The notes beneath the pieces were generated by a model that worked only from the letters and a program-made list of their open reading frames with translations, made no database searches and was not told where the DNA came from. A DNA stretch of 64,000 nucleotides from an uncultured Cytophagales bacterium. GTDB lineage: Bacteria > Bacteroidota > Bacteroidia > Cytophagales > Cyclobacteriaceae. The position numbers and the translations under genes are program-made. The DNA is taken from positions 62,001 through 126,000 of the forward strand of contig CAJXNP010000002.1 of assembly GCA_913057175.1 (NCBI GenBank), read 5' to 3'. Below, in pieces: positions 1 through 64,000 of this stretch (position 1 is the first letter of the stretch; each line of letters opens with the position of its first letter).

Positions 1-258
1 TTTCCTAAACCAAAAACTCGCAAAGCTCATCATTCATTTAACATTGATGAACTGACCAAGTTAATTGACAATAGAACTCCGTTGGGATTTAATTATTATG
101 ATTTAAAAATAGACAATAGAAGTTTCGAAAAAATGGAGATCACTTTAGGGCCCAAAATTATTCCAGGTGATAAAGAAATAATTGAATCATTAATAAAAAG
201 ATTCAATCCAAAGGCGAGAGTTCATGCGAGTGTACTAACAAATAGAATCAGATCATAA
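1..258 (+). CDS. C-terminal fragment of an unrecognised protein (cut by window start)
   Basis: Frame 1 is open from the first base to a TAA at 256-258 and encodes 85 residues, so the gene starts upstream of the window. The visible part is polar and rich in Lys, Asn and Asp. It has a helix-like stretch (FNIDELTKLIDNRTP) and then an alternating hydrophobic segment (KMEITLGPKIIPG). It contains no membrane segment, signal peptide or cysteine. I do not recognise a family, and the composition fits a soluble protein. The next gene starts 70 bp downstream on the same strand, so the two could be co-transcribed. The reading frame is inferred only from openness and natural codon use. Confidence 0.5.
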   Translation, partial: FPKPKTRKAHHSFNIDELTKLIDNRTPLGFNYYDLKIDNRSFEKMEITLGPKIIPGDKEIIESLIKRFNPKARVHASVLTNRIRS

Positions 259-328
259 AATGTATACTCACTCTTGTGGATTATTAAGTTGGTGTTTCTA
301 AATTGGGATAAATAAATTCCAGAGCAAA

Positions 329-664
329 ATGAACACAAATCAAACCCACCTCAAGACTAATATTGAAATTTTAGAAATAAATCTTTGGAGAAAATGGCGA
401 CGTAACGATACAGACGATGTTTACTCTTTTATTCCAGGTCAATATGATAATGATAAGTTTAAAGACTTCAATACAGGCTTGTTAGTTACTAACGGTAGAA
501 CTTTTAGAATTGGATTCAAAGTTTTCGAGGAAAATAGCAAAAACAAACTTCAAATAGTTGATGAAGTTCTTGAAATTAAAAGTATTGACGGTAAGTCAAA
601 ACCGGCGAAAATGATCCTTATTGGTCCTCAAAACAATGAAATCCAATTTACTGAGGAAATATAA
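329..664 (+). CDS. Hypothetical soluble protein, 111 aa
   Basis: A 111-residue protein with ATG start and TAA stop. I see no signal peptide or membrane segment. The sequence alternates charged and hydrophobic residues (GLLVTNGRTFRIGFKVFEEN, then LQIVDEVLEIKSIDG), which suggests a small mostly beta protein. I do not recognise a family. It follows the truncated gene at the left edge on the same strand, and no hairpin separates them. Codon use resembles the neighbours. A function cannot be assigned; a small immunity-like or accessory protein is possible but purely speculative. Confidence 0.6.
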   Translation: MNTNQTHLKTNIEILEINLWRKWRRNDTDDVYSFIPGQYDNDKFKDFNTGLLVTNGRTFRIGFKVFEENSKNKLQIVDEVLEIKSIDGKSKPAKMILIGPQNNEIQFTEEI

Positions 665-989
665 CCTAATAGCAAAATGACCTTTAGAGGCTCCGTTTCA
701 AAATTACCCTAAAAAAATAGTATTTTCCGATACAAACTTGGAGATAGACTTTCCCATCCCCAACAAAAACCCTCAACCATTCATACAAATCGTTGGGGTG
801 GTGACTGGAAATAAAAATCGTTAAGCTGCCGGCTAGACGATCCCCAGCATTTTCAGGCATTGAGGTTTTTCTTCCAATACAATGCGAAATATGGAAACAA
901 AATGACTCATCCGTTTTAATAAATGACCTTTGGATTTTAACCCTCCAAGGGTTTCGAACCCTTGGAGGGTTGTGTTAAGCGGTTCGATC
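665..989. other. Non-coding stretch with one strong palindrome
   Basis: About 325 bp without a convincing gene. A 60-codon minus-strand frame (833-1015) crosses it, but that frame runs through the palindrome at 939-971 and overlaps the 3-prime end of the HU-like gene, so I do not call it. The stretch holds no tRNA-like or terminator-like structure apart from that palindrome. Confidence 0.5.
939..971. repeat. Palindromic repeat, copy 1 (15-bp perfect stem, 3-nt loop)
   Basis: The left arm AACCCTCCAAGGGTT (939-953) is the exact reverse complement of the right arm AACCCTTGGAGGGTT (957-971), with loop TCG. No T-run follows on either strand, so it does not look like an intrinsic terminator. A second copy of the same design lies at 1666-1694, with one compensatory pair change. 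It is likely an interspersed palindromic element of the REP type. Confidence 0.85.
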
Positions 990-1382
990 TTATGATTTGG
1001 AATTTGTTCTTTCAAAAGAAATATCTTTGACTTTACTTTTCATTTTCTTTGATGGAAGGAACCTGATCTTCACATTTCTGATTTTGGATTCATCTACATC
1101 CATTTTCGTATCCGAGCCCTCAGCCGAAGCCGACAGGTAAAAAGATCCCATAGAGCCAAACTCTACCCTTCTTCCCTGGAGCAACTGCCGGGGAACCAAC
1201 CTAAAAAATGATTCTAATACAGCTAGAACATCAGGTGGATTTACGGTAGAATAGTCTGTGATCAGATCGACCATTTGATCCAGGTCAACGGTTTCGGTTT
1301 TCGTTAGGAGAGGATAAAATTTTGCAGGAAGGTTTGTATCACCGGGGTCTACACGGTTTACAATTTTATATTTTACTGGCAT
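990..1382 (-). CDS. HU-like DNA-binding protein, Bacteroidota type
   Basis: A 130-residue protein starting MPVKYKIVNRVDPG, the usual opening of the Bacteroidota HU/IHF-like family; I prefer this Met to the one two codons upstream. The first half (about residues 1-60) fits the helical part of the HU fold. GRRVEFGSMGSFYLSASAEG (about 73-92) matches the beta region that in HU carries the G-x-G-x-F core, and the tail is basic (LPSKKMKSKVKD). Members of this family are thought to bind DNA as architectural proteins, often near mobile or polysaccharide loci. It lies between two related palindromes (939-971 and 1666-1694), which may be coincidence or may be its binding sites. A classical HU gene also exists at 27.5 kb, so this is a divergent paralogue. 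Confidence 0.75.
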   Translation of the reverse strand: MPVKYKIVNRVDPGDTNLPAKFYPLLTKTETVDLDQMVDLITDYSTVNPPDVLAVLESFFRLVPRQLLQGRRVEFGSMGSFYLSASAEGSDTKMDVDESKIRNVKIRFLPSKKMKSKVKDISFERTNSKS

Positions 1383-1583
1383 GATCATAAAAATTTAAGT
1401 GAAAAAAATATTTAAAACTCACAGGCCGGATCTTAGATAAAGAATTTGCATTATCCGGTTATAAGAATCAACGGCGGTTTTCATTCCACAGATTTCAATA
1501 AAGGGTGGTGAAATCCTAAAAAATGTTAAATGGGCTCTATTTCGACAAGATCAACGCAACAAATCATACGGTTCAAATAAAAT

Positions 1584-1643
1584 TGTCTTGCCCAACAGAT
1601 CAAAATGTGCTGGGCAGGAAATTTAAATGTCTCGCCCAAGAGA
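1584..1643. repeat. Near-direct repeat overlapping a stem-loop
   Basis: TGTCTTGCCCAACAGA (1584-1599) recurs as TGTCTCGCCCAAGAGA (1628-1643), 14 of 16 bases identical. The first copy can also fold with TGCTGGGCAGG (1608-1618) into an 11-pair stem with two G-U pairs. Purpose unknown. Confidence 0.6.
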
Positions 1644-1665
1644 ATTAGATTAGCTGATTATAAAA

Positions 1666-1694
1666 CCCTCCAGGGGTTCGGAACCCCTGGAGGG
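1666..1694. repeat. Palindromic repeat, copy 2 (13-bp perfect stem, 3-nt loop)
   Basis: CCCTCCAGGGGTT (1666-1678) pairs with AACCCCTGGAGGG (1682-1694), loop CGG. Compared with copy 1 at 941-969, stem position 8 is G instead of A and its partner is C instead of T, so pairing is kept. No T-run follows. Confidence 0.85.
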
Positions 1695-1794
1695 CTGAAA
1701 AAATAATATAAAATTTTCGATCTCTTTGTAAGAGAATTCAAATAATACAACCATTCGCCATGACAATGGGTCATATGATATATTACACCTGACT

Positions 1795-2205
1795 ATGAAG
1801 AAAATAGTACTATTAATTATCATCTCTCTTGTTATACAATCTTGCGAAAAAGAAATTGATCAAACAGACAATGATGATATCCATTTTTATTTTCTCCGAA
1901 TTAAAAATGATACGCCATTTATTTTTGAGAATGTTTATGCAGAACATGGTGCAAGTCAACATAATTTTGGTTCATTGCAACCCGATGAAATTTCCGAATA
2001 TAAAAACTTCGAACTCAATAAATCTGGTGATTATCCATTATTTAAAATAAGTACCAGGGATCAAGATTTTGAATTGGGTATCCAACCAATTGATCCTCCT
2101 CCAAACGAAGTAGTTACTACACATGAAAAATTACCACCATTAACGTGTGTGATAACAGTTAACCAGTTTAACAATAATAATCTGGGTTTATATTTTATAG
2201 AATAA
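1795..2205 (+). CDS. Hypothetical lipoprotein, 136 aa
   Basis: The N-terminus is a classical lipoprotein signal: MKK, a hydrophobic stretch (VLLIIISLVIQS) and Cys17 in a lipobox (IQSC). The mature protein should be acylated and anchored in the inner or outer membrane. After the cysteine comes an acidic linker (EKEIDQTDNDD), then a small beta-rich domain with segments such as FYFLRIKNDTPFIFENVYA and GDYPLFKISTRD. I recognise no family. The motif order (short acidic spacer, then beta sandwich-like domain) is common in small Bacteroidota surface lipoproteins. It stands alone, between a repeat-rich intergenic region and a secreted protein gene on the same strand 212 bp downstream. Confidence 0.7.
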   Translation: MKKIVLLIIISLVIQSCEKEIDQTDNDDIHFYFLRIKNDTPFIFENVYAEHGASQHNFGSLQPDEISEYKNFELNKSGDYPLFKISTRDQDFELGIQPIDPPPNEVVTTHEKLPPLTCVITVNQFNNNNLGLYFIE

Positions 2206-2417
2206 ACCGGCAAGTATATAATCAACAGATTGGTTAAGGCTCTTTAATAGACCAAAGAAAAATATTGAAAATCGACAGAATCCTGAAGTTAGAATTTAAA
2301 CATTAGTTTAAAAAATGTCAGACGGCTTTATCCTGTCATTATGTTTAGTTCATAATTAATTGATTATTAACTATTTAAGCGGTAAATTGAATAGACACCT
2401 ATACACAAATTATCAAG

Positions 2418-3212
2418 ATGAAAAAGTTTACCACAATCATGGCGATCATGCTTATAGTATGCATGATTTCCAACCAATCAGTTGCACAAGATGAGGAAGC
2501 CAAACCTCAAATGCTGTTGATCCACACAGATCATGTCTTGCCCTCTGCTGCTTCGGACTACGAAGAAACCGCAAAAAACCTAAGCACCCTTTTAAAGGAA
2601 AATAGCATTCAGGATTTAGAATATTTTGCTTTTACACAATCGGATGGAGATTATTTGTATGTGAATTTCATTGAAAGCTTTGCAGACCTTGATAAAAATC
2701 CTTTTGATGCCCTGAAAGAAAAATTAAGCGACGATGAATGGGAAAACATCTGGAAGGGATTTAATGATGCCTATCTGTCTCATTCAGATAAAATTGTCTA
2801 TTATCATCCTGGCTTGTCTTACAAAGCTGAAAAGCTTCAGGAAGGTGACAATAGTTATCGGGTTTGGTTTTTTTGCTACTTCGAGGAGAAACATTGGGAC
2901 GCCGTCAAGTCAGTATCAAACAAATGGGTAGAGCTATATGAAAAATACAACATAGAGTCCGGCTATACGACGTATACCAGTGGTTTTGGATTTGATGGAC
3001 CCTTCATTGTCTTTCACATGTGGGCAAAAAGTCCGGTAGATTTTTATACCCAGGAACAAAATACATGGAAAACTACAGGTGAAGACGGTAAAAAATTGTG
3101 GGAAGAAACAGCACAATATTTTTACAAAACTGAAAAAATTGATGGCTGGTTCAGACCAGATCTATCCTATATAATGGAAACAGAAGAAATTGCTGATGCA
3201 GATAACGAATAA
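2418..3212 (+). CDS. Secreted two-domain protein, dimeric alpha/beta-barrel-like
   Basis: A 264-residue protein with a signal peptide (MKKFTTIMAIMLIVCMISNQ, likely cleaved at about residue 23-24). The mature part appears to be two tandem copies of one fold, about residues 30-120 and 135-235. Each contains an opening beta strand (MLLIHTDHVLP; YRVWFFCYFEEK), a long amphipathic helix (YEETAKNLSTLLKEN; WDAVKSVSNKWVELYEKYN) and a later strand (GDYLYVNFIES; GPFIVFHMWAKS). This layout resembles a fused ABM/EthD-type ferredoxin-like barrel. Such folds often bind small hydrophobic molecules, but no catalytic residue stands out, so no reaction is assigned. The C-terminus is acidic. It is expected in the periplasm and appears monocistronic. 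Confidence 0.7.
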   Translation: MKKFTTIMAIMLIVCMISNQSVAQDEEAKPQMLLIHTDHVLPSAASDYEETAKNLSTLLKENSIQDLEYFAFTQSDGDYLYVNFIESFADLDKNPFDALKEKLSDDEWENIWKGFNDAYLSHSDKIVYYHPGLSYKAEKLQEGDNSYRVWFFCYFEEKHWDAVKSVSNKWVELYEKYNIESGYTTYTSGFGFDGPFIVFHMWAKSPVDFYTQEQNTWKTTGEDGKKLWEETAQYFYKTEKIDGWFRPDLSYIMETEEIADADNE

Positions 3213-3235
3213 TTACTTTTAAACTTTTGACTTGG

Positions 3236-3276
3236 TATATCCTGAGTAATTTCATTTTGAAAATATTCAGGATATA
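3236..3276. repeat. Inverted repeat downstream of the secreted protein gene
   Basis: TATATCCTGA (3236-3245) is the exact reverse complement of TCAGGATATA (3267-3276), with an AT-rich interior that can pair further. It lies 24 bp after the stop at 3212 and is followed by a T-rich stretch interrupted by GC, so it may be a weak terminator. Confidence 0.5.
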
Positions 3277-3461
3277 TCGGATTTTGCTTTTAATGAGGCC
3301 ATTAAAAAGCTTTAAATTATGCGAATTCCTTCAAAATACTTTGCGAGATACTTCATGGAGATCCTGGAATAAATCTGGGAATTTCTACTCTTGTCTGGTC
3401 TTGAAGGTTGAATCTTTGGACATTTATTTGACCAATAACTTATTAACTCAATAACCAATAA

Positions 3462-4379
3462 CTATTTAATTAATTCCCCAAATCTCTCATTAAATCCCCT
3501 GATCCCCTGCAATCCACCGGTATGAATCGCGAGAAGGGTTGATCCTTTTTTAAAAAAGTCCTTTTCCAACAGATCAAATATTCCAAACATCATTTTTCCT
3601 GTGTAAACAGGATCGAGTTGAACTCTGAAATCCATTTTGAATTTATTGATGAATGACGCCAGGTCCCAGTTGTATTTAGCATAGCCCCCAAAATGATAAT
3701 CAGTGATCAACTCCCAGTTACCCCATGTTCTTGAGTTTCTTTCCAAAATCAGTTTGTCTATTTCTTTTTTTAAAAATTCACCTCCTTTCAAGACTGGAAA
3801 TCCCAAAACTTTTTTGTCTCCTTTCAATCCACTGATAATCCCGGCAAGAGTTCCCCCCGTTCCACAAGAGCAACAAATAATATCAAAATCCATATCGATC
3901 TCATCGATGATTTCCTCACATCCCTCTACAGCCAATGTATTCGAACCACCCTCTGGCACAATAAATACCACACCAAACTTATCTTTTAATGCATGAATGA
4001 ATTCATCGTCATCTTTTTTTCGAAAATGTTCTCGTGAGATATATTCCAGTCTCATTCCATATTCCACAGAATCCTTCAGCGTCGGATTTAAAGGCTCAAT
4101 TCGTTCCCCTCTTATTATACCAATCGTCTGAAAACTATATTTATTTCCTGCATAAGCCAAAGCATGAATATGATTGGAATATGCCCCTCCAAATGTCAGG
4201 ATTGTTTTATATCCTAGTTCCTCCGCTTTGAGGAAATTATATTTCAGCTTGCGGAACTTATTCCCAGAGATACAAGGGTCGATCTGATCCTCCCGTTTGA
4301 TGAAAAGCCGTACTTCTTTTTGAGTAAGCAATTCATTTTTTAATTCCTGAATTTCAGTTGGCTTTTGTAATTCAAACAT
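3462..4379 (-). CDS. PLP-dependent ACC deaminase / D-cysteine desulfhydrase family protein
   Basis: The 305-residue form starting MFELQKPTEIQEL is preferred; the 54 in-frame codons upstream (to 4541) are Cys-rich and do not resemble the family. The PLP lysine lies in SGNKFRKLKYN (about residues 35-45). The signature GGAYSNHIHALAYAG follows, and CGTGGTLAGIISGL (about 175) is the phosphate-binding glycine loop. Fold type II enzymes of this group either deaminate 1-aminocyclopropane-1-carboxylate to 2-oxobutyrate or release sulfide from D-cysteine; in Bacteroidota D-cysteine desulfhydrase activity seems more likely, but sequence alone does not decide. It is soluble, cytoplasmic and apparently monocistronic, divergent from the rluD-like gene. 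Confidence 0.85.
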   Translation of the reverse strand: MFELQKPTEIQELKNELLTQKEVRLFIKREDQIDPCISGNKFRKLKYNFLKAEELGYKTILTFGGAYSNHIHALAYAGNKYSFQTIGIIRGERIEPLNPTLKDSVEYGMRLEYISREHFRKKDDDEFIHALKDKFGVVFIVPEGGSNTLAVEGCEEIIDEIDMDFDIICCSCGTGGTLAGIISGLKGDKKVLGFPVLKGGEFLKKEIDKLILERNSRTWGNWELITDYHFGGYAKYNWDLASFINKFKMDFRVQLDPVYTGKMMFGIFDLLEKDFFKKGSTLLAIHTGGLQGIRGFNERFGELIK

Positions 4380-4637
4380 TATTTGGGAGATTTGGCACAA
4401 TTTAAAGAAACATTTTTGGCAAACGGAAGCATTTGTTTGGACAACAAGGTGAATGCATATACAAAAACACATTTCAGAATGTCGAATTTTAACCTGAAAA
4501 AACGATCTTTTAGATTTAACATACCCCTTCACCCCTTTCAAAAGGGGAATATCGGTGTTTTTTGCAGGTTAAAATTCTTAAATGCGTCAGCTCAGTTGGG
4601 ACAACTATTGAGTTTGCGAAGATTTATTTAAGAAAAA

Positions 4638-5675
4638 ATGACGGATTTTGATAAGGAATTGGAAAATGAAGATCAAGATGATGAGCTTTTTGAGCATCAC
4701 CGGATAGTGGTTGATACCAAACAAAACTTGCTGAGGATTGATAAATTCCTGATGGACCGCCTGCCAAATGTAACCCGAAACAAGATCCAGTCAGGGATCA
4801 AAGATGGGTTTGTAAAGGTTAATGATCAGGATGTCAAACCCAATTATAAGGTCAGGCCAAAAGATGAAATAATCATCTCTTTTCCGGAACCACCCAGGGA
4901 TACTGAAGTCATCCCGGAAAACATTTCTTTAGATATCGTTTTTGAAGATGAGTATCTGCTGGTTGTTAACAAACCGGCAGGTATGGTGGTTCACCCCGCC
5001 TATCAAAACTGGACAGGCACCCTGGTTAATGCATTGACGTATCATTTTAAAAACCTACCGGAAATGAAGGGAAATGAAGGTCGACCAGGACTAGTCCACC
5101 GGATTGATAAAGACACTTCGGGACTTCTTGTTATAGCCAAAACTGAGGATGTGATAAACGGATTAGCCAAACAGTTTTTTGATCACAGCATTGAGAGGAC
5201 GTATTATGCCCTGGTGTGGGGGGAGCCCAATCCATCAGACGGGACCATCAATGTCAATCTGGGAAGAAGCTTAAAAGACAGGCGTGTAACAACCGCTTTT
5301 CCTGATGGAGATTTTGGAAGAACAGCCATCACCCATTATAAAACCATTCAGAATCTCCGTTATATCTCACTGATCCAGTGCAATCTTGAGACAGGACGAA
5401 CACACCAGATCCGCGCACATATGAAATACATTGGTCATCCGCTTTTTAATGATGCTACATACGGAGGTGACCAGGTATTGAAGGGAACCCAGTTTTCCAA
5501 ATACAAAGCCTTTGTTGAAAACTGTTTTAAGTTGATCCCAAGGCAAGCACTGCACGCAAAGTCATTGGGCTTTATTCACCCCATTACAAAAGAAAAAATA
5601 CAATTTGATTCGGAGCTGCCAGAGGACTTTGTTGCTGTACTGGAAAAATGGGAGAATTATGTGCAGTATAATTGA
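4638..5675 (+). CDS. rluD: RluA-family 23S rRNA pseudouridine synthase (RluD-like)
   Basis: A 345-residue enzyme, usual length for RluD. An S4 RNA-binding domain occupies about residues 30-90 (RIDKFLMDRLPNVTRNKIQ, then VKVNDQDVKPNYKVRPKDEI). The catalytic domain follows, with the active-site motif HRIDKDTSGLLVIAK (about 155-169), whose aspartate attacks the uridine. GRTHQIRAHMKYIGHPLFND (about 253-272) is the conserved RluA motif III. RluD-type enzymes make pseudouridines in helix 69 of 23S rRNA. The N-terminal 20 residues are acidic (ELENEDQDDELFEHH) and look like a lineage-specific extension. It is apparently transcribed alone; the upstream 258 bp contains only an imperfect CCCCTT/AAGGGG hairpin at 4532-4547. 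Confidence 0.93.
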   Translation: MTDFDKELENEDQDDELFEHHRIVVDTKQNLLRIDKFLMDRLPNVTRNKIQSGIKDGFVKVNDQDVKPNYKVRPKDEIIISFPEPPRDTEVIPENISLDIVFEDEYLLVVNKPAGMVVHPAYQNWTGTLVNALTYHFKNLPEMKGNEGRPGLVHRIDKDTSGLLVIAKTEDVINGLAKQFFDHSIERTYYALVWGEPNPSDGTINVNLGRSLKDRRVTTAFPDGDFGRTAITHYKTIQNLRYISLIQCNLETGRTHQIRAHMKYIGHPLFNDATYGGDQVLKGTQFSKYKAFVENCFKLIPRQALHAKSLGFIHPITKEKIQFDSELPEDFVAVLEKWENYVQYN

Positions 5676-5828
5676 CAGTGTCGTTCCCTCCAATTAATGA
5701 CATGCGATCGACTTTGCAGACTCTGGTATAAAATCATTTATGGCATTAATAATCTCGATTAACTATTAAGTAAAAATTTCGTAGTTTCGAATAAAATCAA
5801 TCATTTTAATCTAGTGCTAAATTAGACT

Positions 5829-6059
5829 ATGGAAACATTGGTGGTTACCGTCGATACCAAAAAGAATGTCAACTTTCTTAAAAAGCTCTTACTTAAATTT
5901 AATTTTGTAATAGACATAAAATCAAGATCCTCAGATAGAAAACCAAAAGCAATAATTAATGTAGCGGGAAAACTTCATGCTTATGCAGATCCTAGCAAGC
6001 AAAAGCAAGAAAAATTCGCCTGGGAGAAAATAGCTAGAGATAAGCATGGTAATTTCTGA
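5829..6059 (+). CDS. Putative antitoxin of a PIN-domain toxin-antitoxin pair
   Basis: A 76-residue protein whose last 14 bases overlap the PIN-domain toxin gene, a coupling typical of type II toxin-antitoxin operons. It begins METLVVTVDTKKNVNFLKKL, a strand-helix start like those of several small Bacteroidota antitoxins, and its C-terminal half is rich in Lys and aromatic residues (SKQKQEKFAWEKIARDKHGNF), which could wrap around the toxin. I do not recognise an AbrB, RHH, Phd or MazE domain, so the DNA-binding type is unclear. The role is inferred from position and size. The product should be a cytoplasmic, labile protein that neutralises the downstream nuclease and represses the operon. Confidence 0.65.
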   Translation: METLVVTVDTKKNVNFLKKLLLKFNFVIDIKSRSSDRKPKAIINVAGKLHAYADPSKQKQEKFAWEKIARDKHGNF

Positions 6060-6417
6060 TGCGAATTACATATTAAGATATCTCCTAAACGATATTGAAG
6101 AGCAGTTCTTAATCGCTAAAACATCTATTGAAAACGATGAGGTTTTTATTCATGACTTCATTGTTGCTGAAGTAGTTTATGTACTTGAAAAGGTTTATTC
6201 TATTCAGAGAAAAGAAATAAAAGAAGTTTTGGAGAACTTGTTACTCTATCCAAATATACTTCTGACAAAGAAAAAAGTCATTTTAAAATCATTGGAATTG
6301 TATTCGGATAACAATATTGATTATTCTGATGCTCTTCTTATAGGGTACTTTCAGTCTGCTGAATCAAATAAATTGCTAACTTTTGATAAGGGAATTTTAA
6401 AAATAATTGAAAAATAA
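6046..6417 (+). CDS. PIN-domain ribonuclease toxin (VapC-like)
   Basis: A 123-residue protein with a full PIN-domain layout. The acidic residues expected to hold Mg/Mn are visible: Asp5 in MVISDANYILRYLLND, Glu42 in DFIVAEVVYVLEKV, Asp95 in IDYSDALLIG, and Asp114 in LLTFDKGILKI. Proteins of this family cleave RNA, often tRNA or rRNA, when released from their antitoxin. The start codon lies 14 bp inside the upstream antitoxin frame, so translation is likely coupled. The residues N-terminal to Glu42 and the length match single-domain VapC-type toxins. All key residues are present, so there is no sign of decay. Confidence 0.85.
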   Translation: MVISDANYILRYLLNDIEEQFLIAKTSIENDEVFIHDFIVAEVVYVLEKVYSIQRKEIKEVLENLLLYPNILLTKKKVILKSLELYSDNNIDYSDALLIGYFQSAESNKLLTFDKGILKIIEK

Positions 6418-6494
6418 AAATGCTCTTATGCTCAGGCCTGACTTTAATAATAGGGTTGTATTTTACCATTACAATGGCGTTGATTTTTAGTCAT

Positions 6495-6519
6495 AAAAAA
6501 ACCGGGAAGAACCCGGTTT
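6495..6519 (-). terminator. Intrinsic terminator of the 88-aa protein gene
   Basis: AAACCGGG (6499-6506) pairs with CCCGGTTT (6512-6519), loop AAGAA; on the minus strand the stem runs into seven or more T residues. It lies directly after the stop codon at 6526. Confidence 0.85.
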
Positions 6520-6525
6520 AAATCT

Positions 6526-6792
6526 TTAGGCAGTTGCAATAGCCTTTTCCAATTCATCAATTAGCTTTTTGGAAACTTGTCTGGGCTTTTTCTCCTTGTA
6601 TTTTTTCAATTTGGTCAAGGCCATAGCGCCGATTTCATAAAGCCCAACCGGATTTTGGTCAAATCGATAACTTCCGATAACGTATTCCAGCTTGGATTCC
6701 ACATCGTTAAAGTCATCTGCTCCGATTTGTTTGATTTTTACTAAGGCATCTTCACATGCTTGTTCAATTTTTTGATTTGGTGACGAACTCAT
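6526..6792 (-). CDS. Small conserved-looking cytoplasmic protein, 88 aa
   Basis: An 88-residue, mostly helical protein (KIEQACEDALVKIKQIGADD; SKLEYVIGSYRFDQNPVGLY; ALTKLKKYKEKKPRQVSKK) with no signal or membrane segment. It has an acidic first half and a basic second half. I recognise no named family, although the sequence style (a short helix bundle with the segment GSYRFDQNPVGLYEIG) suggests a conserved Bacteroidota protein rather than a chance frame. It has its own promoter (TATTTTTG at 6850-6857) and a strong terminator (6495-6519), so it is a monocistronic, well-insulated unit. Function unknown. Confidence 0.75.
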   Translation of the reverse strand: MSSSPNQKIEQACEDALVKIKQIGADDFNDVESKLEYVIGSYRFDQNPVGLYEIGAMALTKLKKYKEKKPRQVSKKLIDELEKAIATA

Positions 6793-6849
6793 ATTAATTG
6801 TAATTTAATAAAATGTTAATGATCTATTAGTTTCGTTGTTTTGACCATG

Positions 6850-6882
6850 CAAAAATAGAACTTTCATTACAAATAAAACAAC
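6850..6882 (-). promoter_or_regulatory. Bacteroidota-type promoter for the 88-aa protein gene
   Basis: Minus strand TATTTTTG (6857 to 6850) matches the TAnnTTTG -7 element; GTTG (6882 to 6879) sits 21 bases upstream at the -33 position. The expected leader is about 50 nt. Confidence 0.6.
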
Positions 6883-6961
6883 ATATTGTCTATTTTTTTG
6901 AATAAAGAGTAATTAATACACTTACTAAATCACTACATAGTATTTTTAAATACGCATTCTA

Positions 6962-6969
6962 TATTTTTG
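6962..6969 (+). promoter_or_regulatory. -7 promoter element of the hydantoinase/oxoprolinase gene
   Basis: TATTTTTG matches TAnnTTTG. Its last base is the G of the GTG at 6969, so that GTG would lie upstream of the transcript start; this supports the in-frame GTG at 7002 as the real start codon. The -33 region is only T-rich. Confidence 0.6.
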
Positions 6970-7001
6970 TGATTCATAGAAACCGGAACAAAAATTCTTG
7001 T

Positions 7002-10000
7002 GTGAAAAATAATTCTTACAAAATCTGGGTGGACACAGGAGGAACCTTTACGGATTGTCTTTCCGAATCACCTCAAAATGAGCTTAAGCGGATCAAAGTA
7101 TTAAGCAGCAGTTCGCTTCGAGGAAAAATTTTGAAGAAAAATTTTGATGATTCCTATCAAATCTCCACTAATTGGAACCTAAAATCTGATATTTTAAAAG
7201 GATACCATTTTAGATTATTGAAAAACAAAGATCTTAGTATCATTCATCAATTCGAGCCTTCTGATCAAACCATTTGTTTTGCTGAACAACCAGATTTCAA
7301 AATAAGTGAAGGTGATGAATTTGAGATCACAGCCTTTGAGGAAGCTCCGGTCTTAGCGGCCCGCATTGCAACTGAAACCGGCCTGGAAAATGAACTGCCG
7401 GAAATAGATGTTCGCCTGGGAACAACCAAAGGAACCAATGCCCTGCTTGAAAGAAAAGGTGCAAAAGTCTGCCTGATCATTACAAAAGGTTTCAGGGATC
7501 TGATCGAAATTGGAAGCCAGCAACGGCCTGATATATTCGCTTTGAATGTTGTCAAGAACCAGCCTTTATACTCAAATGTCATTGAAGTTGATGAGCGAAT
7601 GGATAGATATGGAAACATTTTAAAACCGCTGGATGAAAACTCCATTCTGGATTGCATTGAAAAAGTAAAGAAAATCAATCCTGAAACCATTGCCATTGCT
7701 TTGATCAACAGCTATCAAAATGATACCCATGAACGCAAATTGAGGGAACGACTCCAAATTGAAGGCTTCCAATTCATCAGCATTTCTTCCGAGATGGCCA
7801 GAGAAATAAAATTCCTTCCCCGCACACAAACCGGCATTGTCAATGCATACCTTGACCTGGTCATACTGAATTATTTGAATTCTGTAAAAAAAATCCTTAA
7901 GAACGGGTCCCTGAAAATCATGACCAGTTATGGGGGATTAGTTGATGCCAATTTATTTCTGGCAAAAGAAAGTCTCCTTAGTGGACCAGCCGGTGGAGTA
8001 GTTGGGGCCGCAAAGATTGCTGAGAGCCTGGGGCATAAAAAGATCATCACTTTTGACATGGGCGGTACCAGCACGGATGTTTCCAGAATTGATGGAAAGT
8101 TGGATTACCAATTTGAATCAGAAATTGACCGGATCCCAATTTTCAGTCCGGTCCTTTCGATCGAGACCGTTGCTGCAGGAGGTGGATCAATTTGTGATTT
8201 TGACGGTTATAAGATGACAGTAGGTCCCGAAAGCGCTGGTGCAAGTCCCGGCCCGGCATGCTACGGAGCAGGAGGGCCCCTGGCGATTACGGATGTCAAT
8301 CTTTTACTCGGTCGATTGGATGAAAACAGTTTTGGGATACCTCTAAATAAAAATGCTGCCCAGCAAGCATTTAATGCTATTAAAAATAAGTTACCAAAAG
8401 ATCAAAGTGATGAGGACATTCTGAAAGGATTTATACAGATCGCCAACGAAAAAATGGCCGATGCCATACGAAAGATCTCATTACGAAAAGGACATGATCC
8501 AAAGGATTTTACCCTTCTGGCTTTCGGTGGAGCAGGTGGCCAAAATGCCTGTTCACTCGCTGAATTATTAAATATTAAATCCATTATTGTTCCGTTTGAT
8601 GCAGGTTTATTAAGCGCCCTTGGAATGGGAATGGCTGATATAGAACGGTTTTCTCAAAAACAAATCTTGAAACCTTTATCAGAAATTATCAGCTATGTTG
8701 ATGGGCAATTCAATGAACTGGAAAAGGATGCTATCCACAAATTAAAGCAGGAGAATTTTTTAGAAAAGGATTGTTTTGTAAAGCTCAAGCAAGTAATGAT
8801 GCGATTCAGGGGACAGGAAAATTGTCTTGAGGTCGATTACAAAGATCCGGATTCCATAGAAGGTCTGTTCAAAGAAAAATATGAAAAAATATACGGGCAC
8901 TGGCTGGACAATGAAACCATTGAAGTTGAATCTCTTAAGATAGTTGTCGCAGGAAGAATTGACGAGGAAAAACATGAGAAGAAAGAAATAGAAGAATACA
9001 AACCACAGCCCGACCGGCAAGTAAGATCATTTATCCAAACAGACTGGAAGGAAATCCCGGCGTTTGTTTGGGAGGGCCTTACTGAGGGAGCGGTCATCAA
9101 GGGACCGGCATTATTGCTAAGCCAAAACTCAACCGTATTTGTGGATGAAGATTGGAAATTAATTCTTAAAGAAGGCAAAAATGCCATTCTAAATCAGGTA
9201 GAGGAAACAATAACCCTTGCTTCAACTGCGAATGAATACGCAAACCTTGAGCTCTTCACGAATCGATTTAAGGCCATTGCTGAAGATATGGGAGCCATTC
9301 TTCAACGATCTTCCTTTTCCGTGAACGTTAAGGAGCGTCTGGATTTTTCGTGTGCAGTCCTGGATAAGGATGGATTTCTGGTAGCTAATGCTCCTCATAT
9401 ACCCGTCCACCTGGGCAGTCTGGGAGTATGTGTGCGTTCTGTAATCGAAAAGATGAAAATCGGCCCTAACGATGTGGTTATTACCAATCATCCGGGTTAT
9501 GGAGGAAGCCACCTTCCAGACATAACTTTAATCGGAGGTGCATTTGATGATGCCGGACAATTAATAGGTTATGTGGCAAACCGGGCTCATCATGCAGAAA
9601 TTGGAGGTAAGACACCCGGGTCCATGCCTCCTGATGCCAAAAGGCTCTCAGAAGAAGGAATTGTCATTGAACCTGCCTATTTAATCAATGATGGAAAAGA
9701 ACACTGGAAAGAAATTAAGAGATTATTAAAATCTGATCCTTATCCCAGCAGATCAATAGAAGAAAACATCGCTGATCTAAATGGCGCATTGGCATCAATT
9801 CATTCAGGTGTTGGAGAATTGAAGAAATTAACTGTTCAATTTGGAATTGAAACCATCCATTCGTACATGAAAAAACTGCAGGAATATGCTGCTCAATGTG
9901 TGATAAACTCATTTAAAAAACTCCCAGCAAACGAATGGAAGGCAACTGAACAGCTTGACGACGGAACAACATTGCAGGTAGAAATCATAAAGGATCCCAA

Positions 10001-10775
10001 AGGGATTTCAATTGATTTTTCCGGATCGTCACCAGTTCATCCAGGAAATTTAAACGCGACCTATGCAATTGTAAACAGCGCAATTATTTATGTTCTGAGA
10101 TTGATGGTTAAAGAAAACATCCCGCTCAATGAGGGCATCATGGAGCATATAAATATTAATGTTCCTGAGGGATCTTTTCTCAATCCTGGATTTTCAGACG
10201 ATCCCCAAAATTGTCCGGCGGTGGTTGGAGGTAACACGGAGGTAAGTCAAAGAATTGTTGATACATTGATAAAAGCACTAAACCTGGCCGCTTGCAGTCA
10301 GGGAACCATGAACAACCTGATCTTTGGCAATGATGAATTCGGGTTTTATGAAACGATTTGTGGAGGCACTGGAGCGGGAGATGGCTTCCATGGCACATCA
10401 GGAGTTCATCAGCATATGACCAATACAAGAATTACAGATCCTGAGATCATAGAATTTCGCTATCCTGTTCGATTGGATAGAATGGAAATAAGGAAAGGTT
10501 CCGGTGGAGATGGAAAATGGAAAGGAGGCGATGGGGTGATCAGGGAATTAACATTTCTGGAAAAGATTAATCTCTCAATTTTATCACAACACAGAAAAGA
10601 GAAACCATTTGGAATGAAAGGAGGTAATCCCGGAAAAACCGGGAAGCAATACATTATCAGGAAGGGTGGTGAAAAAGTAGAACTTGACGGAATTGACGGA
10701 AGTGTGCTGGAAAATGGCGACAAGATTATTATTGAAACTCCCGGTGGTGGTGGATGGGAAAAAGCAAAATCATGA
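7002..10775 (+). CDS. Fused HyuA-HyuB hydantoinase / 5-oxoprolinase
   Basis: About 1257 residues from a GTG at 7002; an earlier GTG at 6969 overlaps the promoter element. The N-terminal half is HyuA-like: [12 protein letters not shown] near the start, [18 protein letters not shown] (about residue 140), the actin-like phosphate motif [17 protein letters not shown] (about 350), and [17 protein letters not shown]. The C-terminal half is HyuB-like: [35 protein letters not shown] and [20 protein letters not shown]. Length and order match ATP-dependent 5-oxoprolinases, which open 5-oxo-L-proline to glutamate; hydantoinases share the architecture, so the substrate is not certain. It is cytoplasmic and transcribed alone, ending at a strong terminator. 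Released glutamate would feed the same pool as the gltBD enzymes at 38-44 kb. Confidence 0.88.
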
Positions 10776-10784
10776 TTAAAACAA

Positions 10785-10809
10785 AAAAGGCCGTTTTCAA
10801 CGGCCTTTT
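10785..10809. terminator. Bidirectional intrinsic terminator
   Basis: AAAAGGCCGTT (10785-10795) and AACGGCCTTTT (10799-10809) form an 11-bp perfect stem with a 3-nt loop. The stem ends in T-runs on both strands, serving the oxoprolinase gene (+) and the SPOR-like gene (-), which converge here. Confidence 0.9.
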
Positions 10810-10832
10810 ATCATTAATTCTTTAGATTTCTT

Positions 10833-11444
10833 TTAAATAACACCTTCCAAAACATCCTTCATTTCTACCCTTGTTCCATCTTTGTAAGGAACGATCCATG
10901 CATCATTTACTCCCATTTCACGAAGGTATTTTTTGAAGGTATCGGCTTCCCAGTAATCACGGAAAATCCCTAATGTTATTTTCTGTACTCCGTCATCACC
11001 TACTTCGCCACCAAAGTTTTCATGATTTTCGAAATATTTGGAAAGATCTTTGTTTCTGAATGCTCCAATCTGCACCTTAAAAACTACTCCATCTTCAGAA
11101 ACTGAACTTCCTGTATTTTGAGCAGCTTGTTCCTGTGCCTGTGCAATAGCTCGCTGAGCATTGTTAACTTTTGCTTCTGCTTCGCGAAGCTGTTGGGTCA
11201 TCTCAGCAATTTTTGCATCTTTTTCGCTTAAACGCGCCTGAATGCTAGATAACTGACCTTGTGCGCTGCTAAGCTCGCTTTTCAAACTGGCATTCTCGTC
11301 GTACATTCTCTTGAACTGCTCCGGAGTCATTTTTTTCAATTTCTTCTTCCACTCCTTTTTCTCATCCTTTGATAATTGTGCGTGGGCTTGATTGACAGCA
11401 GTAACACAAATAAAAAGTATCAATACAACCGCTAACTTTTTCAT
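10833..11444 (-). CDS. Exported coiled-coil protein with SPOR-like C-terminus
   Basis: A 203-residue protein with a cleavable signal peptide (MKKLAVVLILFICVTAVNQA, cleavage near AHAQ). Residues about 25-110 are a long charged coiled coil with heptads (NASLKSELSSAQGQLSSIQA; EMTQQLREAEAKVNNAQRAI). Residues about 120-195 resemble a SPOR/peptidoglycan-binding repeat: VVFKVQIGAFRNKDLSKYF, then QKITLGIFRDYWEADTFKKY. SPOR domains bind denuded glycan strands, so a periplasmic cell-wall role is likely. Bacteroidota versions are often labelled ezrin/radixin/moesin-like because of the coiled coil. It is monocistronic; TATTTTTG at 11493-11500 gives a roughly 40-nt leader. Confidence 0.8.
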   Translation of the reverse strand: MKKLAVVLILFICVTAVNQAHAQLSKDEKKEWKKKLKKMTPEQFKRMYDENASLKSELSSAQGQLSSIQARLSEKDAKIAEMTQQLREAEAKVNNAQRAIAQAQEQAAQNTGSSVSEDGVVFKVQIGAFRNKDLSKYFENHENFGGEVGDDGVQKITLGIFRDYWEADTFKKYLREMGVNDAWIVPYKDGTRVEMKDVLEGVI

Positions 11445-11492
11445 TTTAAGTCCTTTTATAATTGTTCTAGTTAAAAATTACCTCCCAATGTA

Positions 11493-11500
11493 CAAAAATA
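11493..11500 (-). promoter_or_regulatory. -7 promoter element of the SPOR-like gene
   Basis: Minus-strand TATTTTTG fits TAnnTTTG. The nearest TTTG upstream (11514-11517) is only 13 bases away, closer than the usual 19-21, so the -33 element is unsure. Confidence 0.5.
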
Positions 11501-11529
11501 TATTTAAAAAAGTCAAATAAATAATTGTA

Positions 11530-12927
11530 CTATTTTAAGCTGCCTGTCATGTTTTTGGGCACCACCCACTGGTCAAATTGTTCATTTGTAAGAAGTCCCA
11601 ATTCCATCGCAGCCTCTCTCAGGGTCTTTCCTTCCTTGTGAGCTTTCTTTGCAATCTTAGCGGCATTTTCATAGCCGATGTGTGGATTCAAAGCGGTCAC
11701 AAGCATCAAAGAATTTTCCAGGTGCTTTTCAATGATCTCATAGTTGGGCTGAATTCCAGCTGCACATTTATCGTTAAAAGACACACAAGCATCACCTATT
11801 AATCGAGCAGATTGAAGGACATTAGAGGCAATTACCGGCTTGAATACATTCAATTCAAAATGACCATTTGAACCGGCGACAGAAACTGCCATATCATTTC
11901 CAATTACTTGTGCGCTCACCATTGTCAATGCTTCAGGCTGTGTGGGATTTACTTTGCCAGGCATGATAGAAGATCCGGGCTCATTATCAGGAATAATGAT
12001 TTCCCCTATTCCACATCTTGGTCCGGAGCTTAACATCCGAATGTCATTTCCGATTTTCATCAATGAAACTGCTGCTCTTTTTAAAGCTCCTGACAATTCT
12101 ACCATGGCATCATGTGCTGCCAGAGCTTCAAATTTATTTGGAGCTGTAACAAATGGCAACCCGGTAAATTCTGCAATCTTTTTCGCCACTAAAACATCGT
12201 AACCCTTGGGTGTGTTAAGTCCGGTTCCGACCGCGGTCCCACCCAAAGCAAGCTCTTTTACCATTATCAAAGCATTTTTAATGGCCCGCATGGAATTGTC
12301 AATTTGCTGAACATATCCTGAAAACTCCTGTCCAAGGGTCAATGGCGTCGCATCCATGAAATGAGTACGTCCGGTTTTAACAATTTCATTAAATTCTTTA
12401 GACTTTGTGGCCAATGTGTCTCGGAGTTTTTTCATTCCCGGAAGGGTGACTTCCTCTACTTGCTTATAGGCTGCAATGTGCATGGCCGTAGGAAACGTAT
12501 CATTGGAAGACTGTGACTTATTCACATCATCATTAGGGTGAAGTGCCTTTTTTTCATCCGTAAGCTTTCCTCCTGATAAAACATGACCCCTGTTGGCAAT
12601 AACTTCATTGGAATTCATATTTGATTGAGTACCAGAACCCGTTTGCCAGATTACCAAAGGAAATTGATCGTCGAGCTTTCCCTCCAGAATTTCATCACAT
12701 GCTTTTGAGATCAAATCCCGCTTTTCTGCTGCCAAAACACCCAGCTCTGTATTTGCATGAGCAGCAGCTTTCTTCAGGTATGCAAATGCCTTAATAATCT
12801 CATTTGGCATACTTGCTTCAGGGCCAATTTTAAAGTTGTTTCTCGATCTCTCCGTCTGTGCTCCCCAGTATTTGTCCGCAGGCACTTTCACTTCGCCCAT
12901 GGTGTCATGTTCAATTCTGTAATCCAT
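11530..12927 (-). CDS. fumC: Fumarate hydratase, class II
   Basis: A 465-residue enzyme, the normal length for FumC, which interconverts fumarate and L-malate in the TCA cycle without an iron-sulfur cluster. It begins [44 protein letters not shown] (about residues 97-114) is the substrate-binding region and [18 protein letters not shown] (about 315-332) is the fumarase/aspartase signature carrying the catalytic serine. [17 protein letters not shown] is the B-site region. It is a soluble tetramer in the cytoplasm. About 110 bp separates it from the next minus-strand gene upstream, with a near-consensus TAAATTTA at 12962-12969, so it probably has its own promoter. No irregularity seen. Confidence 0.97.
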
Positions 12928-13036
12928 TATTTACATTGTTTATGGTTTCTCAAATGAAGGGTAAATTTAGCCACTTTTATTTCTTTTACTACCTGATGAA
13001 TGTCAAAGAATGACTTTAATTTTAAGAAATTGGCTT

Positions 13037-14395
13037 TTAATTGTATTCAATAAATACAGCTACGATCAGTGCTATGGAACCAATTGCGATGAACTTTAGA
13101 ATGAGTGGGAAGACAAATTTAAACCATTTGCCGTACGGAATTTTAGCAATTCCTAAAATTCCCATCAGTACGGCATTTGTAGGAACAATCATGTTCATGA
13201 AACCATCACCCATTTGATAGGCCAATACACTGGTCTGCCTGGTCACACCGGTAAGATCGCCTATTGGCGCCATAAGCGGCATGGTGACATATGCCTGCCC
13301 GCTACCGGATGGAATAAAAAAGTTGAGCATACTTTGTATCAGGTACATCCCAACAGAGGCAATATGCGGTCCTGTCTGTTGTAGTGGAATGGACAAATAA
13401 TGTACAATTGTATGTAAAACCAATCCATCCTCGAGGATCAACGCAATAGATCGGGCAAATCCAATTAGCAACGCAGTAGTAGTCAACTCAGTAGCTCCTT
13501 CCGCAAATTTTATTGCTACTTCATTGATATTCAGCCTACCGATTATAGCGACGACAATTGTTAATCCAAAAAATACTGCCCCTAATTCGATCAGGTACCA
13601 TCCCCATCCGGATAACTCCGATATACCAAAAACGATCAAAGCAATCGCAAAAAAAGTGATGATCAATATCAGAATATGGGTTTTGGTCAATTCCGGATAC
13701 TGATAGACTTCTTTCTCTTCAACCTCAACAGCAATTGACTGCTTCCACACATTCATTGCATATTTTTTAACATGAAAAAACCCGACCAGGAAAAATGGTA
13801 ACAAAAGTACGAGCCGGTACCACAATCCGGATGTCGGCCTCACCTCAGCAATGTCCTGGGCGATCAGGACTGTAAAGGGATTGATTGTAGCGGTTCCATA
13901 TCCAATCCCATACCCTACTACCATAATTCCAACAGCCGAAAGAGTATCGAGTTTTAGTGCGGCACAAAGCACAATCAAAACTGAAATGAATGGCAAGTAT
14001 TCTTCTGCCATTCCCAGGGTACTGGAACCTACCGCAAATATGAACATGCCGGCAAAAATCAATACCTGTGGCTTAGAACCAAACCTGTTCAGCAGTTTGC
14101 CAAGCACTGCATCGATCACACCGGTTGATTTGATAACTGATAGTGCACCACCAATGATGAAAATGAAAAATATGATTGCCTGGCTATCTGCAAAAGCACG
14201 CGGCAGAACAGTCAACAATTCCCAGGGTTCCAGATATTCCTTTTCTACTGTATGATAAGTACCTGCTACTACCTTTTCCCTGTGATGTTCTTCAACCGTT
14301 TCAAAAGTTCCGGAAGGTAAAATATAGGTCAGGATCAACCCCAATACCATCATAAAAAACAACAAAACCAGTGTATGTGGTACTTTTAGCTTCAT
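13037..14395 (-). CDS. YfcC/DcuC-family membrane transporter
   Basis: A 452-residue polytopic inner-membrane protein with about 11-12 hydrophobic segments, beginning with KVPHTLVLLFFMMVLGLILT. Features of the YfcC/C4-dicarboxylate-carrier group are visible: an early ILPSGTFE motif after the first helix, MVVGYGIGYGTATINPFTVL in the first half, and FFIPSGSGQAYVTMPLMAPI plus GFMNMIVPTNAVLMGILGIA in the second half. These paired hairpin-like motifs probably line the transport path. Family members move dicarboxylates, basic amino acids or peptides, so the substrate is unknown. The gene begins 2 bp after radA ends, hence it is likely the third gene of a yjjX-radA-yfcC operon. Proximity to fumC is suggestive of a C4-acid substrate but is weak evidence. 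Confidence 0.82.
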   Translation of the reverse strand: MKLKVPHTLVLLFFMMVLGLILTYILPSGTFETVEEHHREKVVAGTYHTVEKEYLEPWELLTVLPRAFADSQAIIFFIFIIGGALSVIKSTGVIDAVLGKLLNRFGSKPQVLIFAGMFIFAVGSSTLGMAEEYLPFISVLIVLCAALKLDTLSAVGIMVVGYGIGYGTATINPFTVLIAQDIAEVRPTSGLWYRLVLLLPFFLVGFFHVKKYAMNVWKQSIAVEVEEKEVYQYPELTKTHILILIITFFAIALIVFGISELSGWGWYLIELGAVFFGLTIVVAIIGRLNINEVAIKFAEGATELTTTALLIGFARSIALILEDGLVLHTIVHYLSIPLQQTGPHIASVGMYLIQSMLNFFIPSGSGQAYVTMPLMAPIGDLTGVTRQTSVLAYQMGDGFMNMIVPTNAVLMGILGIAKIPYGKWFKFVFPLILKFIAIGSIALIVAVFIEYN

Positions 14396-14397
14396 AA

Positions 14398-15765
14398 TTA
14401 TCCCATTAGTTCAGAAATAATCTCGTGCAATTTACCGAATTGCATCACTTTTATTTTTGTCCGGTTGTTTGATGAAATTTTATTGAATTTCGAAATGATA
14501 ATTTTGTCAAAACCCAATTTTTCCGCTTCTGCTATCCTTGATTCAATTTTATTTACCGCCCTGATCTCCCCACTCAAACCAATCTCAGCCGCAAAGCAAT
14601 AATCGGTCGGTATCTCAATTTCATTGAAGGAAGAAATAATTGACAGCCCAACTGCCAGGTCAATGGCCGGATCATCCACTTTTAATCCACCTGCTATATT
14701 TAAAAATACATCTTGTGAAGCTAATCTGAAACCAGCTCGTTTTTCAAGTACTGCCAGAAGCATATTTAATCTCTTCAGGTCAAAACCGGTACTCACCCGT
14801 TGCGGAGTTCCATAAGTTGCTGAGCTGACGAGAGACTGGATCTCGATCAGCAATGGTCTGTTTCCCTCCACAGTTGCCCCAATAGCTACACCGCTGCTAT
14901 AAGAATCCCTCTGTGAGATCAAGATCTCTGATGGATTGGATACCTGTCTCAGTCCCGCAGCATTCATTTCATAAATACCAAGTTCGGAAGTTGAGCCAAA
15001 CCTGTTCTTCGTTGTCCTCAATATTCGGTAAGCATGATGACGATCACCCTCAAAATGGATGACCGTATCAACCATGTGCTCCAAAATCTTTGGTCCTGCC
15101 AGGCTTCCATCTTTTGTGATGTGTCCAATTATGAAGACAGGAACATTCGATTGCTTGGCAAATTTTATCAAGACGCCTGTGCAATACCTCACCTGTGAAA
15201 TGCTTCCGGGAGTTGCCTCCAAAGAATTTGAAAAAACTGTTTGAATGGAGTCCACGACCAGAATGTCTGGTTGAATATTTTTGATTTGATCGAATATTTT
15301 TTCGAGGGATGTCTCGGCTAGTAAATAGAGGTTGTCAGAATTTCCCTGCATTCTTTCAGCTCGCATTTTGATTTGCTGTAAGCTCTCCTCACCGGATATA
15401 TACAATATTCTTTCGTAATTCAGTTGAAGAGAAACCTGCAATAATAAAGTTGACTTTCCAATTCCGGGTTCTCCACCGATCAATACCAAAGAACCTTCTA
15501 CAATTCCTCCCCCTAGCACTCTGTCCAATTCAGCATCTCCTGAGCTTTTCCGTCGATCACCGCCTGACTTGATTTCACCAAGCTTTAAGGGTTTGTTTTT
15601 CTCCACTGTAGTATCAACTTTCAAAGACCAAACTTCGTCTTTGCCTTGGTCAATCACTTCCTCCACATAAGTATTCCATTCACCACAATGGGGGCACTTT
15701 CCTATCCATTTTGCTGATTCTGCACCACATGCTTGACAAAAAAATGCTGTTTTCCGTTTAGCCAT
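14398..15765 (-). CDS. radA: DNA repair protein RadA
   Basis: A 455-residue protein of the usual RadA length. The N-terminal zinc finger has Cys10, Cys13, Cys24 and Cys27 (CQACG and CPHCG). The RecA-like ATPase core has Walker A GGEPGIGKSTLLLQ (about residues 92-105), Walker B ILVVDSIQTV, and the RadA-specific KNRFG motif (about 250). The C-terminal third is the Lon-protease-like domain (IAGGLKVDDPAIDLAVGLSI). RadA drives branch migration of recombination intermediates. The start codon shares one base with the yjjX stop (TAATG), and yfcC follows by 2 bp, so translation of the three genes is probably coupled. Confidence 0.96.
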   Translation of the reverse strand: MAKRKTAFFCQACGAESAKWIGKCPHCGEWNTYVEEVIDQGKDEVWSLKVDTTVEKNKPLKLGEIKSGGDRRKSSGDAELDRVLGGGIVEGSLVLIGGEPGIGKSTLLLQVSLQLNYERILYISGEESLQQIKMRAERMQGNSDNLYLLAETSLEKIFDQIKNIQPDILVVDSIQTVFSNSLEATPGSISQVRYCTGVLIKFAKQSNVPVFIIGHITKDGSLAGPKILEHMVDTVIHFEGDRHHAYRILRTTKNRFGSTSELGIYEMNAAGLRQVSNPSEILISQRDSYSSGVAIGATVEGNRPLLIEIQSLVSSATYGTPQRVSTGFDLKRLNMLLAVLEKRAGFRLASQDVFLNIAGGLKVDDPAIDLAVGLSIISSFNEIEIPTDYCFAAEIGLSGEIRAVNKIESRIAEAEKLGFDKIIISKFNKISSNNRTKIKVMQFGKLHEIISELMG

Positions 15766-16298
15766 TATGCTTTATAAAGGTCTGAATTCATAAAAGGTAT
15801 CAAAGCCAGCACAATGGCATGTCGATAATATTCGGTTCTATCAATTAAATTTTTGGTCAGAATACCTACCGAACCATTTTTTGTTTTTGAATCCTTTCTT
15901 TTAAAAATTTTGTCATCTGCATGTCCAAGTTCAAGCCCCTGATCGATCAAACCATTTATTTGCCGTGGCAAAGTAAAAGACGCTGTCTGCGCTTTTCCAG
16001 TCAGTTTTTTGCTTTGTACAATTATCCAGGCAAAGGCTTCATAAAATCCTCTGGACTCTCTCACCCCTCCTTCAATACTAACAAAAAAATCGGCCGTATT
16101 CTGATATTTTTTAATGAATTCCAATCTATTCAGGGCTCCGGCTAATGTTTCCTCTTCGGACATGGGCTGAAGTGAAACTCCCGAAGGTGATTCTGTGCCA
16201 CTTATCTGAAAATTTTCATTTGGAAAAACCTGTTCAAAAGCTGTTTTTGTACTTTTAATCTTTACGGGATTGGCTGATGCAACAATTATACTCTTCAA
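15765..16298 (-). CDS. yjjX: Inosine/xanthosine triphosphatase (YjjX family)
   Basis: A 177-residue protein close to E. coli YjjX in length. The opening IIVASANPVKIKSTKTAFEQ is the nucleotide-binding start of the family, and PSGVSLQPMSEEETLAGALN is the conserved phosphate-binding stretch. DFFVSIEGGVRESRGFYEAF supplies the metal-binding acidic residues, and KTKNGSVGILTKNLIDRTEY is the C-terminal signature. The enzyme hydrolyses ITP and XTP to keep deaminated purines out of nucleic acids; it is cytoplasmic. It is first in a probable operon with radA, whose start codon overlaps its stop by one base. A nucleotide-pool cleaner coupled to a recombination protein makes sense as genome maintenance, but that link is inference. 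Confidence 0.9.
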   Translation of the reverse strand: MKSIIVASANPVKIKSTKTAFEQVFPNENFQISGTESPSGVSLQPMSEEETLAGALNRLEFIKKYQNTADFFVSIEGGVRESRGFYEAFAWIIVQSKKLTGKAQTASFTLPRQINGLIDQGLELGHADDKIFKRKDSKTKNGSVGILTKNLIDRTEYYRHAIVLALIPFMNSDLYKA

Positions 16299-16410
16299 AC
16301 CAGGCAGAAATTAATGTCAAACTTGATCGTAGCGAAAATAAGTAGACCAAATTTGCAGAAAAAGTTTCAAAACTTGAATGAAACTTCGGAATGTCTTAGA
16401 GTTTTATGAA

Positions 16411-16881
16411 TTAAATCTTATTTAAAATCCCCCAAACCAACTCGGACTCATAACCCTTGCTAACCAAAAAAGAGGCGACTTTATTTTTTTTTATATAAAG
16501 GTTGGCATCCTTGACCGTACGATATTTTTGATAAGCCAAATTCTCGAGTGTTTCCAGATATGCCTGGCCCTCAATTTCTGCCAGGCCTTCCAGGATATAA
16601 TCTTCAGGTATGTCTTTCAGCCTCAACTCTCGCTTAATCTTTAATTTCCCCCATTTTTTTAACCTGAACTTGCTCCCGGCAAAAATTTTTGAAAAACGCA
16701 GATCATCCAAAAATCCTTCTTCCTTCAGTTCCTTTACAAGAATTTCAATTGATTTTGGGTCTAATTCTAATAATTCCAATTTGTTGGTTACTTCTTTGGT
16801 GGCACGCTCCCGATATGTACAAAATTTCAATATTTTAGACCGCGCCTGTTTTAGGGTCTTATCATTCATAGGGTTTGGCAA
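16411..16881 (-). CDS. recX: Regulatory protein RecX
   Basis: A 156-residue, three-helix-repeat protein of the RecX family. The N-terminal repeat KILKFCTYRERATKEVTNKL (about 17-36) corresponds to the family R-x-x-S/T-x-x-E-L region. EEGFLDDLRFSKIFAGSKFR (about 55-74) matches the second repeat with its LD..Y/F.R pattern. KWGKLKIKRELRLKDIPEDY (about 76-95) is the third. RecX binds RecA filaments and limits recombination. ATG at 16869 (MNDKTLKQ) is an alternative start four codons on. It is not next to recA, which is common in this phylum. Its upstream region is the 313-bp gap described separately. Confidence 0.9.
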   Translation of the reverse strand: MPNPMNDKTLKQARSKILKFCTYRERATKEVTNKLELLELDPKSIEILVKELKEEGFLDDLRFSKIFAGSKFRLKKWGKLKIKRELRLKDIPEDYILEGLAEIEGQAYLETLENLAYQKYRTVKDANLYIKKNKVASFLVSKGYESELVWGILNKI

Positions 16882-17194
16882 TTGTGGCTTGACCTAAGTC
16901 AATAAAATAAAAAATGCTACTGATCAAGGTGATTAAATATACTACTTATTATTGTAAATCAGCAGTTTTCACTAACTAAATAACAATTAATCTAAATAAA
17001 TAATGTAAAAGTGGTTGCAGCGCTTCGACAATCAAAAGTAGAAAAGTCTGTCAGAAAAAGTTAAAAAATAAAGACTTAATTTGAACCAAAACAAGCCAAA
17101 CGACGTAATTAATCTTAAATCAATTCAACAATGAATTAACATTCATCAAATTAATTCAAGTGTATTTTGGTTTTCTATAGTTATAAGGATTAAG
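16882..17194 (+). other. Non-coding gap; possible small RNA gene
   Basis: No open frame on either strand. It ends at a hairpin with a long T-run on the plus strand (17195-17222), although no plus-strand gene lies upstream for more than 16 kb except antisense frames. A plus-strand non-coding transcript is therefore possible. I find no perfect TAnnTTTG on the plus strand; near matches are TAATTTG near 17078 and TATTTTG near 17163. No match to 6S, tmRNA, SRP or RNase P RNA could be seen. Confidence 0.3.
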
Positions 17195-17222
17195 GGCTGG
17201 TTTATTCCAGCCTCTTTTTTTT
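17195..17222 (+). terminator. Terminator-like hairpin without an assigned plus-strand gene
   Basis: GGCTGG (17195-17200) pairs with CCAGCC (17207-17212), with one further G-U pair, followed by TCTTTTTTTT. Polarity is clearly plus strand; in the minus direction the stem is followed by CTTAATCC, so it does not terminate the converging gene. Confidence 0.7.
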
Positions 17223-17925
17223 AGATCATATCGCGTTTTTCCATCAGTTTAATAGTGCAAGATATAATCTCTTCTTCGGTGCAGGTATAATAGTTGAAGA
17301 TAATATCAAAAACCGAGTCATCAATTTTCTTACCGGCAAAAAACTTCCTGAGGTGGTCCCGTTTCAGGTCTATTTCTTTAATTCTCCTTTCCGCCTCATC
17401 CAATGTGATCATATAACGTTTACTTACATCGTTAATCCTCCATTCCAGAGGAGCCGTGATTTTTATATGTACCGATTTTTTAACATCCCTCAGCAATGCT
17501 ACACCACCTCTTCCTACCATAACTACTTTACCCCTGATAGCATATTCATTAATTATGTCTCCAATTGTATGCTTTACTTTGATATCTCCCGGATAATATT
17601 TATTAGTGAAAGAAAGTAAAATATCATCGATCAAGCCTTGTCCGTGGGTGTTGGCTATTTCTTTGATTAGATCCGGTTTTAAATGAAGCTCTTTGGCAGA
17701 TTGCTCCAGAATTTCCTTTCCTAACAGCGTCCATTTTTCCTGGCTTTTGTTATTCTCTACGATCTGATTGATTGCTGATGTGAGCATAGCAGCTATCCTT
17801 TTTGCAGGACACCCATACATCCTCGAAATTGTTACTACCGGACCATATGGAAGAAGCGATTCTTTCTTACTGCGTTTCTCAGGCTTGAAACGATTCTCCA
17901 TATACTTTTGAAGAACATTATTCAT
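17221..17925 (-). CDS. Cytidylate-kinase-like family protein
   Basis: A 234-residue protein related to the AAA-type cytidylate kinase-2 family. VVTISRMYGCPAKRIAAMLT (about residues 30-49) stands where the P-loop lies; it lacks a classical GxxGxGK[ST], as is usual for this divergent family. GKVVMVGRGGVALLRDVKKS (about 132-151) and VHIKITAPLEWRINDVSKRY (about 152-171) match the conserved core and LID-side helix. ERRIKEIDLKRDHLRKFFAG follows. The true substrate is unknown; true CMP kinase would be a different gene. The first 25 residues are basic (RFKPEKRSKKES). It is cytoplasmic and apparently monocistronic. Confidence 0.8.
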   Translation of the reverse strand: MNNVLQKYMENRFKPEKRSKKESLLPYGPVVTISRMYGCPAKRIAAMLTSAINQIVENNKSQEKWTLLGKEILEQSAKELHLKPDLIKEIANTHGQGLIDDILLSFTNKYYPGDIKVKHTIGDIINEYAIRGKVVMVGRGGVALLRDVKKSVHIKITAPLEWRINDVSKRYMITLDEAERRIKEIDLKRDHLRKFFAGKKIDDSVFDIIFNYYTCTEEEIISCTIKLMEKRDMI

Positions 17926-18023
17926 TATATTGATATAGTTAGACCTCTATACTATAAACAAAATTTGAGGCTAATAGGATTCAGAAAGTCAAACTATTTC
18001 TGTGGTATATAAATATAATGAAT

Positions 18024-18449
18024 TTAGCTTTGCCGTGTCCACGACCAGGTAGATTTACCACCGTTAGAATAATTAATGACAAGTTTATTAGCTGAGATTG
18101 TGACAGTGCACTGGTATATTTTTCCCTCATCAGGTATATAAAGCGTCCCACTTTCCCATGTTTTTGATGAGGAATTAAATTTCAGGTCCTTTAAAATTCT
18201 GCTACCTTTAATTGGTAACTTCCTAAACTTAGCTTCAGGATTTTTGATATCAAGCCTTTGTTGACCGTTTTCGTCTTTCTCATTTCTCATCCAGACAATT
18301 CTCCCTTGAAATTCCGGTCCCATAGAAGCGATTTTGATCATATAATCACCTTTGTCCGACTTCCAAACACCTTCAATTTCACTTTGAGCCTGCGCGTAGC
18401 TTGCGGCTAGAAGTAACGCTGTTAAAAAATATATTTTTCTGACGATCAT
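18024..18449 (-). CDS. Exported DUF2147-family protein
   Basis: The start at 18449 gives MIVRKIYFLTALLLAASYAQ, a clean signal peptide cleaved near AQAQ. The frame extends 27 codons further upstream, but that part lacks signal character and overlaps the divergent aldehyde dehydrogenase region. The mature protein of about 120 residues has the DUF2147 layout: IEGVWKSDKGDYMIKIASMG, FQGRIVWMRNEKDENG, then RILKDLKFNSSSKTWESGTL and GKIYQCTVTISANKLVINYS. The fold is a small lipocalin-like beta barrel; its role is unknown, possibly ligand binding in the periplasm. It shares a roughly 110-bp divergent promoter region with the aldehyde dehydrogenase gene. Confidence 0.85.
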   Translation of the reverse strand: MIVRKIYFLTALLLAASYAQAQSEIEGVWKSDKGDYMIKIASMGPEFQGRIVWMRNEKDENGQQRLDIKNPEAKFRKLPIKGSRILKDLKFNSSSKTWESGTLYIPDEGKIYQCTVTISANKLVINYSNGGKSTWSWTRQS

Positions 18450-18561
18450 TTCCACCACATTTAAATCAAATAACGATTTCTTTCCCCTGTATTTTCTTAA
18501 ATTCAATATGAATATAGGTAGGAAACCCAATATTTATACCAAAAAAAGATGGAATAACCGT

Positions 18562-19950
18562 ATGGTCAACATTGATGTAATAGATGTAGCAAAAATCATT
18601 AAAAATCAGAAGCTCTTTTTTTCTACACACAAAACACTGGACACAAAGTTTCGAAAGAGCCAATTGAAGACTTTAAAAAGGCTTTTAAAGGAAAACGAAG
18701 AACTATTTTTTGATGTACTCAAAAAAGATCTGGGAAAGTCAGAATATGAATCTTTTGGGTCAGAGATCGCACAGGTTCTGGATGAAATAGACTTTGCGTT
18801 AAAAAATCTGAATAGCTGGGTCGAAAAGAAAAGAGTTAGTGCTGCGTGGGTTAGTTTTCCGAGCAGGCACTATGTCTATTCCGTTCCGTATGGTGTTGCA
18901 TATATCATAGGAGCATGGAATTTTCCTGTATTACTTACACTCACACCATTGGTTGGCGCCATTGCAACAGGGAATTGTGTCATTCTAAAACCTTCGGAGT
19001 TGGCACAACATACTTCCAATTTGCTGGAGAAACTATTTGTGAAATACTTTGATGAAGATTATATCAAAGTTGTGCAAGGCGATGCGGAAATCAGTCAACA
19101 AATTCTGAATGAGGATCTCGACTACGTTTTCTTCACGGGTAGCTCTCGAGTTGGAAAAATTATCATGAAAAAAGCCGCAGAAAGATTGATCCCGGTTACA
19201 CTCGAACTGGGTGGAAAAAGCCCCTGTATTGTAGATGAGGATGCAAATCTGGAAATATCTGCCAAAAGAGTGATTTTCGGAAAAATGCTGAATACCGGTC
19301 AGGCATGCGTGGCTCCTGATTATTTACTGGTTCATGAAAAAATCGCTGATAAGTTCGTTCAATTGTTGAAAGAAAGAATTCTGAATATTTATGGCAATGA
19401 ACCACTTCAGCACGAAGACATTGGCAAAATCATAAATGATAATCACTTTCTCCGCCTCGTCAAATATTTAACAAATGGAGAAGTTTTTCATGGAGGTCAG
19501 GTTGATAAAGAACAACTGAAAATCTCTCCAACACTTCTGGTCAATGTGAATTGGAGTGATGAAGTGATGAATGAAGAAATCTTTGGCCCGATCCTCCCCA
19601 TTCTTACCTTTTCTAATTTGAACGATACGATAGATTTACTCAATAAATTCGAAAAGCCACTTGCTGCTTACTATTTTTCAGCCAACAAAAAGAAGCAGGA
19701 AGGTTTTATTAAAAACCTGCAATGTGGAGGAGGCATGATCAATGATACCATGTTCCATTTTGGAAATCCGGAATTACCAGTAGGAGGAATAGGAAATAGT
19801 GGATTAGGTCAGTATCATGGTAAATATTCTTTTGATACATTTAGTCATAAAAAAAGTATTGTTAAAAAACCTTATTATTTGGATTTGGATCTGAGATATC
19901 CGCCGTTCAAAAACAAGCTCAAATACCTGAGAGCAATTTTTAAACTTTAA
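18562..19950 (+). CDS. NAD(P)-dependent aldehyde dehydrogenase (class 3-like)
   Basis: The 462-residue form from MVNIDVIDVAKII is preferred over the start 18 codons upstream because class 3 enzymes begin about here. Motifs: cofactor-binding YIIGAWNFPVLLTLTPLVGA (about 112), FTGSSRVGKIIMKKAAERL (about 195), catalytic glutamate in TLELGGKSPCIVDEDAN (about 215) and catalytic cysteine in NTGQACVAPDYLLV (about 250). VNEEIFGPILPILTF-like sequence (NEEIFGPILPILTFSNL) lies at about 350. The C-terminal tail (RYPPFKNKLKYLRAIFKL) is basic and hydrophobic and may touch the membrane, as in fatty-aldehyde enzymes. It oxidises aldehydes to acids; exact substrate unknown. Its stop codon overlaps the stop of the converging DinB-like gene. 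Confidence 0.92.
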   Translation: MVNIDVIDVAKIIKNQKLFFSTHKTLDTKFRKSQLKTLKRLLKENEELFFDVLKKDLGKSEYESFGSEIAQVLDEIDFALKNLNSWVEKKRVSAAWVSFPSRHYVYSVPYGVAYIIGAWNFPVLLTLTPLVGAIATGNCVILKPSELAQHTSNLLEKLFVKYFDEDYIKVVQGDAEISQQILNEDLDYVFFTGSSRVGKIIMKKAAERLIPVTLELGGKSPCIVDEDANLEISAKRVIFGKMLNTGQACVAPDYLLVHEKIADKFVQLLKERILNIYGNEPLQHEDIGKIINDNHFLRLVKYLTNGEVFHGGQVDKEQLKISPTLLVNVNWSDEVMNEEIFGPILPILTFSNLNDTIDLLNKFEKPLAAYYFSANKKKQEGFIKNLQCGGGMINDTMFHFGNPELPVGGIGNSGLGQYHGKYSFDTFSHKKSIVKKPYYLDLDLRYPPFKNKLKYLRAIFKL

Positions 19951-20453
19951 TTTCCTGCATTTTGGTACCGGATAGTGGAGTAGGCTACTCCAAAATTTTC
20001 TGCCAGACGAATATTTGGGAAGACCGTAATTACTGCAATTTTGATAATGGCCATGTGATGAATGGCATGCTCAATATTGTAAGCTAACTCGCGATTTACG
20101 GAAGTCTGAACATCAATAGGCATTCCATCATCAGTAGAATAGGATACTTGAAGAGTTAAGGGTTGATTTGCGTCTAGCAGACTAATTTTGGATATAATGG
20201 AGTTTAATTTATTAATACAAATTATTTTGTCAGTTTCTATCTTTTCATCTCGATCTCTATCATCATAGTTGATGATATTATCCTCAGAGATTGAAACGAG
20301 CAAATCAAAAAATTCAACCACATGCCTGATATGCTTTCCAATTGAATTACCAGATAGCAAATCCAGTGACGCCGTATATTCATCAACACTCAATTGCTCC
20401 ACCAGCGATTTAATTTGGTCAATTATTAGTAAAGCCGAATTTTTTAATTGCAT
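19947..20453 (-). CDS. DinB-superfamily protein
   Basis: A 168-residue four-helix-bundle protein. GNSIGKHIRHVVEFFDLLVS (about residues 35-54) carries the first metal-ligand histidine of the DinB fold, and YNIEHAIHHMAIIKIAVITV (about 125-144) carries the other two in the usual H-x-x-x-H arrangement. DinB/YfiT proteins bind Ni or Zn and many act as thiol-dependent S-transferases, but this one cannot be assigned a substrate. It is cytoplasmic. Its TAA overlaps the TAA of the converging aldehyde dehydrogenase (shared TTAA at 19947-19950), so no terminator separates the two. The 174 bp upstream is shared with the divergent ATP-grasp gene. Confidence 0.75.
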   Translation of the reverse strand: MQLKNSALLIIDQIKSLVEQLSVDEYTASLDLLSGNSIGKHIRHVVEFFDLLVSISEDNIINYDDRDRDEKIETDKIICINKLNSIISKISLLDANQPLTLQVSYSTDDGMPIDVQTSVNRELAYNIEHAIHHMAIIKIAVITVFPNIRLAENFGVAYSTIRYQNAGN

Positions 20454-20627
20454 TTTAATTAATATTAAAAATTGAAATTAAAAGAATGTTTCGTTGAAAA
20501 ACTGATCAGGTTTTTACCAATTAGTTTCATTAAATATAAAAGTTATACCGAATAATTATTGAACCGAACGTGAATAAAAATTTATATACGATTCAAAAAA
20601 ATAAAAATTAATACTTTTTATTGGAAT

Positions 20628-21689
20628 ATGACTATACGCCAGCGATTGAGATTTAAGATCATTCGATTGCTCAATTACGAGTTTTGGCCCTACTATATTT
20701 TTTATTTTCCCATGCTCTTTTATGGGCTTTATCTGGCCCTTCGAGCTAAATCCCTTTGCTATTTTTCAACGACTAATCCCTGTATGAAATATGGTGGGAT
20801 CATGGGAGAGTCCAAATATAAAATTTTGAAGAAAATCAATCCAAAATGGATCCCAATAACCCTACTCATAAAAAAAGGGTTATCATTCAAGGAAGTAGTT
20901 TCTATTCTTAAAGGTTCAAAATTATCATACCCATTGATAGCGAAGCCGGATATTGGTGAACGGGGAATAGGTGTTGAAATGATTGATGATGAAAAATCAC
21001 TTGAAAAATATTTTGAGCAAATACAAGATGACTTCATCATTCAGGAATTTATAGGATACGAAAACGAGATAGGGGTTTTTTATTACCGGTTTCCCGATAA
21101 AGAAAAAGGAAACATAAGCAGCATCGTTCAAAAAGGGTTTTTGTATGTAACAGGAGATGGAACCCGAACATTGGAGCAGTTAATAACAAATGAATTGCGA
21201 GCTTTTTCCAATCTTGACTATTTCAAAAAAAAGTATTCTTCCCGGCTTGGTTGCATTCCCGAAAAGGGAGAAAAAATATTGCTTGAGCCCATTGGCAACC
21301 ATAATCGCGGGACGACCTTTCTGAACGGAGAACGGCTAATCAATAACAAGCTGATTGATCAATTTGATGAGATTGCCAAAAGCATTACGGGCTTTTACTA
21401 TGGAAGATTTGATCTAAAAGTAAAATCAATTGAAGACCTTTATGAAGGAAAAAACTTAAAAATAATGGAGTTAAACGGAGTAAGTTCAGAACCGGCTCAC
21501 GTGTACGACCCCAATTACAAACTTCTGAAAGCTTACAGAGACATAGCTTTTCAAATGAAGGTCATTTACCGGATCAGTGAGAAGAATCATCGACTAGGGT
21601 TTAAACGGGATTCATTTTTTCAGCTATTAAAAGACGCCAGACATCATTTGTCGGAAAGCAGAAAGAAAAGAGCAGCAATTCAATCTTAA
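20628..21689 (+). CDS. ATP-grasp enzyme with an N-terminal membrane segment
   Basis: A 353-residue protein. Residues about 18-40 (FWPYYIFYFPMLFYGLYLAL) form a hydrophobic segment that should anchor it in the membrane. The rest is ATP-grasp: LSYPLIAKPDIGERGIGVEM (about 101-120) is the first ATP-binding lysine region and glycine-rich loop; FIIQEFIGYENEIGVFYYRF (about 137-156) carries the adenine-binding and E-x-E positions; GRFDLKVKSIEDL and KIMELNGVSSEPAHVYDPNY (about 262-305) give the metal-binding acidic and asparagine residues. It resembles D-Ala-D-Ala ligase/RimK-like carboxylate-amine ligases of unknown substrate. It is monocistronic, divergent from the DinB gene. A cell-surface or lipid-linked substrate is possible given the anchor, but this is inference. 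Confidence 0.78.
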   Translation: MTIRQRLRFKIIRLLNYEFWPYYIFYFPMLFYGLYLALRAKSLCYFSTTNPCMKYGGIMGESKYKILKKINPKWIPITLLIKKGLSFKEVVSILKGSKLSYPLIAKPDIGERGIGVEMIDDEKSLEKYFEQIQDDFIIQEFIGYENEIGVFYYRFPDKEKGNISSIVQKGFLYVTGDGTRTLEQLITNELRAFSNLDYFKKKYSSRLGCIPEKGEKILLEPIGNHNRGTTFLNGERLINNKLIDQFDEIAKSITGFYYGRFDLKVKSIEDLYEGKNLKIMELNGVSSEPAHVYDPNYKLLKAYRDIAFQMKVIYRISEKNHRLGFKRDSFFQLLKDARHHLSESRKKRAAIQS

Positions 21690-21696
21690 ACAAATT

Positions 21697-22686
21697 TCAA
21701 TTTCCTTCTTCCTGTTTTTTTTGAACAGAAAAATCAATATAAACTGGTAAATGATCGCTAAGGCCTCCATTGTAATAATCTCCGAGATAAGTTCTATCCG
21801 GCCTTCCCTCATAGTTGATCAGCCAGGAACTTTTAAACACCCTTAAACCTTTTTCAGATATCAATCCATCAGAAATCAGGATCTGATCAAACAAATACCA
21901 ATTGGTAAAAACATTAGTATAAACTGTAGTGCCCGGGTTTTCATCCTTGTCGTATTTTAATACTATCTTTTCCGGCTGTCCCTGGTTATTCAAAAATTTG
22001 TGATGAAGAATTTGAGTAATACTTGAATCAGTTGGTGTGTCATTAAAATCTCCCATTAAAACCAATTTCATGTTTGTGGTAGTATGGCAGATTGAATCGA
22101 TGATATTGATCATCTCCTTACTATACTCCAAACGGAAAGGTTCAGAATGTTCCTTCCCTGAAATTCTCGAGGGCCAGTGATTGACCAGAAAATGAACGGT
22201 ATCTTCACGAATTGTTCCTGTAAACAATAAAATCCCCCTACCGGAATTCTCTCGGACCTTTATATTTTTATGACTCAGATATTTAATATGGTCACTTCTA
22301 TAGATTAACCCAACATCGATTCCTCTTTGATCGTCGGATTCTTCTAAAATTGCCTGATATTGAAATTTGTGTAAAGGAGTTAAATTGATCAGGTCATCCA
22401 AAATTTCCAGCTTTTCAACTTCGGCTAATCCCACCACTAATGGAGGATTCCACTCACCAATTGCAATGATCACCTTGTAAATTTCATTGAGTTTGTGATG
22501 ATATTTTAGCGCATCCCACTTTTTACTTCCTTCCGGCGTAAACTCTAAATCATTTTTGTGTGGATCATCAATGGTATCAAACAAATTCTCAACATTGTAA
22601 AACATCACTCTATACTCATTGTCAAGAAATTGAGAGAAGGAAGCAAGAGGAATAAATAGAAAAAATAAAAAAAAGTAAACCCTCAT
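21697..22686 (-). CDS. Exported endonuclease/exonuclease/phosphatase-family protein
   Basis: A 329-residue protein with a signal peptide (MRVYFFLFFLFIPLASFSQF). The EEP fold is complete: VMFYNVENLFDTIDDP (about residues 28-43, metal-binding Asn/Glu), VVGLAEVEKLEILDD (about 84), VNHWPSRISGKEHSEPFR (about 168, active-site His), LVLMGDFNDTPTDSSI (about 208) and GLSDHLPVYIDF near the C-terminus with the catalytic Asp-His pair. Such secreted enzymes in Bacteroidota are usually extracellular or periplasmic nucleases or phosphodiesterases and may supply phosphate or nucleotides; the precise substrate is unknown. It lies 6 bp downstream of the AraC-type regulator gene on the same strand, so the two probably form an operon. 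Confidence 0.88.
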   Translation of the reverse strand: MRVYFFLFFLFIPLASFSQFLDNEYRVMFYNVENLFDTIDDPHKNDLEFTPEGSKKWDALKYHHKLNEIYKVIIAIGEWNPPLVVGLAEVEKLEILDDLINLTPLHKFQYQAILEESDDQRGIDVGLIYRSDHIKYLSHKNIKVRENSGRGILLFTGTIREDTVHFLVNHWPSRISGKEHSEPFRLEYSKEMINIIDSICHTTTNMKLVLMGDFNDTPTDSSITQILHHKFLNNQGQPEKIVLKYDKDENPGTTVYTNVFTNWYLFDQILISDGLISEKGLRVFKSSWLINYEGRPDRTYLGDYYNGGLSDHLPVYIDFSVQKKQEEGN

Positions 22687-22692
22687 GAAAAA

Positions 22693-23817
22693 TCAATTAT
22701 GATACTTTTTGTAATATTCGGAAGGCGTCATCCCAACAGATTTTTTAAAAATACGATTGAATGATGCCTTGGAGTTAAAACCACTTTCAAGAGCATTCCC
22801 CAGCAAAGTAAGCTGCTCAAAGTTTTCCTGTCTCATTCTGCTTTTAATCTCCTGGATCCGATAATTATTGACAAAATCAAAAAATGTCATGCCCATCTTA
22901 TCATTTAATACTTGCGAAATCTGATAACTTGGATAATTAATCTCTTCGGCCAATTCTGCAATATTCAATTTTGGATTCAGAAATGGCTTTTCTTCTTCCA
23001 TCTTTTTTAACAATGCCTTCCTGATCTCATCGGCATAATTATTCTCAATCTTGGTTTTTTGGTATTTTTCCTGAGCTGCAGGTTTTTCGTTGCTTTTTAT
23101 ATTTATAAAAACCGGAGTCTTTTTAAATCCATAATATCCGATTGTAAAGATCCAGATCGTTGCACTGGCCATCACTATTTCACCTGCCAAATGAAAAATA
23201 GTCTCAGGCTTGCCAACCCTAAAAACATTTAAGATAACAGCAATAATAGCCAATACCGACATGCTTACCACCAGGTACCTCATCCATTTCAGATTCATAT
23301 GAATACTGTCAAAAGAGTAATTCTTTTTCATGTAGCTGCTATGGTGGAGAGTAATGTTTAGGGTAATCGCGAGGTAAATTAATGGATGGAGCCCTTTTAA
23401 AATTGTCACCAAATAGAAATAAAAAAAATGATGATTGAGGTAAGCGTGTTCCAGGTAGTTCTGCTCCCTGAAATTATCGCTTGTGAAATAATAGATATTG
23501 AACACCTCGTAAATGAGAAATGGAATAAAATGTTGGAATGAATTTTTTATGGTAATTTTTTTCCTCCCTGTAAAGGAAAGGATATACAAGTATATCAGCG
23601 GGCCATAAACGAATATCAATGCTGCAGATGTTCCAATGACATTTGGAGCAAAATTCCTGGCATCCCAAATCCTAAAAATGTTAACCAGGTAATTGATTGT
23701 CAGTACCAATAAAAGTAAACACAACAATCTATCGGCCACCTTTTTATCTGGTTTTTTGTAAATGACAAAGGCACAAAAAAAGGCAAGTATGGCACCGCCA
23801 GATATTAAGGATTCCAT
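22693..23817 (-). CDS. Membrane-embedded AraC-family transcriptional regulator
   Basis: A 374-residue protein. The first 230 residues contain about seven hydrophobic helices (GGAILAFFCAFVIYKK; RLLCLLLLVLTINYLV; ALIFVYGPLIYLYILS; YLVVSMSVLAIIAVILNVF). The C-terminal 105 residues are an AraC HTH: KLNIAELAEEINYPSYQISQ (about 283), then FFDFVNNYRIQEIKSRM and the second helix-turn-helix ALESGFNSKASFNRIFKKSV plus GMTPSEYYKKYHN. This seven-helix plus HTH layout is frequent in Bacteroidota and suggests direct sensing of a membrane or periplasmic signal. The exported nuclease/phosphatase gene follows by 6 bp, so that enzyme may be part of its regulon. Confidence 0.88.
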   Translation of the reverse strand: MESLISGGAILAFFCAFVIYKKPDKKVADRLLCLLLLVLTINYLVNIFRIWDARNFAPNVIGTSAALIFVYGPLIYLYILSFTGRKKITIKNSFQHFIPFLIYEVFNIYYFTSDNFREQNYLEHAYLNHHFFYFYLVTILKGLHPLIYLAITLNITLHHSSYMKKNYSFDSIHMNLKWMRYLVVSMSVLAIIAVILNVFRVGKPETIFHLAGEIVMASATIWIFTIGYYGFKKTPVFINIKSNEKPAAQEKYQKTKIENNYADEIRKALLKKMEEEKPFLNPKLNIAELAEEINYPSYQISQVLNDKMGMTFFDFVNNYRIQEIKSRMRQENFEQLTLLGNALESGFNSKASFNRIFKKSVGMTPSEYYKKYHN

Positions 23818-23958
23818 TTGGTATGAATTTTGGATCTGTTTGGAATGAAAAGTTATTAAAAATAATCAAACAGTCAGATTAATATAACTCTTAATTAACA
23901 GATTCTTAACAACAGATCTTCATATTTAGGTGTTGTACAAAGAGAAAAGGTTTGTAAT

Positions 23959-24189
23959 ATGATAAATAAAGTTCATCCCAATTTTGATAATGGAATCGAA
24001 TATGTGCGTTTATGTGAGTTGCCTTTTACACAAAGTGTGAAGTTCAAAAACTGGCTTTCACCAAATAGCATTTTCAGTATGGAGGTAGAAGAAAAGATTT
24101 TTTATGATTGTATTTCCTATGCGGTTTATGAATTTTGGTTTGAAAACCAAACGCCAAATCCCATTTTCCAGGAACGATCACATTTTTAA
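23959..24189 (+). CDS. Small hypothetical protein, 76 aa
   Basis: A 76-residue cytoplasmic protein, rich in aromatic residues (ten Phe, four Tyr, three Trp) with segments such as EYVRLCELPFTQSVKFKNWL and ISYAVYEFWFENQTPNPIF. I recognise no domain. Natural composition, an ATG start and its spacing from the next gene suggest it is real and not a chance frame. It stands alone between the AraC-type regulator (divergent) and elbB (same strand, 73 bp downstream), so it may be cotranscribed with elbB. No function can be proposed. Confidence 0.55.
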   Translation: MINKVHPNFDNGIEYVRLCELPFTQSVKFKNWLSPNSIFSMEVEEKIFYDCISYAVYEFWFENQTPNPIFQERSHF

Positions 24190-24262
24190 ATCTGTCACTT
24201 CCTGCCATGTAATTCCGTCTGATTTTTACTAATTTGATGACTTATCAAAACTTCATCAAACC

Positions 24263-24943
24263 ATGCAAATAGGAGTAATTTTATCAGGTTGCGGTGTATA
24301 CGATGGCAGCGAAATTCACGAAGCAGTTTTTACGCTTCTGGCCATCAAAGAAAATAATGCTGAAGTAATGTGTTATGCCCCTAACATCGAGCAGCATCAT
24401 GTTGTCAATCATTTAGACGGCAGCGAAATGAACGAAACAAGGAATGTGCTGATTGAAGCTGCCAGGATCGCAAGAGGAAAAATCAAAAGCCTAGACAAAT
24501 TCGATGTGAATGATGTCGATGCGATTGTCCTTCCCGGAGGTTTTGGGGCAGCTAAAAATCTTACCAAATGGGCCTTTGAAGGACCAGCAGGTGAAATCAA
24601 TCACGAAGTAAGGAAAACAATCGTCGAGATGGTAATGGCCAATAAACCGGTTTGTGGCCTGTGCATGGGTCCAACCGTAATTGCTAAAGCCCTTGAAGGA
24701 ACAGGTGTCAGAGCAGAATTAACTGTTGGAACTACCGAAGAAAAATCACCCTATGACATTGGAGCAATTAGCGGAGGTGTTGATCAAACAGGAGCTGTGT
24801 CAGTTCAAAAGACCATTCGGGAAATAGCAGTGGATTCAAAAAATAAAATCGTGACTGCTCCATGCTATATGATGGAAGCCAATATTCTTGAAATACGAAA
24901 TAATGTAAAAGCAGCTATCGATAAGACTGTTGAAATGATATAA
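24263..24943 (+). CDS. elbB: Glyoxalase ElbB (DJ-1/PfpI superfamily)
   Basis: A 226-residue protein of ElbB length. It opens IGVILSGCGVYDGSEIHEAV, the ElbB signature, with the nucleophile elbow later at NKPVCGLCMGPTVIAKALEG (about residues 130-149). AIVLPGGFGAAKNLTKWAFE (about 88-107) and the C-terminal IVTAPCYMMEANILEIRNNV (about 192-211) are conserved. ElbB enzymes have glyoxalase III-like activity in vitro; the in vivo role, once linked to isoprenoid synthesis, remains unsure. It is cytoplasmic. The gene ends in a hairpin shared with the converging rng gene. Confidence 0.9.
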   Translation: MQIGVILSGCGVYDGSEIHEAVFTLLAIKENNAEVMCYAPNIEQHHVVNHLDGSEMNETRNVLIEAARIARGKIKSLDKFDVNDVDAIVLPGGFGAAKNLTKWAFEGPAGEINHEVRKTIVEMVMANKPVCGLCMGPTVIAKALEGTGVRAELTVGTTEEKSPYDIGAISGGVDQTGAVSVQKTIREIAVDSKNKIVTAPCYMMEANILEIRNNVKAAIDKTVEMI

Positions 24944-24966
24944 AAAGGGGCTTTGAAACCCCTTTT
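24943..24966. terminator. Bidirectional terminator between elbB and rng
   Basis: AAAAGGGG (24943-24950) pairs with CCCCTTTT (24959-24966), 8-nt loop. It overlaps the stop of elbB and touches the stop of rng at 24965. Confidence 0.8.
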
Positions 24967-26515
24967 ATATTTCAATTTCTTCCCCAATTTTATTACTGAA
25001 CATATAGTCAGTTATCGGAAGCGACGAATCTGGCAATAACTTCACCCATTGTCCATAATTAAAGAACCATTTCATTCTTTGAGAATATATTCCCTTGGTA
25101 AAGAAAGAATGCAGATATGGATGCAGGGTCAGCGTAATATTTTTTTCATTTTGTTTTTTTACCAGATATTCCAAATCTCGCTCGATTTGGTCAGCCACAA
25201 GAATAGATGATGAGATCTTTCCGGATCCACCACATGAAGGGCATATTTCCGTTGTAGTAATGTTCAATTCCGGACGTACTCTCTGCCTTGTAATCTGCAT
25301 CAACCCAAATTTTGAAAGGGGCAGCAAAGTGTACTTTGACCTGTCGGAAGACATAAACTCCTTCATCTTGGAATACAGCATCTTCTTGTTCTCAGGCCTC
25401 CTCATATCGATGAAGTCGATTACAATGATACCACCCATATCCCTTAGCTGTAGTTGTCTTGCAATTTCTCTTCCAGCCTCAATATTCGTTTTTAATGCCG
25501 TAGTTTCCTGGTCAGCTTCCGAATTGGATTTGTTTCCGCTATTTACATCGATAACGTGAAGCGCTTCTGTGTGTTCGATGATCAGGTATCCGCCTGTTGG
25601 TAAGGAGACAGATTTTCCAAAAAGTGATTTCAGCTGTTTTTCGATGTTGAATGCCTCAAAAATCTTCGCCTTCCCGTTGTATTTCTTGACGAGCTTCTCT
25701 TTGCCTGGTGCAATTTTTTTGATGAATTCCCGTACCTCGTCAAAAATAACTTTGTCATCTACCAGCACTTGGTCAAATGACTCATTTAGCATATCCCTGA
25801 GCAATGATGATACGCGGCCCATTTCCCCGATCACTTTATCTCTGGTTTTTGCTTTTTTTAGAACATGGACACCAGCCTTCCAGTTGTCGACCAAAGTTCT
25901 CAGGTCTCTGTCCAATTCTGCAACGTCCTTTCCCTCAGCAACGGTTCTAATGATCACACCGAAATTATCCGGCTTAATGGATGAAATTAGCCTCGTAAGT
26001 CTCTTTCTTTCTTCGCTTTTAACGACTTTTTTAGAGATACTGATCGTATTGGAAAAAGGCACTAATACTAAATACCTTCCTGCCAATGACAACTCACATG
26101 ACAATCTTGGCCCTTTTGTGGAGATAGGTTCTTTGACTACCTGAACCAGAATTTGCTGGTTCCTTGATAATACCTGGTTTATTTTACCAAATTTGTTAAT
26201 GTCAGGCTCGCTCCTGAAATTTTTCAGGGTTGAAGATAACGGCTTACCTGCACGAATAAGCTTGGTAAATTTATTTAATGAGCTGACCTGGGGCCCCAGA
26301 TCCAGGTAATGTAGAAATGCGTCTTTTTCATACCCAAGATCTATAAATGCAGCATTAAGTCCAGGAACAACTTTTTTTACTGAACCCAAATAGATATCAC
26401 CAACTTTAAATTTGTTGGCGTTTTCATCATGATGAAATTCTATAAGGTTTTTATCTCTTAAAAGGGCTATTCGACAACCATGCTGAGTTGAATTGATGAT
26501 TAATTCATAACTCAA
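24965..26515 (-). CDS. rng: Ribonuclease G (Rne/Rng family)
   Basis: A 516-residue endoribonuclease, RNase G length without the long RNase E tail. An S1 RNA-binding segment lies at about residues 38-110 (VGDIYLGSVKKVVPGLNAAF, DLGYEKDAFLHYLDLGPQ). The catalytic aspartates are in ALHVIDVNSGNKS (about 318) and GGIIVIDFIDMRRPENKK (about 360). The Zn-link cysteines are in ICPSCGGSGKISSSILVADQ (about 435). It cuts single-stranded RNA in rRNA maturation and mRNA decay. It lies downstream of a gene for a 29-residue ribosome-type protein with a terminator hairpin between (26566-26594), so expression may depend on read-through or a separate promoter. Confidence 0.96.
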   Translation of the reverse strand: MSYELIINSTQHGCRIALLRDKNLIEFHHDENANKFKVGDIYLGSVKKVVPGLNAAFIDLGYEKDAFLHYLDLGPQVSSLNKFTKLIRAGKPLSSTLKNFRSEPDINKFGKINQVLSRNQQILVQVVKEPISTKGPRLSCELSLAGRYLVLVPFSNTISISKKVVKSEERKRLTRLISSIKPDNFGVIIRTVAEGKDVAELDRDLRTLVDNWKAGVHVLKKAKTRDKVIGEMGRVSSLLRDMLNESFDQVLVDDKVIFDEVREFIKKIAPGKEKLVKKYNGKAKIFEAFNIEKQLKSLFGKSVSLPTGGYLIIEHTEALHVIDVNSGNKSNSEADQETTALKTNIEAGREIARQLQLRDMGGIIVIDFIDMRRPENKKMLYSKMKEFMSSDRSKYTLLPLSKFGLMQITRQRVRPELNITTTEICPSCGGSGKISSSILVADQIERDLEYLVKKQNEKNITLTLHPYLHSFFTKGIYSQRMKWFFNYGQWVKLLPDSSLPITDYMFSNKIGEEIEI

Positions 26516-26565
26516 ACCTTTTATATTAAATGGTTATACAATAACTTACCCTCAAATATTATAAA

Positions 26566-26594
26566 AAGAAGAAGTACGTATATTACTTCTTCTT
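26566..26594 (-). terminator. Terminator hairpin that includes a stop codon
   Basis: AAGAAGAAGTA (26566-26576) and TACTTCTTCTT (26584-26594) form an 11-bp perfect stem, loop of 7. On the minus strand it runs into TTTTT. The stop codon of the 29-residue gene (26583-26585) lies at the loop edge, so a ribosome ending translation would sit on the stem. Confidence 0.75.
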
Positions 26595-26672
26595 ATGTCG
26601 ATTTTTTCTCAATCGCTTTTTTCTTTTGTGAGTAGCGATTTTATGTCTTTTTCTTTTCTTACCGCAAGGCAT
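26583..26672 (-). CDS. 29-residue basic ribosomal-type protein (AURKAIP1/COX24 domain, bS22/mS38-like)
   Basis: A very short frame on the minus strand: ATG at 26672, TAA at 26583-26585. The 29 residues begin MPCGKKRKRHKIATHKRKKR and end in KKK; 18 are Lys or Arg and four are His. This is the pattern of the small Bacteroidota AURKAIP1/COX24-domain protein, related to mitochondrial mS38, which is a small-subunit ribosomal protein. It lies 17 bp after the TPR gene, likely in one operon with hup and that gene, and a hairpin follows. The assignment rests on the distinctive sequence and size; I cannot run a search. Confidence 0.85.
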   Translation of the reverse strand: MPCGKKRKRHKIATHKRKKRLRKNRHKKK

Positions 26673-26689
26673 AATTTTTAATTTTTTAT

Positions 26690-27508
26690 CTAATTATTAA
26701 TCGATTCCAAATAACCACTTGCTGCATTCTTAATTGTTTGCTCAGCATCTGAATCTATAACTCTTTCGAATTCAGCTTTTGCTTTTTCCACCTGTCCGAG
26801 TTCCATATAACAATAGCCCAGATAGAGTCTGGCTTCGTAATGATCAGGATAGTTTGCAAGCAATGTGCTGAACCTCTCCACCGCTCTATCCAACTGACCG
26901 GATGTAATGGACAATAACCCCAGGTTAAACAAAGCCCTCTCATGACTTGGATCTACCTCCAGAATTTCCCTCAACATGCCAATTCCCTGCATAGGTGACT
27001 GGCTGGTAACATATGTTACAGCCAAATTGGCTTTAGTATCGAGATCATTAGGATCAATTTCCAGGACTTTATCATAATAGTACCTGGCCCTTTCACCTGA
27101 CGAGTTCCTTTTTGATTCAGAAACGGCAAAATTAAATGCTTCAAAGTACGCATCTCCGGCAATTTTAAGCCTTTCTTTACTTTCCACTTCATCAGCTATA
27201 TCAGCTAAATATATGGCTGCACTGTCATAAAAAAGTGCATTTTTATAGGCTTTTGCTAAAGAGTCCGCAAATATAACGCTTTTTTCCGGACTTTCGCTAT
27301 TGTCGATTGACTCCTTTAGGGAATTAATGACAAGACGTAAGCTATCTGATAAATTTCCTTGAAATGTACTATGTTCCTCCTGGGTATTTACTGGTTCACT
27401 TAATTCAACTTTTTCCTCTTTGTCTTCAACAACAACCCTAGGCAAAAAATAAATTATTGTAATAAGTGAGCAAGCAAGAACAAAAAGTATGATTCGGTTT
27501 TTTACCAT
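26690..27508 (-). CDS. Membrane-anchored TPR protein
   Basis: A 272-residue protein. Residues about 5-25 (RIILFVLACSLITIIYFLPR) form a single N-terminal membrane anchor. An acidic linker follows (EDKEEKVELSEPVNTQEEH), then about four TPR-like helix pairs between residues 85 and 265: SGERARYYYDKVLEIDPNDL, ANLAVTYVTSQSPMQGIGML, ALFNLGLLSITSGQLDRAVE, ARLYLGYCYMELGQVEKAKA. TPR arrays act as docking sites for other proteins. The location between hup and a tiny ribosomal-type protein gene, with 23-bp and 17-bp gaps, suggests one operon; the functional link is unknown. Confidence 0.82.
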   Translation of the reverse strand: MVKNRIILFVLACSLITIIYFLPRVVVEDKEEKVELSEPVNTQEEHSTFQGNLSDSLRLVINSLKESIDNSESPEKSVIFADSLAKAYKNALFYDSAAIYLADIADEVESKERLKIAGDAYFEAFNFAVSESKRNSSGERARYYYDKVLEIDPNDLDTKANLAVTYVTSQSPMQGIGMLREILEVDPSHERALFNLGLLSITSGQLDRAVERFSTLLANYPDHYEARLYLGYCYMELGQVEKAKAEFERVIDSDAEQTIKNAASGYLESINN

Positions 27509-27531
27509 GTAAAAGTCAGATCAACTTTCAT

Positions 27532-27840
27532 TTAACCGTTCTGGTTAAATTTCTTTACCAAATCACTGTTCTTAATTTTTTCTACAAAAACTTTTGATGG
27601 TTTAAAGCTAGGCACATAGTGCTCATCAATAACAATTGCAGTATTTTTTGAAATATTTCTGGCTACCTTTTTGGCTCTTTTCTTGTTAATAAAACTCCCA
27701 AAACCCCTCACATAAATATTCTCTCCCTGAGACATCGAATTTTTTACTACACTAAAAAATGCTTCAACCGTTTCCTGAACATCTGCTTTGTCAATTCCGG
27801 TTTGGTCAGCTATCTGAGTAATTACCTCTGCTTTAGTCAC
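27532..27840 (-). CDS. HU/IHF-family nucleoid protein
   Basis: A 102-residue protein of the classical HU type: MTKAEVITQIADQTGIDKAD, then VQETVEAFFSVVKNSMSQGE helix, the GFGSF core (IYVRGFGSFINKKRAKKVAR, about residues 43-62), the DNA-binding arm (NISKNTAIVIDEHYVPSFKP, with proline at the tip position) and the closing helix VFVEKIKN. It binds and bends DNA as a dimer in the nucleoid. A -7 promoter element lies at 27893-27900. It is the first gene of a probable operon with the TPR protein and a 29-residue ribosomal-type protein, and is divergent from mutY. Confidence 0.93.
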   Translation of the reverse strand: MTKAEVITQIADQTGIDKADVQETVEAFFSVVKNSMSQGENIYVRGFGSFINKKRAKKVARNISKNTAIVIDEHYVPSFKPSKVFVEKIKNSDLVKKFNQNG

Positions 27841-27892
27841 TTTGTTTTAATTTTTATGAAAATAGATATTTGTCAATTCAATTTTAGAGGTG

Positions 27893-27900
27893 CAAATTTA
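27893..27900 (-). promoter_or_regulatory. -7 promoter element of the HU gene
   Basis: Minus-strand TAAATTTG fits TAnnTTTG. The expected leader is about 45 nt. I see no clear TTTG at -33. Confidence 0.55.
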
Positions 27901-27936
27901 TACGCTCATCTTTAATTTTAAAATAAATATTGAAAA

Positions 27937-29016
27937 TTGATTTATAAAATATTGGAAAACAGTGCATTTACATCAAATCTGATGAAATGGTATGCATTCC
28001 ACAAAAGGGATTTACCCTGGCGAAATATTGACGATGCTTATAAAATATGGTTAGCGGAAATAATTATGCAGCAAACCAGGATCCAACAGGGACTTCCCTA
28101 CTATGAAAAGTTTATTCATCGTTTTCCCAAGATTTGTGAGCTTGCAAATGCAAAAGAAGATGATGTATTGCGGCTTTGGCAAGGACTGGGATACTACAGC
28201 AGAGCGAGAAATCTTCACAAGTGTGCAAAAATCATCTGCAAAAGACCTGGTCATGATTTTCCAACTGAATATACAGATTTATTAAAACTCCCAGGGATTG
28301 GTCCATATACAGCTGCAGCCATTTCCTCGATGGCGTTTAGCAAACCACATGGTGTTGTTGATGGAAATGTTCAGCGGGTTTTGGCCAGGTATATGGGAAT
28401 AAGTGAAAACGTTGCAGAACGATCAACTCAAAAAGAGATTGCAAAAATTACTAATCAACTTATAGACAAAAATGATCCTGGTGGATACAATCATGCGATA
28501 ATGGACCTTGGAGCAACTATTTGTACTCCTTCTAACCCGAATTGCCAGGCTTGTCCGGTATCGGATTCATGCGTTGCATTTGAAGAAAACCTCCAAAATA
28601 AGTTGCCGATAAATAAAAAGGAGATCAGGAGAAGCAAGAGGTTTCTTTATTACTGGATATTGCGGTATGATAACAAAATGATCTTCCAAAAACGCGATAC
28701 AAAAAATATCTGGAAGGGACTTTATGAATTCTATCTGATCGAAAAACCGCAAAAGATTGAACCGGAGGAATCTATCGATGACTTTCTTATTAATCTTTCC
28801 GTAAATGATCTTACAATCTCCGAAATTTTCGAATACAAAAAACATGTTTTGAGCCACCAGGACATCTACTCCTTTTTCATTATCCTGGACCTCAATTTGA
28901 CTCAGTATGAACACATTAAATTGAACTATTCCTATCAATTTTATTCACTTGATGAGATACTTCAGTTACCCAAACCGATTTTGATCGACAAGTTTTTGCG
29001 TGAAAAAATTATTTGA
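27937..29016 (+). CDS. mutY: A/G-specific adenine DNA glycosylase
   Basis: About 359 residues from a TTG at 27937; TTG at 27952 would place the conserved WY pair at the same distance from the start as in E. coli, and ATG at 27982 is too late. The HhH-GPD core has EIIMQQTRIQQGLPYYEKF (catalytic Glu), then PGIGPYTAAAISSMAF (hairpin) and GVVDGNVQRVLARYMGI (catalytic Asp, about residue 144). The 4Fe-4S loop is C-x6-C-x2-C-x5-C (CTPSNPNCQACPVSDSC, about 195). The C-terminal NUDIX-like domain (about 225-359) recognises 8-oxoG. It removes adenine opposite 8-oxoG. It is first in the mutY-ssb-gldE-gldD-recG run. Confidence 0.93.
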   Translation: MIYKILENSAFTSNLMKWYAFHKRDLPWRNIDDAYKIWLAEIIMQQTRIQQGLPYYEKFIHRFPKICELANAKEDDVLRLWQGLGYYSRARNLHKCAKIICKRPGHDFPTEYTDLLKLPGIGPYTAAAISSMAFSKPHGVVDGNVQRVLARYMGISENVAERSTQKEIAKITNQLIDKNDPGGYNHAIMDLGATICTPSNPNCQACPVSDSCVAFEENLQNKLPINKKEIRRSKRFLYYWILRYDNKMIFQKRDTKNIWKGLYEFYLIEKPQKIEPEESIDDFLINLSVNDLTISEIFEYKKHVLSHQDIYSFFIILDLNLTQYEHIKLNYSYQFYSLDEILQLPKPILIDKFLREKII

Positions 29017-29044
29017 CTACTTTTAAATTTCATTCATATTTTTG
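29012..29044 (+). promoter_or_regulatory. Consensus Bacteroidota promoter for ssb
   Basis: TTTG (29012-29015), 21 bases, then TATTTTTG (29037-29044): both -33 and -7 elements in the TTTG-N19-21-TAnnTTTG pattern. The -33 box overlaps the last codons of mutY. The expected leader is about 14 nt. Confidence 0.75.
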
Positions 29045-29064
29045 CAAAAAATAATTTTTAAAAG

Positions 29065-29520
29065 ATGGCGAGTGTAAACAAAGTAATATTGGTAGGGAAC
29101 CTTGGTGCAGATCCGGAAATCAGGCATTTAAGCAATGGCGCTACAGTCGCTAACTTTAGCCTGGCAACTTCTGAATCTTATACCAATCGGGCAGGTGAAA
29201 GAGTTACTCAAACCGAATGGCACAGAATTGAACTTTGGGAAGGGCTTGCCAAGATCGCCGAGCAATATTTAAAGAAGGGCAGATCCGTTTACATTGAAGG
29301 TAAACTAAAATACGAGACGTGGCAGGATCAGGATGGCAATAGCCGTACTACTACGCGGATAAGGGGACTAAGTATGGTGTTACTGGGAGGAAGAAGTGAC
29401 GATTATTCATCTTCTGATGACACTCCATCTCCACAAAGAGAACCAGCAATGTCAAAGAATGACATCAACCCGGACATCCAACAATCAGGAGATGATGATT
29501 TAGACGATCTTCCTTTTTAG
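29065..29520 (+). CDS. ssb: Single-stranded DNA-binding protein
   Basis: A 151-residue SSB. The OB-fold occupies about residues 1-105: ASVNKVILVGNLGADPEIRH, then ATSESYTNRAGERVTQTEWH and RSVYIEGKLKYETWQDQDGN. The linker is Ser/Pro/Gln-rich, and the acidic tip DDDLDDLPF at the C-terminus is the docking site for repair and replication partners. It tetramerises and coats single-stranded DNA. It has its own promoter inside the end of mutY and is followed by gldE after 24 bp, so it may drive gldE and gldD as well. Confidence 0.96.
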   Translation: MASVNKVILVGNLGADPEIRHLSNGATVANFSLATSESYTNRAGERVTQTEWHRIELWEGLAKIAEQYLKKGRSVYIEGKLKYETWQDQDGNSRTTTRIRGLSMVLLGGRSDDYSSSDDTPSPQREPAMSKNDINPDIQQSGDDDLDDLPF

Positions 29521-29544
29521 TTTTGTTATATTAAATACTCATTA

Positions 29545-30882
29545 TTGGAAACAAGTTTAGACGACCCTCTCCCGTTTTTGTTGGCAGTGCAAAATGCTGA
29601 TGGAGAATCATCTATCATCTTTTTTACCATCAACATTTTAATTCTATTGCTCCTGCTTCTTTTTTCAGGCCTTGTAAGTGGATCGGAGGTAGCATTTTTT
29701 TCATTGAGCAGCAAAAAGCTGTTTAAGCTTAAAGATGGTACACCAACTGAACATAAAATTTATGAGCTGGTTTCGAAACCCAAGAGGTTACTTGCAACAA
29801 TTCTCATATTGAATAACCTGATTAATGTGGCCATTGTAACGTTATCCACTTTTATTTCATGGAAAATATTTGGTACAAAGGAAGCTGTGGGAAAGGTGGT
29901 AGCAGTGGTGACGTTTGTCACAACATTTGCAATTGTGTTCTTTGGAGAGGTTGTCCCGAAAATTTATGCGAATCAAAAAAACATAAGCTTCGCCATGTTC
30001 ACTCTGCCTATGATCTCTTTTTTCGATGTTATGTTAAAGCCATTTTCCTGGATATTAATGTCTATGACCAATATCATCGAAAAGAGAATTAAAAGTGAGG
30101 GGTACCAGATTAGCATTGAAGATTTAAATAAAGCTCTTGAAATTACTGTTCCTGAAGACACTCCAAAAGAAGAAAAGGATATTCTGAAAGGTATTGTTAA
30201 TTTCGGCCAACTAACTGTAAAACAGGTAATGAAGTCAAGAATTGACATTACTGCCTTTGATGTGGAAATGGACTTTCATGAGCTCATGGATAAAATCAAT
30301 AAATGTGGATTCTCCAGGATACCTGTTTATAAGGAAACTATAGATAACATTCAAGGCATTTTATACAATAAAGATTTATTGCCTCACCTTGATAAAGAAG
30401 AAGATTTTAAGTGGCAAAAATTACTGAGGCCTGGATTTTTTGTGCCGGAAACCAAAAACATCGATACACTTCTCAAAGATTTTCAGGCAAAACGGGTGCA
30501 CATGGCCATTGTAGCTGATGAGTATGGCGGTACTTCCGGAATTATCACCATGGAGGATATTATTGAAGAAATTGTTGGTGAAATCAATGATGAGTTTGAT
30601 GATGACGAAATCAATTTCAATAAACTGAATGAAAATACGTATGTATTTGAAGGAAAGACAACTCTTCACGATTTTTGTAAATTGACCGAAACTGATCCGT
30701 TAGTCTTCGAAGATGTAAAAGGCGAAAGTGAATCAATCGGAGGCCTGCTTCTGGAACTGAATGAAAAGCTTCCCAGAGCGGGAGAACAAATAACCTTCGA
30801 AAATTTCGTGTTTACGGTTGTTTCCGTAGACCAAAGGAGAATTAAAAGAGTAAGAGTATTAATCAAGCATAAAAAGCAATAG
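29545..30882 (+). CDS. gldE: Gliding-motility-associated protein GldE (CNNM/CBS/CorC)
   Basis: A 445-residue integral membrane protein with a TTG start. The DUF21/CNNM region (about residues 25-190) has four hydrophobic stretches (INILILLLLLLFSGLVSGSE; LLATILILNNLINVAIVTL; VVAVVTFVTTFAIVFFGEVV; FTLPMISFFDVMLKPFSWIL). Two CBS domains follow (about 210-330: FSRIPVYKETIDNIQGILYN; VHMAIVADEYGGTSGIITM), then a CorC/HlyC domain to about 440. In gliding Bacteroidota this gene lies next to gldD and is named gldE; its products support gliding and stability of the Gld machinery, possibly through ion transport. Here its stop codon is immediately followed by the gldD start. Confidence 0.9.
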   Translation: METSLDDPLPFLLAVQNADGESSIIFFTINILILLLLLLFSGLVSGSEVAFFSLSSKKLFKLKDGTPTEHKIYELVSKPKRLLATILILNNLINVAIVTLSTFISWKIFGTKEAVGKVVAVVTFVTTFAIVFFGEVVPKIYANQKNISFAMFTLPMISFFDVMLKPFSWILMSMTNIIEKRIKSEGYQISIEDLNKALEITVPEDTPKEEKDILKGIVNFGQLTVKQVMKSRIDITAFDVEMDFHELMDKINKCGFSRIPVYKETIDNIQGILYNKDLLPHLDKEEDFKWQKLLRPGFFVPETKNIDTLLKDFQAKRVHMAIVADEYGGTSGIITMEDIIEEIVGEINDEFDDDEINFNKLNENTYVFEGKTTLHDFCKLTETDPLVFEDVKGESESIGGLLLELNEKLPRAGEQITFENFVFTVVSVDQRRIKRVRVLIKHKKQ

Positions 30883-31473
30883 GTGATCAAATCCCAATTT
30901 CTGTTTGTTTTATTGATTCTGGGAGGTATTTTATCCTGTAATTCGGACTATTTGCCTAAACCAAAGGGATATAACCGTATCGTTCTCCCGGAAAATGAGT
31001 ACCAGATGTTGCCAGACACCTTTCCCTATTCGTTTGAATATTCCAAATATGCAAAAATACTCCCTGATTCTTCCTGGATTTCAGAACCCTATTGGATAGA
31101 CATTTTCTATCCTACACTAGGTTCAAGTATAACTATGTCATACAAACCCGTAAATGAAAGTGTTGACTCATTAAAAGACTATTTGCGCACAGCATATCGA
31201 TTGACTTCAAAACATCAAATAAAAGCCTATGCTATTGATGAGTATATTTTTGAAACTGACAGAGGAAAAACAGCCGTACTTGCCAATTTAAGTGGCGAAG
31301 TTCCCAGTCAATATCAATTTTTTGTCACAGATTCTGTTAATCATTTTTTACGTGGCGCACTTTATTTTAATACAGCAACCAAAAACGATTCCCTGGCTCC
31401 TGTAATCAAATTCATCCAGGATGATATCATGCACATGTTGAATACGCTTGATTGGCAGGAAGATCAACCCTGA
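30883..31473 (+). CDS. gldD: Gliding motility lipoprotein GldD
   Basis: A 196-residue lipoprotein with GTG start directly after the gldE stop. Signal [18 protein letters not shown] is followed by Cys19 in an ILSC lipobox. The mature protein begins [20 protein letters not shown], the conserved GldD opening, and continues with [40 protein letters not shown] and [20 protein letters not shown]. GldD is needed for gliding motility and is likely in the periplasmic face of the envelope. The sequence extends to the recG start with a 2-bp gap, and translational coupling through gldE-gldD-recG is probable. Confidence 0.9.
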
Positions 31474-31475
31474 AT

Positions 31476-33569
31476 ATGAGTGGTTTCTTCGATACTAAAA
31501 TTGAATTTTTAAAAGGTGTCGGACCCCAAAAAGCTGAACTCCTCAACAAAGAATTAAATATATTCACTTTCGGTGATCTTATTCAACACTATCCTTTTCG
31601 TTACGAGGATCGGACAAAGTATTATAAGATCAATTCTATTTCTCCTGACATGACTTTTGTCCAGGTAAAAGGTGTGCTTAGACACCTGGAATTGATTGGA
31701 GCGGGCCGTCGAAAAAGACTTGTCGCATTCATAACCGACGATACGGGAGAACTGGAGCTTGTGTGGTTTCAGGGAATTCAATGGGTGGTGAAAAAGTTGA
31801 AAAAGGGAGTGGAGTATATCGCATTTGGTCGACCCGCACAGTTTAATGGTAGGTTGAATATTGCCCATCCTGAAATAGAAATCTCTACCAATACCAGTGA
31901 AAATGATGGGTTTTTACAGCCGGTTTATTCGACAACGGAGAAATTAAAGCTCAAATATCTCGATAGCAAAGCAATTTTTAAACTTCAGATGAACCTACTG
32001 GAAAAAGCACTTCCACATATTGTTGAATCATTACCTGAAAATATTATTCGAGAAAAATCCTTACTGAATAAAAAGGATTCTATTCTCCAGGTTCATAAAC
32101 CTGAAAATAGAAATATGCTGAGTAAAGCACTTTTCAGATTGAAATTTGAGGAGCTTTTTTATATCCAACTTAGATTGCTCCGTTTAAAACTTGCCAGAAT
32201 CGATAAATTTAAAGGTCAGGTTTTTAGCAACACATCTCTTCTCAATGAATTCTATCACAAACATTTGCCTTTTGAGTTGACAAATGCTCAAAAAAAAGTG
32301 ATCAAAGAAATTATCAAAGACCTTCGGTCAGGTCACCAAATGAACAGATTAATGCAGGGTGACGTAGGAAGTGGAAAAACCATCGTTGCCTTCATCACCA
32401 TGCTGGTTGTTATTTCAGATGGCGGACAGGTGGCAATGATGGCACCAACCGAAATACTAGCCGAACAGCATTATCAGGGTTTAAGTGAATTAACCGAACG
32501 GATAGGGCTTAAAATATGTCTTCTTACAGGATCTACTAAAAGTAGTGTACGAAAAGAAATTCATGAAAAGCTTGAAAATGGGGAAATGAATATCATCATT
32601 GGCACCCATGCCTTGCTGGAAGAAAAAGTTAAGTTTAAAAGTCTTGGAATGGCGATCACCGACGAGCAACATCGATTTGGAGTAGAACAACGATCGAAAC
32701 TCTGGCAAAAGACAGAAGATGTTTATCCACATATTTTGATCATGTCGGCCACTCCTATCCCTAGAACCTTAGCCATGACATTATATGGTGATCTTGATGT
32801 ATCCGTGATTGATGAATTACCAAAAGGTAGAAAACAAATCCACACTATTCACAAATATGATTCACATCGTATCTGGGTATTTGGATTTATCAAAAAAGAA
32901 ATCGAAGCGGGAAGGCAGGTTTATATCGTCTACCCACTCATTGAAGAATCAGAAAAGCTGGACTTGAAACATCTCACTGATGGCTATGAAGCTATAAAAA
33001 GAGCTTTTCCAAAAGAACAAATTGGCATTGTACATGGCAAAATGAAATCGCAGGACAAAGATTATGAGATGAAGAGATTTGCATCGGGCCAATCCAAAAT
33101 ATTGGTAGCAACTACAGTCATAGAAGTTGGGGTCAATGTACCCAATGCTACTGTAATGATCATTGAAAATGCAGAGCGGTTCGGGCTCTCACAGCTTCAT
33201 CAATTAAGAGGGAGAGTTGGAAGGGGAGCCGATCAATCCTATTGTATCTTAATGTCAAATTACAAACTCACCAAAGAGGCAAAGGAGAGAATTAAAACAA
33301 TGGTTCGTACAACGGATGGTTTTGAAATAGCAGAAGCTGATCTGAAATTACGAGGGCCAGGAGATATGATGGGTACCCAGCAAAGCGGACTAATGGACCT
33401 TTTAATCTCTGACTTAAGCAAGGATGGCATCATTCTTCAAGCTGCGCGCGAAACCGCAAAAGAAGTGCTGAGAGAAGATCCTTCGCTCACAAAAAATGAA
33501 AATCTTGTCATCCGAAAAAAAATCGAATCATTCAATAAAAATGTCTTTAACTGGAGCAAAATTAGTTGA
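31476..33569 (+). CDS. recG: ATP-dependent DNA helicase RecG
   Basis: 697 residues from ATG at 31476, 2 bp after gldD; the in-frame TTG upstream (31452) lies inside gldD and is less likely. The N-terminal wedge/OB domain (LKGVGPQKAELLNKELNIFT onward) covers about 170 residues. Walker A GDVGSGKT (about 295), DEQHRFGV as motif II (about 394), SATPIPRTLAMTLYGDLDVS as motif III, and the C-terminal QLHQLRGRVGRGADQSYCI motif VI are all present. RecG remodels stalled forks and Holliday junctions. It completes a block that mixes repair genes with gliding genes, an arrangement seen in other gliding Bacteroidota. Confidence 0.95.
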   Translation: MSGFFDTKIEFLKGVGPQKAELLNKELNIFTFGDLIQHYPFRYEDRTKYYKINSISPDMTFVQVKGVLRHLELIGAGRRKRLVAFITDDTGELELVWFQGIQWVVKKLKKGVEYIAFGRPAQFNGRLNIAHPEIEISTNTSENDGFLQPVYSTTEKLKLKYLDSKAIFKLQMNLLEKALPHIVESLPENIIREKSLLNKKDSILQVHKPENRNMLSKALFRLKFEELFYIQLRLLRLKLARIDKFKGQVFSNTSLLNEFYHKHLPFELTNAQKKVIKEIIKDLRSGHQMNRLMQGDVGSGKTIVAFITMLVVISDGGQVAMMAPTEILAEQHYQGLSELTERIGLKICLLTGSTKSSVRKEIHEKLENGEMNIIIGTHALLEEKVKFKSLGMAITDEQHRFGVEQRSKLWQKTEDVYPHILIMSATPIPRTLAMTLYGDLDVSVIDELPKGRKQIHTIHKYDSHRIWVFGFIKKEIEAGRQVYIVYPLIEESEKLDLKHLTDGYEAIKRAFPKEQIGIVHGKMKSQDKDYEMKRFASGQSKILVATTVIEVGVNVPNATVMIIENAERFGLSQLHQLRGRVGRGADQSYCILMSNYKLTKEAKERIKTMVRTTDGFEIAEADLKLRGPGDMMGTQQSGLMDLLISDLSKDGIILQAARETAKEVLREDPSLTKNENLVIRKKIESFNKNVFNWSKIS

Positions 33570-33706
33570 CCTTTCACTTCATTAAGATTGGAGGCTGACC
33601 GAAGAAATAGCTGAAAAAACGTTATTCGTCTCAATTTTCGAATGTGAATCAAAATATCCTGAGGAATATTTAATACTTTTAATTCAATAAACTAACCAAA
33701 TGCATT

Positions 33707-34429
33707 ATGAAAAAGATATCGTTTAATCCATTAACATTTCTTACTATTTTTTTAATCTCTTTCCTGGGTTCAGGGTTCATAATCGATGATTCATGCAACT
33801 CATATTTTCCTATGAAGGAAGGAACCAAATTTGAACTTTCTTATTTTAATGCAAAGGACAAATTCCAGGGGAAAACGGAATATGAAATTACTGAAAAAAC
33901 TGAGGAGGGAAGTAAGATAATTGCCACCGTTCACATTATCAGCTATGATAAAAAGGAAAAGTCTGTCTTGGAATCTGATTACAATGTTTCTTGTGAAGAT
34001 GGTATGTTAGAAATCGATATCCGTGGAATCTTAAATGCTGCGCAAATGCAACAAATGAGCACCATGAAAGACATGGATGTAACGGTGGAAACAGAAAACA
34101 TACACTTCCCCTCTGACCTGGATGTTGGTGATCAACTTGATGACGGAAGTCTGGAAATGAAAGTTTCATCTTCGGCAGGAGGTATGAACATTTTAAGTTT
34201 CAAAACGGAAATTACTGATAGAAAAGTGATCGGAAAAGAAAGCATAACCACACCTGCCGGAAATTTTAATTGCATCATTCTTACTTCCAATATTCAGTCG
34301 AAAGCCGGTTTTGCTAATTTCAGTTTTGAAACGAAAGATTGGATTGCCAAAAATGTTGGAGTAGTCCGTTCAGAAACCTATCGAAAAGGTTCACTTGATA
34401 GCTACACACATCTGACAAAATTTGAATAG
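33707..34429 (+). CDS. Exported TapB-like / DUF3108-like protein
   Basis: A 240-residue protein with a signal peptide (MKKISFNPLTFLTIFLISFL). The mature region opens CNSYFPMKEGTKFELSYFNA, the start typical of TapB/DUF3108-like proteins, and continues with a beta-rich fold: KIIATVHIISYDKKEKSVLE, NIHFPSDLDVGDQLDDGSLE, and TTPAGNFNCIILTSNIQSKA near residue 185, then the closing SFETKDWIAKNVGVVRSETY. The family is thought to fold like a lipocalin and some are linked to the cell envelope. It is a periplasmic protein of unknown ligand. No neighbour is in the same operon. The gap downstream of 379 bp contains no gene. Confidence 0.8.
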   Translation: MKKISFNPLTFLTIFLISFLGSGFIIDDSCNSYFPMKEGTKFELSYFNAKDKFQGKTEYEITEKTEEGSKIIATVHIISYDKKEKSVLESDYNVSCEDGMLEIDIRGILNAAQMQQMSTMKDMDVTVETENIHFPSDLDVGDQLDDGSLEMKVSSSAGGMNILSFKTEITDRKVIGKESITTPAGNFNCIILTSNIQSKAGFANFSFETKDWIAKNVGVVRSETYRKGSLDSYTHLTKFE

Positions 34430-34808
34430 AGAAATTATGAGGAGGCCCAGGGGTATTTTTTGTTCAATAACCCGAACGATATTACCTCAGCAATTACTTT
34501 GATTTTGAAACCAGAATAAACACAAAAGCCTGAAATTAAGGGTTTTAAGAATTCGATATTAAATTCACCATTCCCTCAAAAATAAATAACCGATTTTTAT
34601 TACGATTGGTCGAATAATGTCGAATTCTAATGATTATCCATAATTGGATTCATTATTTTAGCGGATTCAGTAAAGTTTGATTAATCTTTGGCATATAAAG
34701 CCGACATTTCAAGGAAAATCATAGCTTAAAGATTGATCAATCAAATGCTAAAAAAGAGGTTATTGTTTACTTAGTTGTCAATATTTTTCAAAATTAAAGT
34801 AGGAAGAC
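34430..34808. other. Non-coding stretch upstream of the CHASE3-GAF-PAS gene
   Basis: 379 bp with no gene. It contains a perfect 12-bp palindrome (34731-34742), a separated inverted repeat GAATTCGA/TCGAATTC (34549-34556 and 34620-34627), and a near-consensus TATTTTTC at 34782-34789 that may be the -7 element of the downstream gene. Confidence 0.45.
34731..34742. promoter_or_regulatory. Perfect 12-bp palindrome, possible operator
   Basis: GATTGATCAATC is self-complementary and lies 66 bp upstream of the receptor start and about 40 bp upstream of its likely -7 element, a plausible place for a regulator. Confidence 0.35.
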
Positions 34809-36881
34809 ATGGGGGAAAAAGTTAAGAATCTTTTAAAGGAAAGGGGATTTGAGTATGCGATTTACTTTATCCTTCTCCTTATTGTTGGCAATAGTGTGCT
34901 CATGCTCATTTATCGCCAAACAATAAAGGAAAATACCACCCAGCAAAATGATGTACTTGAAATAAGAACACGGGTCGGCGAAATGGACCGAATCATAAAC
35001 CGTGCCGATATGGGCCTGAGAGGATACGTGCTGATAACGGAACCATCTTTGATAGATCCAACCCTACAGTCTTTTGAGGTTTATAAGCAAAACAATGAAG
35101 AAATAAGAAATCTCCTTCAGCGAAATGGCTATGATATATCTAAGCTAAATCGTGGCATGAAAGCTTATGAAGATTATATGGTTCTGCTGCAACAACTTGT
35201 GGATCTTGTTAACAACGGGAACACAGATGAAGTTGTTGAAGTTATCAAATCGGACCCTGGACAAGTCGCATGGCAAAACTATGGACCCATGCAGGCGGAT
35301 GTTCTGAATTTTGCAGATGGTTTAGAGCAAACTGCTAGTAAAGAATATGCGAACCTCCTGCGAAATACCAGGCTTTCACAGCTTATCTTATTGATCATTT
35401 CTATCCCATTCCTGCTTGCAATTATCAACAGACTGAGAAAAAACAGGATTAACAGAAGGAAATTATTTAATCGACTTGATGAAAATCAAAAAAGATTTCT
35501 TTTTGACCCTAATTCTGAAGAAAATCACAAGACCAATGATGAAGAGGAAGTAATCAACGAAATTGTTTCGAACCTGAAAAAAGCTTCACAATTCATAAAC
35601 AAAATCACAGAAGGAAATTATGAAGCTGAATGGGAAGGACTGACCGATGAAAATCTTTCTTCAAACGAACATGGTCTTTCTGGAGCTCTCATCAAAATGA
35701 AAGAGCAAATGGTCAAGGTGAAAAATGAGAATGACATCAGACTATGGATGACTGAAGGCCTCTCGAAATTTGGGGAAATCATACGAAATCATCAAAATGA
35801 TATGGGAGAGTTATCAGACCTGTTGATTTCCGAGCTGGTTAAATATCTGAAAGCAAAACAAGGCGGAATCTTTATTCTCAATGATGAAAATGAGCATAAT
35901 AAATTCCTGCAACTCACAGGTTGTTATGCATATGACAGAAAAAAATACATGGATAAAAAAATCAAGCTTAATGACGGTTTGATTGGTCAGTGTTTCATGG
36001 AAAAGGAGCACATTTATCTGAAAAACATTCCACAGGATTATGTAAGGATAACTTCAGGATTAGGAGAGACAAACCCAAATTCTTTGGTTTTAATCCCTCT
36101 TAAATCAGATGAACAGGTTATTGGCGTTATGGAGTTAGCATCTCTCAATGAATTCAAACCACAAGAAATTGATTTTTTAAATCAACTGGGTGAGACAATT
36201 GCCTCAGCAATTTCAGGTGTAAAAGTCAATCAAAGTACAAAGGAGCTATTGATGAGGTCTCAGCAACAGTCTGAAGAATTGCATGCGCAGGAGGAAGAGA
36301 TGCGCCAGAACATGGAAGAGCTGGAAGCCACCCAGGAAGAAATGACCAGAAAGGAAAGGGAAGTGACAAGACTGCTCGAGGAATCAATGAAAAAAGAAGA
36401 GGAGTTGAAATCAAGATTTGAGGAAGCCGAAAAAATGCAGGAATTGCTCGAATTGGAAAATGCTATGTTTACTCACTTAATGAATTTACTTCCTGATAGA
36501 GTTACCATAAAAGATGCATTTGGAACTTACCTGCGAGTAAATAAAACTAAATTTGATAGCTTGAAGGAAATTGGTTTTACAGAGGTTGAAGGAAAATCAG
36601 ATAAGGATTTCTTTGGGGAAGAGCATTTTAAAAACAGCTACGAATTAGAAAAAAATCTAATGGATTCCGATCAGGAGAAAATAGATAAGGAATCTAAATT
36701 AAAATTACCTGACGGAAATGAGATATGGGCAACCACAACCTGGTCAAAATTCAAAAACAAAAATGGTGAAATTTTAGGGACTATCGTCATGACCAGAAAC
36801 ATTACAGAAATTAAAAACTGCTATGAAAAAATTGAGAAACTAAAAGTGGAGTTAGCTGACCTCAGAAATAGCAAAGGATAA
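34809..36881 (+). CDS. Membrane receptor with CHASE3-like, GAF and PAS domains, no output domain
   Basis: 690 residues. TM1 is about 17-35 (YAIYFILLLIVGNSVLMLIY); residues 36-190 form a helical CHASE3-like periplasmic sensor; TM2 is about 191-208. A linker with HAMP-like character (about 255-310) leads to a GAF domain (about 318-472: GGIFILNDENEHNKFLQLTG, KLNDGLIGQCFMEKEHIYLK, VLIPLKSDEQVIGVMELASL). A coiled coil (475-555) rich in Glu and Gln precedes a PAS domain (about 553-668: LLPDRVTIKDAFGTYLRVN, WSKFKNKNGEILGTIVMTRN). It ends 22 residues later in a short coil. I see no HisKA, HATPase, GGDEF or MCP signature, so it must signal through a partner. Confidence 0.82.
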   Translation: MGEKVKNLLKERGFEYAIYFILLLIVGNSVLMLIYRQTIKENTTQQNDVLEIRTRVGEMDRIINRADMGLRGYVLITEPSLIDPTLQSFEVYKQNNEEIRNLLQRNGYDISKLNRGMKAYEDYMVLLQQLVDLVNNGNTDEVVEVIKSDPGQVAWQNYGPMQADVLNFADGLEQTASKEYANLLRNTRLSQLILLIISIPFLLAIINRLRKNRINRRKLFNRLDENQKRFLFDPNSEENHKTNDEEEVINEIVSNLKKASQFINKITEGNYEAEWEGLTDENLSSNEHGLSGALIKMKEQMVKVKNENDIRLWMTEGLSKFGEIIRNHQNDMGELSDLLISELVKYLKAKQGGIFILNDENEHNKFLQLTGCYAYDRKKYMDKKIKLNDGLIGQCFMEKEHIYLKNIPQDYVRITSGLGETNPNSLVLIPLKSDEQVIGVMELASLNEFKPQEIDFLNQLGETIASAISGVKVNQSTKELLMRSQQQSEELHAQEEEMRQNMEELEATQEEMTRKEREVTRLLEESMKKEEELKSRFEEAEKMQELLELENAMFTHLMNLLPDRVTIKDAFGTYLRVNKTKFDSLKEIGFTEVEGKSDKDFFGEEHFKNSYELEKNLMDSDQEKIDKESKLKLPDGNEIWATTTWSKFKNKNGEILGTIVMTRNITEIKNCYEKIEKLKVELADLRNSKG

Positions 36882-36989
36882 GAAAATTAGTCAAAGTAAA
36901 GTTCAATTCGCTTTCAAATAAACACTAATTTTAATATTATAGAACAATAAAAGCATTAAAGACCCCCCTATCCATTCATTCCTTTAGAA

Positions 36990-37018
36990 AGCGTTCTGCG
37001 CCTGCAGAGCGCTTTTTT
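36990..37018 (+). terminator. Intrinsic terminator of the receptor gene
   Basis: AGCGTTCTGC (36990-36999) pairs with GCAGAGCGCT (37004-37013) through one G-U pair, loop GCCT, followed by TTTTT. It is 109 bp after the stop. Confidence 0.8.
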
Positions 37019-37144
37019 CGTTATAAATTGATATCAAAACAAACTTCTTTTTCTATTAATCATAGGAAATTATTGAGTCAATTGATGAATGGTTAAAAAA
37101 GAGCACTATTCTCATTTGTTAGATAGCAAATCGCTATATAAAAA

Positions 37145-37185
37145 TTTTAAACCTCCGGATCAGAAAAGATACCGAAGGTTTAAAA
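37145..37185 (-). terminator. Terminator of arsM
   Basis: TTTTAAACCTCCGG (37145-37158) pairs with CCGAAGGTTTAAAA (37172-37185), 13 of 14 positions, and the minus strand continues into T residues. It lies 10 bp after the arsM stop. Confidence 0.7.
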
Positions 37186-37194
37186 ATGTCACAA

Positions 37195-38001
37195 TTACTT
37201 CTCGCCGAAAACAGTGATGCTTAAAATTCTTGGCATCTTTTTATCATCGGTCGCACCATATTTGCTAAAATATTTTTCGATATAACCTTCCGGAAGTTTT
37301 GTCTCCGTTTCTTGTTGAATGATAACATTTTTAAAACCAGTTGTTTTTATCAATTCCAGATACTTGCTTTTCTCTACCGCCCCGGAAACACAAGCAGCAT
37401 AAGCAGCAATATCATTTCGAAGGTCTTCGGGAACATCACCTTCGATAACAATGTCTGAAATGCTAAAATGGCCCCCATTCTTCAAAACCCGAAATGTCTC
37501 CTGAAATGCCTGTAATTTATCAGGAACGAGGTTCAAGACGCAATTACTAACTACTACATCAATGCTATCGCTTTCAATTGGTAAACTTTCAATTTCACCT
37601 AATCTGAACTCGATGTTTTCAAAACCAAGCTTAGATACGTTTTCACGGGCCTTGATGATCATCTTTTCAGTCATATCCACCCCTATTACTTTTCCTTCCT
37701 GGCCTACAACGCTTCTGGCAACAAAACAGTCATTTCCAGCGCCAGATCCCAGATCCAAAACCGTATCTCCTGATTTAATTTGTGCAAATTTAGTTGGAAG
37801 ACCACAGCCTAATTTTAGATCGGCGTCCTGAAAATAACCTTCCAGAGTAGAATATTCCTCGGCAAATGTTACTTCACCACAACCGCATCCTGCGGAACCA
37901 TCAGAACTTCCGCAACACCCGGAGCTTGATGAAGATGAACTTTCAACAATAGCACCATAGTGCTCTCTTACTTTTCTTTTAATTTGATCTGAATTTTGCA
38001 T
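37195..38001 (-). CDS. arsM: Arsenite S-adenosylmethionine methyltransferase
   Basis: A 268-residue Rossmann methyltransferase. The SAM-binding motif is GDTVLDLGSGAGNDCFVARS (about residues 78-97), with VIGVDMTEKMI as motif II and SNCVLNLVPDKLQAF after it. Cysteines expected to bind As(III) are in LGCGLPTKFA (about 64), SNCVLN and AACVSGAVEKS. The N-terminus holds a run of seven serines followed by CC and CGCG (about 20-42), a Ser/Gly/Cys-rich segment that is often present in this group. It methylates arsenite to volatile or less toxic forms. It sits 55 bp downstream of arsR, with an ArsR-type operator directly upstream (38023-38038). No arsenite pump gene is in the window. Confidence 0.93.
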   Translation of the reverse strand: MQNSDQIKRKVREHYGAIVESSSSSSSGCCGSSDGSAGCGCGEVTFAEEYSTLEGYFQDADLKLGCGLPTKFAQIKSGDTVLDLGSGAGNDCFVARSVVGQEGKVIGVDMTEKMIIKARENVSKLGFENIEFRLGEIESLPIESDSIDVVVSNCVLNLVPDKLQAFQETFRVLKNGGHFSISDIVIEGDVPEDLRNDIAAYAACVSGAVEKSKYLELIKTTGFKNVIIQQETETKLPEGYIEKYFSKYGATDDKKMPRILSITVFGEK

Positions 38002-38022
38002 AATGAAATAATTTATCGTGTT

Positions 38023-38038
38023 ATTGTAATATTACGAT
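38023..38038 (-). promoter_or_regulatory. Second ArsR-type operator, upstream of arsM
   Basis: ATTGTAATATTACGAT differs from the perfect palindrome before arsR (38381-38396) by one base (T for C at position 3). It ends 22 bp before the arsM start and lies inside the arsR-arsM gap. Confidence 0.75.
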
Positions 38039-38056
38039 TAATGTGTTTAAATTTTT

Positions 38057-38380
38057 TTAGCAGCAATTCTCATTTACCCGGGAAATAAAAGACCGGAGGG
38101 CGCCTGACATCCGGTCCCACATGTCTTTATTAATGCAGTAGCAAATGGATGGACCTTCAATTTCACCTTTGATGATACCAATAGATTTTAATTCCTTCAG
38201 ATGTTGGGAGATGGTTGATTGAGAAAGCGGCAATTCTTCTGTCAATGATCCAACCACACAGGTTTTGTTTTTAATTAAGTACTCCAGAATAGCTACTCTG
38301 GCAGGGTGAGCAAAAGCTTTAGCCGTTTTGGCTATTAAATTCTGATATTCATTAAAATTTTCTGTCTTGCTGATCCCCAT
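38057..38380 (-). CDS. ArsR-family metalloregulator
   Basis: A 107-residue winged helix-turn-helix repressor: KAFAHPARVAILEYLIKNKT (about residues 22-41), recognition region ELPLSQSTISQHLKELKSIG (about 50-69), wing IIKGEIEGPSICYCINKDMW. Cysteines at about 42, 85, 87 and the CC at 106-107 could bind As(III) or Sb(III), although not in the exact ELCVCDL form of E. coli ArsR. It represses DNA binding until arsenite binds. A perfect 16-bp palindrome lies immediately before the start codon and a near copy precedes arsM, so it very probably controls itself and arsM. Confidence 0.92.
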   Translation of the reverse strand: MGISKTENFNEYQNLIAKTAKAFAHPARVAILEYLIKNKTCVVGSLTEELPLSQSTISQHLKELKSIGIIKGEIEGPSICYCINKDMWDRMSGALRSFISRVNENCC

Positions 38381-38396
38381 ATCGTAATATTACGAT
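38381..38396 (-). promoter_or_regulatory. ArsR-type operator, perfect 16-bp palindrome
   Basis: ATCGTAATATTACGAT is self-complementary and directly abuts the arsR start codon (38380). Binding here would block the arsR transcript start. A one-base variant lies at 38023-38038. Confidence 0.8.
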
Positions 38397-38484
38397 TAAA
38401 TATTTAAATTGTTGAGTAAGATTCATTTTTTTTATTTTATAAATTTTATGGAATGGTTGGAACTGGATATCTAATATTTATAAA

Positions 38485-38506
38485 TCAAAAAAGCCCCGAA
38501 GGGCTT
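38485..38506 (-). terminator. Intrinsic terminator of the gltB-gltD operon
   Basis: AAGCCC (38491-38496) pairs with GGGCTT (38501-38506), loop CGAA; on the minus strand the stem is followed by six T residues (38485-38490). It lies 12 bp after the gltD stop. Confidence 0.88.
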
Positions 38507-38518
38507 CTTGTTTTATCT

Positions 38519-40015
38519 TTATACTCCATTCAAATGAAATAAGGAGTTATCTTTTGCTTCCAGCATTGACTCTCCCATCAGATAGCGATCAACTTCCCTT
38601 GCCGCCTCACGCCCTTCTGAAATCGCCCAAACTACCAGGGATTGTCCACGCCTCATATCACCTGCTGCAAATACCTTTGGCAAACTTGTCTGGTAATTAT
38701 TGGTTTTAATATTCCCTCTTTCATCCAGATCCAGATCCAATTCCTGACGGATACTCTTCGTTTCACCATGTAAAAATCCAATTGCGAGCAAAGCCAGGTC
38801 ACATGGAAGGTCTTTTTCTGTATTAGGAATTTCAACAAATCCCATTTTCCCATTTTTATCTTTGTCCCATTTGATTTCAACAATCTTCAAAAACTTCACA
38901 TTTCCTTCTTCATCACCAACAAATTCTTTAGTCAGAATAGACCAATTCCGGTCGCAACCTTCTTCATGAGACGTTGATGTTCGGAGAATCATCGGCCAGT
39001 TTGGCCATGGATCATTTTCTCCCCTTTGATTTGGGGGTTTTGGTAATAATTCCAACTGGGTAACAGATTTTGCTTTGTGCCTGTTGGAAGTTCCCACACA
39101 GTCTGAACCGGTATCACCTCCACCTATTACTACCACGTGCTTATCAGTTGCCATTATCTCAGCTGGTGTACTTTCACCCTTGTGGTTGATTAATACATTT
39201 TTAGATTTTGCAACACGATTATTTTGCTGACTCAGAAAATCCATAGCAAAATGAATCCCTTTAAGGTCTCTGCCTGGTATTGGAAGGTCTCTTGACATGG
39301 TAGCTCCACCACACAAAACGATGGCATCAAAATTATCCATCAATTCCTGGATGGGTTTGTTCACACCAATGTTGGTGTTCGTGACAAACTCAATCCCTTC
39401 TTCTTCCATAATCCTGGTCCGTCTTTCAACAATCGACTTCTCTAACTTAAAATCAGGTATACCATATCTCAAAAGCCCTCCGATTCTTTCAGCCCTTTCA
39501 AATACAGTGACAGAATGGCCTGCTTTGTTCAATTGAGATGCTGCAGCCAAGCCTGCTGGTCCCGACCCCACAACAGCTACTTTTTTCCCAGTCCTTGTAT
39601 CAGGTATCACTGGTTTGATCAAGTCAAGGTCAAAGGCTTTCTCTATAATGCTCTTTTCTATATGTTCAATAGCAACCGGAGGTTTATTTATTCCCAATAC
39701 ACATGATGCTTCGCATGGAGCAGGACAAATCCTTCCTGTGAATTCCGGAAAATTGTTTGTACTCAATAAAATTTCTGCTGCCAGTGACCAGTCTTCCTGG
39801 TAAACAGCATCATTAAATTCAGGAATAATATTTCCCAAGGGACAACCGGTATGGCAAAATGGTATACCACAATCCATACATCTTGCAGCCTGCTTTTTAG
39901 TATCTTCATCACTAAATTCCAGGTACATTTCACTGTAATCCTTAATCCTCTCTTTGGGATCCTTCTTTTTCGGTAATTCCCTGTTGTATTCTAAAAATCC
40001 TGTCGGTTTTCCCAT
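38519..40015 (-). CDS. gltD: Glutamate synthase, small (beta) subunit
   Basis: A 498-residue NADPH-dependent subunit. The N-terminus carries the two 4Fe-4S ligand groups in RCMDCGIPFCHTGCPLGNII (about residues 45-64) and CPAPCEASCVLGINKP (about 97). The FAD-binding site is KKVAVVGSGPAGLAAASQLN (about 143-162), and the NADPH site is HVVVIGGGDTGSDCVGTSNR (about 295). The C-terminal FAD motif is PKVFAAGDMRRGQSLVVWAI. It supplies electrons from NADPH to the large subunit. It is 6 bp downstream of gltB in the same transcript, and a strong terminator follows it. Confidence 0.97.
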   Translation of the reverse strand: MGKPTGFLEYNRELPKKKDPKERIKDYSEMYLEFSDEDTKKQAARCMDCGIPFCHTGCPLGNIIPEFNDAVYQEDWSLAAEILLSTNNFPEFTGRICPAPCEASCVLGINKPPVAIEHIEKSIIEKAFDLDLIKPVIPDTRTGKKVAVVGSGPAGLAAASQLNKAGHSVTVFERAERIGGLLRYGIPDFKLEKSIVERRTRIMEEEGIEFVTNTNIGVNKPIQELMDNFDAIVLCGGATMSRDLPIPGRDLKGIHFAMDFLSQQNNRVAKSKNVLINHKGESTPAEIMATDKHVVVIGGGDTGSDCVGTSNRHKAKSVTQLELLPKPPNQRGENDPWPNWPMILRTSTSHEEGCDRNWSILTKEFVGDEEGNVKFLKIVEIKWDKDKNGKMGFVEIPNTEKDLPCDLALLAIGFLHGETKSIRQELDLDLDERGNIKTNNYQTSLPKVFAAGDMRRGQSLVVWAISEGREAAREVDRYLMGESMLEAKDNSLFHLNGV

Positions 40016-40021
40016 TTTATC

Positions 40022-43000
40022 TTAAATCGCTTCTTTTAATCTTTCTTTAAAATCACTCTCCTGCTGCAATACTTTTTCTTCCTCTTCTTTTTTCTGAAGC
40101 AATACTCGCTTGTAGTCACGCGGCATTACTTTTACAAAACTGTTGAGAGACTTTTTCCAATTATCCAAAATTCCTTTAGCTACATCACTTCCTGTATAAT
40201 CCAGGTGTTTTTCGATCATGCTTTTCAGAGTTTGCTCATCTTCTTCATCCATTGCATCAAAATCAACCAATTCCATATTGCAATAATCATGAAATTCCTT
40301 TTCAGGATCATAGACATATGCAACACCTCCACTCATACCAGCGGCAAAGTTACGTCCTGTCTTACCGAGAATAACAGCGATACCACCGGTCATGTATTCA
40401 CAACCATGGTCTCCCACTCCTTCGACAACAGCTTGTACACCGGAGTTTCTCACACAGAAGCGCTCTCCTGCCTGCCCTCTAATGTAGGCTTCTCCGGAAG
40501 TAGCGCCGTAAAATGCAACGTTTCCAATAATAATATGATCTTTCGGATCAAATTTGGCTTCCCTGTCAGGATAAATGACCAATTCTGCCCCGGAGAGTCC
40601 CTTCCCAAAATAGTCATTCGCCTCACCTTCCAATTCAAATTTCAATCCCTTTGCTCCAAATGCACTAAAGCTTTGGCCCGCAGACCCTCTTAGTTTTATA
40701 TGAATGGTTCCCGGTGGCAATCCATCACCATCATAAATTTTAGATATTTCATTTGAGGTAATGGTTCCAACAGATCTGTTGGTATTGATGATATCAAACT
40801 CAGCCTTAATTGGAGTTCCATTTTCAATAGCAGGTTTAGCCGCTTCGAGAATTTGCCAGTCAAGAGCAAATTCAAGCGCATGATCTTGCTCTTTGACACA
40901 GTAGAGTCCGTATCCCTTGTTTACCGGTTCTTTATATAGAATCTTACTCAGATCAAGAGACTTCAATTTCCAATGCTCAAGATCTTCCCTTACCTTCAAA
41001 GCATCTACCTGACCGATCATTTCTTCAATGCTTCTAAAGCCAAGTGAAGCCATGATTTCTCTCAAATCTTCCGCGAGGAAAGTAAAAAGATTGACAACAT
41101 GTTCAGGTTTACCTGTAAATAATTTCCTGAGCTCTTTATTCTGTGTAGCTACTCCGACAGGGCAAGTATTCATGTGACACTTACGCATCATGATACATCC
41201 TTCCACAACCAATGCAGCTGTGGCAACACCCCATTCCTCAGCTCCCAGCAAGGCCGCAACTGCTAAATCCTTACCCGTCTTCATCTGTCCGTCAGTTTGA
41301 ACGACAATCCTGTCCCTCAGATTATTCTTCACCAAGGTCTGATGTGTTTCTGATAATCCAAGCTCCCATGGAAGTCCGGCGTGCCTTATCGAACTTATCG
41401 GCGATGCACCCGTTCCACCATCGTGTCCGGAAATAAGGACAACATCGGCCTTAGCTTTTGCAACTCCGGCAGCAATGGTACCCACACCTGCTTCCGCAAC
41501 GAGTTTTACATTGATCCTGGCTTCACGATTTGCATTTTTCAGGTCGTGGATCAATTGAGCTAAGTCTTCAATAGAGTAAATATCGTGATGTGGTGGAGGA
41601 GATATTAGTCCTACCCCTGGCGTAGAATGCCGCACTCTACCGATCCAATCATCTACTTTATGTCCCGGCAACTGACCACCTTCTCCGGGTTTCGCACCCT
41701 GGGCCATTTTAATTTGTAATTCAATGGCATTAGTCAAATAGTAGCTTGTTACACCAAATCGACCAGAGGCCACCTGCTTGATGGCAGATCTTTCCCAATC
41801 ACCGTTTGGTTTTGGCTTGAACCGAATCTCGTCTTCACCACCTTCTCCACTGTTACTTTTCCCTCCAATTCGGTTCATGGCAATTGCGAGGGTAGAATGC
41901 GCTTCATAAGAGATCGATCCAAATGACATAGCACCTGTTGCAAACCTCTTGAAGATATTTTCTTTTGGCTCAACTTCCTCGATAGGGATTGGCTTCCTCT
42001 TTTTCGAATTAAATTCAAGCAGCCCACGCAGTGTAGCTGCTTTCTGGGTTTGGTTGTTGACTTTTTCAGCATATTTTTTGTAAAGCTGATAGTCATTTCT
42101 TCTGGTTGATTGCTGAAGTAAATGGATCGTTTCAGGGTTGAACAAATGATATTCTCCCCTTCTTTTCCATTGATAAACTCCACCAACTTCCAGCCGTTGA
42201 TTGACCTGAGATTTATCAGGGAAGGCAATTTTATGCCTGATCAGTGTTTCCTTGGCTATACCATCAAAACCAATCCCTCCAATTCTGGAAACTGTTCTGA
42301 AGAAGCATTTATTGACAACTCTCTTATTAAGTCCCAATATTTCAAATATCTGTGCTCCCTGATAACTCTGAACAGTCGAAATGCCCATTTTTGAAAAGAT
42401 CTTCAACAATCCATAATTAATCGCATGGATATAGTTGTCAAATATTTCATCATCAGACAATTTTTGTTGAAATACATCTTTTTCTTTTAATTCAACGAGT
42501 GTCTCAAAGGTCAAATAAGGATTAACCGCACTTGCACCAAAGCCAAGCAAAGTAGCGTAATGATGAGTTTCCTTCACATCTCCTGCCTCCACAACAATTC
42601 CAGACCGAACCCTAAGCCTCTGTCTGATCAGATGGTGATGAACAGCTCCAACGGCTAGCAATGATGGTATTGCAGCCCTGGTTTTGCTCATTTTTCTGTC
42701 TGATAAGATAAGTACGTTTACACCGTACTTCACAGCATTTTCCGCTTTGAAACACAATGTGTTGATTGCTTCCTCCAATGCACCCTTTTTACCATTAGCG
42801 TTGAAGGTAATATCAAGTGTTTTTGACTTGAAATTAGGATGATCGATGTTTCTTAGCTTATCGAGTTCATTATTTTTAAGAATGGGGTGCTCAATAAAAA
42901 TCTGCTGACAATGTTCCGGGGTTTCATCAAGAACATTTTTGTTTGTACCAAAAGCAGTATTTAAAGACATCACCAGCCGCTCCCTTATGGGGTCAATTGG

Positions 43001-44593
43001 CGGATTACTTACCTGAGCAAATAGTTGCTTGAAATAATGTGATAAATGCTGACTTTGCTCTGACAATACTGCAAGAGGAGTATCAGCTCCCATACTCCCG
43101 ATAGGTTCCTTGCTGGTATCTACCATCGGTGTCAGGATCATTCGTAGATCCTCATAAGTAAAACCATGTGCCAGCTGTCGCTGTAAAAGAGTCTCCCTGT
43201 TTGATTTGTAAGTTGGCTTTTTTGCTTCAGGAAGGTCTTTGATGTCAAGTTTATTTTCTTTCAACCATTTACCATATGGCTTCTGATTACAAATGTCCTT
43301 TTTCAATTCCTCATCACTGATAATCCTTCCTTGCGACAGATCTGCAATAAACATTTTTCCTGGTTGCAATCTCCCCTTAAGAATAACTTTTGACTGGTCA
43401 ACTGGAAGTGCGCCGGCTTCAGAAGCCATAACCAATTTGTGATCTTCTGTCAGACAATATCTTGAAGGCCTGAGTCCATTTCTATCCAGCGTAGCCCCAA
43501 CCACATTTCCATCCGTAAAACAAATGGACGCAGGACCATCCCATGGTTCCATGATAGAAGAATAATATTGATAAAAATCCTTTTTATATTGCTCCATCAG
43601 GTCATTTTCCTGCCATGCTTCCGGGATCACCATCATCATAACCTGAGCAAGCGGTCTTCCTCCCAATACAAGGATCTCAACCATACTATCAAGATTAGCC
43701 GAGTCAGAATGCAATGGATCACATACCGGGAGAAGCTTTTCAATTTCGCTTTTCGTAAAATATGCTGACTCGAGAAGAGCTTCCTTCGAGCTCATCCAGT
43801 TTACATTACCCCTGATTGTATTGATTTCGCCATTGTGGGCAATATATTTAAAGGGTTGAGCAAGCTTCCATTTTGGAAATGTATTGGTAGAAAATCTTGA
43901 ATGAACCAGCGCTAACGCTGTCTTCATATTTTCATTCTGCAGATCTTTATAGTAAGGTTTCAGCTGATCCGTTCTGAGCTGTCCTTTGTAGGTAATTGTC
44001 TTATGAGAAAATGAAACAAAGTAAAAATCACCATTATTTCCTTCTACATTGTGCCCGACAAAATGGGTTGTGTATTTTTTCAGAACGTAGAGTTTTCTTT
44101 CAAATTCTGTGCGATCTTTTATGTTTTTGTGACGAACAAAAACCTGTTCAGTTTTTGGCTCTAACGACTTGGCTGTTAATCCGATATGTTCATTGACTGT
44201 AGGAACCTCCCGGTATCCCAATAACTCAAAACCCAATTCGTCTATATGCTTATTAAGGATCTCGCGGCATTCGTCTCTGACACTTTTATTTGACGGAAAA
44301 AAAATCTGACCAACGGCATATTTTCCGAATTCAGGTAGTTCAATACCAATTTTCTTGCATTCGGAAACAAAAAATTCATGTGGTAATTGAAACATAATAC
44401 CTGCACCATCACCTGTTTCAGGCTCACATCCGCAACCACCACGATGCTCCATGTTTTCAAGCATCTGAATGGCGTCTTCAATAATGTCATGGGATTTCTC
44501 TCCTTTTAAATGAGCGACAAATCCGATTCCACATGAGTCGTGTTCCATTGACGGAACATACAGTCCTTGGTTTATACTTTGTTTCTTTTGCAT
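40022..44593 (-). CDS. gltB: Glutamate synthase, large (alpha) subunit
   Basis: A 1523-residue enzyme. The glutaminase Ntn domain begins at Cys21 ([19 protein letters not shown]), with [19 protein letters not shown] downstream, so a 20-residue propeptide is likely removed. The FMN/2-oxoglutarate synthase domain follows in the second half: [40 protein letters not shown] (about 860-900). The 3Fe-4S cluster ligands are in [20 protein letters not shown] (about residue 1130). The C-terminal beta-helix (GXXG repeats such as [20 protein letters not shown]) ends the protein. It makes two glutamates from glutamine and 2-oxoglutarate. A 248-bp leader holds an inverted repeat (44698-44721). Confidence 0.97.
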
Positions 44594-44697
44594 CTAATAA
44601 GAAATTTAAAATCAACAAGCGAATTATTCGCGATGGGATTTACTCCCCAATTCTAATCTTAACAGGTTGTTTAACAACCACCTTTGGCAAATTTCGT

Positions 44698-44721
44698 GAG
44701 GCTCTGTTACTTTTGAGCCTC
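44698..44721. promoter_or_regulatory. Inverted repeat in the gltB upstream region
   Basis: GAGGCTC (44698-44704) pairs with GAGCCTC (44715-44721), 10-nt loop. No T-run follows on either strand, so it may be an operator or leader structure for gltB; role unproven. Confidence 0.35.
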
Positions 44722-44841
44722 TAAAATTATTAAAAAAAACTAAATTTTCTTGCGATGAACGCAAAAAAATTAGCAAAACGTTGCTACAAAACATCGATTC
44801 ACACTTAATAAATACGAATATTCATACTTTAAGATGTTTTT

Positions 44842-46041
44842 TTAATAATTCACATTTACACTCATTTCTTCGAGTGTTTTGCCGACAATCTCAATAATCC
44901 GATCAATTTCAGTTTTTGATATGATCAATGGTGGTGCAAATCTTACTACATTTCCCGCTGTGCAGCTCACCAATAATTTATTTTTCAACAGGTTCTTGAC
45001 CAATTCCCCACATGAGAAATTCAATTCAAGACCAATCAACAACCCTACCCCCCTTATTTCTTTTACTGCGGGGTTGTTTCCAAAACTTTCTTTCAACTGC
45101 GTGATAAAATAATCGCCCATATTAATGGCATTATCAATCAGTTGTTCATTTTCTATAGTATTTAAAGTAGCAAAAGCTGCAGCACACGCTAAAGGATTTC
45201 CTCCAAATGTGGTACTATGATTTCCGGGCTTAAAGCTTTTTGAGATATTTTCCTTAGCCATAACAGCTCCGATTGGAAAACCTCCAGCCAGACCTTTTGC
45301 CAGGGTTATGATATCCGGCTTGACTTGATAATGTTGAAAACCAAACCAGCTTCCCGTTCTGCCTATTCCGGTTTGAATTTCATCAGCTATTAATAAAACA
45401 TTATTTCTTTGACAGATGTTGCCTAACTTTTCAACAAAATCATGATTTGCAGGATTTACCCCTCCTTCTCCTTGAATGAATTCAATGAATACAGCTATAT
45501 CATTTTCACTAATCTTGTCAAGCGCACTCAAATCATTGAATGGCAGCATTTCAAACCCTCCAGGCATTGGTTCAAAGCCTTCCTGATACATTTTTTTGCC
45601 CATTGCCACCGTAGCGAGAGACCGGCCATGAAAACATCCGGTAAAAGAATAGATATTTCCGGTCTTACCATGTTCGTGCGCATATTTTCTTGCCAGCTTA
45701 ATTGCTCCCTCATTTGCTTCTACACCGGAATTGCAAAAAAACACCCTATCGATCGTTGAAACTTTATTCAATTTCTCCGCCAGCTGGCTTTGAGGAAGGT
45801 TGTAATAAAAGTTGGAAATGTGCATTAAAGTGGCTGCCTGCTCCTGAATAGCTTTCACCAAAGATGGATGACAGTGCCCTAAACTATTTACGGCAATGCC
45901 TGCCAAAGCATCCAAATACTCGTTCCCATTGTCATCATACAACTTACAACCCTTACCATTGATAAAGGTAACAGGGTATCTGTTATGCATTTGGAAGTAG
46001 TAGTCGTTATAAAGTTCTTTTGCGTCTTGGCTCTGTGTCAT
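44842..46041 (-). CDS. argD: Acetylornithine / ornithine-type aminotransferase (class III)
   Basis: The 399-residue form from MTQSQDAKELYNDYYF is preferred; an in-frame start 18 codons upstream is aromatic-rich and not family-like. Class III aminotransferase features: EYLDALAGIAVNSLGHCHPS (about 42), CNSGVEANEGAIKLARKYAH (about 103), SFTGCFHGRSLATVAMGKKM (about 130), the PLP-contacting aspartate in LLIADEIQTGIGRTGSWFGF (about 210), and the PLP lysine in IITLAKGLAGGFPIGAVMAK (about 244). It transfers the delta-amino group of acetylornithine or ornithine to 2-oxoglutarate. ArgD and RocD-type enzymes are close; the long similarity to ArgD suggests arginine synthesis. A leader hairpin and -7 element lie upstream. 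Confidence 0.85.
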   Translation of the reverse strand: MTQSQDAKELYNDYYFQMHNRYPVTFINGKGCKLYDDNGNEYLDALAGIAVNSLGHCHPSLVKAIQEQAATLMHISNFYYNLPQSQLAEKLNKVSTIDRVFFCNSGVEANEGAIKLARKYAHEHGKTGNIYSFTGCFHGRSLATVAMGKKMYQEGFEPMPGGFEMLPFNDLSALDKISENDIAVFIEFIQGEGGVNPANHDFVEKLGNICQRNNVLLIADEIQTGIGRTGSWFGFQHYQVKPDIITLAKGLAGGFPIGAVMAKENISKSFKPGNHSTTFGGNPLACAAAFATLNTIENEQLIDNAINMGDYFITQLKESFGNNPAVKEIRGVGLLIGLELNFSCGELVKNLLKNKLLVSCTAGNVVRFAPPLIISKTEIDRIIEIVGKTLEEMSVNVNY

Positions 46042-46102
46042 GTTCTGGAATTTAAGATTTTTTAAGGTCTGAAAAAAGAAAATTTGGACAATCACAGACG
46101 CC

Positions 46103-46120
46103 TCCAGAATTGTTTCTGGA
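46103..46120 (-). promoter_or_regulatory. Short hairpin in the argD leader
   Basis: TCCAGAA (46103-46109) pairs with TTCTGGA (46114-46120), 4-nt loop, within the expected argD 5-prime leader. No T-run; it may be an operator or RNA structure. Confidence 0.35.
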
Positions 46121-46181
46121 AAAATAATTTTTTGTAGAATATATTATTGAACAACCTCATAAATGCGTAAAAAATGGGCTG

Positions 46182-46189
46182 CAAATGTA
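46182..46189 (-). promoter_or_regulatory. -7 promoter element of argD
   Basis: Minus-strand TACATTTG fits TAnnTTTG. The expected leader is about 130 nt, and no clear -33 box is visible. Confidence 0.5.
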
Positions 46190-46209
46190 AGAAAAATATA
46201 CGGAATTAA

Positions 46210-48611
<2,402 letters not shown>

Positions 48612-48638
48612 TTAATTAACATTTCGTGATGCTTAATA

Positions 48639-48694
48639 TTTCTTCTTCACAAAATATTACCGTTACATACAATAAAAATATTCTGAAGAAGAAA
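48639..48694 (-). promoter_or_regulatory. Inverted repeat in the metY leader (possible expression platform)
   Basis: TTTCTTCTTCA (48639-48649) is the exact reverse complement of TGAAGAAGAAA (48684-48694). No T-run follows the stem on the minus strand, so it is not a standard terminator. The stretch AACTTCTT near 48740 could compete for the GAAGAAG arm, giving an alternative fold. Confidence 0.45.
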
Positions 48695-48766
48695 AAATTA
48701 GTAGTAAGCCTGTTTTTGGGAATAACCTTGGAATAAGAAGTTTTTGATGCGCTCATGGTAAATCAA

Positions 48767-48870
48767 TTTATATTTTCTGCCATAGGCAGATCAGGAATTA
48801 GCACCATCTCCACTACTTTGGAAGGTTGCTAGAGCTTCATAGAGCCTGTCTCTCCACTCTTCTTTATAAA
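48767..48870 (-). promoter_or_regulatory. SAM-I (S-box) riboswitch controlling metY-metX
   Basis: Minus strand holds the S-box signature in order: GTGGAGAGACAGGCTCTATG, GAAGCTCTAGCAACC and ATGGTGCTAATTCCTG. The closing P1 stem is TTTATA (48870 to 48865) with TATAAA (48772 to 48767). A P4 hairpin TCTGCC-TAT-GGCAGA precedes the 3-prime P1 arm. S-adenosylmethionine binding to this RNA turns off methionine genes; here it sits 183 nt upstream of the metY start. The motif order and sequence are distinctive, although I have not run a covariance model. Confidence 0.92.
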
Positions 48871-48890
48871 TCAATTATTTTCTAATTGAC

Positions 48891-48930
48891 TTGTAAATAC
48901 AATGATACATTTACGACAATTGATTTACAA
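48891..48930 (-). promoter_or_regulatory. Probable metY promoter within an inverted repeat
   Basis: Minus-strand TATCATTG (48907 to 48900) is one base off TAnnTTTG, with TTG 20 bases upstream (48930 to 48928). It lies between TTGTAAAT (48891-48898) and ATTTACAA (48923-48930), an exact 8-bp inverted repeat that could be an operator. Confidence 0.45.
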
Positions 48931-48998
48931 GGTTTAAAGTATAATATTTAATTTTTTGGAAGCGACAAATGTTAAATTGAGGCTTTCAAATATTGCCT

Positions 48999-50006
48999 TT
49001 ACGACAACTCGCTACCTGCTTTAATCAAAAGATCCTTTGTTGCCTGAATTCCCTCATAAGCATCGGTCGGACCTTCGAATTCTATGCCAATATAACCGGT
49101 GAAATTTGCATCCTTCACAATCTTCAGCAATCTCCTGAAATCTATTTCCGGCTCGTCACCATTTTCATCGAACTTATTGGCCTTTGCACTTACACCTTTG
49201 GCGTAGGGCATCAGTTCTTTTGTCCCTTTATACCGATCGTATTCTTCAAGACAGATAGGTTCGTCATTTTCATTCCTACCTCTTTCTATACAAAAGTTTC
49301 CAAAATCCGGAAGCGTACCGCACATATCTTTACCAACTTGTGCAATAACTCCCGAAAGCCATTGCCCGTTTGAAGAATATCCTCCGTGATTCTCAACAAT
49401 AATCGAGACACCATGCTGTTCACCGAATTCTGTCAACTTACCTAACCCCTCTACAGCAGCCTGAGCAACTTCTTCCGCCGTTCCGGTTGATGAATGTGCA
49501 TTGACCCTGATTGAATGGCAGCCGAGAAACTTTGCAGCTTCCACCCACTTATAATGATTTTCTATTGCTTCGTTTCTTTTTGCCGCATCTAATTCCGCTA
49601 GTCCGCCCTCCCGATCGATCATGATCAGAACATTGGTCATGCCCAGGTCATCAGTCCTTTTTTTCATTTCACCCAAGTAATCCATATCCTTTGCTTTATC
49701 AGCGAAAAACTGATTAACATATTCAACTGCATGGATATCAAACCTGTCTTTCGCAGTTTGTGCAAAATTAAGATTGTCCAACTCTCCAGCTCTTAGCTGC
49801 CTGTTCAATGACCATTGAGCCAGTGAAATATCAAAAAATAATTCTTTAGATGTCTTGATTGCTGAACTTTCTTCATTTACCGTAGATTCATCCTTTTTTG
49901 GTTTGGATGAACAACCTATCATCGGAACAGCAAATGTGCTGGCAAATCCAAGACTCAATGCTGTTTGTCCAGCAGTTTTAATAAATTTTCTTCTGTTATT
50001 ACTCAT
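48999..50006 (-). CDS. Tat-exported TIM-barrel lipoprotein (sugar phosphate isomerase/epimerase family)
   Basis: A 335-residue protein. The N-terminus has a twin-arginine signal (NNRRKFIKTAGQTALSLGFA) ending in a lipobox (PMIGC, Cys at about 32), so it should be exported folded and lipid-anchored. The mature domain is a xylose-isomerase-like TIM barrel: FDISLAQWSLNRQLRAGELD, IMIDREGGLAELDAAKRNEA, HGVSIIVENHGGYSSNGQWL (about 209), GTLPDFGNFCIERGRNEND (metal-site region), YAKGVSAKANKFDENGDEPE and FTGYIGIEFEGPTDAYEGIQ. Such enzymes act on sugars or inositols with a divalent metal; the substrate is unknown. It is common in Bacteroidota and divergent from the acyltransferase-like gene. Confidence 0.86.
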   Translation of the reverse strand: MSNNRRKFIKTAGQTALSLGFASTFAVPMIGCSSKPKKDESTVNEESSAIKTSKELFFDISLAQWSLNRQLRAGELDNLNFAQTAKDRFDIHAVEYVNQFFADKAKDMDYLGEMKKRTDDLGMTNVLIMIDREGGLAELDAAKRNEAIENHYKWVEAAKFLGCHSIRVNAHSSTGTAEEVAQAAVEGLGKLTEFGEQHGVSIIVENHGGYSSNGQWLSGVIAQVGKDMCGTLPDFGNFCIERGRNENDEPICLEEYDRYKGTKELMPYAKGVSAKANKFDENGDEPEIDFRRLLKIVKDANFTGYIGIEFEGPTDAYEGIQATKDLLIKAGSELS

Positions 50007-50055
50007 AGTTGAAATGTTTAAGTGCTGTAATCTACTAAAATTTTACGCTTTGCCA

Positions 50056-50063
50056 TATATTTG
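50056..50063 (+). promoter_or_regulatory. -7 promoter element of the acyltransferase-like gene
   Basis: TATATTTG matches TAnnTTTG exactly; the expected leader is about 43 nt. A TTTG directly before it (50049-50052) is too close to be the -33 box. Confidence 0.55.
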
Positions 50064-50112
50064 CCACCCCAAGTCAAAAATTGATTTAGGATAAAGAAAA
50101 ATAATTTAAAAA

Positions 50113-51282
50113 ATGCAGCTAGTAGAAGTCACTGATCCGAAACGGGCAAAGGAATTTGTAAAATTTCCAGTTGAGCTTTATAAAAATGAGGAAAGCTGGA
50201 TCCGGCCCCTGGATAAAGATATCGAAGGCGTTTTTCATAGTAAAACCAATAAGACTCTTCGTCATGGCGAATGCATTCGATGGATACTAAAAGATGAATC
50301 AGGGAAAACGATTGGACGAGTAGCGGCATTTATCAATAAAAAAACAGTCAATAAAAATAATGATCAACCAACTGGTGGAATGGGCTTTTTTGATTGCATT
50401 GATGATCAAAAAGCTGCCTTCATGCTTTTTAACGCATGTAAAAGCTGGTTGACAGAAAGAGGTATGGAGGCAATGGATGGCCCTGTCAATTTTGGTGACC
50501 GCGATAAATGGTGGGGGCTTTTGGTAGATGGATATGACAAAGAGCCCAATTATACCTGCAATTATAATTTTCCTTACTATCAAAAATTCTTTGAGGACTA
50601 TGGGTTTAAATTATACTTCAAGCAGTTAACATATGCACGAATTACACGCGATCCACTTTCACCAAAGTTGAAAGAAAAGGCCGATAAAGTGGCTGCCGAC
50701 CCCCGATATTCGTTTCGGCATATGAAATTGAAAGAATTGGATAAATACACCGAATACTTTCGCGAGGCATATAACCTGGCCTGGGGTGGACATAAAGGTG
50801 TGGCACAACTATCTTCACTTCAGGCAAAGGCAATTATGAAACAATTAAAACCTTTGATCGATGAGAAGATCATGTGGTTTGGGTTTTACGATGAAAAGCC
50901 CATTGCAATTTTTATCATGTTACCGGAAGTAAATCAGATCTTTAAGTATGTGAATGGGAAAATGGATCTAATTGGAAAATTAAAATTCATGTACCACAAG
51001 TGGTCCAAGTCTTGCAATAAAATGATCGGATTGGTCTTTGGAGTAGTCCCTGCCCACCAGGGAAAAGGTGTCGATGGAGCCATTATCGAAGCTGCCAGGG
51101 TTATGGTCCAGGATGATTACCACAGGTATAAATATCTCGAAATGAACTGGATCGGTGACTTTAATCCTAAAATGATCAATGTAGTCGAGCAGGTTGGCGG
51201 ATATGTTTCAAAAGTGCATCACACCTACCGGTTGCTTTTCGATCCGACTAAAGAATTTCATCGGCATCCGATTTTAAGGTGA
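50113..51282 (+). CDS. GNAT-like acyl-CoA N-acyltransferase-fold protein
   Basis: A 389-residue cytoplasmic protein. The first 120 residues contain WIRPLDKDIEGVFHSKTNKT and ESGKTIGRVAAFINKKTVNK, with a beta pattern like the GNAT acceptor half; GMGFFDCIDDQKAAFMLFNA and MEAMDGPVNFGDRDKWWGLL follow. The second half has the GNAT-like core: IAIFIMLPEVNQIFKYVNG, then VFGVVPAHQGKGVDGAIIEA (about residues 312-331), close to the R/Q-x-x-G-x-G/A acetyl-CoA loop. A final strand is KYLEMNWIGDFNPKMINVVE. Such long Bacteroidota proteins have no proven substrate. It is expressed from its own promoter, divergent from the TIM-barrel lipoprotein gene. Confidence 0.72.
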   Translation: MQLVEVTDPKRAKEFVKFPVELYKNEESWIRPLDKDIEGVFHSKTNKTLRHGECIRWILKDESGKTIGRVAAFINKKTVNKNNDQPTGGMGFFDCIDDQKAAFMLFNACKSWLTERGMEAMDGPVNFGDRDKWWGLLVDGYDKEPNYTCNYNFPYYQKFFEDYGFKLYFKQLTYARITRDPLSPKLKEKADKVAADPRYSFRHMKLKELDKYTEYFREAYNLAWGGHKGVAQLSSLQAKAIMKQLKPLIDEKIMWFGFYDEKPIAIFIMLPEVNQIFKYVNGKMDLIGKLKFMYHKWSKSCNKMIGLVFGVVPAHQGKGVDGAIIEAARVMVQDDYHRYKYLEMNWIGDFNPKMINVVEQVGGYVSKVHHTYRLLFDPTKEFHRHPILR

Positions 51283-51323
51283 GGGCTGGTTGTCGAGTTG
51301 TTGGTTGAGGGTAACGGGTTGAC

Positions 51324-51386
51324 AAGTAAACGGTGAACAGTGAAAAACAGTATGTCCATTTGTTCTGTTTACTTTTCACTGTTCAC
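51324..51386. repeat. Nested inverted repeats between convergent genes
   Basis: GTGAACAGTGAAAA (51333-51346) is the exact reverse complement of TTTTCACTGTTCAC (51373-51386). Interleaved with it, AAGTAAAC (51324-51331) matches GTTTACTT (51367-51374) and AAACAG (51345-51350) matches CTGTTT (51365-51370). No T-run follows, so the role is unclear; it may act as a weak bidirectional terminator. Confidence 0.6.
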
Positions 51387-51471
51387 TCCAATTATTAATC
51401 ATTGAACCCTTCTCTGCTGCATTCTCGAATCTCAGTGCAATACCACATGACTCTCTCAGCACCACGCCCGC

Positions 51472-52539
51472 TCAGCACATCTTCACATAACTTCCCAACC
51501 ATTTCAGGTCTTTTTTATGCTTTTCCATCAGCCTGGCTACATTTTCATCCTCAACATGGCCATCGAAGTCAATGAAAAACCAATACTTAAAATTCTTGCC
51601 CCTCTTGGCTGGCCTGCTTTCAATTTTGGAAAGATTGATACCCTCATCATAAAAATCCTGAAGTAAATGTGCCAGACTACCTGGTTTGTCACTGGTTTTT
51701 GCCAAAACAGAAGTTTTGTCCTCACCGCTTCCAATGTTTTTAATATCTTTTGAAATGATCAAAAAGCGGGTAAAATTATCCTCCGAATCTTCAACGTTGT
51801 CAAACAGAATCGGAAGATTATTCAACCTGGCTGCAATGTGCGGGCAAAGCGCCGCAGTTCCATCTTCCTCCATAGCAAGTTTAGCAGCTTTTGAGGTGGA
51901 ATTAACGGGAATCAATTCAACTCTATTCCCATTAAAAGATTCCTTCAAAAACTTCCTACATTGTTTAAATGCGATGTCTTTTGAGTAAACCTTGTTAATA
52001 TTTGCAATACTATCTTCCCGCGTTCCAAATGCAAAATGTATTGAGAATGCTATTTCAGCTACGATTTTCAAATCAGTTCGGCCGAGCAAATCGATTGTTT
52101 CTGCCACAATTCCTTCCTGGTTATTTTCAATGGGGATGACACCAAACCGAACCCTTCCTGTATCAACTGCTTCAAAAACAGAATCTATTGAACCCAATGG
52201 CATATATTCACTCATCGCTCCAAATCGACTTTCCGCTGCCTGGTGCGTGAAAGATCCTTCAGGACCTAGGTATGCAATTCTTTCCGGTAATTCCAGGTTC
52301 CGGCTAATTGCAAATATTTCCAGGAAAATGGCCTCAATAGCAGGACGTTTTAACAATCCCTTACTTTGCGCCGTAAGTCGGTCTATGATATCTTTTTCCC
52401 GTTCAGGACGATAAATTACTGTCTTTGTCGACCGCTTCAGATCGCCTATCTTTTTTACTACTTCCATTCTTTTATTTAGAATTTCAAGCAGTTGATTATC
52501 GTAACTATCTATTTCCTTTCTTAATTTTTCTAAATCCAC
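51472..52539 (-). CDS. pheA: Bifunctional chorismate mutase / prephenate dehydratase
   Basis: A 355-residue fusion. Residues about 1-85 are an AroQ chorismate mutase (MDLEKLRKEIDSYDNQLLEI, LNKRMEVVKKIGDLKRSTKT). About 90-275 is prephenate dehydratase: RIAYLGPEGSFTHQAAESRF, GVIPIENNQEGIVAETIDLL (about 157), then NFTRFLIISKDIKNIGSGED. The C-terminal ACT domain (about 278-355) has KPGSLAHLLQDFYDEGINLS and ESRPAKRGKNFKYWFFIDFD; the ESRP motif is the phenylalanine-binding site, so feedback inhibition is likely. It makes phenylpyruvate for phenylalanine. A consensus promoter lies at 52574-52604. Confidence 0.96.
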   Translation of the reverse strand: MDLEKLRKEIDSYDNQLLEILNKRMEVVKKIGDLKRSTKTVIYRPEREKDIIDRLTAQSKGLLKRPAIEAIFLEIFAISRNLELPERIAYLGPEGSFTHQAAESRFGAMSEYMPLGSIDSVFEAVDTGRVRFGVIPIENNQEGIVAETIDLLGRTDLKIVAEIAFSIHFAFGTREDSIANINKVYSKDIAFKQCRKFLKESFNGNRVELIPVNSTSKAAKLAMEEDGTAALCPHIAARLNNLPILFDNVEDSEDNFTRFLIISKDIKNIGSGEDKTSVLAKTSDKPGSLAHLLQDFYDEGINLSKIESRPAKRGKNFKYWFFIDFDGHVEDENVARLMEKHKKDLKWLGSYVKMC

Positions 52540-52874
52540 AGGTTAAAAATTGTTTTGCAATAACAACATTGGGCAAAAGTATCCAAAATTCAAGTATTTA
52601 CAAATGAGACAGTTATACTTAATTTGATAGCCAAACATAATGATTATTAAAAGAATCTGTTAAAATTCCCATTTTCAGACCAAAATTGCTCTATTATATA
52701 AGCGCTCTTGGGATTTTTGATTGTAATGGCAAGGATAAATGCTAATATTTCGTTAAATCACATAGTTGCTTCCTTCCACAGATGGATATTTGAGTTTGGG
52801 ATCAGAACTTCTCATTATCCATTGCCCCCGGCGGGAATAATTCTAAGGATTCATCATCATTAATGAAATAATAA
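52540..52874. other. Divergent promoter region between pheA and a histidine kinase
   Basis: 335 bp. It contains a near-perfect pheA promoter (52574-52604) and otherwise no recognised signal; no gene on either strand. Confidence 0.5.
52574..52604 (-). promoter_or_regulatory. Consensus promoter of pheA
   Basis: On the minus strand, TTTG (52604 to 52601), 19 bases, then TACTTTTG (52581 to 52574). Both boxes match TTTG-N19-21-TAnnTTTG. The expected leader is about 28 nt. Confidence 0.75.
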
Positions 52875-53612
52875 ATGGCTACCACTACTTCGGATGACAT
52901 CAAAAAACTTGAGAATCAATTACTAGAATTGCAAAAGGAAAACAACGGTCTTCTTAAAATTATTTCACACGACATCCGGTCTCCTTTCAATAAAATCCAC
53001 GCTTTTATTCAGCTAATGAAAATGGAGGAGGATAATCTCAATACCAACCAGCTCGAATACCTGGACAATATGCATATCGCAGTGATGAGCGGTTTGGAAC
53101 TGGTGAGAAACATGCATGACGTCAAAGTGGTTGAGGATGACAAAATGGACATTAAAAAGGAGCAGTGTGACCTCAATCTGATCATAACGAAAGCAATTCA
53201 AAATTTTGACCCATTGGCTGAACTCAAAAACACCAGGGTTCATTTTAATTCAAATTGTAAAAATCCTCTTGTCCTGGCAGATCCATATTATTTGCAGCGA
53301 GCAATCGAAAACGTTATTTCCAACGCGGTGAAATTTACAAGCGAAAGCAAGCCCATTAATGTTGAACTGAAACTGGAAGATAAAATTTATAGTATTTCCT
53401 TTACTAATTTTGGACAGAACATTCCCATGGAAGAATTGGACCTGCTTTTCAAAAAGTTTTCAAAATTATCCCCCAAGCCGACTAAGGGAGAAGGTTCATC
53501 CGGATTAGGTCTATTTCTGACCCATAAATTTCTGGAGAAAATGGATGGTGAAATATTTTACCAAAACCAGGAAAAAGGAATGACCACTTTTGTCATCCAA
53601 TTACCATCCTAG
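52875..53612 (+). CDS. Soluble sensor histidine kinase without an input domain
   Basis: A 245-residue protein. A short coiled N-terminus (SDDIKKLENQLLELQKENNG) leads into the HisKA region with His32 in IISHDIRSPFNKIHAFIQLM. The HATPase domain follows: YYLQRAIENVISNAVKFTSE (N box, about residue 135-154), then VELKLEDKIYSISFTNFGQN and the G boxes in FSKLSPKPTKGEGSSGLGLF (about 200). No membrane segment and no PAS, GAF or receiver domain is present, so input must come from a partner. No response regulator is adjacent. Its stop lies directly before the stop of the converging PIG-L gene at 53613. Confidence 0.9.
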   Translation: MATTTSDDIKKLENQLLELQKENNGLLKIISHDIRSPFNKIHAFIQLMKMEEDNLNTNQLEYLDNMHIAVMSGLELVRNMHDVKVVEDDKMDIKKEQCDLNLIITKAIQNFDPLAELKNTRVHFNSNCKNPLVLADPYYLQRAIENVISNAVKFTSESKPINVELKLEDKIYSISFTNFGQNIPMEELDLLFKKFSKLSPKPTKGEGSSGLGLFLTHKFLEKMDGEIFYQNQEKGMTTFVIQLPS

Positions 53613-56090
53613 TTATTCCTTCCCAACCGAAATCAAATTTGTAAATAGTCTGTACGCACCGGATACACCAGCCGGTAATTCCCTAAACCACGACAAGGAC
53701 GAATAGATAAAATATCCCTTACCGTATTTTGCCACAAGAATCCCTCCTTCCAGTGGGTCCTCTCCAGGGTCGTGTGTAGAAATGACAGTGTCAAATTTTT
53801 TGTCCCACTCTTCAGGAAAGTACAATCCTCGTTCTTGTACCCAATCTTGAAAATCCTCATCAGTAATCTTATTTGGATAATTCATGACAGGATGCTTGGG
53901 TTTGATGATCTTAATTTCAGCTTCTTCTACAGCTACCCTGTTTCTGGATAGCTTTAGCTCGTACGGTGAAAAATGGTCCGTAACCATTCTGTGACTAGTG
54001 TTATACTGTGTGAGAAGTGTTCCACCATTTTTTACATATTCCAATAGCTTTGGCATGTCAAAATTAAGCCGCTCAACGGTATTCAAAGCACGTATTCCCA
54101 GAATGACGGCGTCAAATTTTTGGAGATAGTCCTGGCTAAAATCCTTATCATTGATGATCTCAACATTGTATCCAATTTGTTGAAGGGCTTCAGGAATGGC
54201 ATCACCTGCACCCATGATATACCCGATTTCGCTTCCTTTCTTACTTAACTCTATTCTCACAAAGCTCGCAGTAGCATCCTCAAATAAGACCTGAGATGGG
54301 ATATGGTCATATTCAATATTGACCAAAGATCGCTCGTAAGCTTTGCCTTTGTATTCCGCAATAGCTGTTGCGATTACCTTAGATTTTGTATCGGGTGGAG
54401 TAACTGTGAATGAGAAAGATTGCTCCTGTCCTTTGACTTTTAAATTAAAATCATAAAAACCAGGCTCAACTTTCCAACCGTCGGTGATTTCCAGTCTTAC
54501 TTTTCCCTGAATACTATCCTTTCCTGATTTTACCTTTACAGTCACCTCCCGAGGTTGTTCATTTGAGAACACCATCACCGAGCCATTGATCTGAGTAAAA
54601 ACCGGTGGGATTACGACAAATGGTCGATACATCTCGCCTTTCACGGGATCATTGTGTTTATACACAACGGCTTTATTAAACTGGATTGGTATTCCATTAA
54701 TTTCCAAATTGAAACTGGCATCCAAAGCATTTCCATTCTGAGCTCTCCCTATCAGTCTTTGGTCATCAACCTTAAACATCCCAAGAGACCCCTTTTCCTG
54801 TAACCAATAAGGTTGCGAATAAGAAATGTCATCAGGAATGATGATGCCATATTTATCATTTCGATCTTCATTTGGCATTAAAAGTGAATCCATAGTCCCT
54901 GGAATATTTACCTGGTCAATGGAGTATGACAAAAGTTTTACATTAACCGGTGAGCGGTTGATGGCTTCAAAAGTGAGATAAAGCGAGTCTCCATGAGTTG
55001 CTGAATAGGCATTTGCGGTGACCTCCAGGTAAAGTCCGAGACATGCATAAATAAGCTCATCAACTTCATTTAGTTTTCTCTCTCTCCAAAACTTATTATT
55101 AAGATTATCAATTGAATTTCGCAGACTGAGTAAATCAGCTACTATTTCATAGGGCTTTTTTGGATCATATTTGTCAAGTATTTTATTTATCTCCTTTTGA
55201 ATATATTCCCCATTTTCGACCCTGTTCCAGGAGACATCAATATGCTCGAAGAGATCTTCTTTTGCTTCCTCTCCATCCACAAAGCTAAAATACTCCATGA
55301 TTTCACCTCTCTGGCCTGTTGCCCCAAATCCCTGGCTTTTGTGCTGACTACGACTTAAGGCTGCTATTTCCGAATATGATTGTCCTAATAACGGATTGTA
55401 TTCCCCAATATCATATTTAGGCAATTTTTCCAGGTCTAATCCTTCTTCCCGTCTCCACCAGTAGGTATTCCAGTAAACAGCGCTTGGCTGCCAGGTTTTC
55501 ACATACTTTAATTGCTCAGGGAAGACTTCCGGATCATTTGCGATTTTAAAGGCTTCACCAGCAATGATGGCAGATGCAGTATGATGACCATGAGTTGTCC
55601 CAGGTTCCGTATTAAACCGACATATGATCACATCGGGTCTGAACTTTCGAATCACCCAAACCATATCACTCAAGACCTTTTCCCTGTCCCAGATCTGAAA
55701 AGTTTCATCCGGATGTTTGGAGTATCCAAAATCAACAGCACGACTAAAAAACTGCTCACCGCCATCTATTTCTCTCGCTGCCAACAATTCCTGAGTCCGG
55801 ATCACTCCTAATTGATCCCTGATCTCAGGGCCTATAAGATTCTGTCCTCCATCGCCACGGGTAAAGGCAAAATAGCCAGTATAGAATTTCTTACCATTAG
55901 CCAAATATGTAATCAGCCTGGTATTCTCATCATCAGGATGGGCCGCAACATAAAGTGCCGTTCCCAAAACATTGAGCTTTTCCAGTCTCAATTGTATATC
56001 TGAAGCTGAATAAGATTTTGGCTTTTGAGCCAATAAAACCCCGGTTAAAAGGATAAAAAAACTGAATGAAAACAACACTTTCCTTATCAT
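53613..56090 (-). CDS. Exported PIG-L family deacetylase with ThuA-like C-terminus
   Basis: An 825-residue exported protein with signal peptide (MIRKVLFSFSFFILLTGVLL). Residues about 30-290 are a PIG-L/LmbE deacetylase: TALYVAAHPDDENTRLITYL (zinc motif HPDDE, about 57), FTRGDGGQNLIGPEIRDQLG, and PGTTHGHHTASAIIAGEAFK (third zinc His, about 166). The middle is a beta-rich region (about 330-590: VKLLSYSIDQVNIPGTMDSL; VMVFSNEQPREVTVKVKSGK). The C-terminal 200 residues resemble a ThuA/GATase-like fold (ISTHDPGEDPLEGGILVAKYGKG at the end, YVKNGGTLLTQYNTSHRMVT). It probably removes N-acetyl groups from a sugar in the periplasm or outside; the exact substrate is unknown. Confidence 0.88.
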   Translation of the reverse strand: MIRKVLFSFSFFILLTGVLLAQKPKSYSASDIQLRLEKLNVLGTALYVAAHPDDENTRLITYLANGKKFYTGYFAFTRGDGGQNLIGPEIRDQLGVIRTQELLAAREIDGGEQFFSRAVDFGYSKHPDETFQIWDREKVLSDMVWVIRKFRPDVIICRFNTEPGTTHGHHTASAIIAGEAFKIANDPEVFPEQLKYVKTWQPSAVYWNTYWWRREEGLDLEKLPKYDIGEYNPLLGQSYSEIAALSRSQHKSQGFGATGQRGEIMEYFSFVDGEEAKEDLFEHIDVSWNRVENGEYIQKEINKILDKYDPKKPYEIVADLLSLRNSIDNLNNKFWRERKLNEVDELIYACLGLYLEVTANAYSATHGDSLYLTFEAINRSPVNVKLLSYSIDQVNIPGTMDSLLMPNEDRNDKYGIIIPDDISYSQPYWLQEKGSLGMFKVDDQRLIGRAQNGNALDASFNLEINGIPIQFNKAVVYKHNDPVKGEMYRPFVVIPPVFTQINGSVMVFSNEQPREVTVKVKSGKDSIQGKVRLEITDGWKVEPGFYDFNLKVKGQEQSFSFTVTPPDTKSKVIATAIAEYKGKAYERSLVNIEYDHIPSQVLFEDATASFVRIELSKKGSEIGYIMGAGDAIPEALQQIGYNVEIINDKDFSQDYLQKFDAVILGIRALNTVERLNFDMPKLLEYVKNGGTLLTQYNTSHRMVTDHFSPYELKLSRNRVAVEEAEIKIIKPKHPVMNYPNKITDEDFQDWVQERGLYFPEEWDKKFDTVISTHDPGEDPLEGGILVAKYGKGYFIYSSLSWFRELPAGVSGAYRLFTNLISVGKE

Positions 56091-56243
56091 AGATGATCCG
56101 ATATCTTTCCAATTAAAAATTTAAGTTTCCAAATATCCATAACTATTAAGCATAATAATAATTGTTTTTGATCAAAGCTTAATTATTTATGGAAAAGGCA
56201 GGATAGTATTTTTAAGCTATATTTAACCCTGAAATTATAATAA

Positions 56244-57074
56244 ATGCAATACATTTTAAAAATAGATTGCCCGGATCAGAAAGGGCTTGTACATAAAATA
56301 TCTGGTATCCTCTTCTCCCACGGATTGAATATGACCGAGAACGAGGAATTTGTCGACAAAGAAAACAGACACTTTTTCATGCGATCTGAGGTGGAAGGTG
56401 AACTCGACAAGGAAAAGGTTAGGAAAGAAATTTTGAAAATACTTCCTCCCGAAGCGAATGCTGAATTATTTGTCAAACACAAAAAGGAAATTGTCATATT
56501 TGCCACGAAAGAGTACCATTGCCTGGGGGATTTGTTGGTCAGGCATCATTTTGGTGAACTTAATGCTAATGTTAAAGCCGTAATCAGTAATCATGAAACC
56601 CTGCGGGAATTTGTAGAAAAGCTCGATATTCCGTTTCATTTTATACCCGCCAAAGAAAAGGAGCGTCATCAGCATGAAAATGAGGTTCTCAAAATTGTTA
56701 AGAAATATCAGCCGGAATACCTGGTTCTTGCCAAATACATGAGGATTCTCACACCGGAATTTACCAGTAATTTTCCCAATCGGATCATTAATATTCACCA
56801 CTCTTTTTTACCGGCATTTATTGGAGCCAAGCCTTATGCACAGGCGTATGCCAGGGGAGTGAAAATGATAGGAGCAACTGCTCATTTTGTGAATGAAGAC
56901 CTGGATGAAGGCCCGATTATCAACCAGGATGTCGTGCAAACAAATCATGCAATGGATGCGATCACCATGGCCCGGGCCGGAAGAGATGTTGAGAAAATCG
57001 TATTGTCTAATGCTTTAAAAATGGTATTTAGCGACCGGGTTTTCGTCATCAAAAACAAAACAGTGATTTTATAA
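56244..57074 (+). CDS. purU: Formyltetrahydrofolate deformylase
   Basis: A 276-residue enzyme. An ACT domain occupies about residues 1-80 (YILKIDCPDQKGLVHKISGI), the standard PurU regulatory part. The formyl-transfer-like domain follows: KKEIVIFATKEYHCLGDLLV (about 83), YLVLAKYMRILTPEFTSNFP (about 157), and INIHHSFLPAFIGAKPYAQA (about 180-199) with the active-site Asn-x-His and the later Asp in NEDLDEGPIINQDVVQTNHA. It releases formate from 10-formyl-THF to balance one-carbon units and support purine synthesis. It is cytoplasmic and transcribed alone, divergent from the PIG-L gene. Confidence 0.95.
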   Translation: MQYILKIDCPDQKGLVHKISGILFSHGLNMTENEEFVDKENRHFFMRSEVEGELDKEKVRKEILKILPPEANAELFVKHKKEIVIFATKEYHCLGDLLVRHHFGELNANVKAVISNHETLREFVEKLDIPFHFIPAKEKERHQHENEVLKIVKKYQPEYLVLAKYMRILTPEFTSNFPNRIINIHHSFLPAFIGAKPYAQAYARGVKMIGATAHFVNEDLDEGPIINQDVVQTNHAMDAITMARAGRDVEKIVLSNALKMVFSDRVFVIKNKTVIL

Positions 57075-57091
57075 ATTGTGCTAACGGGTGA

Positions 57092-57634
57092 TTATTTTTC
57101 AATGCTGGTTTCAAATCCATCCAGGCTATAAGTGTTTTTCTCTCTCCTGTAATTTTTGAGACGTTCTTCGCCTTGCTTTTCTGCCCAGCTTTCTAATTCT
57201 CTTCTTTCTCCTCTAAAGTCATAAAACGGAACAGCCATTCCACATGAAGTCTGTACCATATCAATGGATACCTTAAAAATCTGCCTGGAGCCAGGAATAT
57301 AAGGGAAATTCTTGATCAATTCACCCCATTCCTCATCATAGGAATGATAGATTTCAGCTGTTCCATATAAACGAAGAATGAGAGGTTTCCCTTCAAAAGC
57401 ACAAAACATAATGGTAATCCTGCTATTCTTCTGAATATGGGCAGCAGTTTCATTGCCGCTACCCGTTAAATTAAGCCATAAAACTTTGTTAGGAGCTAAA
57501 ACCCTCAATGTATCCATTCCTTTAGGAGAGACATTTACTTTGCCACTTTCGGCAGCAGTACCAACAAAAAATATTTTTTGATTTTGAATAAATTCCCCGA
57601 CTTCCGGGCTGATTGCGTCGAATTGTTTTCCCAT
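57092..57634 (-). CDS. Pyridoxamine 5-phosphate oxidase-like flavoprotein
   Basis: A 180-residue split-barrel protein. It starts QFDAISPEVGEFIQNQKIFF, then FVGTAAESGKVNVSPKGMDT (about residues 25-44) and VLWLNLTGSGNETAAHIQKN (about 51-70), which match the FMN-binding PNPOx fold. SRITIMFCAFEGKPLILRLY follows, and SCGMAVPFYDFRGERRELES (about 130) is near the C-terminus. Proteins of this shape bind FMN or F420 and may oxidise PLP precursors, haem or small electrophiles; true PdxH is longer and has other conserved residues, so I do not assign a gene name. It is separated from recN by 67 bp and may be its own unit. Confidence 0.82.
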   Translation of the reverse strand: MGKQFDAISPEVGEFIQNQKIFFVGTAAESGKVNVSPKGMDTLRVLAPNKVLWLNLTGSGNETAAHIQKNSRITIMFCAFEGKPLILRLYGTAEIYHSYDEEWGELIKNFPYIPGSRQIFKVSIDMVQTSCGMAVPFYDFRGERRELESWAEKQGEERLKNYRREKNTYSLDGFETSIEK

Positions 57635-57701
57635 TTACCTAAAATTGCATTGAAATATAATTACGAATTGCAAGTGTTATGGTTTGTATAAATATATAAC
57701 A

Positions 57702-59351
57702 CTAGGCCAGCAATTCACGGGCGCTGTTCAGGTTTGTTTCAGTGGGCTGATCTCCGCCAATCATTTTTGCGATTTCCAGGATTCTTTCATCATTGGCCAG
57801 CTGTCTGATACGACTGACTGAAATGTTTTCGGAATTGTCTTTATATACAAAAAAGTGCTGATTCCCCTTTGAAGCGATTTGCGGGAGATGGGTGATCGTA
57901 ATAACCTGGTGTTTAGCTGACATTTTCTTCATCAGAACCGCCATTTTTAAAGCTATTTCACCTGAAATTCCACTATCAATTTCATCAAAAATAATGGTTG
58001 GCAGAGAGGTCCTTTCGGCTATGATATTTTTAATGGCAAACATAAGCCGGGAAAATTCTCCACCACTCGCCACTTTTTTGAGCTCTTCAGGTTGTACTCC
58101 TCTGTTGGCACTAAAAAGAATTTTAATATCGTCAATACCCTGAGCATTAGGCGCTATTTCAAGACGATGAAATTCTATGATTGCGTGAGGCATTCCAAGG
58201 TCAGCAAGTAATTTTTCAAGTTTTGATTTCAATGGGACAAAAACATTTTTGCGTCCTTCTGACAATTGTGTCGCGAGTTCTTTTGCTTTATGGTAGAATT
58301 CCTCAGAAGCACTTTTAGCCCTCTCTACCTCTTCATCAATATTTGAACTGACATGTAGTTTTTCCTCCAGTTGGTCTTTGATCTTTAAAAGATCCTCAAT
58401 ATTATCAACCGAATGTTTTTGTTGTAGCCTATAGATGAGGCTAAGCCTTTCAACTATTTCTTCCAGTTTCGATTGGTCAAACTCAATCCGGTTTTCCTCA
58501 CCTTCAAGCTCATCCTGGATATCTTTGAGCTCAATCAAGGCACTTTCAATTCTTTGATAAAGACTTTTGTAATTCTCGGAATAATCGCTAATTGACGCCA
58601 GATTTTTTGACAAAACCTGTAATGAGCTTAGTACAGAAAAGTCATTTTCCTGCAGCAACTCCATTCCTTCCAATAGTTTCTTTTTTATTTCTTCGGCATG
58701 CTCCAGTAGTCTTTGTCCCTCTTCCAGCTCTTCCTGTTCTTTTTTCTGAAGATCGGCTTTGTCCAATTCGTCAAATAAAAACTGATTGTAATCGGCTTCA
58801 CTTTTGATCCCATTGGCATGTTTTAGCAAATCCTCATACTTTTTTGTAGATTTTCGGTAGCTGGTAAACGCTTGTCTATATTCCTCCAATAAATTTAGAT
58901 TGCCTGCAAAAGAATCGATCAATTTCAATTGAAAATCAGATTTTCCAAGTAAAAGTGTGTCAGATTGAGAATGAATGTCGATAAGGTACGAACCAATTTC
59001 CTTTGCTGCATCAAGATTGACGGGTGTATCATTGATAAAAGCCCTGGATTTCCCGGAAGGGGCTATCTCCCTTCTCAAAATGCATTCATCAAAATAATCC
59101 AATTCCAATGACAGAAAAATCTCCCTGAGATTGTATTCCCTTATATCAAAAACCCCTTCAACAATGCATTTTTCATTTGGATCCAGCAAAGCTTTGGTAT
59201 CAGCCCGATTTCCCATTAAAAGGCCAATTGCGCCAAGCATAATGGATTTACCTGCCCCCGTCTCTCCTGTTATGGTATTCAAATTCTCAGACGGATCGAG
59301 TTCAAGCTCTTTGATCAGAGCATAATTTTTTATCTCAAGATGCTTTAGCAT
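57702..59351 (-). CDS. recN: DNA repair protein RecN
   Basis: A 549-residue SMC-like ATPase. Walker A GETGAGKSIMLGAIGLLMG (about residues 30-48), a long coiled coil with hinge-like region (about 150-390: LLKHANGIKSEADYNQFLFD; LEEGQRLLEHAEEIKKKLLE), the ABC signature VASGGEFSRLMFAIKNIIAE (about 432) and Walker B LPTIIFDEIDSGISGEIALK (about 455). It joins broken DNA ends during double-strand break repair. Its start is 7 bp after the porD stop, making it the last gene of the bamD-omega-coaBC-porD-recN series. Confidence 0.95.
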   Translation of the reverse strand: MLKHLEIKNYALIKELELDPSENLNTITGETGAGKSIMLGAIGLLMGNRADTKALLDPNEKCIVEGVFDIREYNLREIFLSLELDYFDECILRREIAPSGKSRAFINDTPVNLDAAKEIGSYLIDIHSQSDTLLLGKSDFQLKLIDSFAGNLNLLEEYRQAFTSYRKSTKKYEDLLKHANGIKSEADYNQFLFDELDKADLQKKEQEELEEGQRLLEHAEEIKKKLLEGMELLQENDFSVLSSLQVLSKNLASISDYSENYKSLYQRIESALIELKDIQDELEGEENRIEFDQSKLEEIVERLSLIYRLQQKHSVDNIEDLLKIKDQLEEKLHVSSNIDEEVERAKSASEEFYHKAKELATQLSEGRKNVFVPLKSKLEKLLADLGMPHAIIEFHRLEIAPNAQGIDDIKILFSANRGVQPEELKKVASGGEFSRLMFAIKNIIAERTSLPTIIFDEIDSGISGEIALKMAVLMKKMSAKHQVITITHLPQIASKGNQHFFVYKDNSENISVSRIRQLANDERILEIAKMIGGDQPTETNLNSARELLA

Positions 59352-59358
59352 GGTTCAA

Positions 59359-60261
59359 TTAATTTTCAAGAATTTCTTTGAACTTATCTGTGCTGCTTGG
59401 TTCAATCTTAGCACAAATATCGTAAGCTTCCCGTTTTTGTGAAGGGTTTGCCTGTTTAAAAATATTGATTATTTCATCTTGCTTGGCATCAAAAAATGAA
59501 ATCTTTATTATGGAATTAGGCCTTAGCTTTTCAATTTCCTGAAGCTTTTCCAACAAACTTAAGGCATGGGTTCGTAGATCATTGGGCTTTTCTATAAATG
59601 TATCTAGTCCATTTCGATGATAATTGTAGTATTCCTTTCTGAATTCTTCAGAAGTTTTATTGGTGAGATTTTCAAGTAGCCAATATCTGTTTCTGTTGCT
59701 GTCAAATGGCTGCCATCCGGTTACATTCGTTGCCTGGGCTAGATTGACAATATCCAATGCCCTGGCAAAATAAGGTGTGCCCCCGAGACTTGAAAATGTG
59801 TCATGGTCCATCCCAATGATGATATAGGCATAAAAACCCAACATAGAGGTCAGGTTATTGTTGTAAAGCGTCTCACTAAATTCCAAAGGCTGAGACTCCA
59901 CATAGTCAAAGTTAAAATCGCGATCTGCAAAATTTAATACAAGACTTTCATAGTTGGTATTGTAAACCGGACGAGAAGATTGGATCTGCGCTGTTCCCTC
60001 ATAACTTCCAATAGCGGGAGAACCGGTAAGTGTAATGATTAAATTACAATTAATCCTTTCTTCAGGTAAAAATGATTCTGATGTCCACTTCCGGTTGTTC
60101 ATGAAATTTTCTACTGACTCCTCCAAATCCCTGAATACTTCCCGGTCCGTAGTTTGAATACGCTGGGCATCTACCACTACCCTACAATTCAATTCCTGTG
60201 AAAATCCGGTAAATTGAAAGATAAAAACAAAAACCAATATAGCTGTAAAAAATTTACTCAT
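59359..60261 (-). CDS. porD: Type IX secretion protein PorD (DUF4835)
   Basis: A 300-residue periplasmic protein with a signal peptide (MSKFFTAILVFVFIFQFTGF, cleaved near FSQE). The mature part begins LNCRVVVDAQRIQTTDREVF, the DUF4835 signature, and continues with LEESVENFMNNRKWTSESFL, NCNLIITLTGSPAIGSYEGT (about 70), FYAYIIIGMDHDTFSSLGGT and QATNVTGWQPFDSNRNRYWL. DUF4835 proteins were named PorD for a role in type IX secretion, which also drives gliding. The start overlaps the end of coaBC by 8 bp. Family identity is strong; its precise role in secretion is less defined. Confidence 0.9.
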   Translation of the reverse strand: MSKFFTAILVFVFIFQFTGFSQELNCRVVVDAQRIQTTDREVFRDLEESVENFMNNRKWTSESFLPEERINCNLIITLTGSPAIGSYEGTAQIQSSRPVYNTNYESLVLNFADRDFNFDYVESQPLEFSETLYNNNLTSMLGFYAYIIIGMDHDTFSSLGGTPYFARALDIVNLAQATNVTGWQPFDSNRNRYWLLENLTNKTSEEFRKEYYNYHRNGLDTFIEKPNDLRTHALSLLEKLQEIEKLRPNSIIKISFFDAKQDEIINIFKQANPSQKREAYDICAKIEPSSTDKFKEILEN

Positions 60262-61456
60262 TTAAATGGCTAATAATTGAGTTTACAATATCCTTAGCAA
60301 CTTCTGATTTCGGTTTGAGTTCAAATTCCTCAATCCGATCCCTCGCATCTATGATCCTGATCTTATTGGTATCAAAACCAAAACCAGCGCCTTCGTCATT
60401 AAGGGAATTTAATACGACCAGATCAAATTTTTTTGAAACCAATTTCTTTCTTGCATTTTCCAGTTCATTCTCTGTTTCTAAAGCAAAACCTACAGAAAAC
60501 TGCCCTTCTTTCTTTTTATTTCCTAACGTTTCAGCAATATCGATCGTCTTTTCCAGCTGGATATTTAATTTCTCAGAATGCTTCTTGAGTTTTTGATCAG
60601 CTACATGAATAGGTTTATAATCTGCCACAGCAGCGGACAAAACAGTGATATCAGAATTCGGATAAACGGTTTCGCAAGCCTCATACATTTCATTCGAGCC
60701 CTGGACTCTTGTCAAGCGGATATTTGGATGGTTAATTTGGAGCTGGGTCGGTCCGCTAACGAGGTCAACATAAGCCCCCAGGCTTGCCATGGTTTCCGCT
60801 ATGGCAAATCCCATTTTTCCTGATGAATGATTTCCAATAAACCGGACAGGATCAATTGCTTCGTAAGTAGGCCCCGCAGTAATGAGTGCCCTTTTATTTT
60901 TTAAGGGTGAATTTCTGTCAATCTCTGATTTCAGAAAGGAAAGAATACTTTCAGGTTCTGCCATTCTGCCTTCACCAACTAATCCGCTAGCCAACTCCCC
61001 ATGTTCCGCATGGATGATTTTGCAACCAAAAGATTCGAGTTTTGCCAGGTTTTCCAAAGTAGTTGGATGCTGGTACATATCAAGATCCATAGCCGGCGCT
61101 ATTAGTATCTGACATTTAGCAGAAAGATATGTTGCAGTTAAGAGATTGTCGCAGATACCATGCGCGAATTTTGCCAATGAGTTGGCCGTTGCCGGCGCTA
61201 CCAGAAAATAATCGGCCCAGAGCCCCATCTCAACATGGCTATTCCATTCACCTGTCTGATCTTTAAAATATTCGATAAGAACAGGATTTTTGGAAAGGGT
61301 AGAAAGTGTAAGAGGGGTAATAAAATAAGTAGAGGAGGGCGTCATGATAATTTTGACCTGAGCACCCTCCTTAACTAAAAGTCTTGTTAATTGAGCAATC
61401 TTATATGCAGCTATGCTGCCGCAAACTCCAATTAAGATCTTCTTCCCACGGAGCAT
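60254..61456 (-). CDS. coaBC: Bifunctional phosphopantothenoylcysteine decarboxylase / phosphopantothenate-cysteine ligase
   Basis: A 400-residue fusion. The CoaC flavoprotein half (about residues 1-180) starts KKILIGVCGSIAAYKIAQLT, with the FMN/substrate region FLVAPATANSLAKFAHGICD (about 90) and DNLLTATYLSAKCQILIAPA. The CoaB half (about 185-400) begins RALITAGPTYEAIDPVRFIG and has SSGKMGFAIAETMASLGAYV (about 211) and DITVLSAAVADYKPIHVADQ (about 275). It makes 4-phosphopantetheine for coenzyme A. The gene lies 2 bp after the omega gene and overlaps porD by 8 bp. Confidence 0.96.
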   Translation of the reverse strand: MLRGKKILIGVCGSIAAYKIAQLTRLLVKEGAQVKIIMTPSSTYFITPLTLSTLSKNPVLIEYFKDQTGEWNSHVEMGLWADYFLVAPATANSLAKFAHGICDNLLTATYLSAKCQILIAPAMDLDMYQHPTTLENLAKLESFGCKIIHAEHGELASGLVGEGRMAEPESILSFLKSEIDRNSPLKNKRALITAGPTYEAIDPVRFIGNHSSGKMGFAIAETMASLGAYVDLVSGPTQLQINHPNIRLTRVQGSNEMYEACETVYPNSDITVLSAAVADYKPIHVADQKLKKHSEKLNIQLEKTIDIAETLGNKKKEGQFSVGFALETENELENARKKLVSKKFDLVVLNSLNDEGAGFGFDTNKIRIIDARDRIEEFELKPKSEVAKDIVNSIISHLNE

Positions 61457-61458
61457 TT

Positions 61459-61767
61459 TTATTCATTTTCCTCCGGTAAATGAAATCTCAATTTTTCATC
61501 CAAAAATTCCTCTGTTGCAACCGATGTTGTTTTCGGCATCCTTTCGTAAAATTTCGAAATTTCAATTTGTTCCCTGTTTTCAAAAATCTCCTCAAGGTTG
61601 TCAACAGTTGTAGCAAATTCAGCTAGTTTGCTACTCAACTCTTCTTTTTGCCTTGTAGCCAATTGTCTTGATCTTTTGCCAATGACAGCGATTGACTCAT
61701 AAACATTACCCGTTGGCTTGGCCAATTCATTTAAATCCCTTGTAATTAATGATGCTTTATCTGACAT
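61459..61767 (-). CDS. rpoZ: RNA polymerase omega / Rpb6-type subunit, Bacteroidota form
   Basis: A 102-residue protein. The fold core is TGNVYESIAVIGKRSRQLAT (about residues 19-38), matching the Rpb6/omega region N-Y-E-A/S-.-.-.-.-.-.-RA.QL, then KLAEFATTVDNLEEIFENRE. It stabilises the RNA polymerase assembly. Bacteroidota omega diverges from E. coli RpoZ and is often annotated as Rpb6, so the call rests on the core motif and on position between coaBC and bamD. The gaps to its neighbours are 9 bp (bamD) and 2 bp (coaBC). Confidence 0.88.
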   Translation of the reverse strand: MSDKASLITRDLNELAKPTGNVYESIAVIGKRSRQLATRQKEELSSKLAEFATTVDNLEEIFENREQIEISKFYERMPKTTSVATEEFLDEKLRFHLPEENE

Positions 61768-61776
61768 AATATGTTC

Positions 61777-62589
61777 TTATAAATTATTCTTGTTAAACTT
61801 ATCGATCTGCTCAACACTATTGTTGTAGATGCTTTCAGCTTGTCTTATCCATTTACTTTCAGGGAAATCGTCAACCATTTCAAGATATAGATCAACACTT
61901 TCCTGGTAGCGTTCCTTTTGTCTGGATAAGATGCTCCTTTGAGCATAATCGTATGCAGCAGCAATTTTTAAATAAGATGCTTCTGCATTATAATCCGAAT
62001 CCGGAAAATCTTTCGCAAAGTTATCAAAGGCAATGAGTGCAGCAGAATATATTCCCCTGTGATAATACAGTTTGGCATTTTCAAAGGCTTTCATCTCTAG
62101 CTTTGCCCTCAACTCTACCATGATATCGACTGCTTCATCCATGTGTTCACTATCAGGGTATTTGTTAATAAATGTCTGCAAAGCCGCAATAGCCTCCTCA
62201 CTGCTTGACTGATCAAGATTGTACGGGGGCGACTGCATGTACAAACTGTATGCATGCATAAAAAAAGCTTCCTCAGCATGTTCACTGCGTCGGTAAGTAT
62301 CATAAAAGCTTTTGAAGTAATGAGCACTTAGTATGTATTGCTTCTGATAATACTGGACATAGGCATAGTAAAATTGAATGTCTTCATTTTCCTTTTTCCC
62401 CCGGTAAAATGGCATGATTTGCTCGAAGAGGATGTTTGCCCGGTAATAATCTTGCTTTTCATAGTACTTCATGGCAGCTTCATACTTTTCAGTAACGTCC
62501 GTACTTTTTTGAACTTTCCTGAATTCACTGCACGAAGAAAGGATAACTACGAGAAAACCTGTAATATAAATTAAAGCCCTTTTTTGCAT
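61777..62589 (-). CDS. bamD: Outer-membrane assembly lipoprotein BamD
   Basis: A 270-residue lipoprotein with signal MQKRALIYITGFLVVILSS and Cys20 in an LSSC lipobox. The mature protein starts SEFRKVQKSTDVTEKYEAAM and has about five TPR-like helix pairs (YRANILFEQIMPFYRGKKEN; QYYQKQYILSAHYFKSFYDT; SSSEEAIAALQTFINKYPDS; YSAALIAFDNFAKDFPDSDY; RYQESVDLYLEMVDDFPESK). It is part of the BAM complex that inserts outer-membrane proteins. It heads the run omega-coaBC-porD-recN. The predicted transcript start is only a few bases before the ATG, so its message may be nearly leaderless. Confidence 0.93.
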   Translation of the reverse strand: MQKRALIYITGFLVVILSSCSEFRKVQKSTDVTEKYEAAMKYYEKQDYYRANILFEQIMPFYRGKKENEDIQFYYAYVQYYQKQYILSAHYFKSFYDTYRRSEHAEEAFFMHAYSLYMQSPPYNLDQSSSEEAIAALQTFINKYPDSEHMDEAVDIMVELRAKLEMKAFENAKLYYHRGIYSAALIAFDNFAKDFPDSDYNAEASYLKIAAAYDYAQRSILSRQKERYQESVDLYLEMVDDFPESKWIRQAESIYNNSVEQIDKFNKNNL

Positions 62590-62596
62590 AAGCCTG

Positions 62597-62627
62597 CAAA
62601 TATAAAATTATGATCGTTAATAAACAA
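62597..62627 (-). promoter_or_regulatory. Promoter of bamD and the downstream gene run
   Basis: Minus-strand TATATTTG (62604 to 62597) matches TAnnTTTG exactly, with TTG (62627 to 62625) 20 bases upstream. Transcription should start near 62590, right next to the bamD start codon at 62589. Confidence 0.7.
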
Positions 62628-62701
62628 TTTGCTAACTAACTGCAAATGAAAAAAATATGACATCAAATTAAAGTTTTGGATGTTAATTTTTGTTAACGGA
62701 G

Positions 62702-64000
62702 TTATTTGGGTTGGGATTCTTCTTCCGGCAATAGTTTGTTTAACACTTCCGGATCTTCAATATCTTGCCTTTCCATCTCCCTCATTTCTGTTTGTGCTTC
62801 AGGTGTTATTGGTTTATTATACTCTCGCTCAAACTCCTCCTGACTGATATCAAGAATCTGCCATAATTCAGGCCTCTCCTTAATTCTCCAATTAAAACCT
62901 GCAAGAAACTTTTCATCTTCTCTTAGCTCATGAACTGGAATAAATTTCCCATCAGGATTCGTATAATAACTAATGGTTTGAACACGATTGTTTTTAAAAC
63001 GAATTTTCATGGTGCTGCAAATGATGTTATTCATCCCCATTAATGCCTCAGAATTATTTTCCAACTCAAAATAATTAGACTCTCCGTTACCATAAATATC
63101 CACTGAAACAATCCTGTTATCTGCAAATTTCGAAACCATATCACGGCCTTTTAATTGCTGATAATTTTTTGTTGAATCCTCTGAAATAATAAAAGAATTG
63201 CGCTTAGTGACCAATTCGTCAAGCAAACCATTATTAATAGTTACACTAATAGAATCGGCTGTTATCTGGGTTTCATGATTCCACAAAATGGGATCATTGT
63301 AAAAGTAAATAAGGGAATCAGATAGATGATAGGAGAGTGAGTCAGCTTTTCCCCTAAGACCAGTCTTATAAACCTTTACATTATGATAACCAAGCATTCT
63401 ACGATCTTTCGGTATCTCACTATCAATCGATCTGAGGGTGTCAGCTGTCAAATAAAGGGTATCTCCCTGTGCATTTTTTTTCATGATGGGATCACCATAA
63501 ATTACTGTTATCCCAAGTGGTTTTTGATGATAGGCTTCTTTCCCGGTTACGATTACTTCATTTTCCTTTCCAATTAATTTTACATTTCCTTCGGCCTTAT
63601 AATAATCACGCAGGTCATCAAAAAACATCCTGTCCGCACTAAGAATGTATGATTCCGTTTCAATCTCCGAAACCGAAAAAATATATTCGTAATCGTTTAT
63701 GTTAAATTCACTGCCCTGCTCAGCATTTAAAACTGTGCCGTCACTTCTGGTGATGGTATTTGGACTGTTAATGACGGCAATATTTGTAATGAGGTTATAA
63801 ACCAGGTTTTCACCTTCCAGGATATATTCGGGATTGGTGACTTTGACATTATTCGTAAAAGTGAGGACGTTCGCTTCTGTGTCGTAAAATCCATTGGTAC
63901 TTGTCAAAGTGTTCTCCTGGTCAACCACCCGACCTCCGTTGAAATATTTGGCTGATCTGTTGATCATATCATAATCGAGGTGATCCGTATAGAGTAAAAC
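62702..64000 (-). CDS. OstA/LptA-like LPS-transport protein (5-prime end beyond window)
   Basis: The frame is open from the window end; codons before the Met at 63967 read LYTDHLDYD, which fits the family, so that Met is internal. The visible part of at least 430 residues has repeated beta strands like the OstA/LptA jelly roll: TNNVKVTNPEYILEGENLVY, LTADTLRSIDSEIPKDRRML, and YYKAEGNVKLIGKENEVIVT. The C-terminus is charged (QEEFEREYNKPITPEAQTE). LptA-type proteins carry lipopolysaccharide across the periplasm; long Bacteroidota forms have extra repeats. Its position 112 bp upstream of bamD on the same strand makes an envelope-assembly context. A signal peptide cannot be seen here. Confidence 0.8.
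   Translation of the reverse strand, partial: VLLYTDHLDYDMINRSAKYFNGGRVVDQENTLTSTNGFYDTEANVLTFTNNVKVTNPEYILEGENLVYNLITNIAVINSPNTITRSDGTVLNAEQGSEFNINDYEYIFSVSEIETESYILSADRMFFDDLRDYYKAEGNVKLIGKENEVIVTGKEAYHQKPLGITVIYGDPIMKKNAQGDTLYLTADTLRSIDSEIPKDRRMLGYHNVKVYKTGLRGKADSLSYHLSDSLIYFYNDPILWNHETQITADSISVTINNGLLDELVTKRNSFIISEDSTKNYQQLKGRDMVSKFADNRIVSVDIYGNGESNYFELENNSEALMGMNNIICSTMKIRFKNNRVQTISYYTNPDGKFIPVHELREDEKFLAGFNWRIKERPELWQILDISQEEFEREYNKPITPEAQTEMREMERQDIEDPEVLNKLLPEEESQPK

Follow-up and report, generated by a model that had tools for sequence, protein, structure and literature searches.

A patchy family of 33-nt palindromes in Bacteroidota and Balneolota: probable REP-like mobile elements associated with RAYT-type nucleases

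Results

The palindromes of the window and the gene between them

The window, by which we mean the whole 64,000-nucleotide stretch of DNA that was analyzed, comes from an uncultured Cytophagales bacterium and contains two copies of a 33-nt palindrome, one on each side of a gene of the HU-HIG family (Table 1). A sequence-only reading of this DNA had placed the first copy exactly and had given the second as 1666-1694, which is the inner 29 nt of the 33-nt unit; the gene that it had called HU-like is indeed a member of the HU-HIG family. The second outermost pair of copy 2 is broken. The 29-nt cores of the two copies differ in a single stem pair, which is A-T in copy 1 and G-C in copy 2, so the compensatory base change that the same reading had pointed out is present, and the loops differ as well (TCG and CGG). 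On its own, a single compensated pair is weak evidence of selection, and it is the data from the whole family, described below, that carry the case.

A search of the 64-kb window for the core with up to 3 mismatches returned these 2 matches, and 0 were obtained in 100 dinucleotide shuffles. A detector for palindromes of the form 15+3+15 found 2 in the window, both of them the copies described here, and 1 in 200 kb of other DNA from the same genome. The calculated DNA fold energies are -16.8 kcal/mol (z -7.2) for copy 1 and -16.2 kcal/mol (z -6.3) for copy 2. Neither copy is followed by a T-run on either strand, as had been noticed from the sequence, and an Rfam search of positions 800-1900 of the window (E-value mode) produced 8 weak matches, none of them near the gathering score of its family.

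Table 1. Positions of the palindromes and the HU-HIG gene in the window, and of the RAYT-profile matches elsewhere in the same genome (C, contig)
Feature	Position	Strand	Description
33-nt palindrome copy 1	939-971; arms 939-953 and 957-971; loop 954-956 (TCG)	.	15/15 pairs, 100% complementary
33-nt palindrome copy 2	1664-1696; arms 1664-1678 and 1682-1696; loop 1679-1681 (CGG)	.	14/15 pairs
HU-HIG family gene, 132 aa	990-1388	-	Pfam PF18291, E 4.7e-29; stop 18 nt from copy 1
Own-genome RAYT match 1	C1:518427-518981		No clear hairpin
Own-genome RAYT match 2	C23:14201 (hairpin at L034 1444-1476)		Different 33-nt hairpin, AGTCGTGGCACCACT (AGTCGT...ACGACT), in frame in the gene
Own-genome RAYT match 3	C3		Weak

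Copies in the same genome and in other genomes

The assembly to which the window belongs measures 6.62 Mb in 40 contigs and is 98.7% complete. A pattern search identified 11 copies in it at ≤3 mismatches, 6 of them with 0 mismatches, and the reversed pattern, used as a control, gave 0 matches; a pattern with fixed AACCC/GGGTT blocks recovers only 3 of the copies. With ORFs defined by length only, no ORF of ≥80 aa contains any of the nine copies located elsewhere than in the window, and seven of the nine lie ≤22 nt from a gene stop, with one overlapping the stop.

Scanning the genomes of 84,980 species for the exact core returned at least 116 stretches. Among the matches listed, 115 of 116 loci belong to Bacteroidota or Balneolota, distributed over Cytophagales (80), Balneolales (12), Chitinophagales (9), Sphingobacteriales (5), Saprospirales (4), Flavobacteriales (1) and other Bacteroidota (4), and the remaining 1 belongs to Terriglobia. 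The Terriglobia match (L105) is probably not a member of the family because it has a 2-nt loop and unpaired flanks; it was kept in pooled copy counts given below, those of gene positions and of T-runs among them. Copies at ≤2 mismatches were present in 12 of 117 genomes near that of the window, its own included. Among 20 genomes reached through the exact scan, 17 have copies at ≤3 mismatches, with a maximum of 23 per genome, and 14 of 395 genomes sampled from the phylum match a stricter pattern. The 33-nt family is patchy and of low copy number. The genome search proposed by the sequence-only reading, which had two copies in hand, thus gives more than two, with 11 in the same genome and further copies in relatives. 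We did not find the 33-nt family in the open literature; some such hairpins could be among those tabulated in the supplement of PMC6006769.

Unit, covariation and nested symmetry

The consensus of the family is AACCCTCCARGGGTT-YNR-AACCCYTGGAGGGTT, 33 nt in length. The four outer pairs beyond the searched core are Watson-Crick paired in 128, 133, 124 and 122 of 137 distinct copies with a 3-nt loop, and one step past the last pair the pairing drops from 122 to 28 of the 137 copies, so that the unit can be defined as 33 nt. Because the exact-core scan forces pairing within the core, covariation was judged only on the four outer pairs and on the rows with mismatches. The first outer pair occurs in the 137 copies as C-G (100), T-A (23), G-C (4) and A-T (1), and its 128 paired copies compare with a mean of 85.3 and a maximum of 99 in 2,000 shuffles; at the outermost pair (122/137) the pairing is not above that of the shuffles because the letters there are so constant. 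Among the matches listed, 25 of the 34 rows with two mismatches are compensatory, where 0.49 were expected; one and the same change, C-G to T-A, accounts for 14 of these 25, and a single genome (G085) supplies 10 of the 34 rows, all compensatory, the count without it being 15 of 24. Covariation, which had been proposed as a check on the two window copies, is in this way found in the family, both in the mismatch rows and in the first outer pair.

The stem position that differs between the two window copies is A-T in 144 of 150 copies, G-C in 2 (one of which is the Terriglobia match) and one-sided (G-T or A-C) in 4, so that intermediates of the A-T/G-C change exist. Of 137 copies, 129 have a Y-N-R loop, and the two ends of the loop do not covary. 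Sequence, beyond pairing alone, is conserved across orders, and the element ends in AACC...GGTT in most of the 137 aligned copies, with no GT[AG]G foot.

Within the element, the 15-nt arms are near-palindromes in their own right, each of the form 6-3-6. For 17 distinct arms (23 typed arms after merging those ≤2 differences apart), a set in which some arms are related and which therefore counts as fewer than 17 independent cases, an average of 4.76 of 6 pairs are formed, compared with 1.61 in letter shuffles and 2.95 in half-swaps (maximum 4.00 in 20,000); with the axis of the arm shifted, 22-31% are paired, compared with 79% on the true axis. As read from the letters, the build of the element is [6-3-6]-3-[6-3-6], and each arm of the unit may act as a REP. 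A REPIN is an inverted pair of REPs. Like a REPIN, the 33-nt unit contains a small imperfect palindrome twice in opposite orientations (the two arms of 15 nt, 6-3-6); it differs from a REPIN in that only 3 nt separate the two small palindromes.

Position relative to genes

The fetched loci contain 143 copies, of which 100 are intergenic, 28 are in ORFs and 15 are at locus edges; since ORFs were called by length only, some of the ORFs counted as holding a copy are spurious or shadow ORFs. By comparison, 84.8% of random positions taken in these loci are inside ORFs. The intergenic location that had been suggested as a further check thus applies to 100 of the 143 copies. The intergenic copies are found in convergent (37), tandem (51) and divergent (12) gaps, and the corresponding values for random positions are 1.9, 7.0 and 3.5%. 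Where a copy adjoins a gene stop, the stop is ≤30 nt away in 69 of 88 cases (median 12 nt). Runs of T≥5 within 12 nt occur on 21 of 300 copy sides (7.0%) vs 3.2% of control stretches taken 60-300 nt beyond each copy, a twofold, small excess.

The nearness to stop codons, the preference for convergent gaps, the strong stem and this excess of T-runs would all suit transcription terminators or mRNA 3'-end stabilizers, that is, RNA hairpins under selection at gene ends. However, the same 3'-end bias and gene distribution are described for REPs in PMC3733652, a T-run is missing from most copies and from the two in the window, some copies lie in frame within long ORFs and others within RAYT genes, and the sequence itself, beyond its pairing, has been kept across orders. 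We consider such a role an unlikely explanation of the family, and the statement of the sequence-only reading that the two palindromes are not ordinary terminators agrees with the family-wide counts.

Occupied and empty sites

A gene with THUMP-like and PG_1098 domains is matched in every one of 40 genomes from the genus of Algoriphagus aquaeductus. In an alignment covering 30 of them, the insert is present in frame and at full length in 6 (decayed in one of the 6); in 20 others exactly 33 nt are missing, and in the remaining 4 the insert is shorter by 18 nt, two of these reading as a single 15-nt arm (L297 and L309). The difference between occupied and empty sites is the 33-nt unit, which indicates that no target base was duplicated at this gene. 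The short inserts of L297 and L309 look as if the hairpin had collapsed in frame. A second gene (L126) has the hairpin in 1 of 30 aligned sequences; this site is not clean because it differs from most empty sites by ~45 nt, rather than by 33, in a stretch of variable length, and we do not count it as support for insertion. As to the target-site duplication that marks MITEs, the two sites give different pictures, with none at the first gene and about 12 additional nt at the second. In other long ORFs (L120, L123, L153, L166, L104 and L060/L110/L150) the same hairpin encodes the in-frame peptides TLQGFETLGG, PSKGxxPLEG and KLSKGxxPLES.

RAYT genes that carry the hairpin in relatives

RAYTs were found by clustering 874 ORFs located around palindrome copies, which gave one cluster of 8 ORFs, all of them beside or over a palindrome. 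A plain search for the HUH and Y motifs matches 6 of the 8; the L119 sequence is truncated downstream of the insert, and in L063 the Y region is interrupted. The palindrome of these relatives lies in the HUH/Y1 nuclease gene in 7 of the 8, in frame after the HUH motif and encoding TLQGFxTLGGF or a near form, and only beside it in the eighth (L085), just after the stop. Its location between HUH and Y is seen in 5 of the 8 by the plain motif search and in L063 by alignment with the interrupted Y region. In Cytophaga aurantiaca the hairpin occurs three times in succession: ahead of the RAYT gene, within it and behind it.

The AlphaFold model of the L130 RAYT (40 rows, pLDDT 92.4, pTM 0.88) is least sure at residues 81-90 (mean 58) and dips again at 91-100 (79); the residues encoded by the hairpin are 86-96, between predicted helices 69-78 and 95-118. 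The solved structure closest to the model is 4er8, the E. coli RAYT in complex with a REP hairpin (E 1.6e-8; TM 0.58 by query, 0.74 by target), and 4er8 also ranks first by sequence (E 4e-7). The NCBIfam model REP_Tyr_transpos matches 6 of 6 scanned RAYTs with a best E of 5.6e-18, all at ≤65 bits where the cut-off is 80, and none of the 6 is over the cut-off of Pfam Y1_Tnp (PF01797), the C. aurantiaca RAYT (22.9 bits) being at its border; the hairpin insert, by splitting the domain, may account for the low Y1_Tnp scores. Residues W94, Q95, E100, H101 and R104 of 4er8, which PMC6006769 ties to the reading of GTAG in the E. coli RAYT, align to F, I, R, K and T of the RAYT profile, and Q at the second guide position is present in some RAYTs of the wider set (e.g. 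GSLFQ). The motif YIHNNP is present in L070, L073, L130 and L132, YIHKNP in L085 and YIHLNP in L102, and SS is present in all six.

RAYTs and palindromes across genomes

The genome of the window has three RAYT-profile matches (Table 1), and the CCCTCCA hairpin was not found in or beside them. With no RAYT of its own found to carry this hairpin, the simplest view is that the 11 copies are relics or that an enzyme acting in trans has moved them. The window copies look orphaned, and the cognate RAYT of which they may be relics would have been lost since or would never have been resident. The RAYT-type transposase that the sequence-only reading had suggested looking for was thus found together with the hairpin in relatives and not in the genome itself. 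A relative of the AGTCGTGGCACCACT hairpin of the second RAYT match occurs at L018 8055, which makes a second 33-nt family in the same genome.

RAYT-profile matches (E ≤ 1e-10) were obtained in 42 of the 117 genomes, that is, in 6 of 12 palindrome-positive vs 36 of 105 palindrome-negative genomes, a weak coupling. Only four (G117, G119, G121 and G124) of 17 palindrome-bearing genomes were found to have a RAYT that carries or adjoins this hairpin; the RAYT of G118 is flanked by a near copy, G135 has a variant hairpin and G129 a flipped-arm form. For 60 RAYT-like loci selected by protein match, in a set in which some genomes had been reached via the palindrome scan, the density of 33-nt palindromes is 0.425 per kb at ≤450 bp from the gene vs 0.060 per kb in the rest of these loci, and 20 of the 60 have a 33-nt hairpin within 450 bp of the gene.

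The family could also have been moved in trans by another enzyme, such as the ~155-aa IS200-like Y1_Tnp proteins that are common in these genomes. Many copy-bearing genomes have no RAYT found to carry the hairpin, and some Y1_Tnp match occurred in 15 of 15 genomes tested; both observations speak for this explanation. Pfam Y1_Tnp (PF01797) was tried as a route to the transposase and rejected: none of the 40 loci fetched (10 from the same genome and 30 from relatives) has the CCCTCCA hairpin, and several have different hairpins on both sides. The 30 loci from relatives stand within a survey of 98 matches, in which the 68 outside the fetched set include the hairpin-bearing C. aurantiaca RAYT (G117:C2) at the border of the cut-off. 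Movement by such an enzyme seems improbable to us.

Other hairpin types

Many RAYTs carry a different 33-nt hairpin of the same build in or beside the gene, and many others carry none. The types include AGACCTGACAGGTTT, AACCCTTTCAGGGTT, AACGCAGACAGGGTT, AACCCTATCAGGGTT, ACTCGGAGTGCGACT and AGTAACGAGGTTACT, among others, and the AGACCTGACAGGTTT hairpin is present in 23 of the 117 genomes with up to 32 copies. The type of hairpin tracks the RAYT tree only loosely, in that sister RAYTs of the main clade can differ (L208 beside L102) and that, in a clade of 9 RAYTs that includes both own-genome RAYTs in the tree, the 4 with hairpins have the AGT-, ACT- and AGG-types; in this tree 20 of 57 inner branches have a support <80, and the hairpin's own columns were left in.

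Several further arrangements were observed. At L198 (545-2712) a 149-aa Y1_Tnp gene lies amid about a dozen short hairpins, mostly GGAATGGCCTAAAGGCCAATCC, which is a different hairpin system. HUH-type ORFs ringed by several GTCCAGCTTCTGGAGAAGCAGGAC-like hairpins are present in L126 (near 2726-3271), L271 and L281. At L235, L247 and L266, palindromes of the AACCTTTGAGGTC and GACCTTTGGGGTT kind, most of which have longer loops, flank the RAYTs and may represent a third build. A flipped-arm form, AACCCTTGGAGGGTT...AACCCTCCAAGGGTT, occurs beside a RAYT at L263 1370-1402 in a Saprospiraceae genome.

HU-HIG genes near the copies

At C2:422511 (L010 4609-5042) an own-genome copy lies 11 nt after the stop of a second HU-HIG gene, which gives two HU-HIG neighbors among the 11 own-genome copies and is suggestive at most. 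A single-sequence search of the 874 ORFs around copies found one other clear HU-like gene, that of L010, and one weak match. Among 8 genes scanned beside own-genome copies outside the window (a set that does not include the neighbors at L009 and L012), 1 is an HU-HIG gene and the other 7 are a GDSL lipase, a DUF7133/cytochrome c protein, a DJ-1/PfpI protein, an AraC-type protein, AtuA, a lipid A acyltransferase and an AsnC-type protein. An HU-HIG search of 264 kb of the genome gave the window gene itself as the strong match, plus one weak match. With few HU-like genes among the 874 ORFs and 1 of 8 among the own-genome neighbors, HU-HIG as a recurrent partner was rejected, and the HU-HIG gene of the window looks like a bystander of the palindromes. 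The proposal of the sequence-only reading that the HU-like product could bind the palindromes, which would then be operator sites for a DNA-binding protein such as HU-HIG, has in its favor the short distances from copy 1 and from the L010 copy to an HU-HIG stop, but it is highly improbable given the unrelated kinds of the other neighbors and the scarcity of HU-like genes around copies, and it leaves the hairpins inside RAYT genes unexplained.

Discussion

Copy number, dispersal, position at gene ends, covariation, the link with RAYTs and the 33-nt difference between sites together point to a REP-like mobile palindrome. We consider it likely that the palindromes belong to a 33-nt family of non-autonomous mobile elements, REP-like in kind, that spread as single-stranded hairpins by means of a RAYT-type HUH/Y1 nuclease. 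The sequence-only reading had offered a mobile palindromic family as one possibility, and the 11 copies, their intergenic bias, the covariation, the RAYTs with the hairpin in relatives and the one clean occupied/empty site bear it out. As to how the element would move, the hairpin would be exposed as a single strand, probably during replication; the RAYT-type HUH/Y1 nuclease would bind it and cut it at the foot, and the unit of 33 nt would then be joined into a new site without further bases, as at the one clean site, mostly just past a stop codon. Recognition, cutting and movement of the 33-nt hairpin by the RAYT, and the single-strand route, are what the arrangement of genes and hairpins suggests.

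The element resembles the REP/RAYT systems of the E. coli type (REPtrons) in being a short dispersed palindrome found near gene 3' ends and in or beside an HUH/Y1 nuclease gene, and the RAYT model of the relatives has the E. coli structure 4er8 as its best match. It differs from E. coli-type REPs in being a 33-nt unit without a GT[AG]G foot, with a symmetric 15-bp stem that has no bulge and with ≤23 copies per genome among those searched, and its RAYTs differ in the five GTAG-reading residues given above. The GTAG is described as essential for the E. coli enzyme and its change as better tolerated by two others, and the three enzymes compared there for their mechanism all have GTAG-tagged REPs (PMC8266576). 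Since the RAYT profile is without the GTAG-reading residues and the hairpins are without a GTAG foot, another guide must be used, for which the conserved AA/TT ends or the mini-hairpins may be candidates.

Other parallels are found among the subclasses of TnpA_REP described in PMC6006769. Subclass 2.4 (RAYT group 4) shares the REP in frame between HUH and Y and the motif YIxNNP (PMC6006769), whereas its REPs are described there as having GT[AG]G, some of them being double-footed, and the 33-nt unit ends in AA..TT with no such foot. Subclass 2.6 (RAYT group 5) is presented in PMC6006769 as found mostly in Bacteroidetes, with YIH[QN]NP in several members, a C-terminal SS and no GT[AG]G. The RAYTs studied here agree with this in part, YIHNNP being present in four of the six named above and YIHKNP or YIHLNP in the other two. 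The hairpins of subclass 2.6 are described in PMC6006769 as weaker, whereas the 33-nt stems are perfect or nearly so (z -7.2), the insertion within the gene is described in the same source as unique to 2.4, and the hosts of the 33-nt family include Balneolota. The RPEs and intragenic REPs of Rickettsia are also palindromes in frame within ORFs (PMC3733652), but they are described as having GTAG or CGTC tags (CGTC in the RPEs; PMC3733652), and neither is present at the ends of the 33-nt unit.

Tentatively, we suggest a wider reading, which we regard as possible and somewhat less likely than its opposite, in which the 33-nt hairpins belong to a Bacteroidota-wide superfamily of strand-symmetric [6-3-6]-3-[6-3-6] elements. 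Two fused mini-hairpins would take the place of the GTAG guide, with a RAYT dimer binding either the mini-hairpins or the long hairpin from either strand; the length of 11 codons would allow in-frame landing, and the loss of GTAG would have gone along with a joint change in the hairpin and the guide-contact residues. If this were true, the RAYT gene would carry its own substrate and host proteins would gain 11-residue tags.

This group of RAYTs bears on how RAYTs choose and move REPs. Its hairpins are symmetric, GTAG-free and often located in frame in the RAYT's own gene, and every such genome thus offers an enzyme together with its matching substrate, which makes recognition directly testable. 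The in-frame inserts of 33 nt, which can be mapped onto a species tree, show the entry of mobile palindromes into proteins and their decay. For genome annotation, the family accounts for recurrent 11-residue stretches (TLQGFxTLGGF, PSKGxxPLEG) and for RAYTs that fall under the Pfam Y1_Tnp cut-off.
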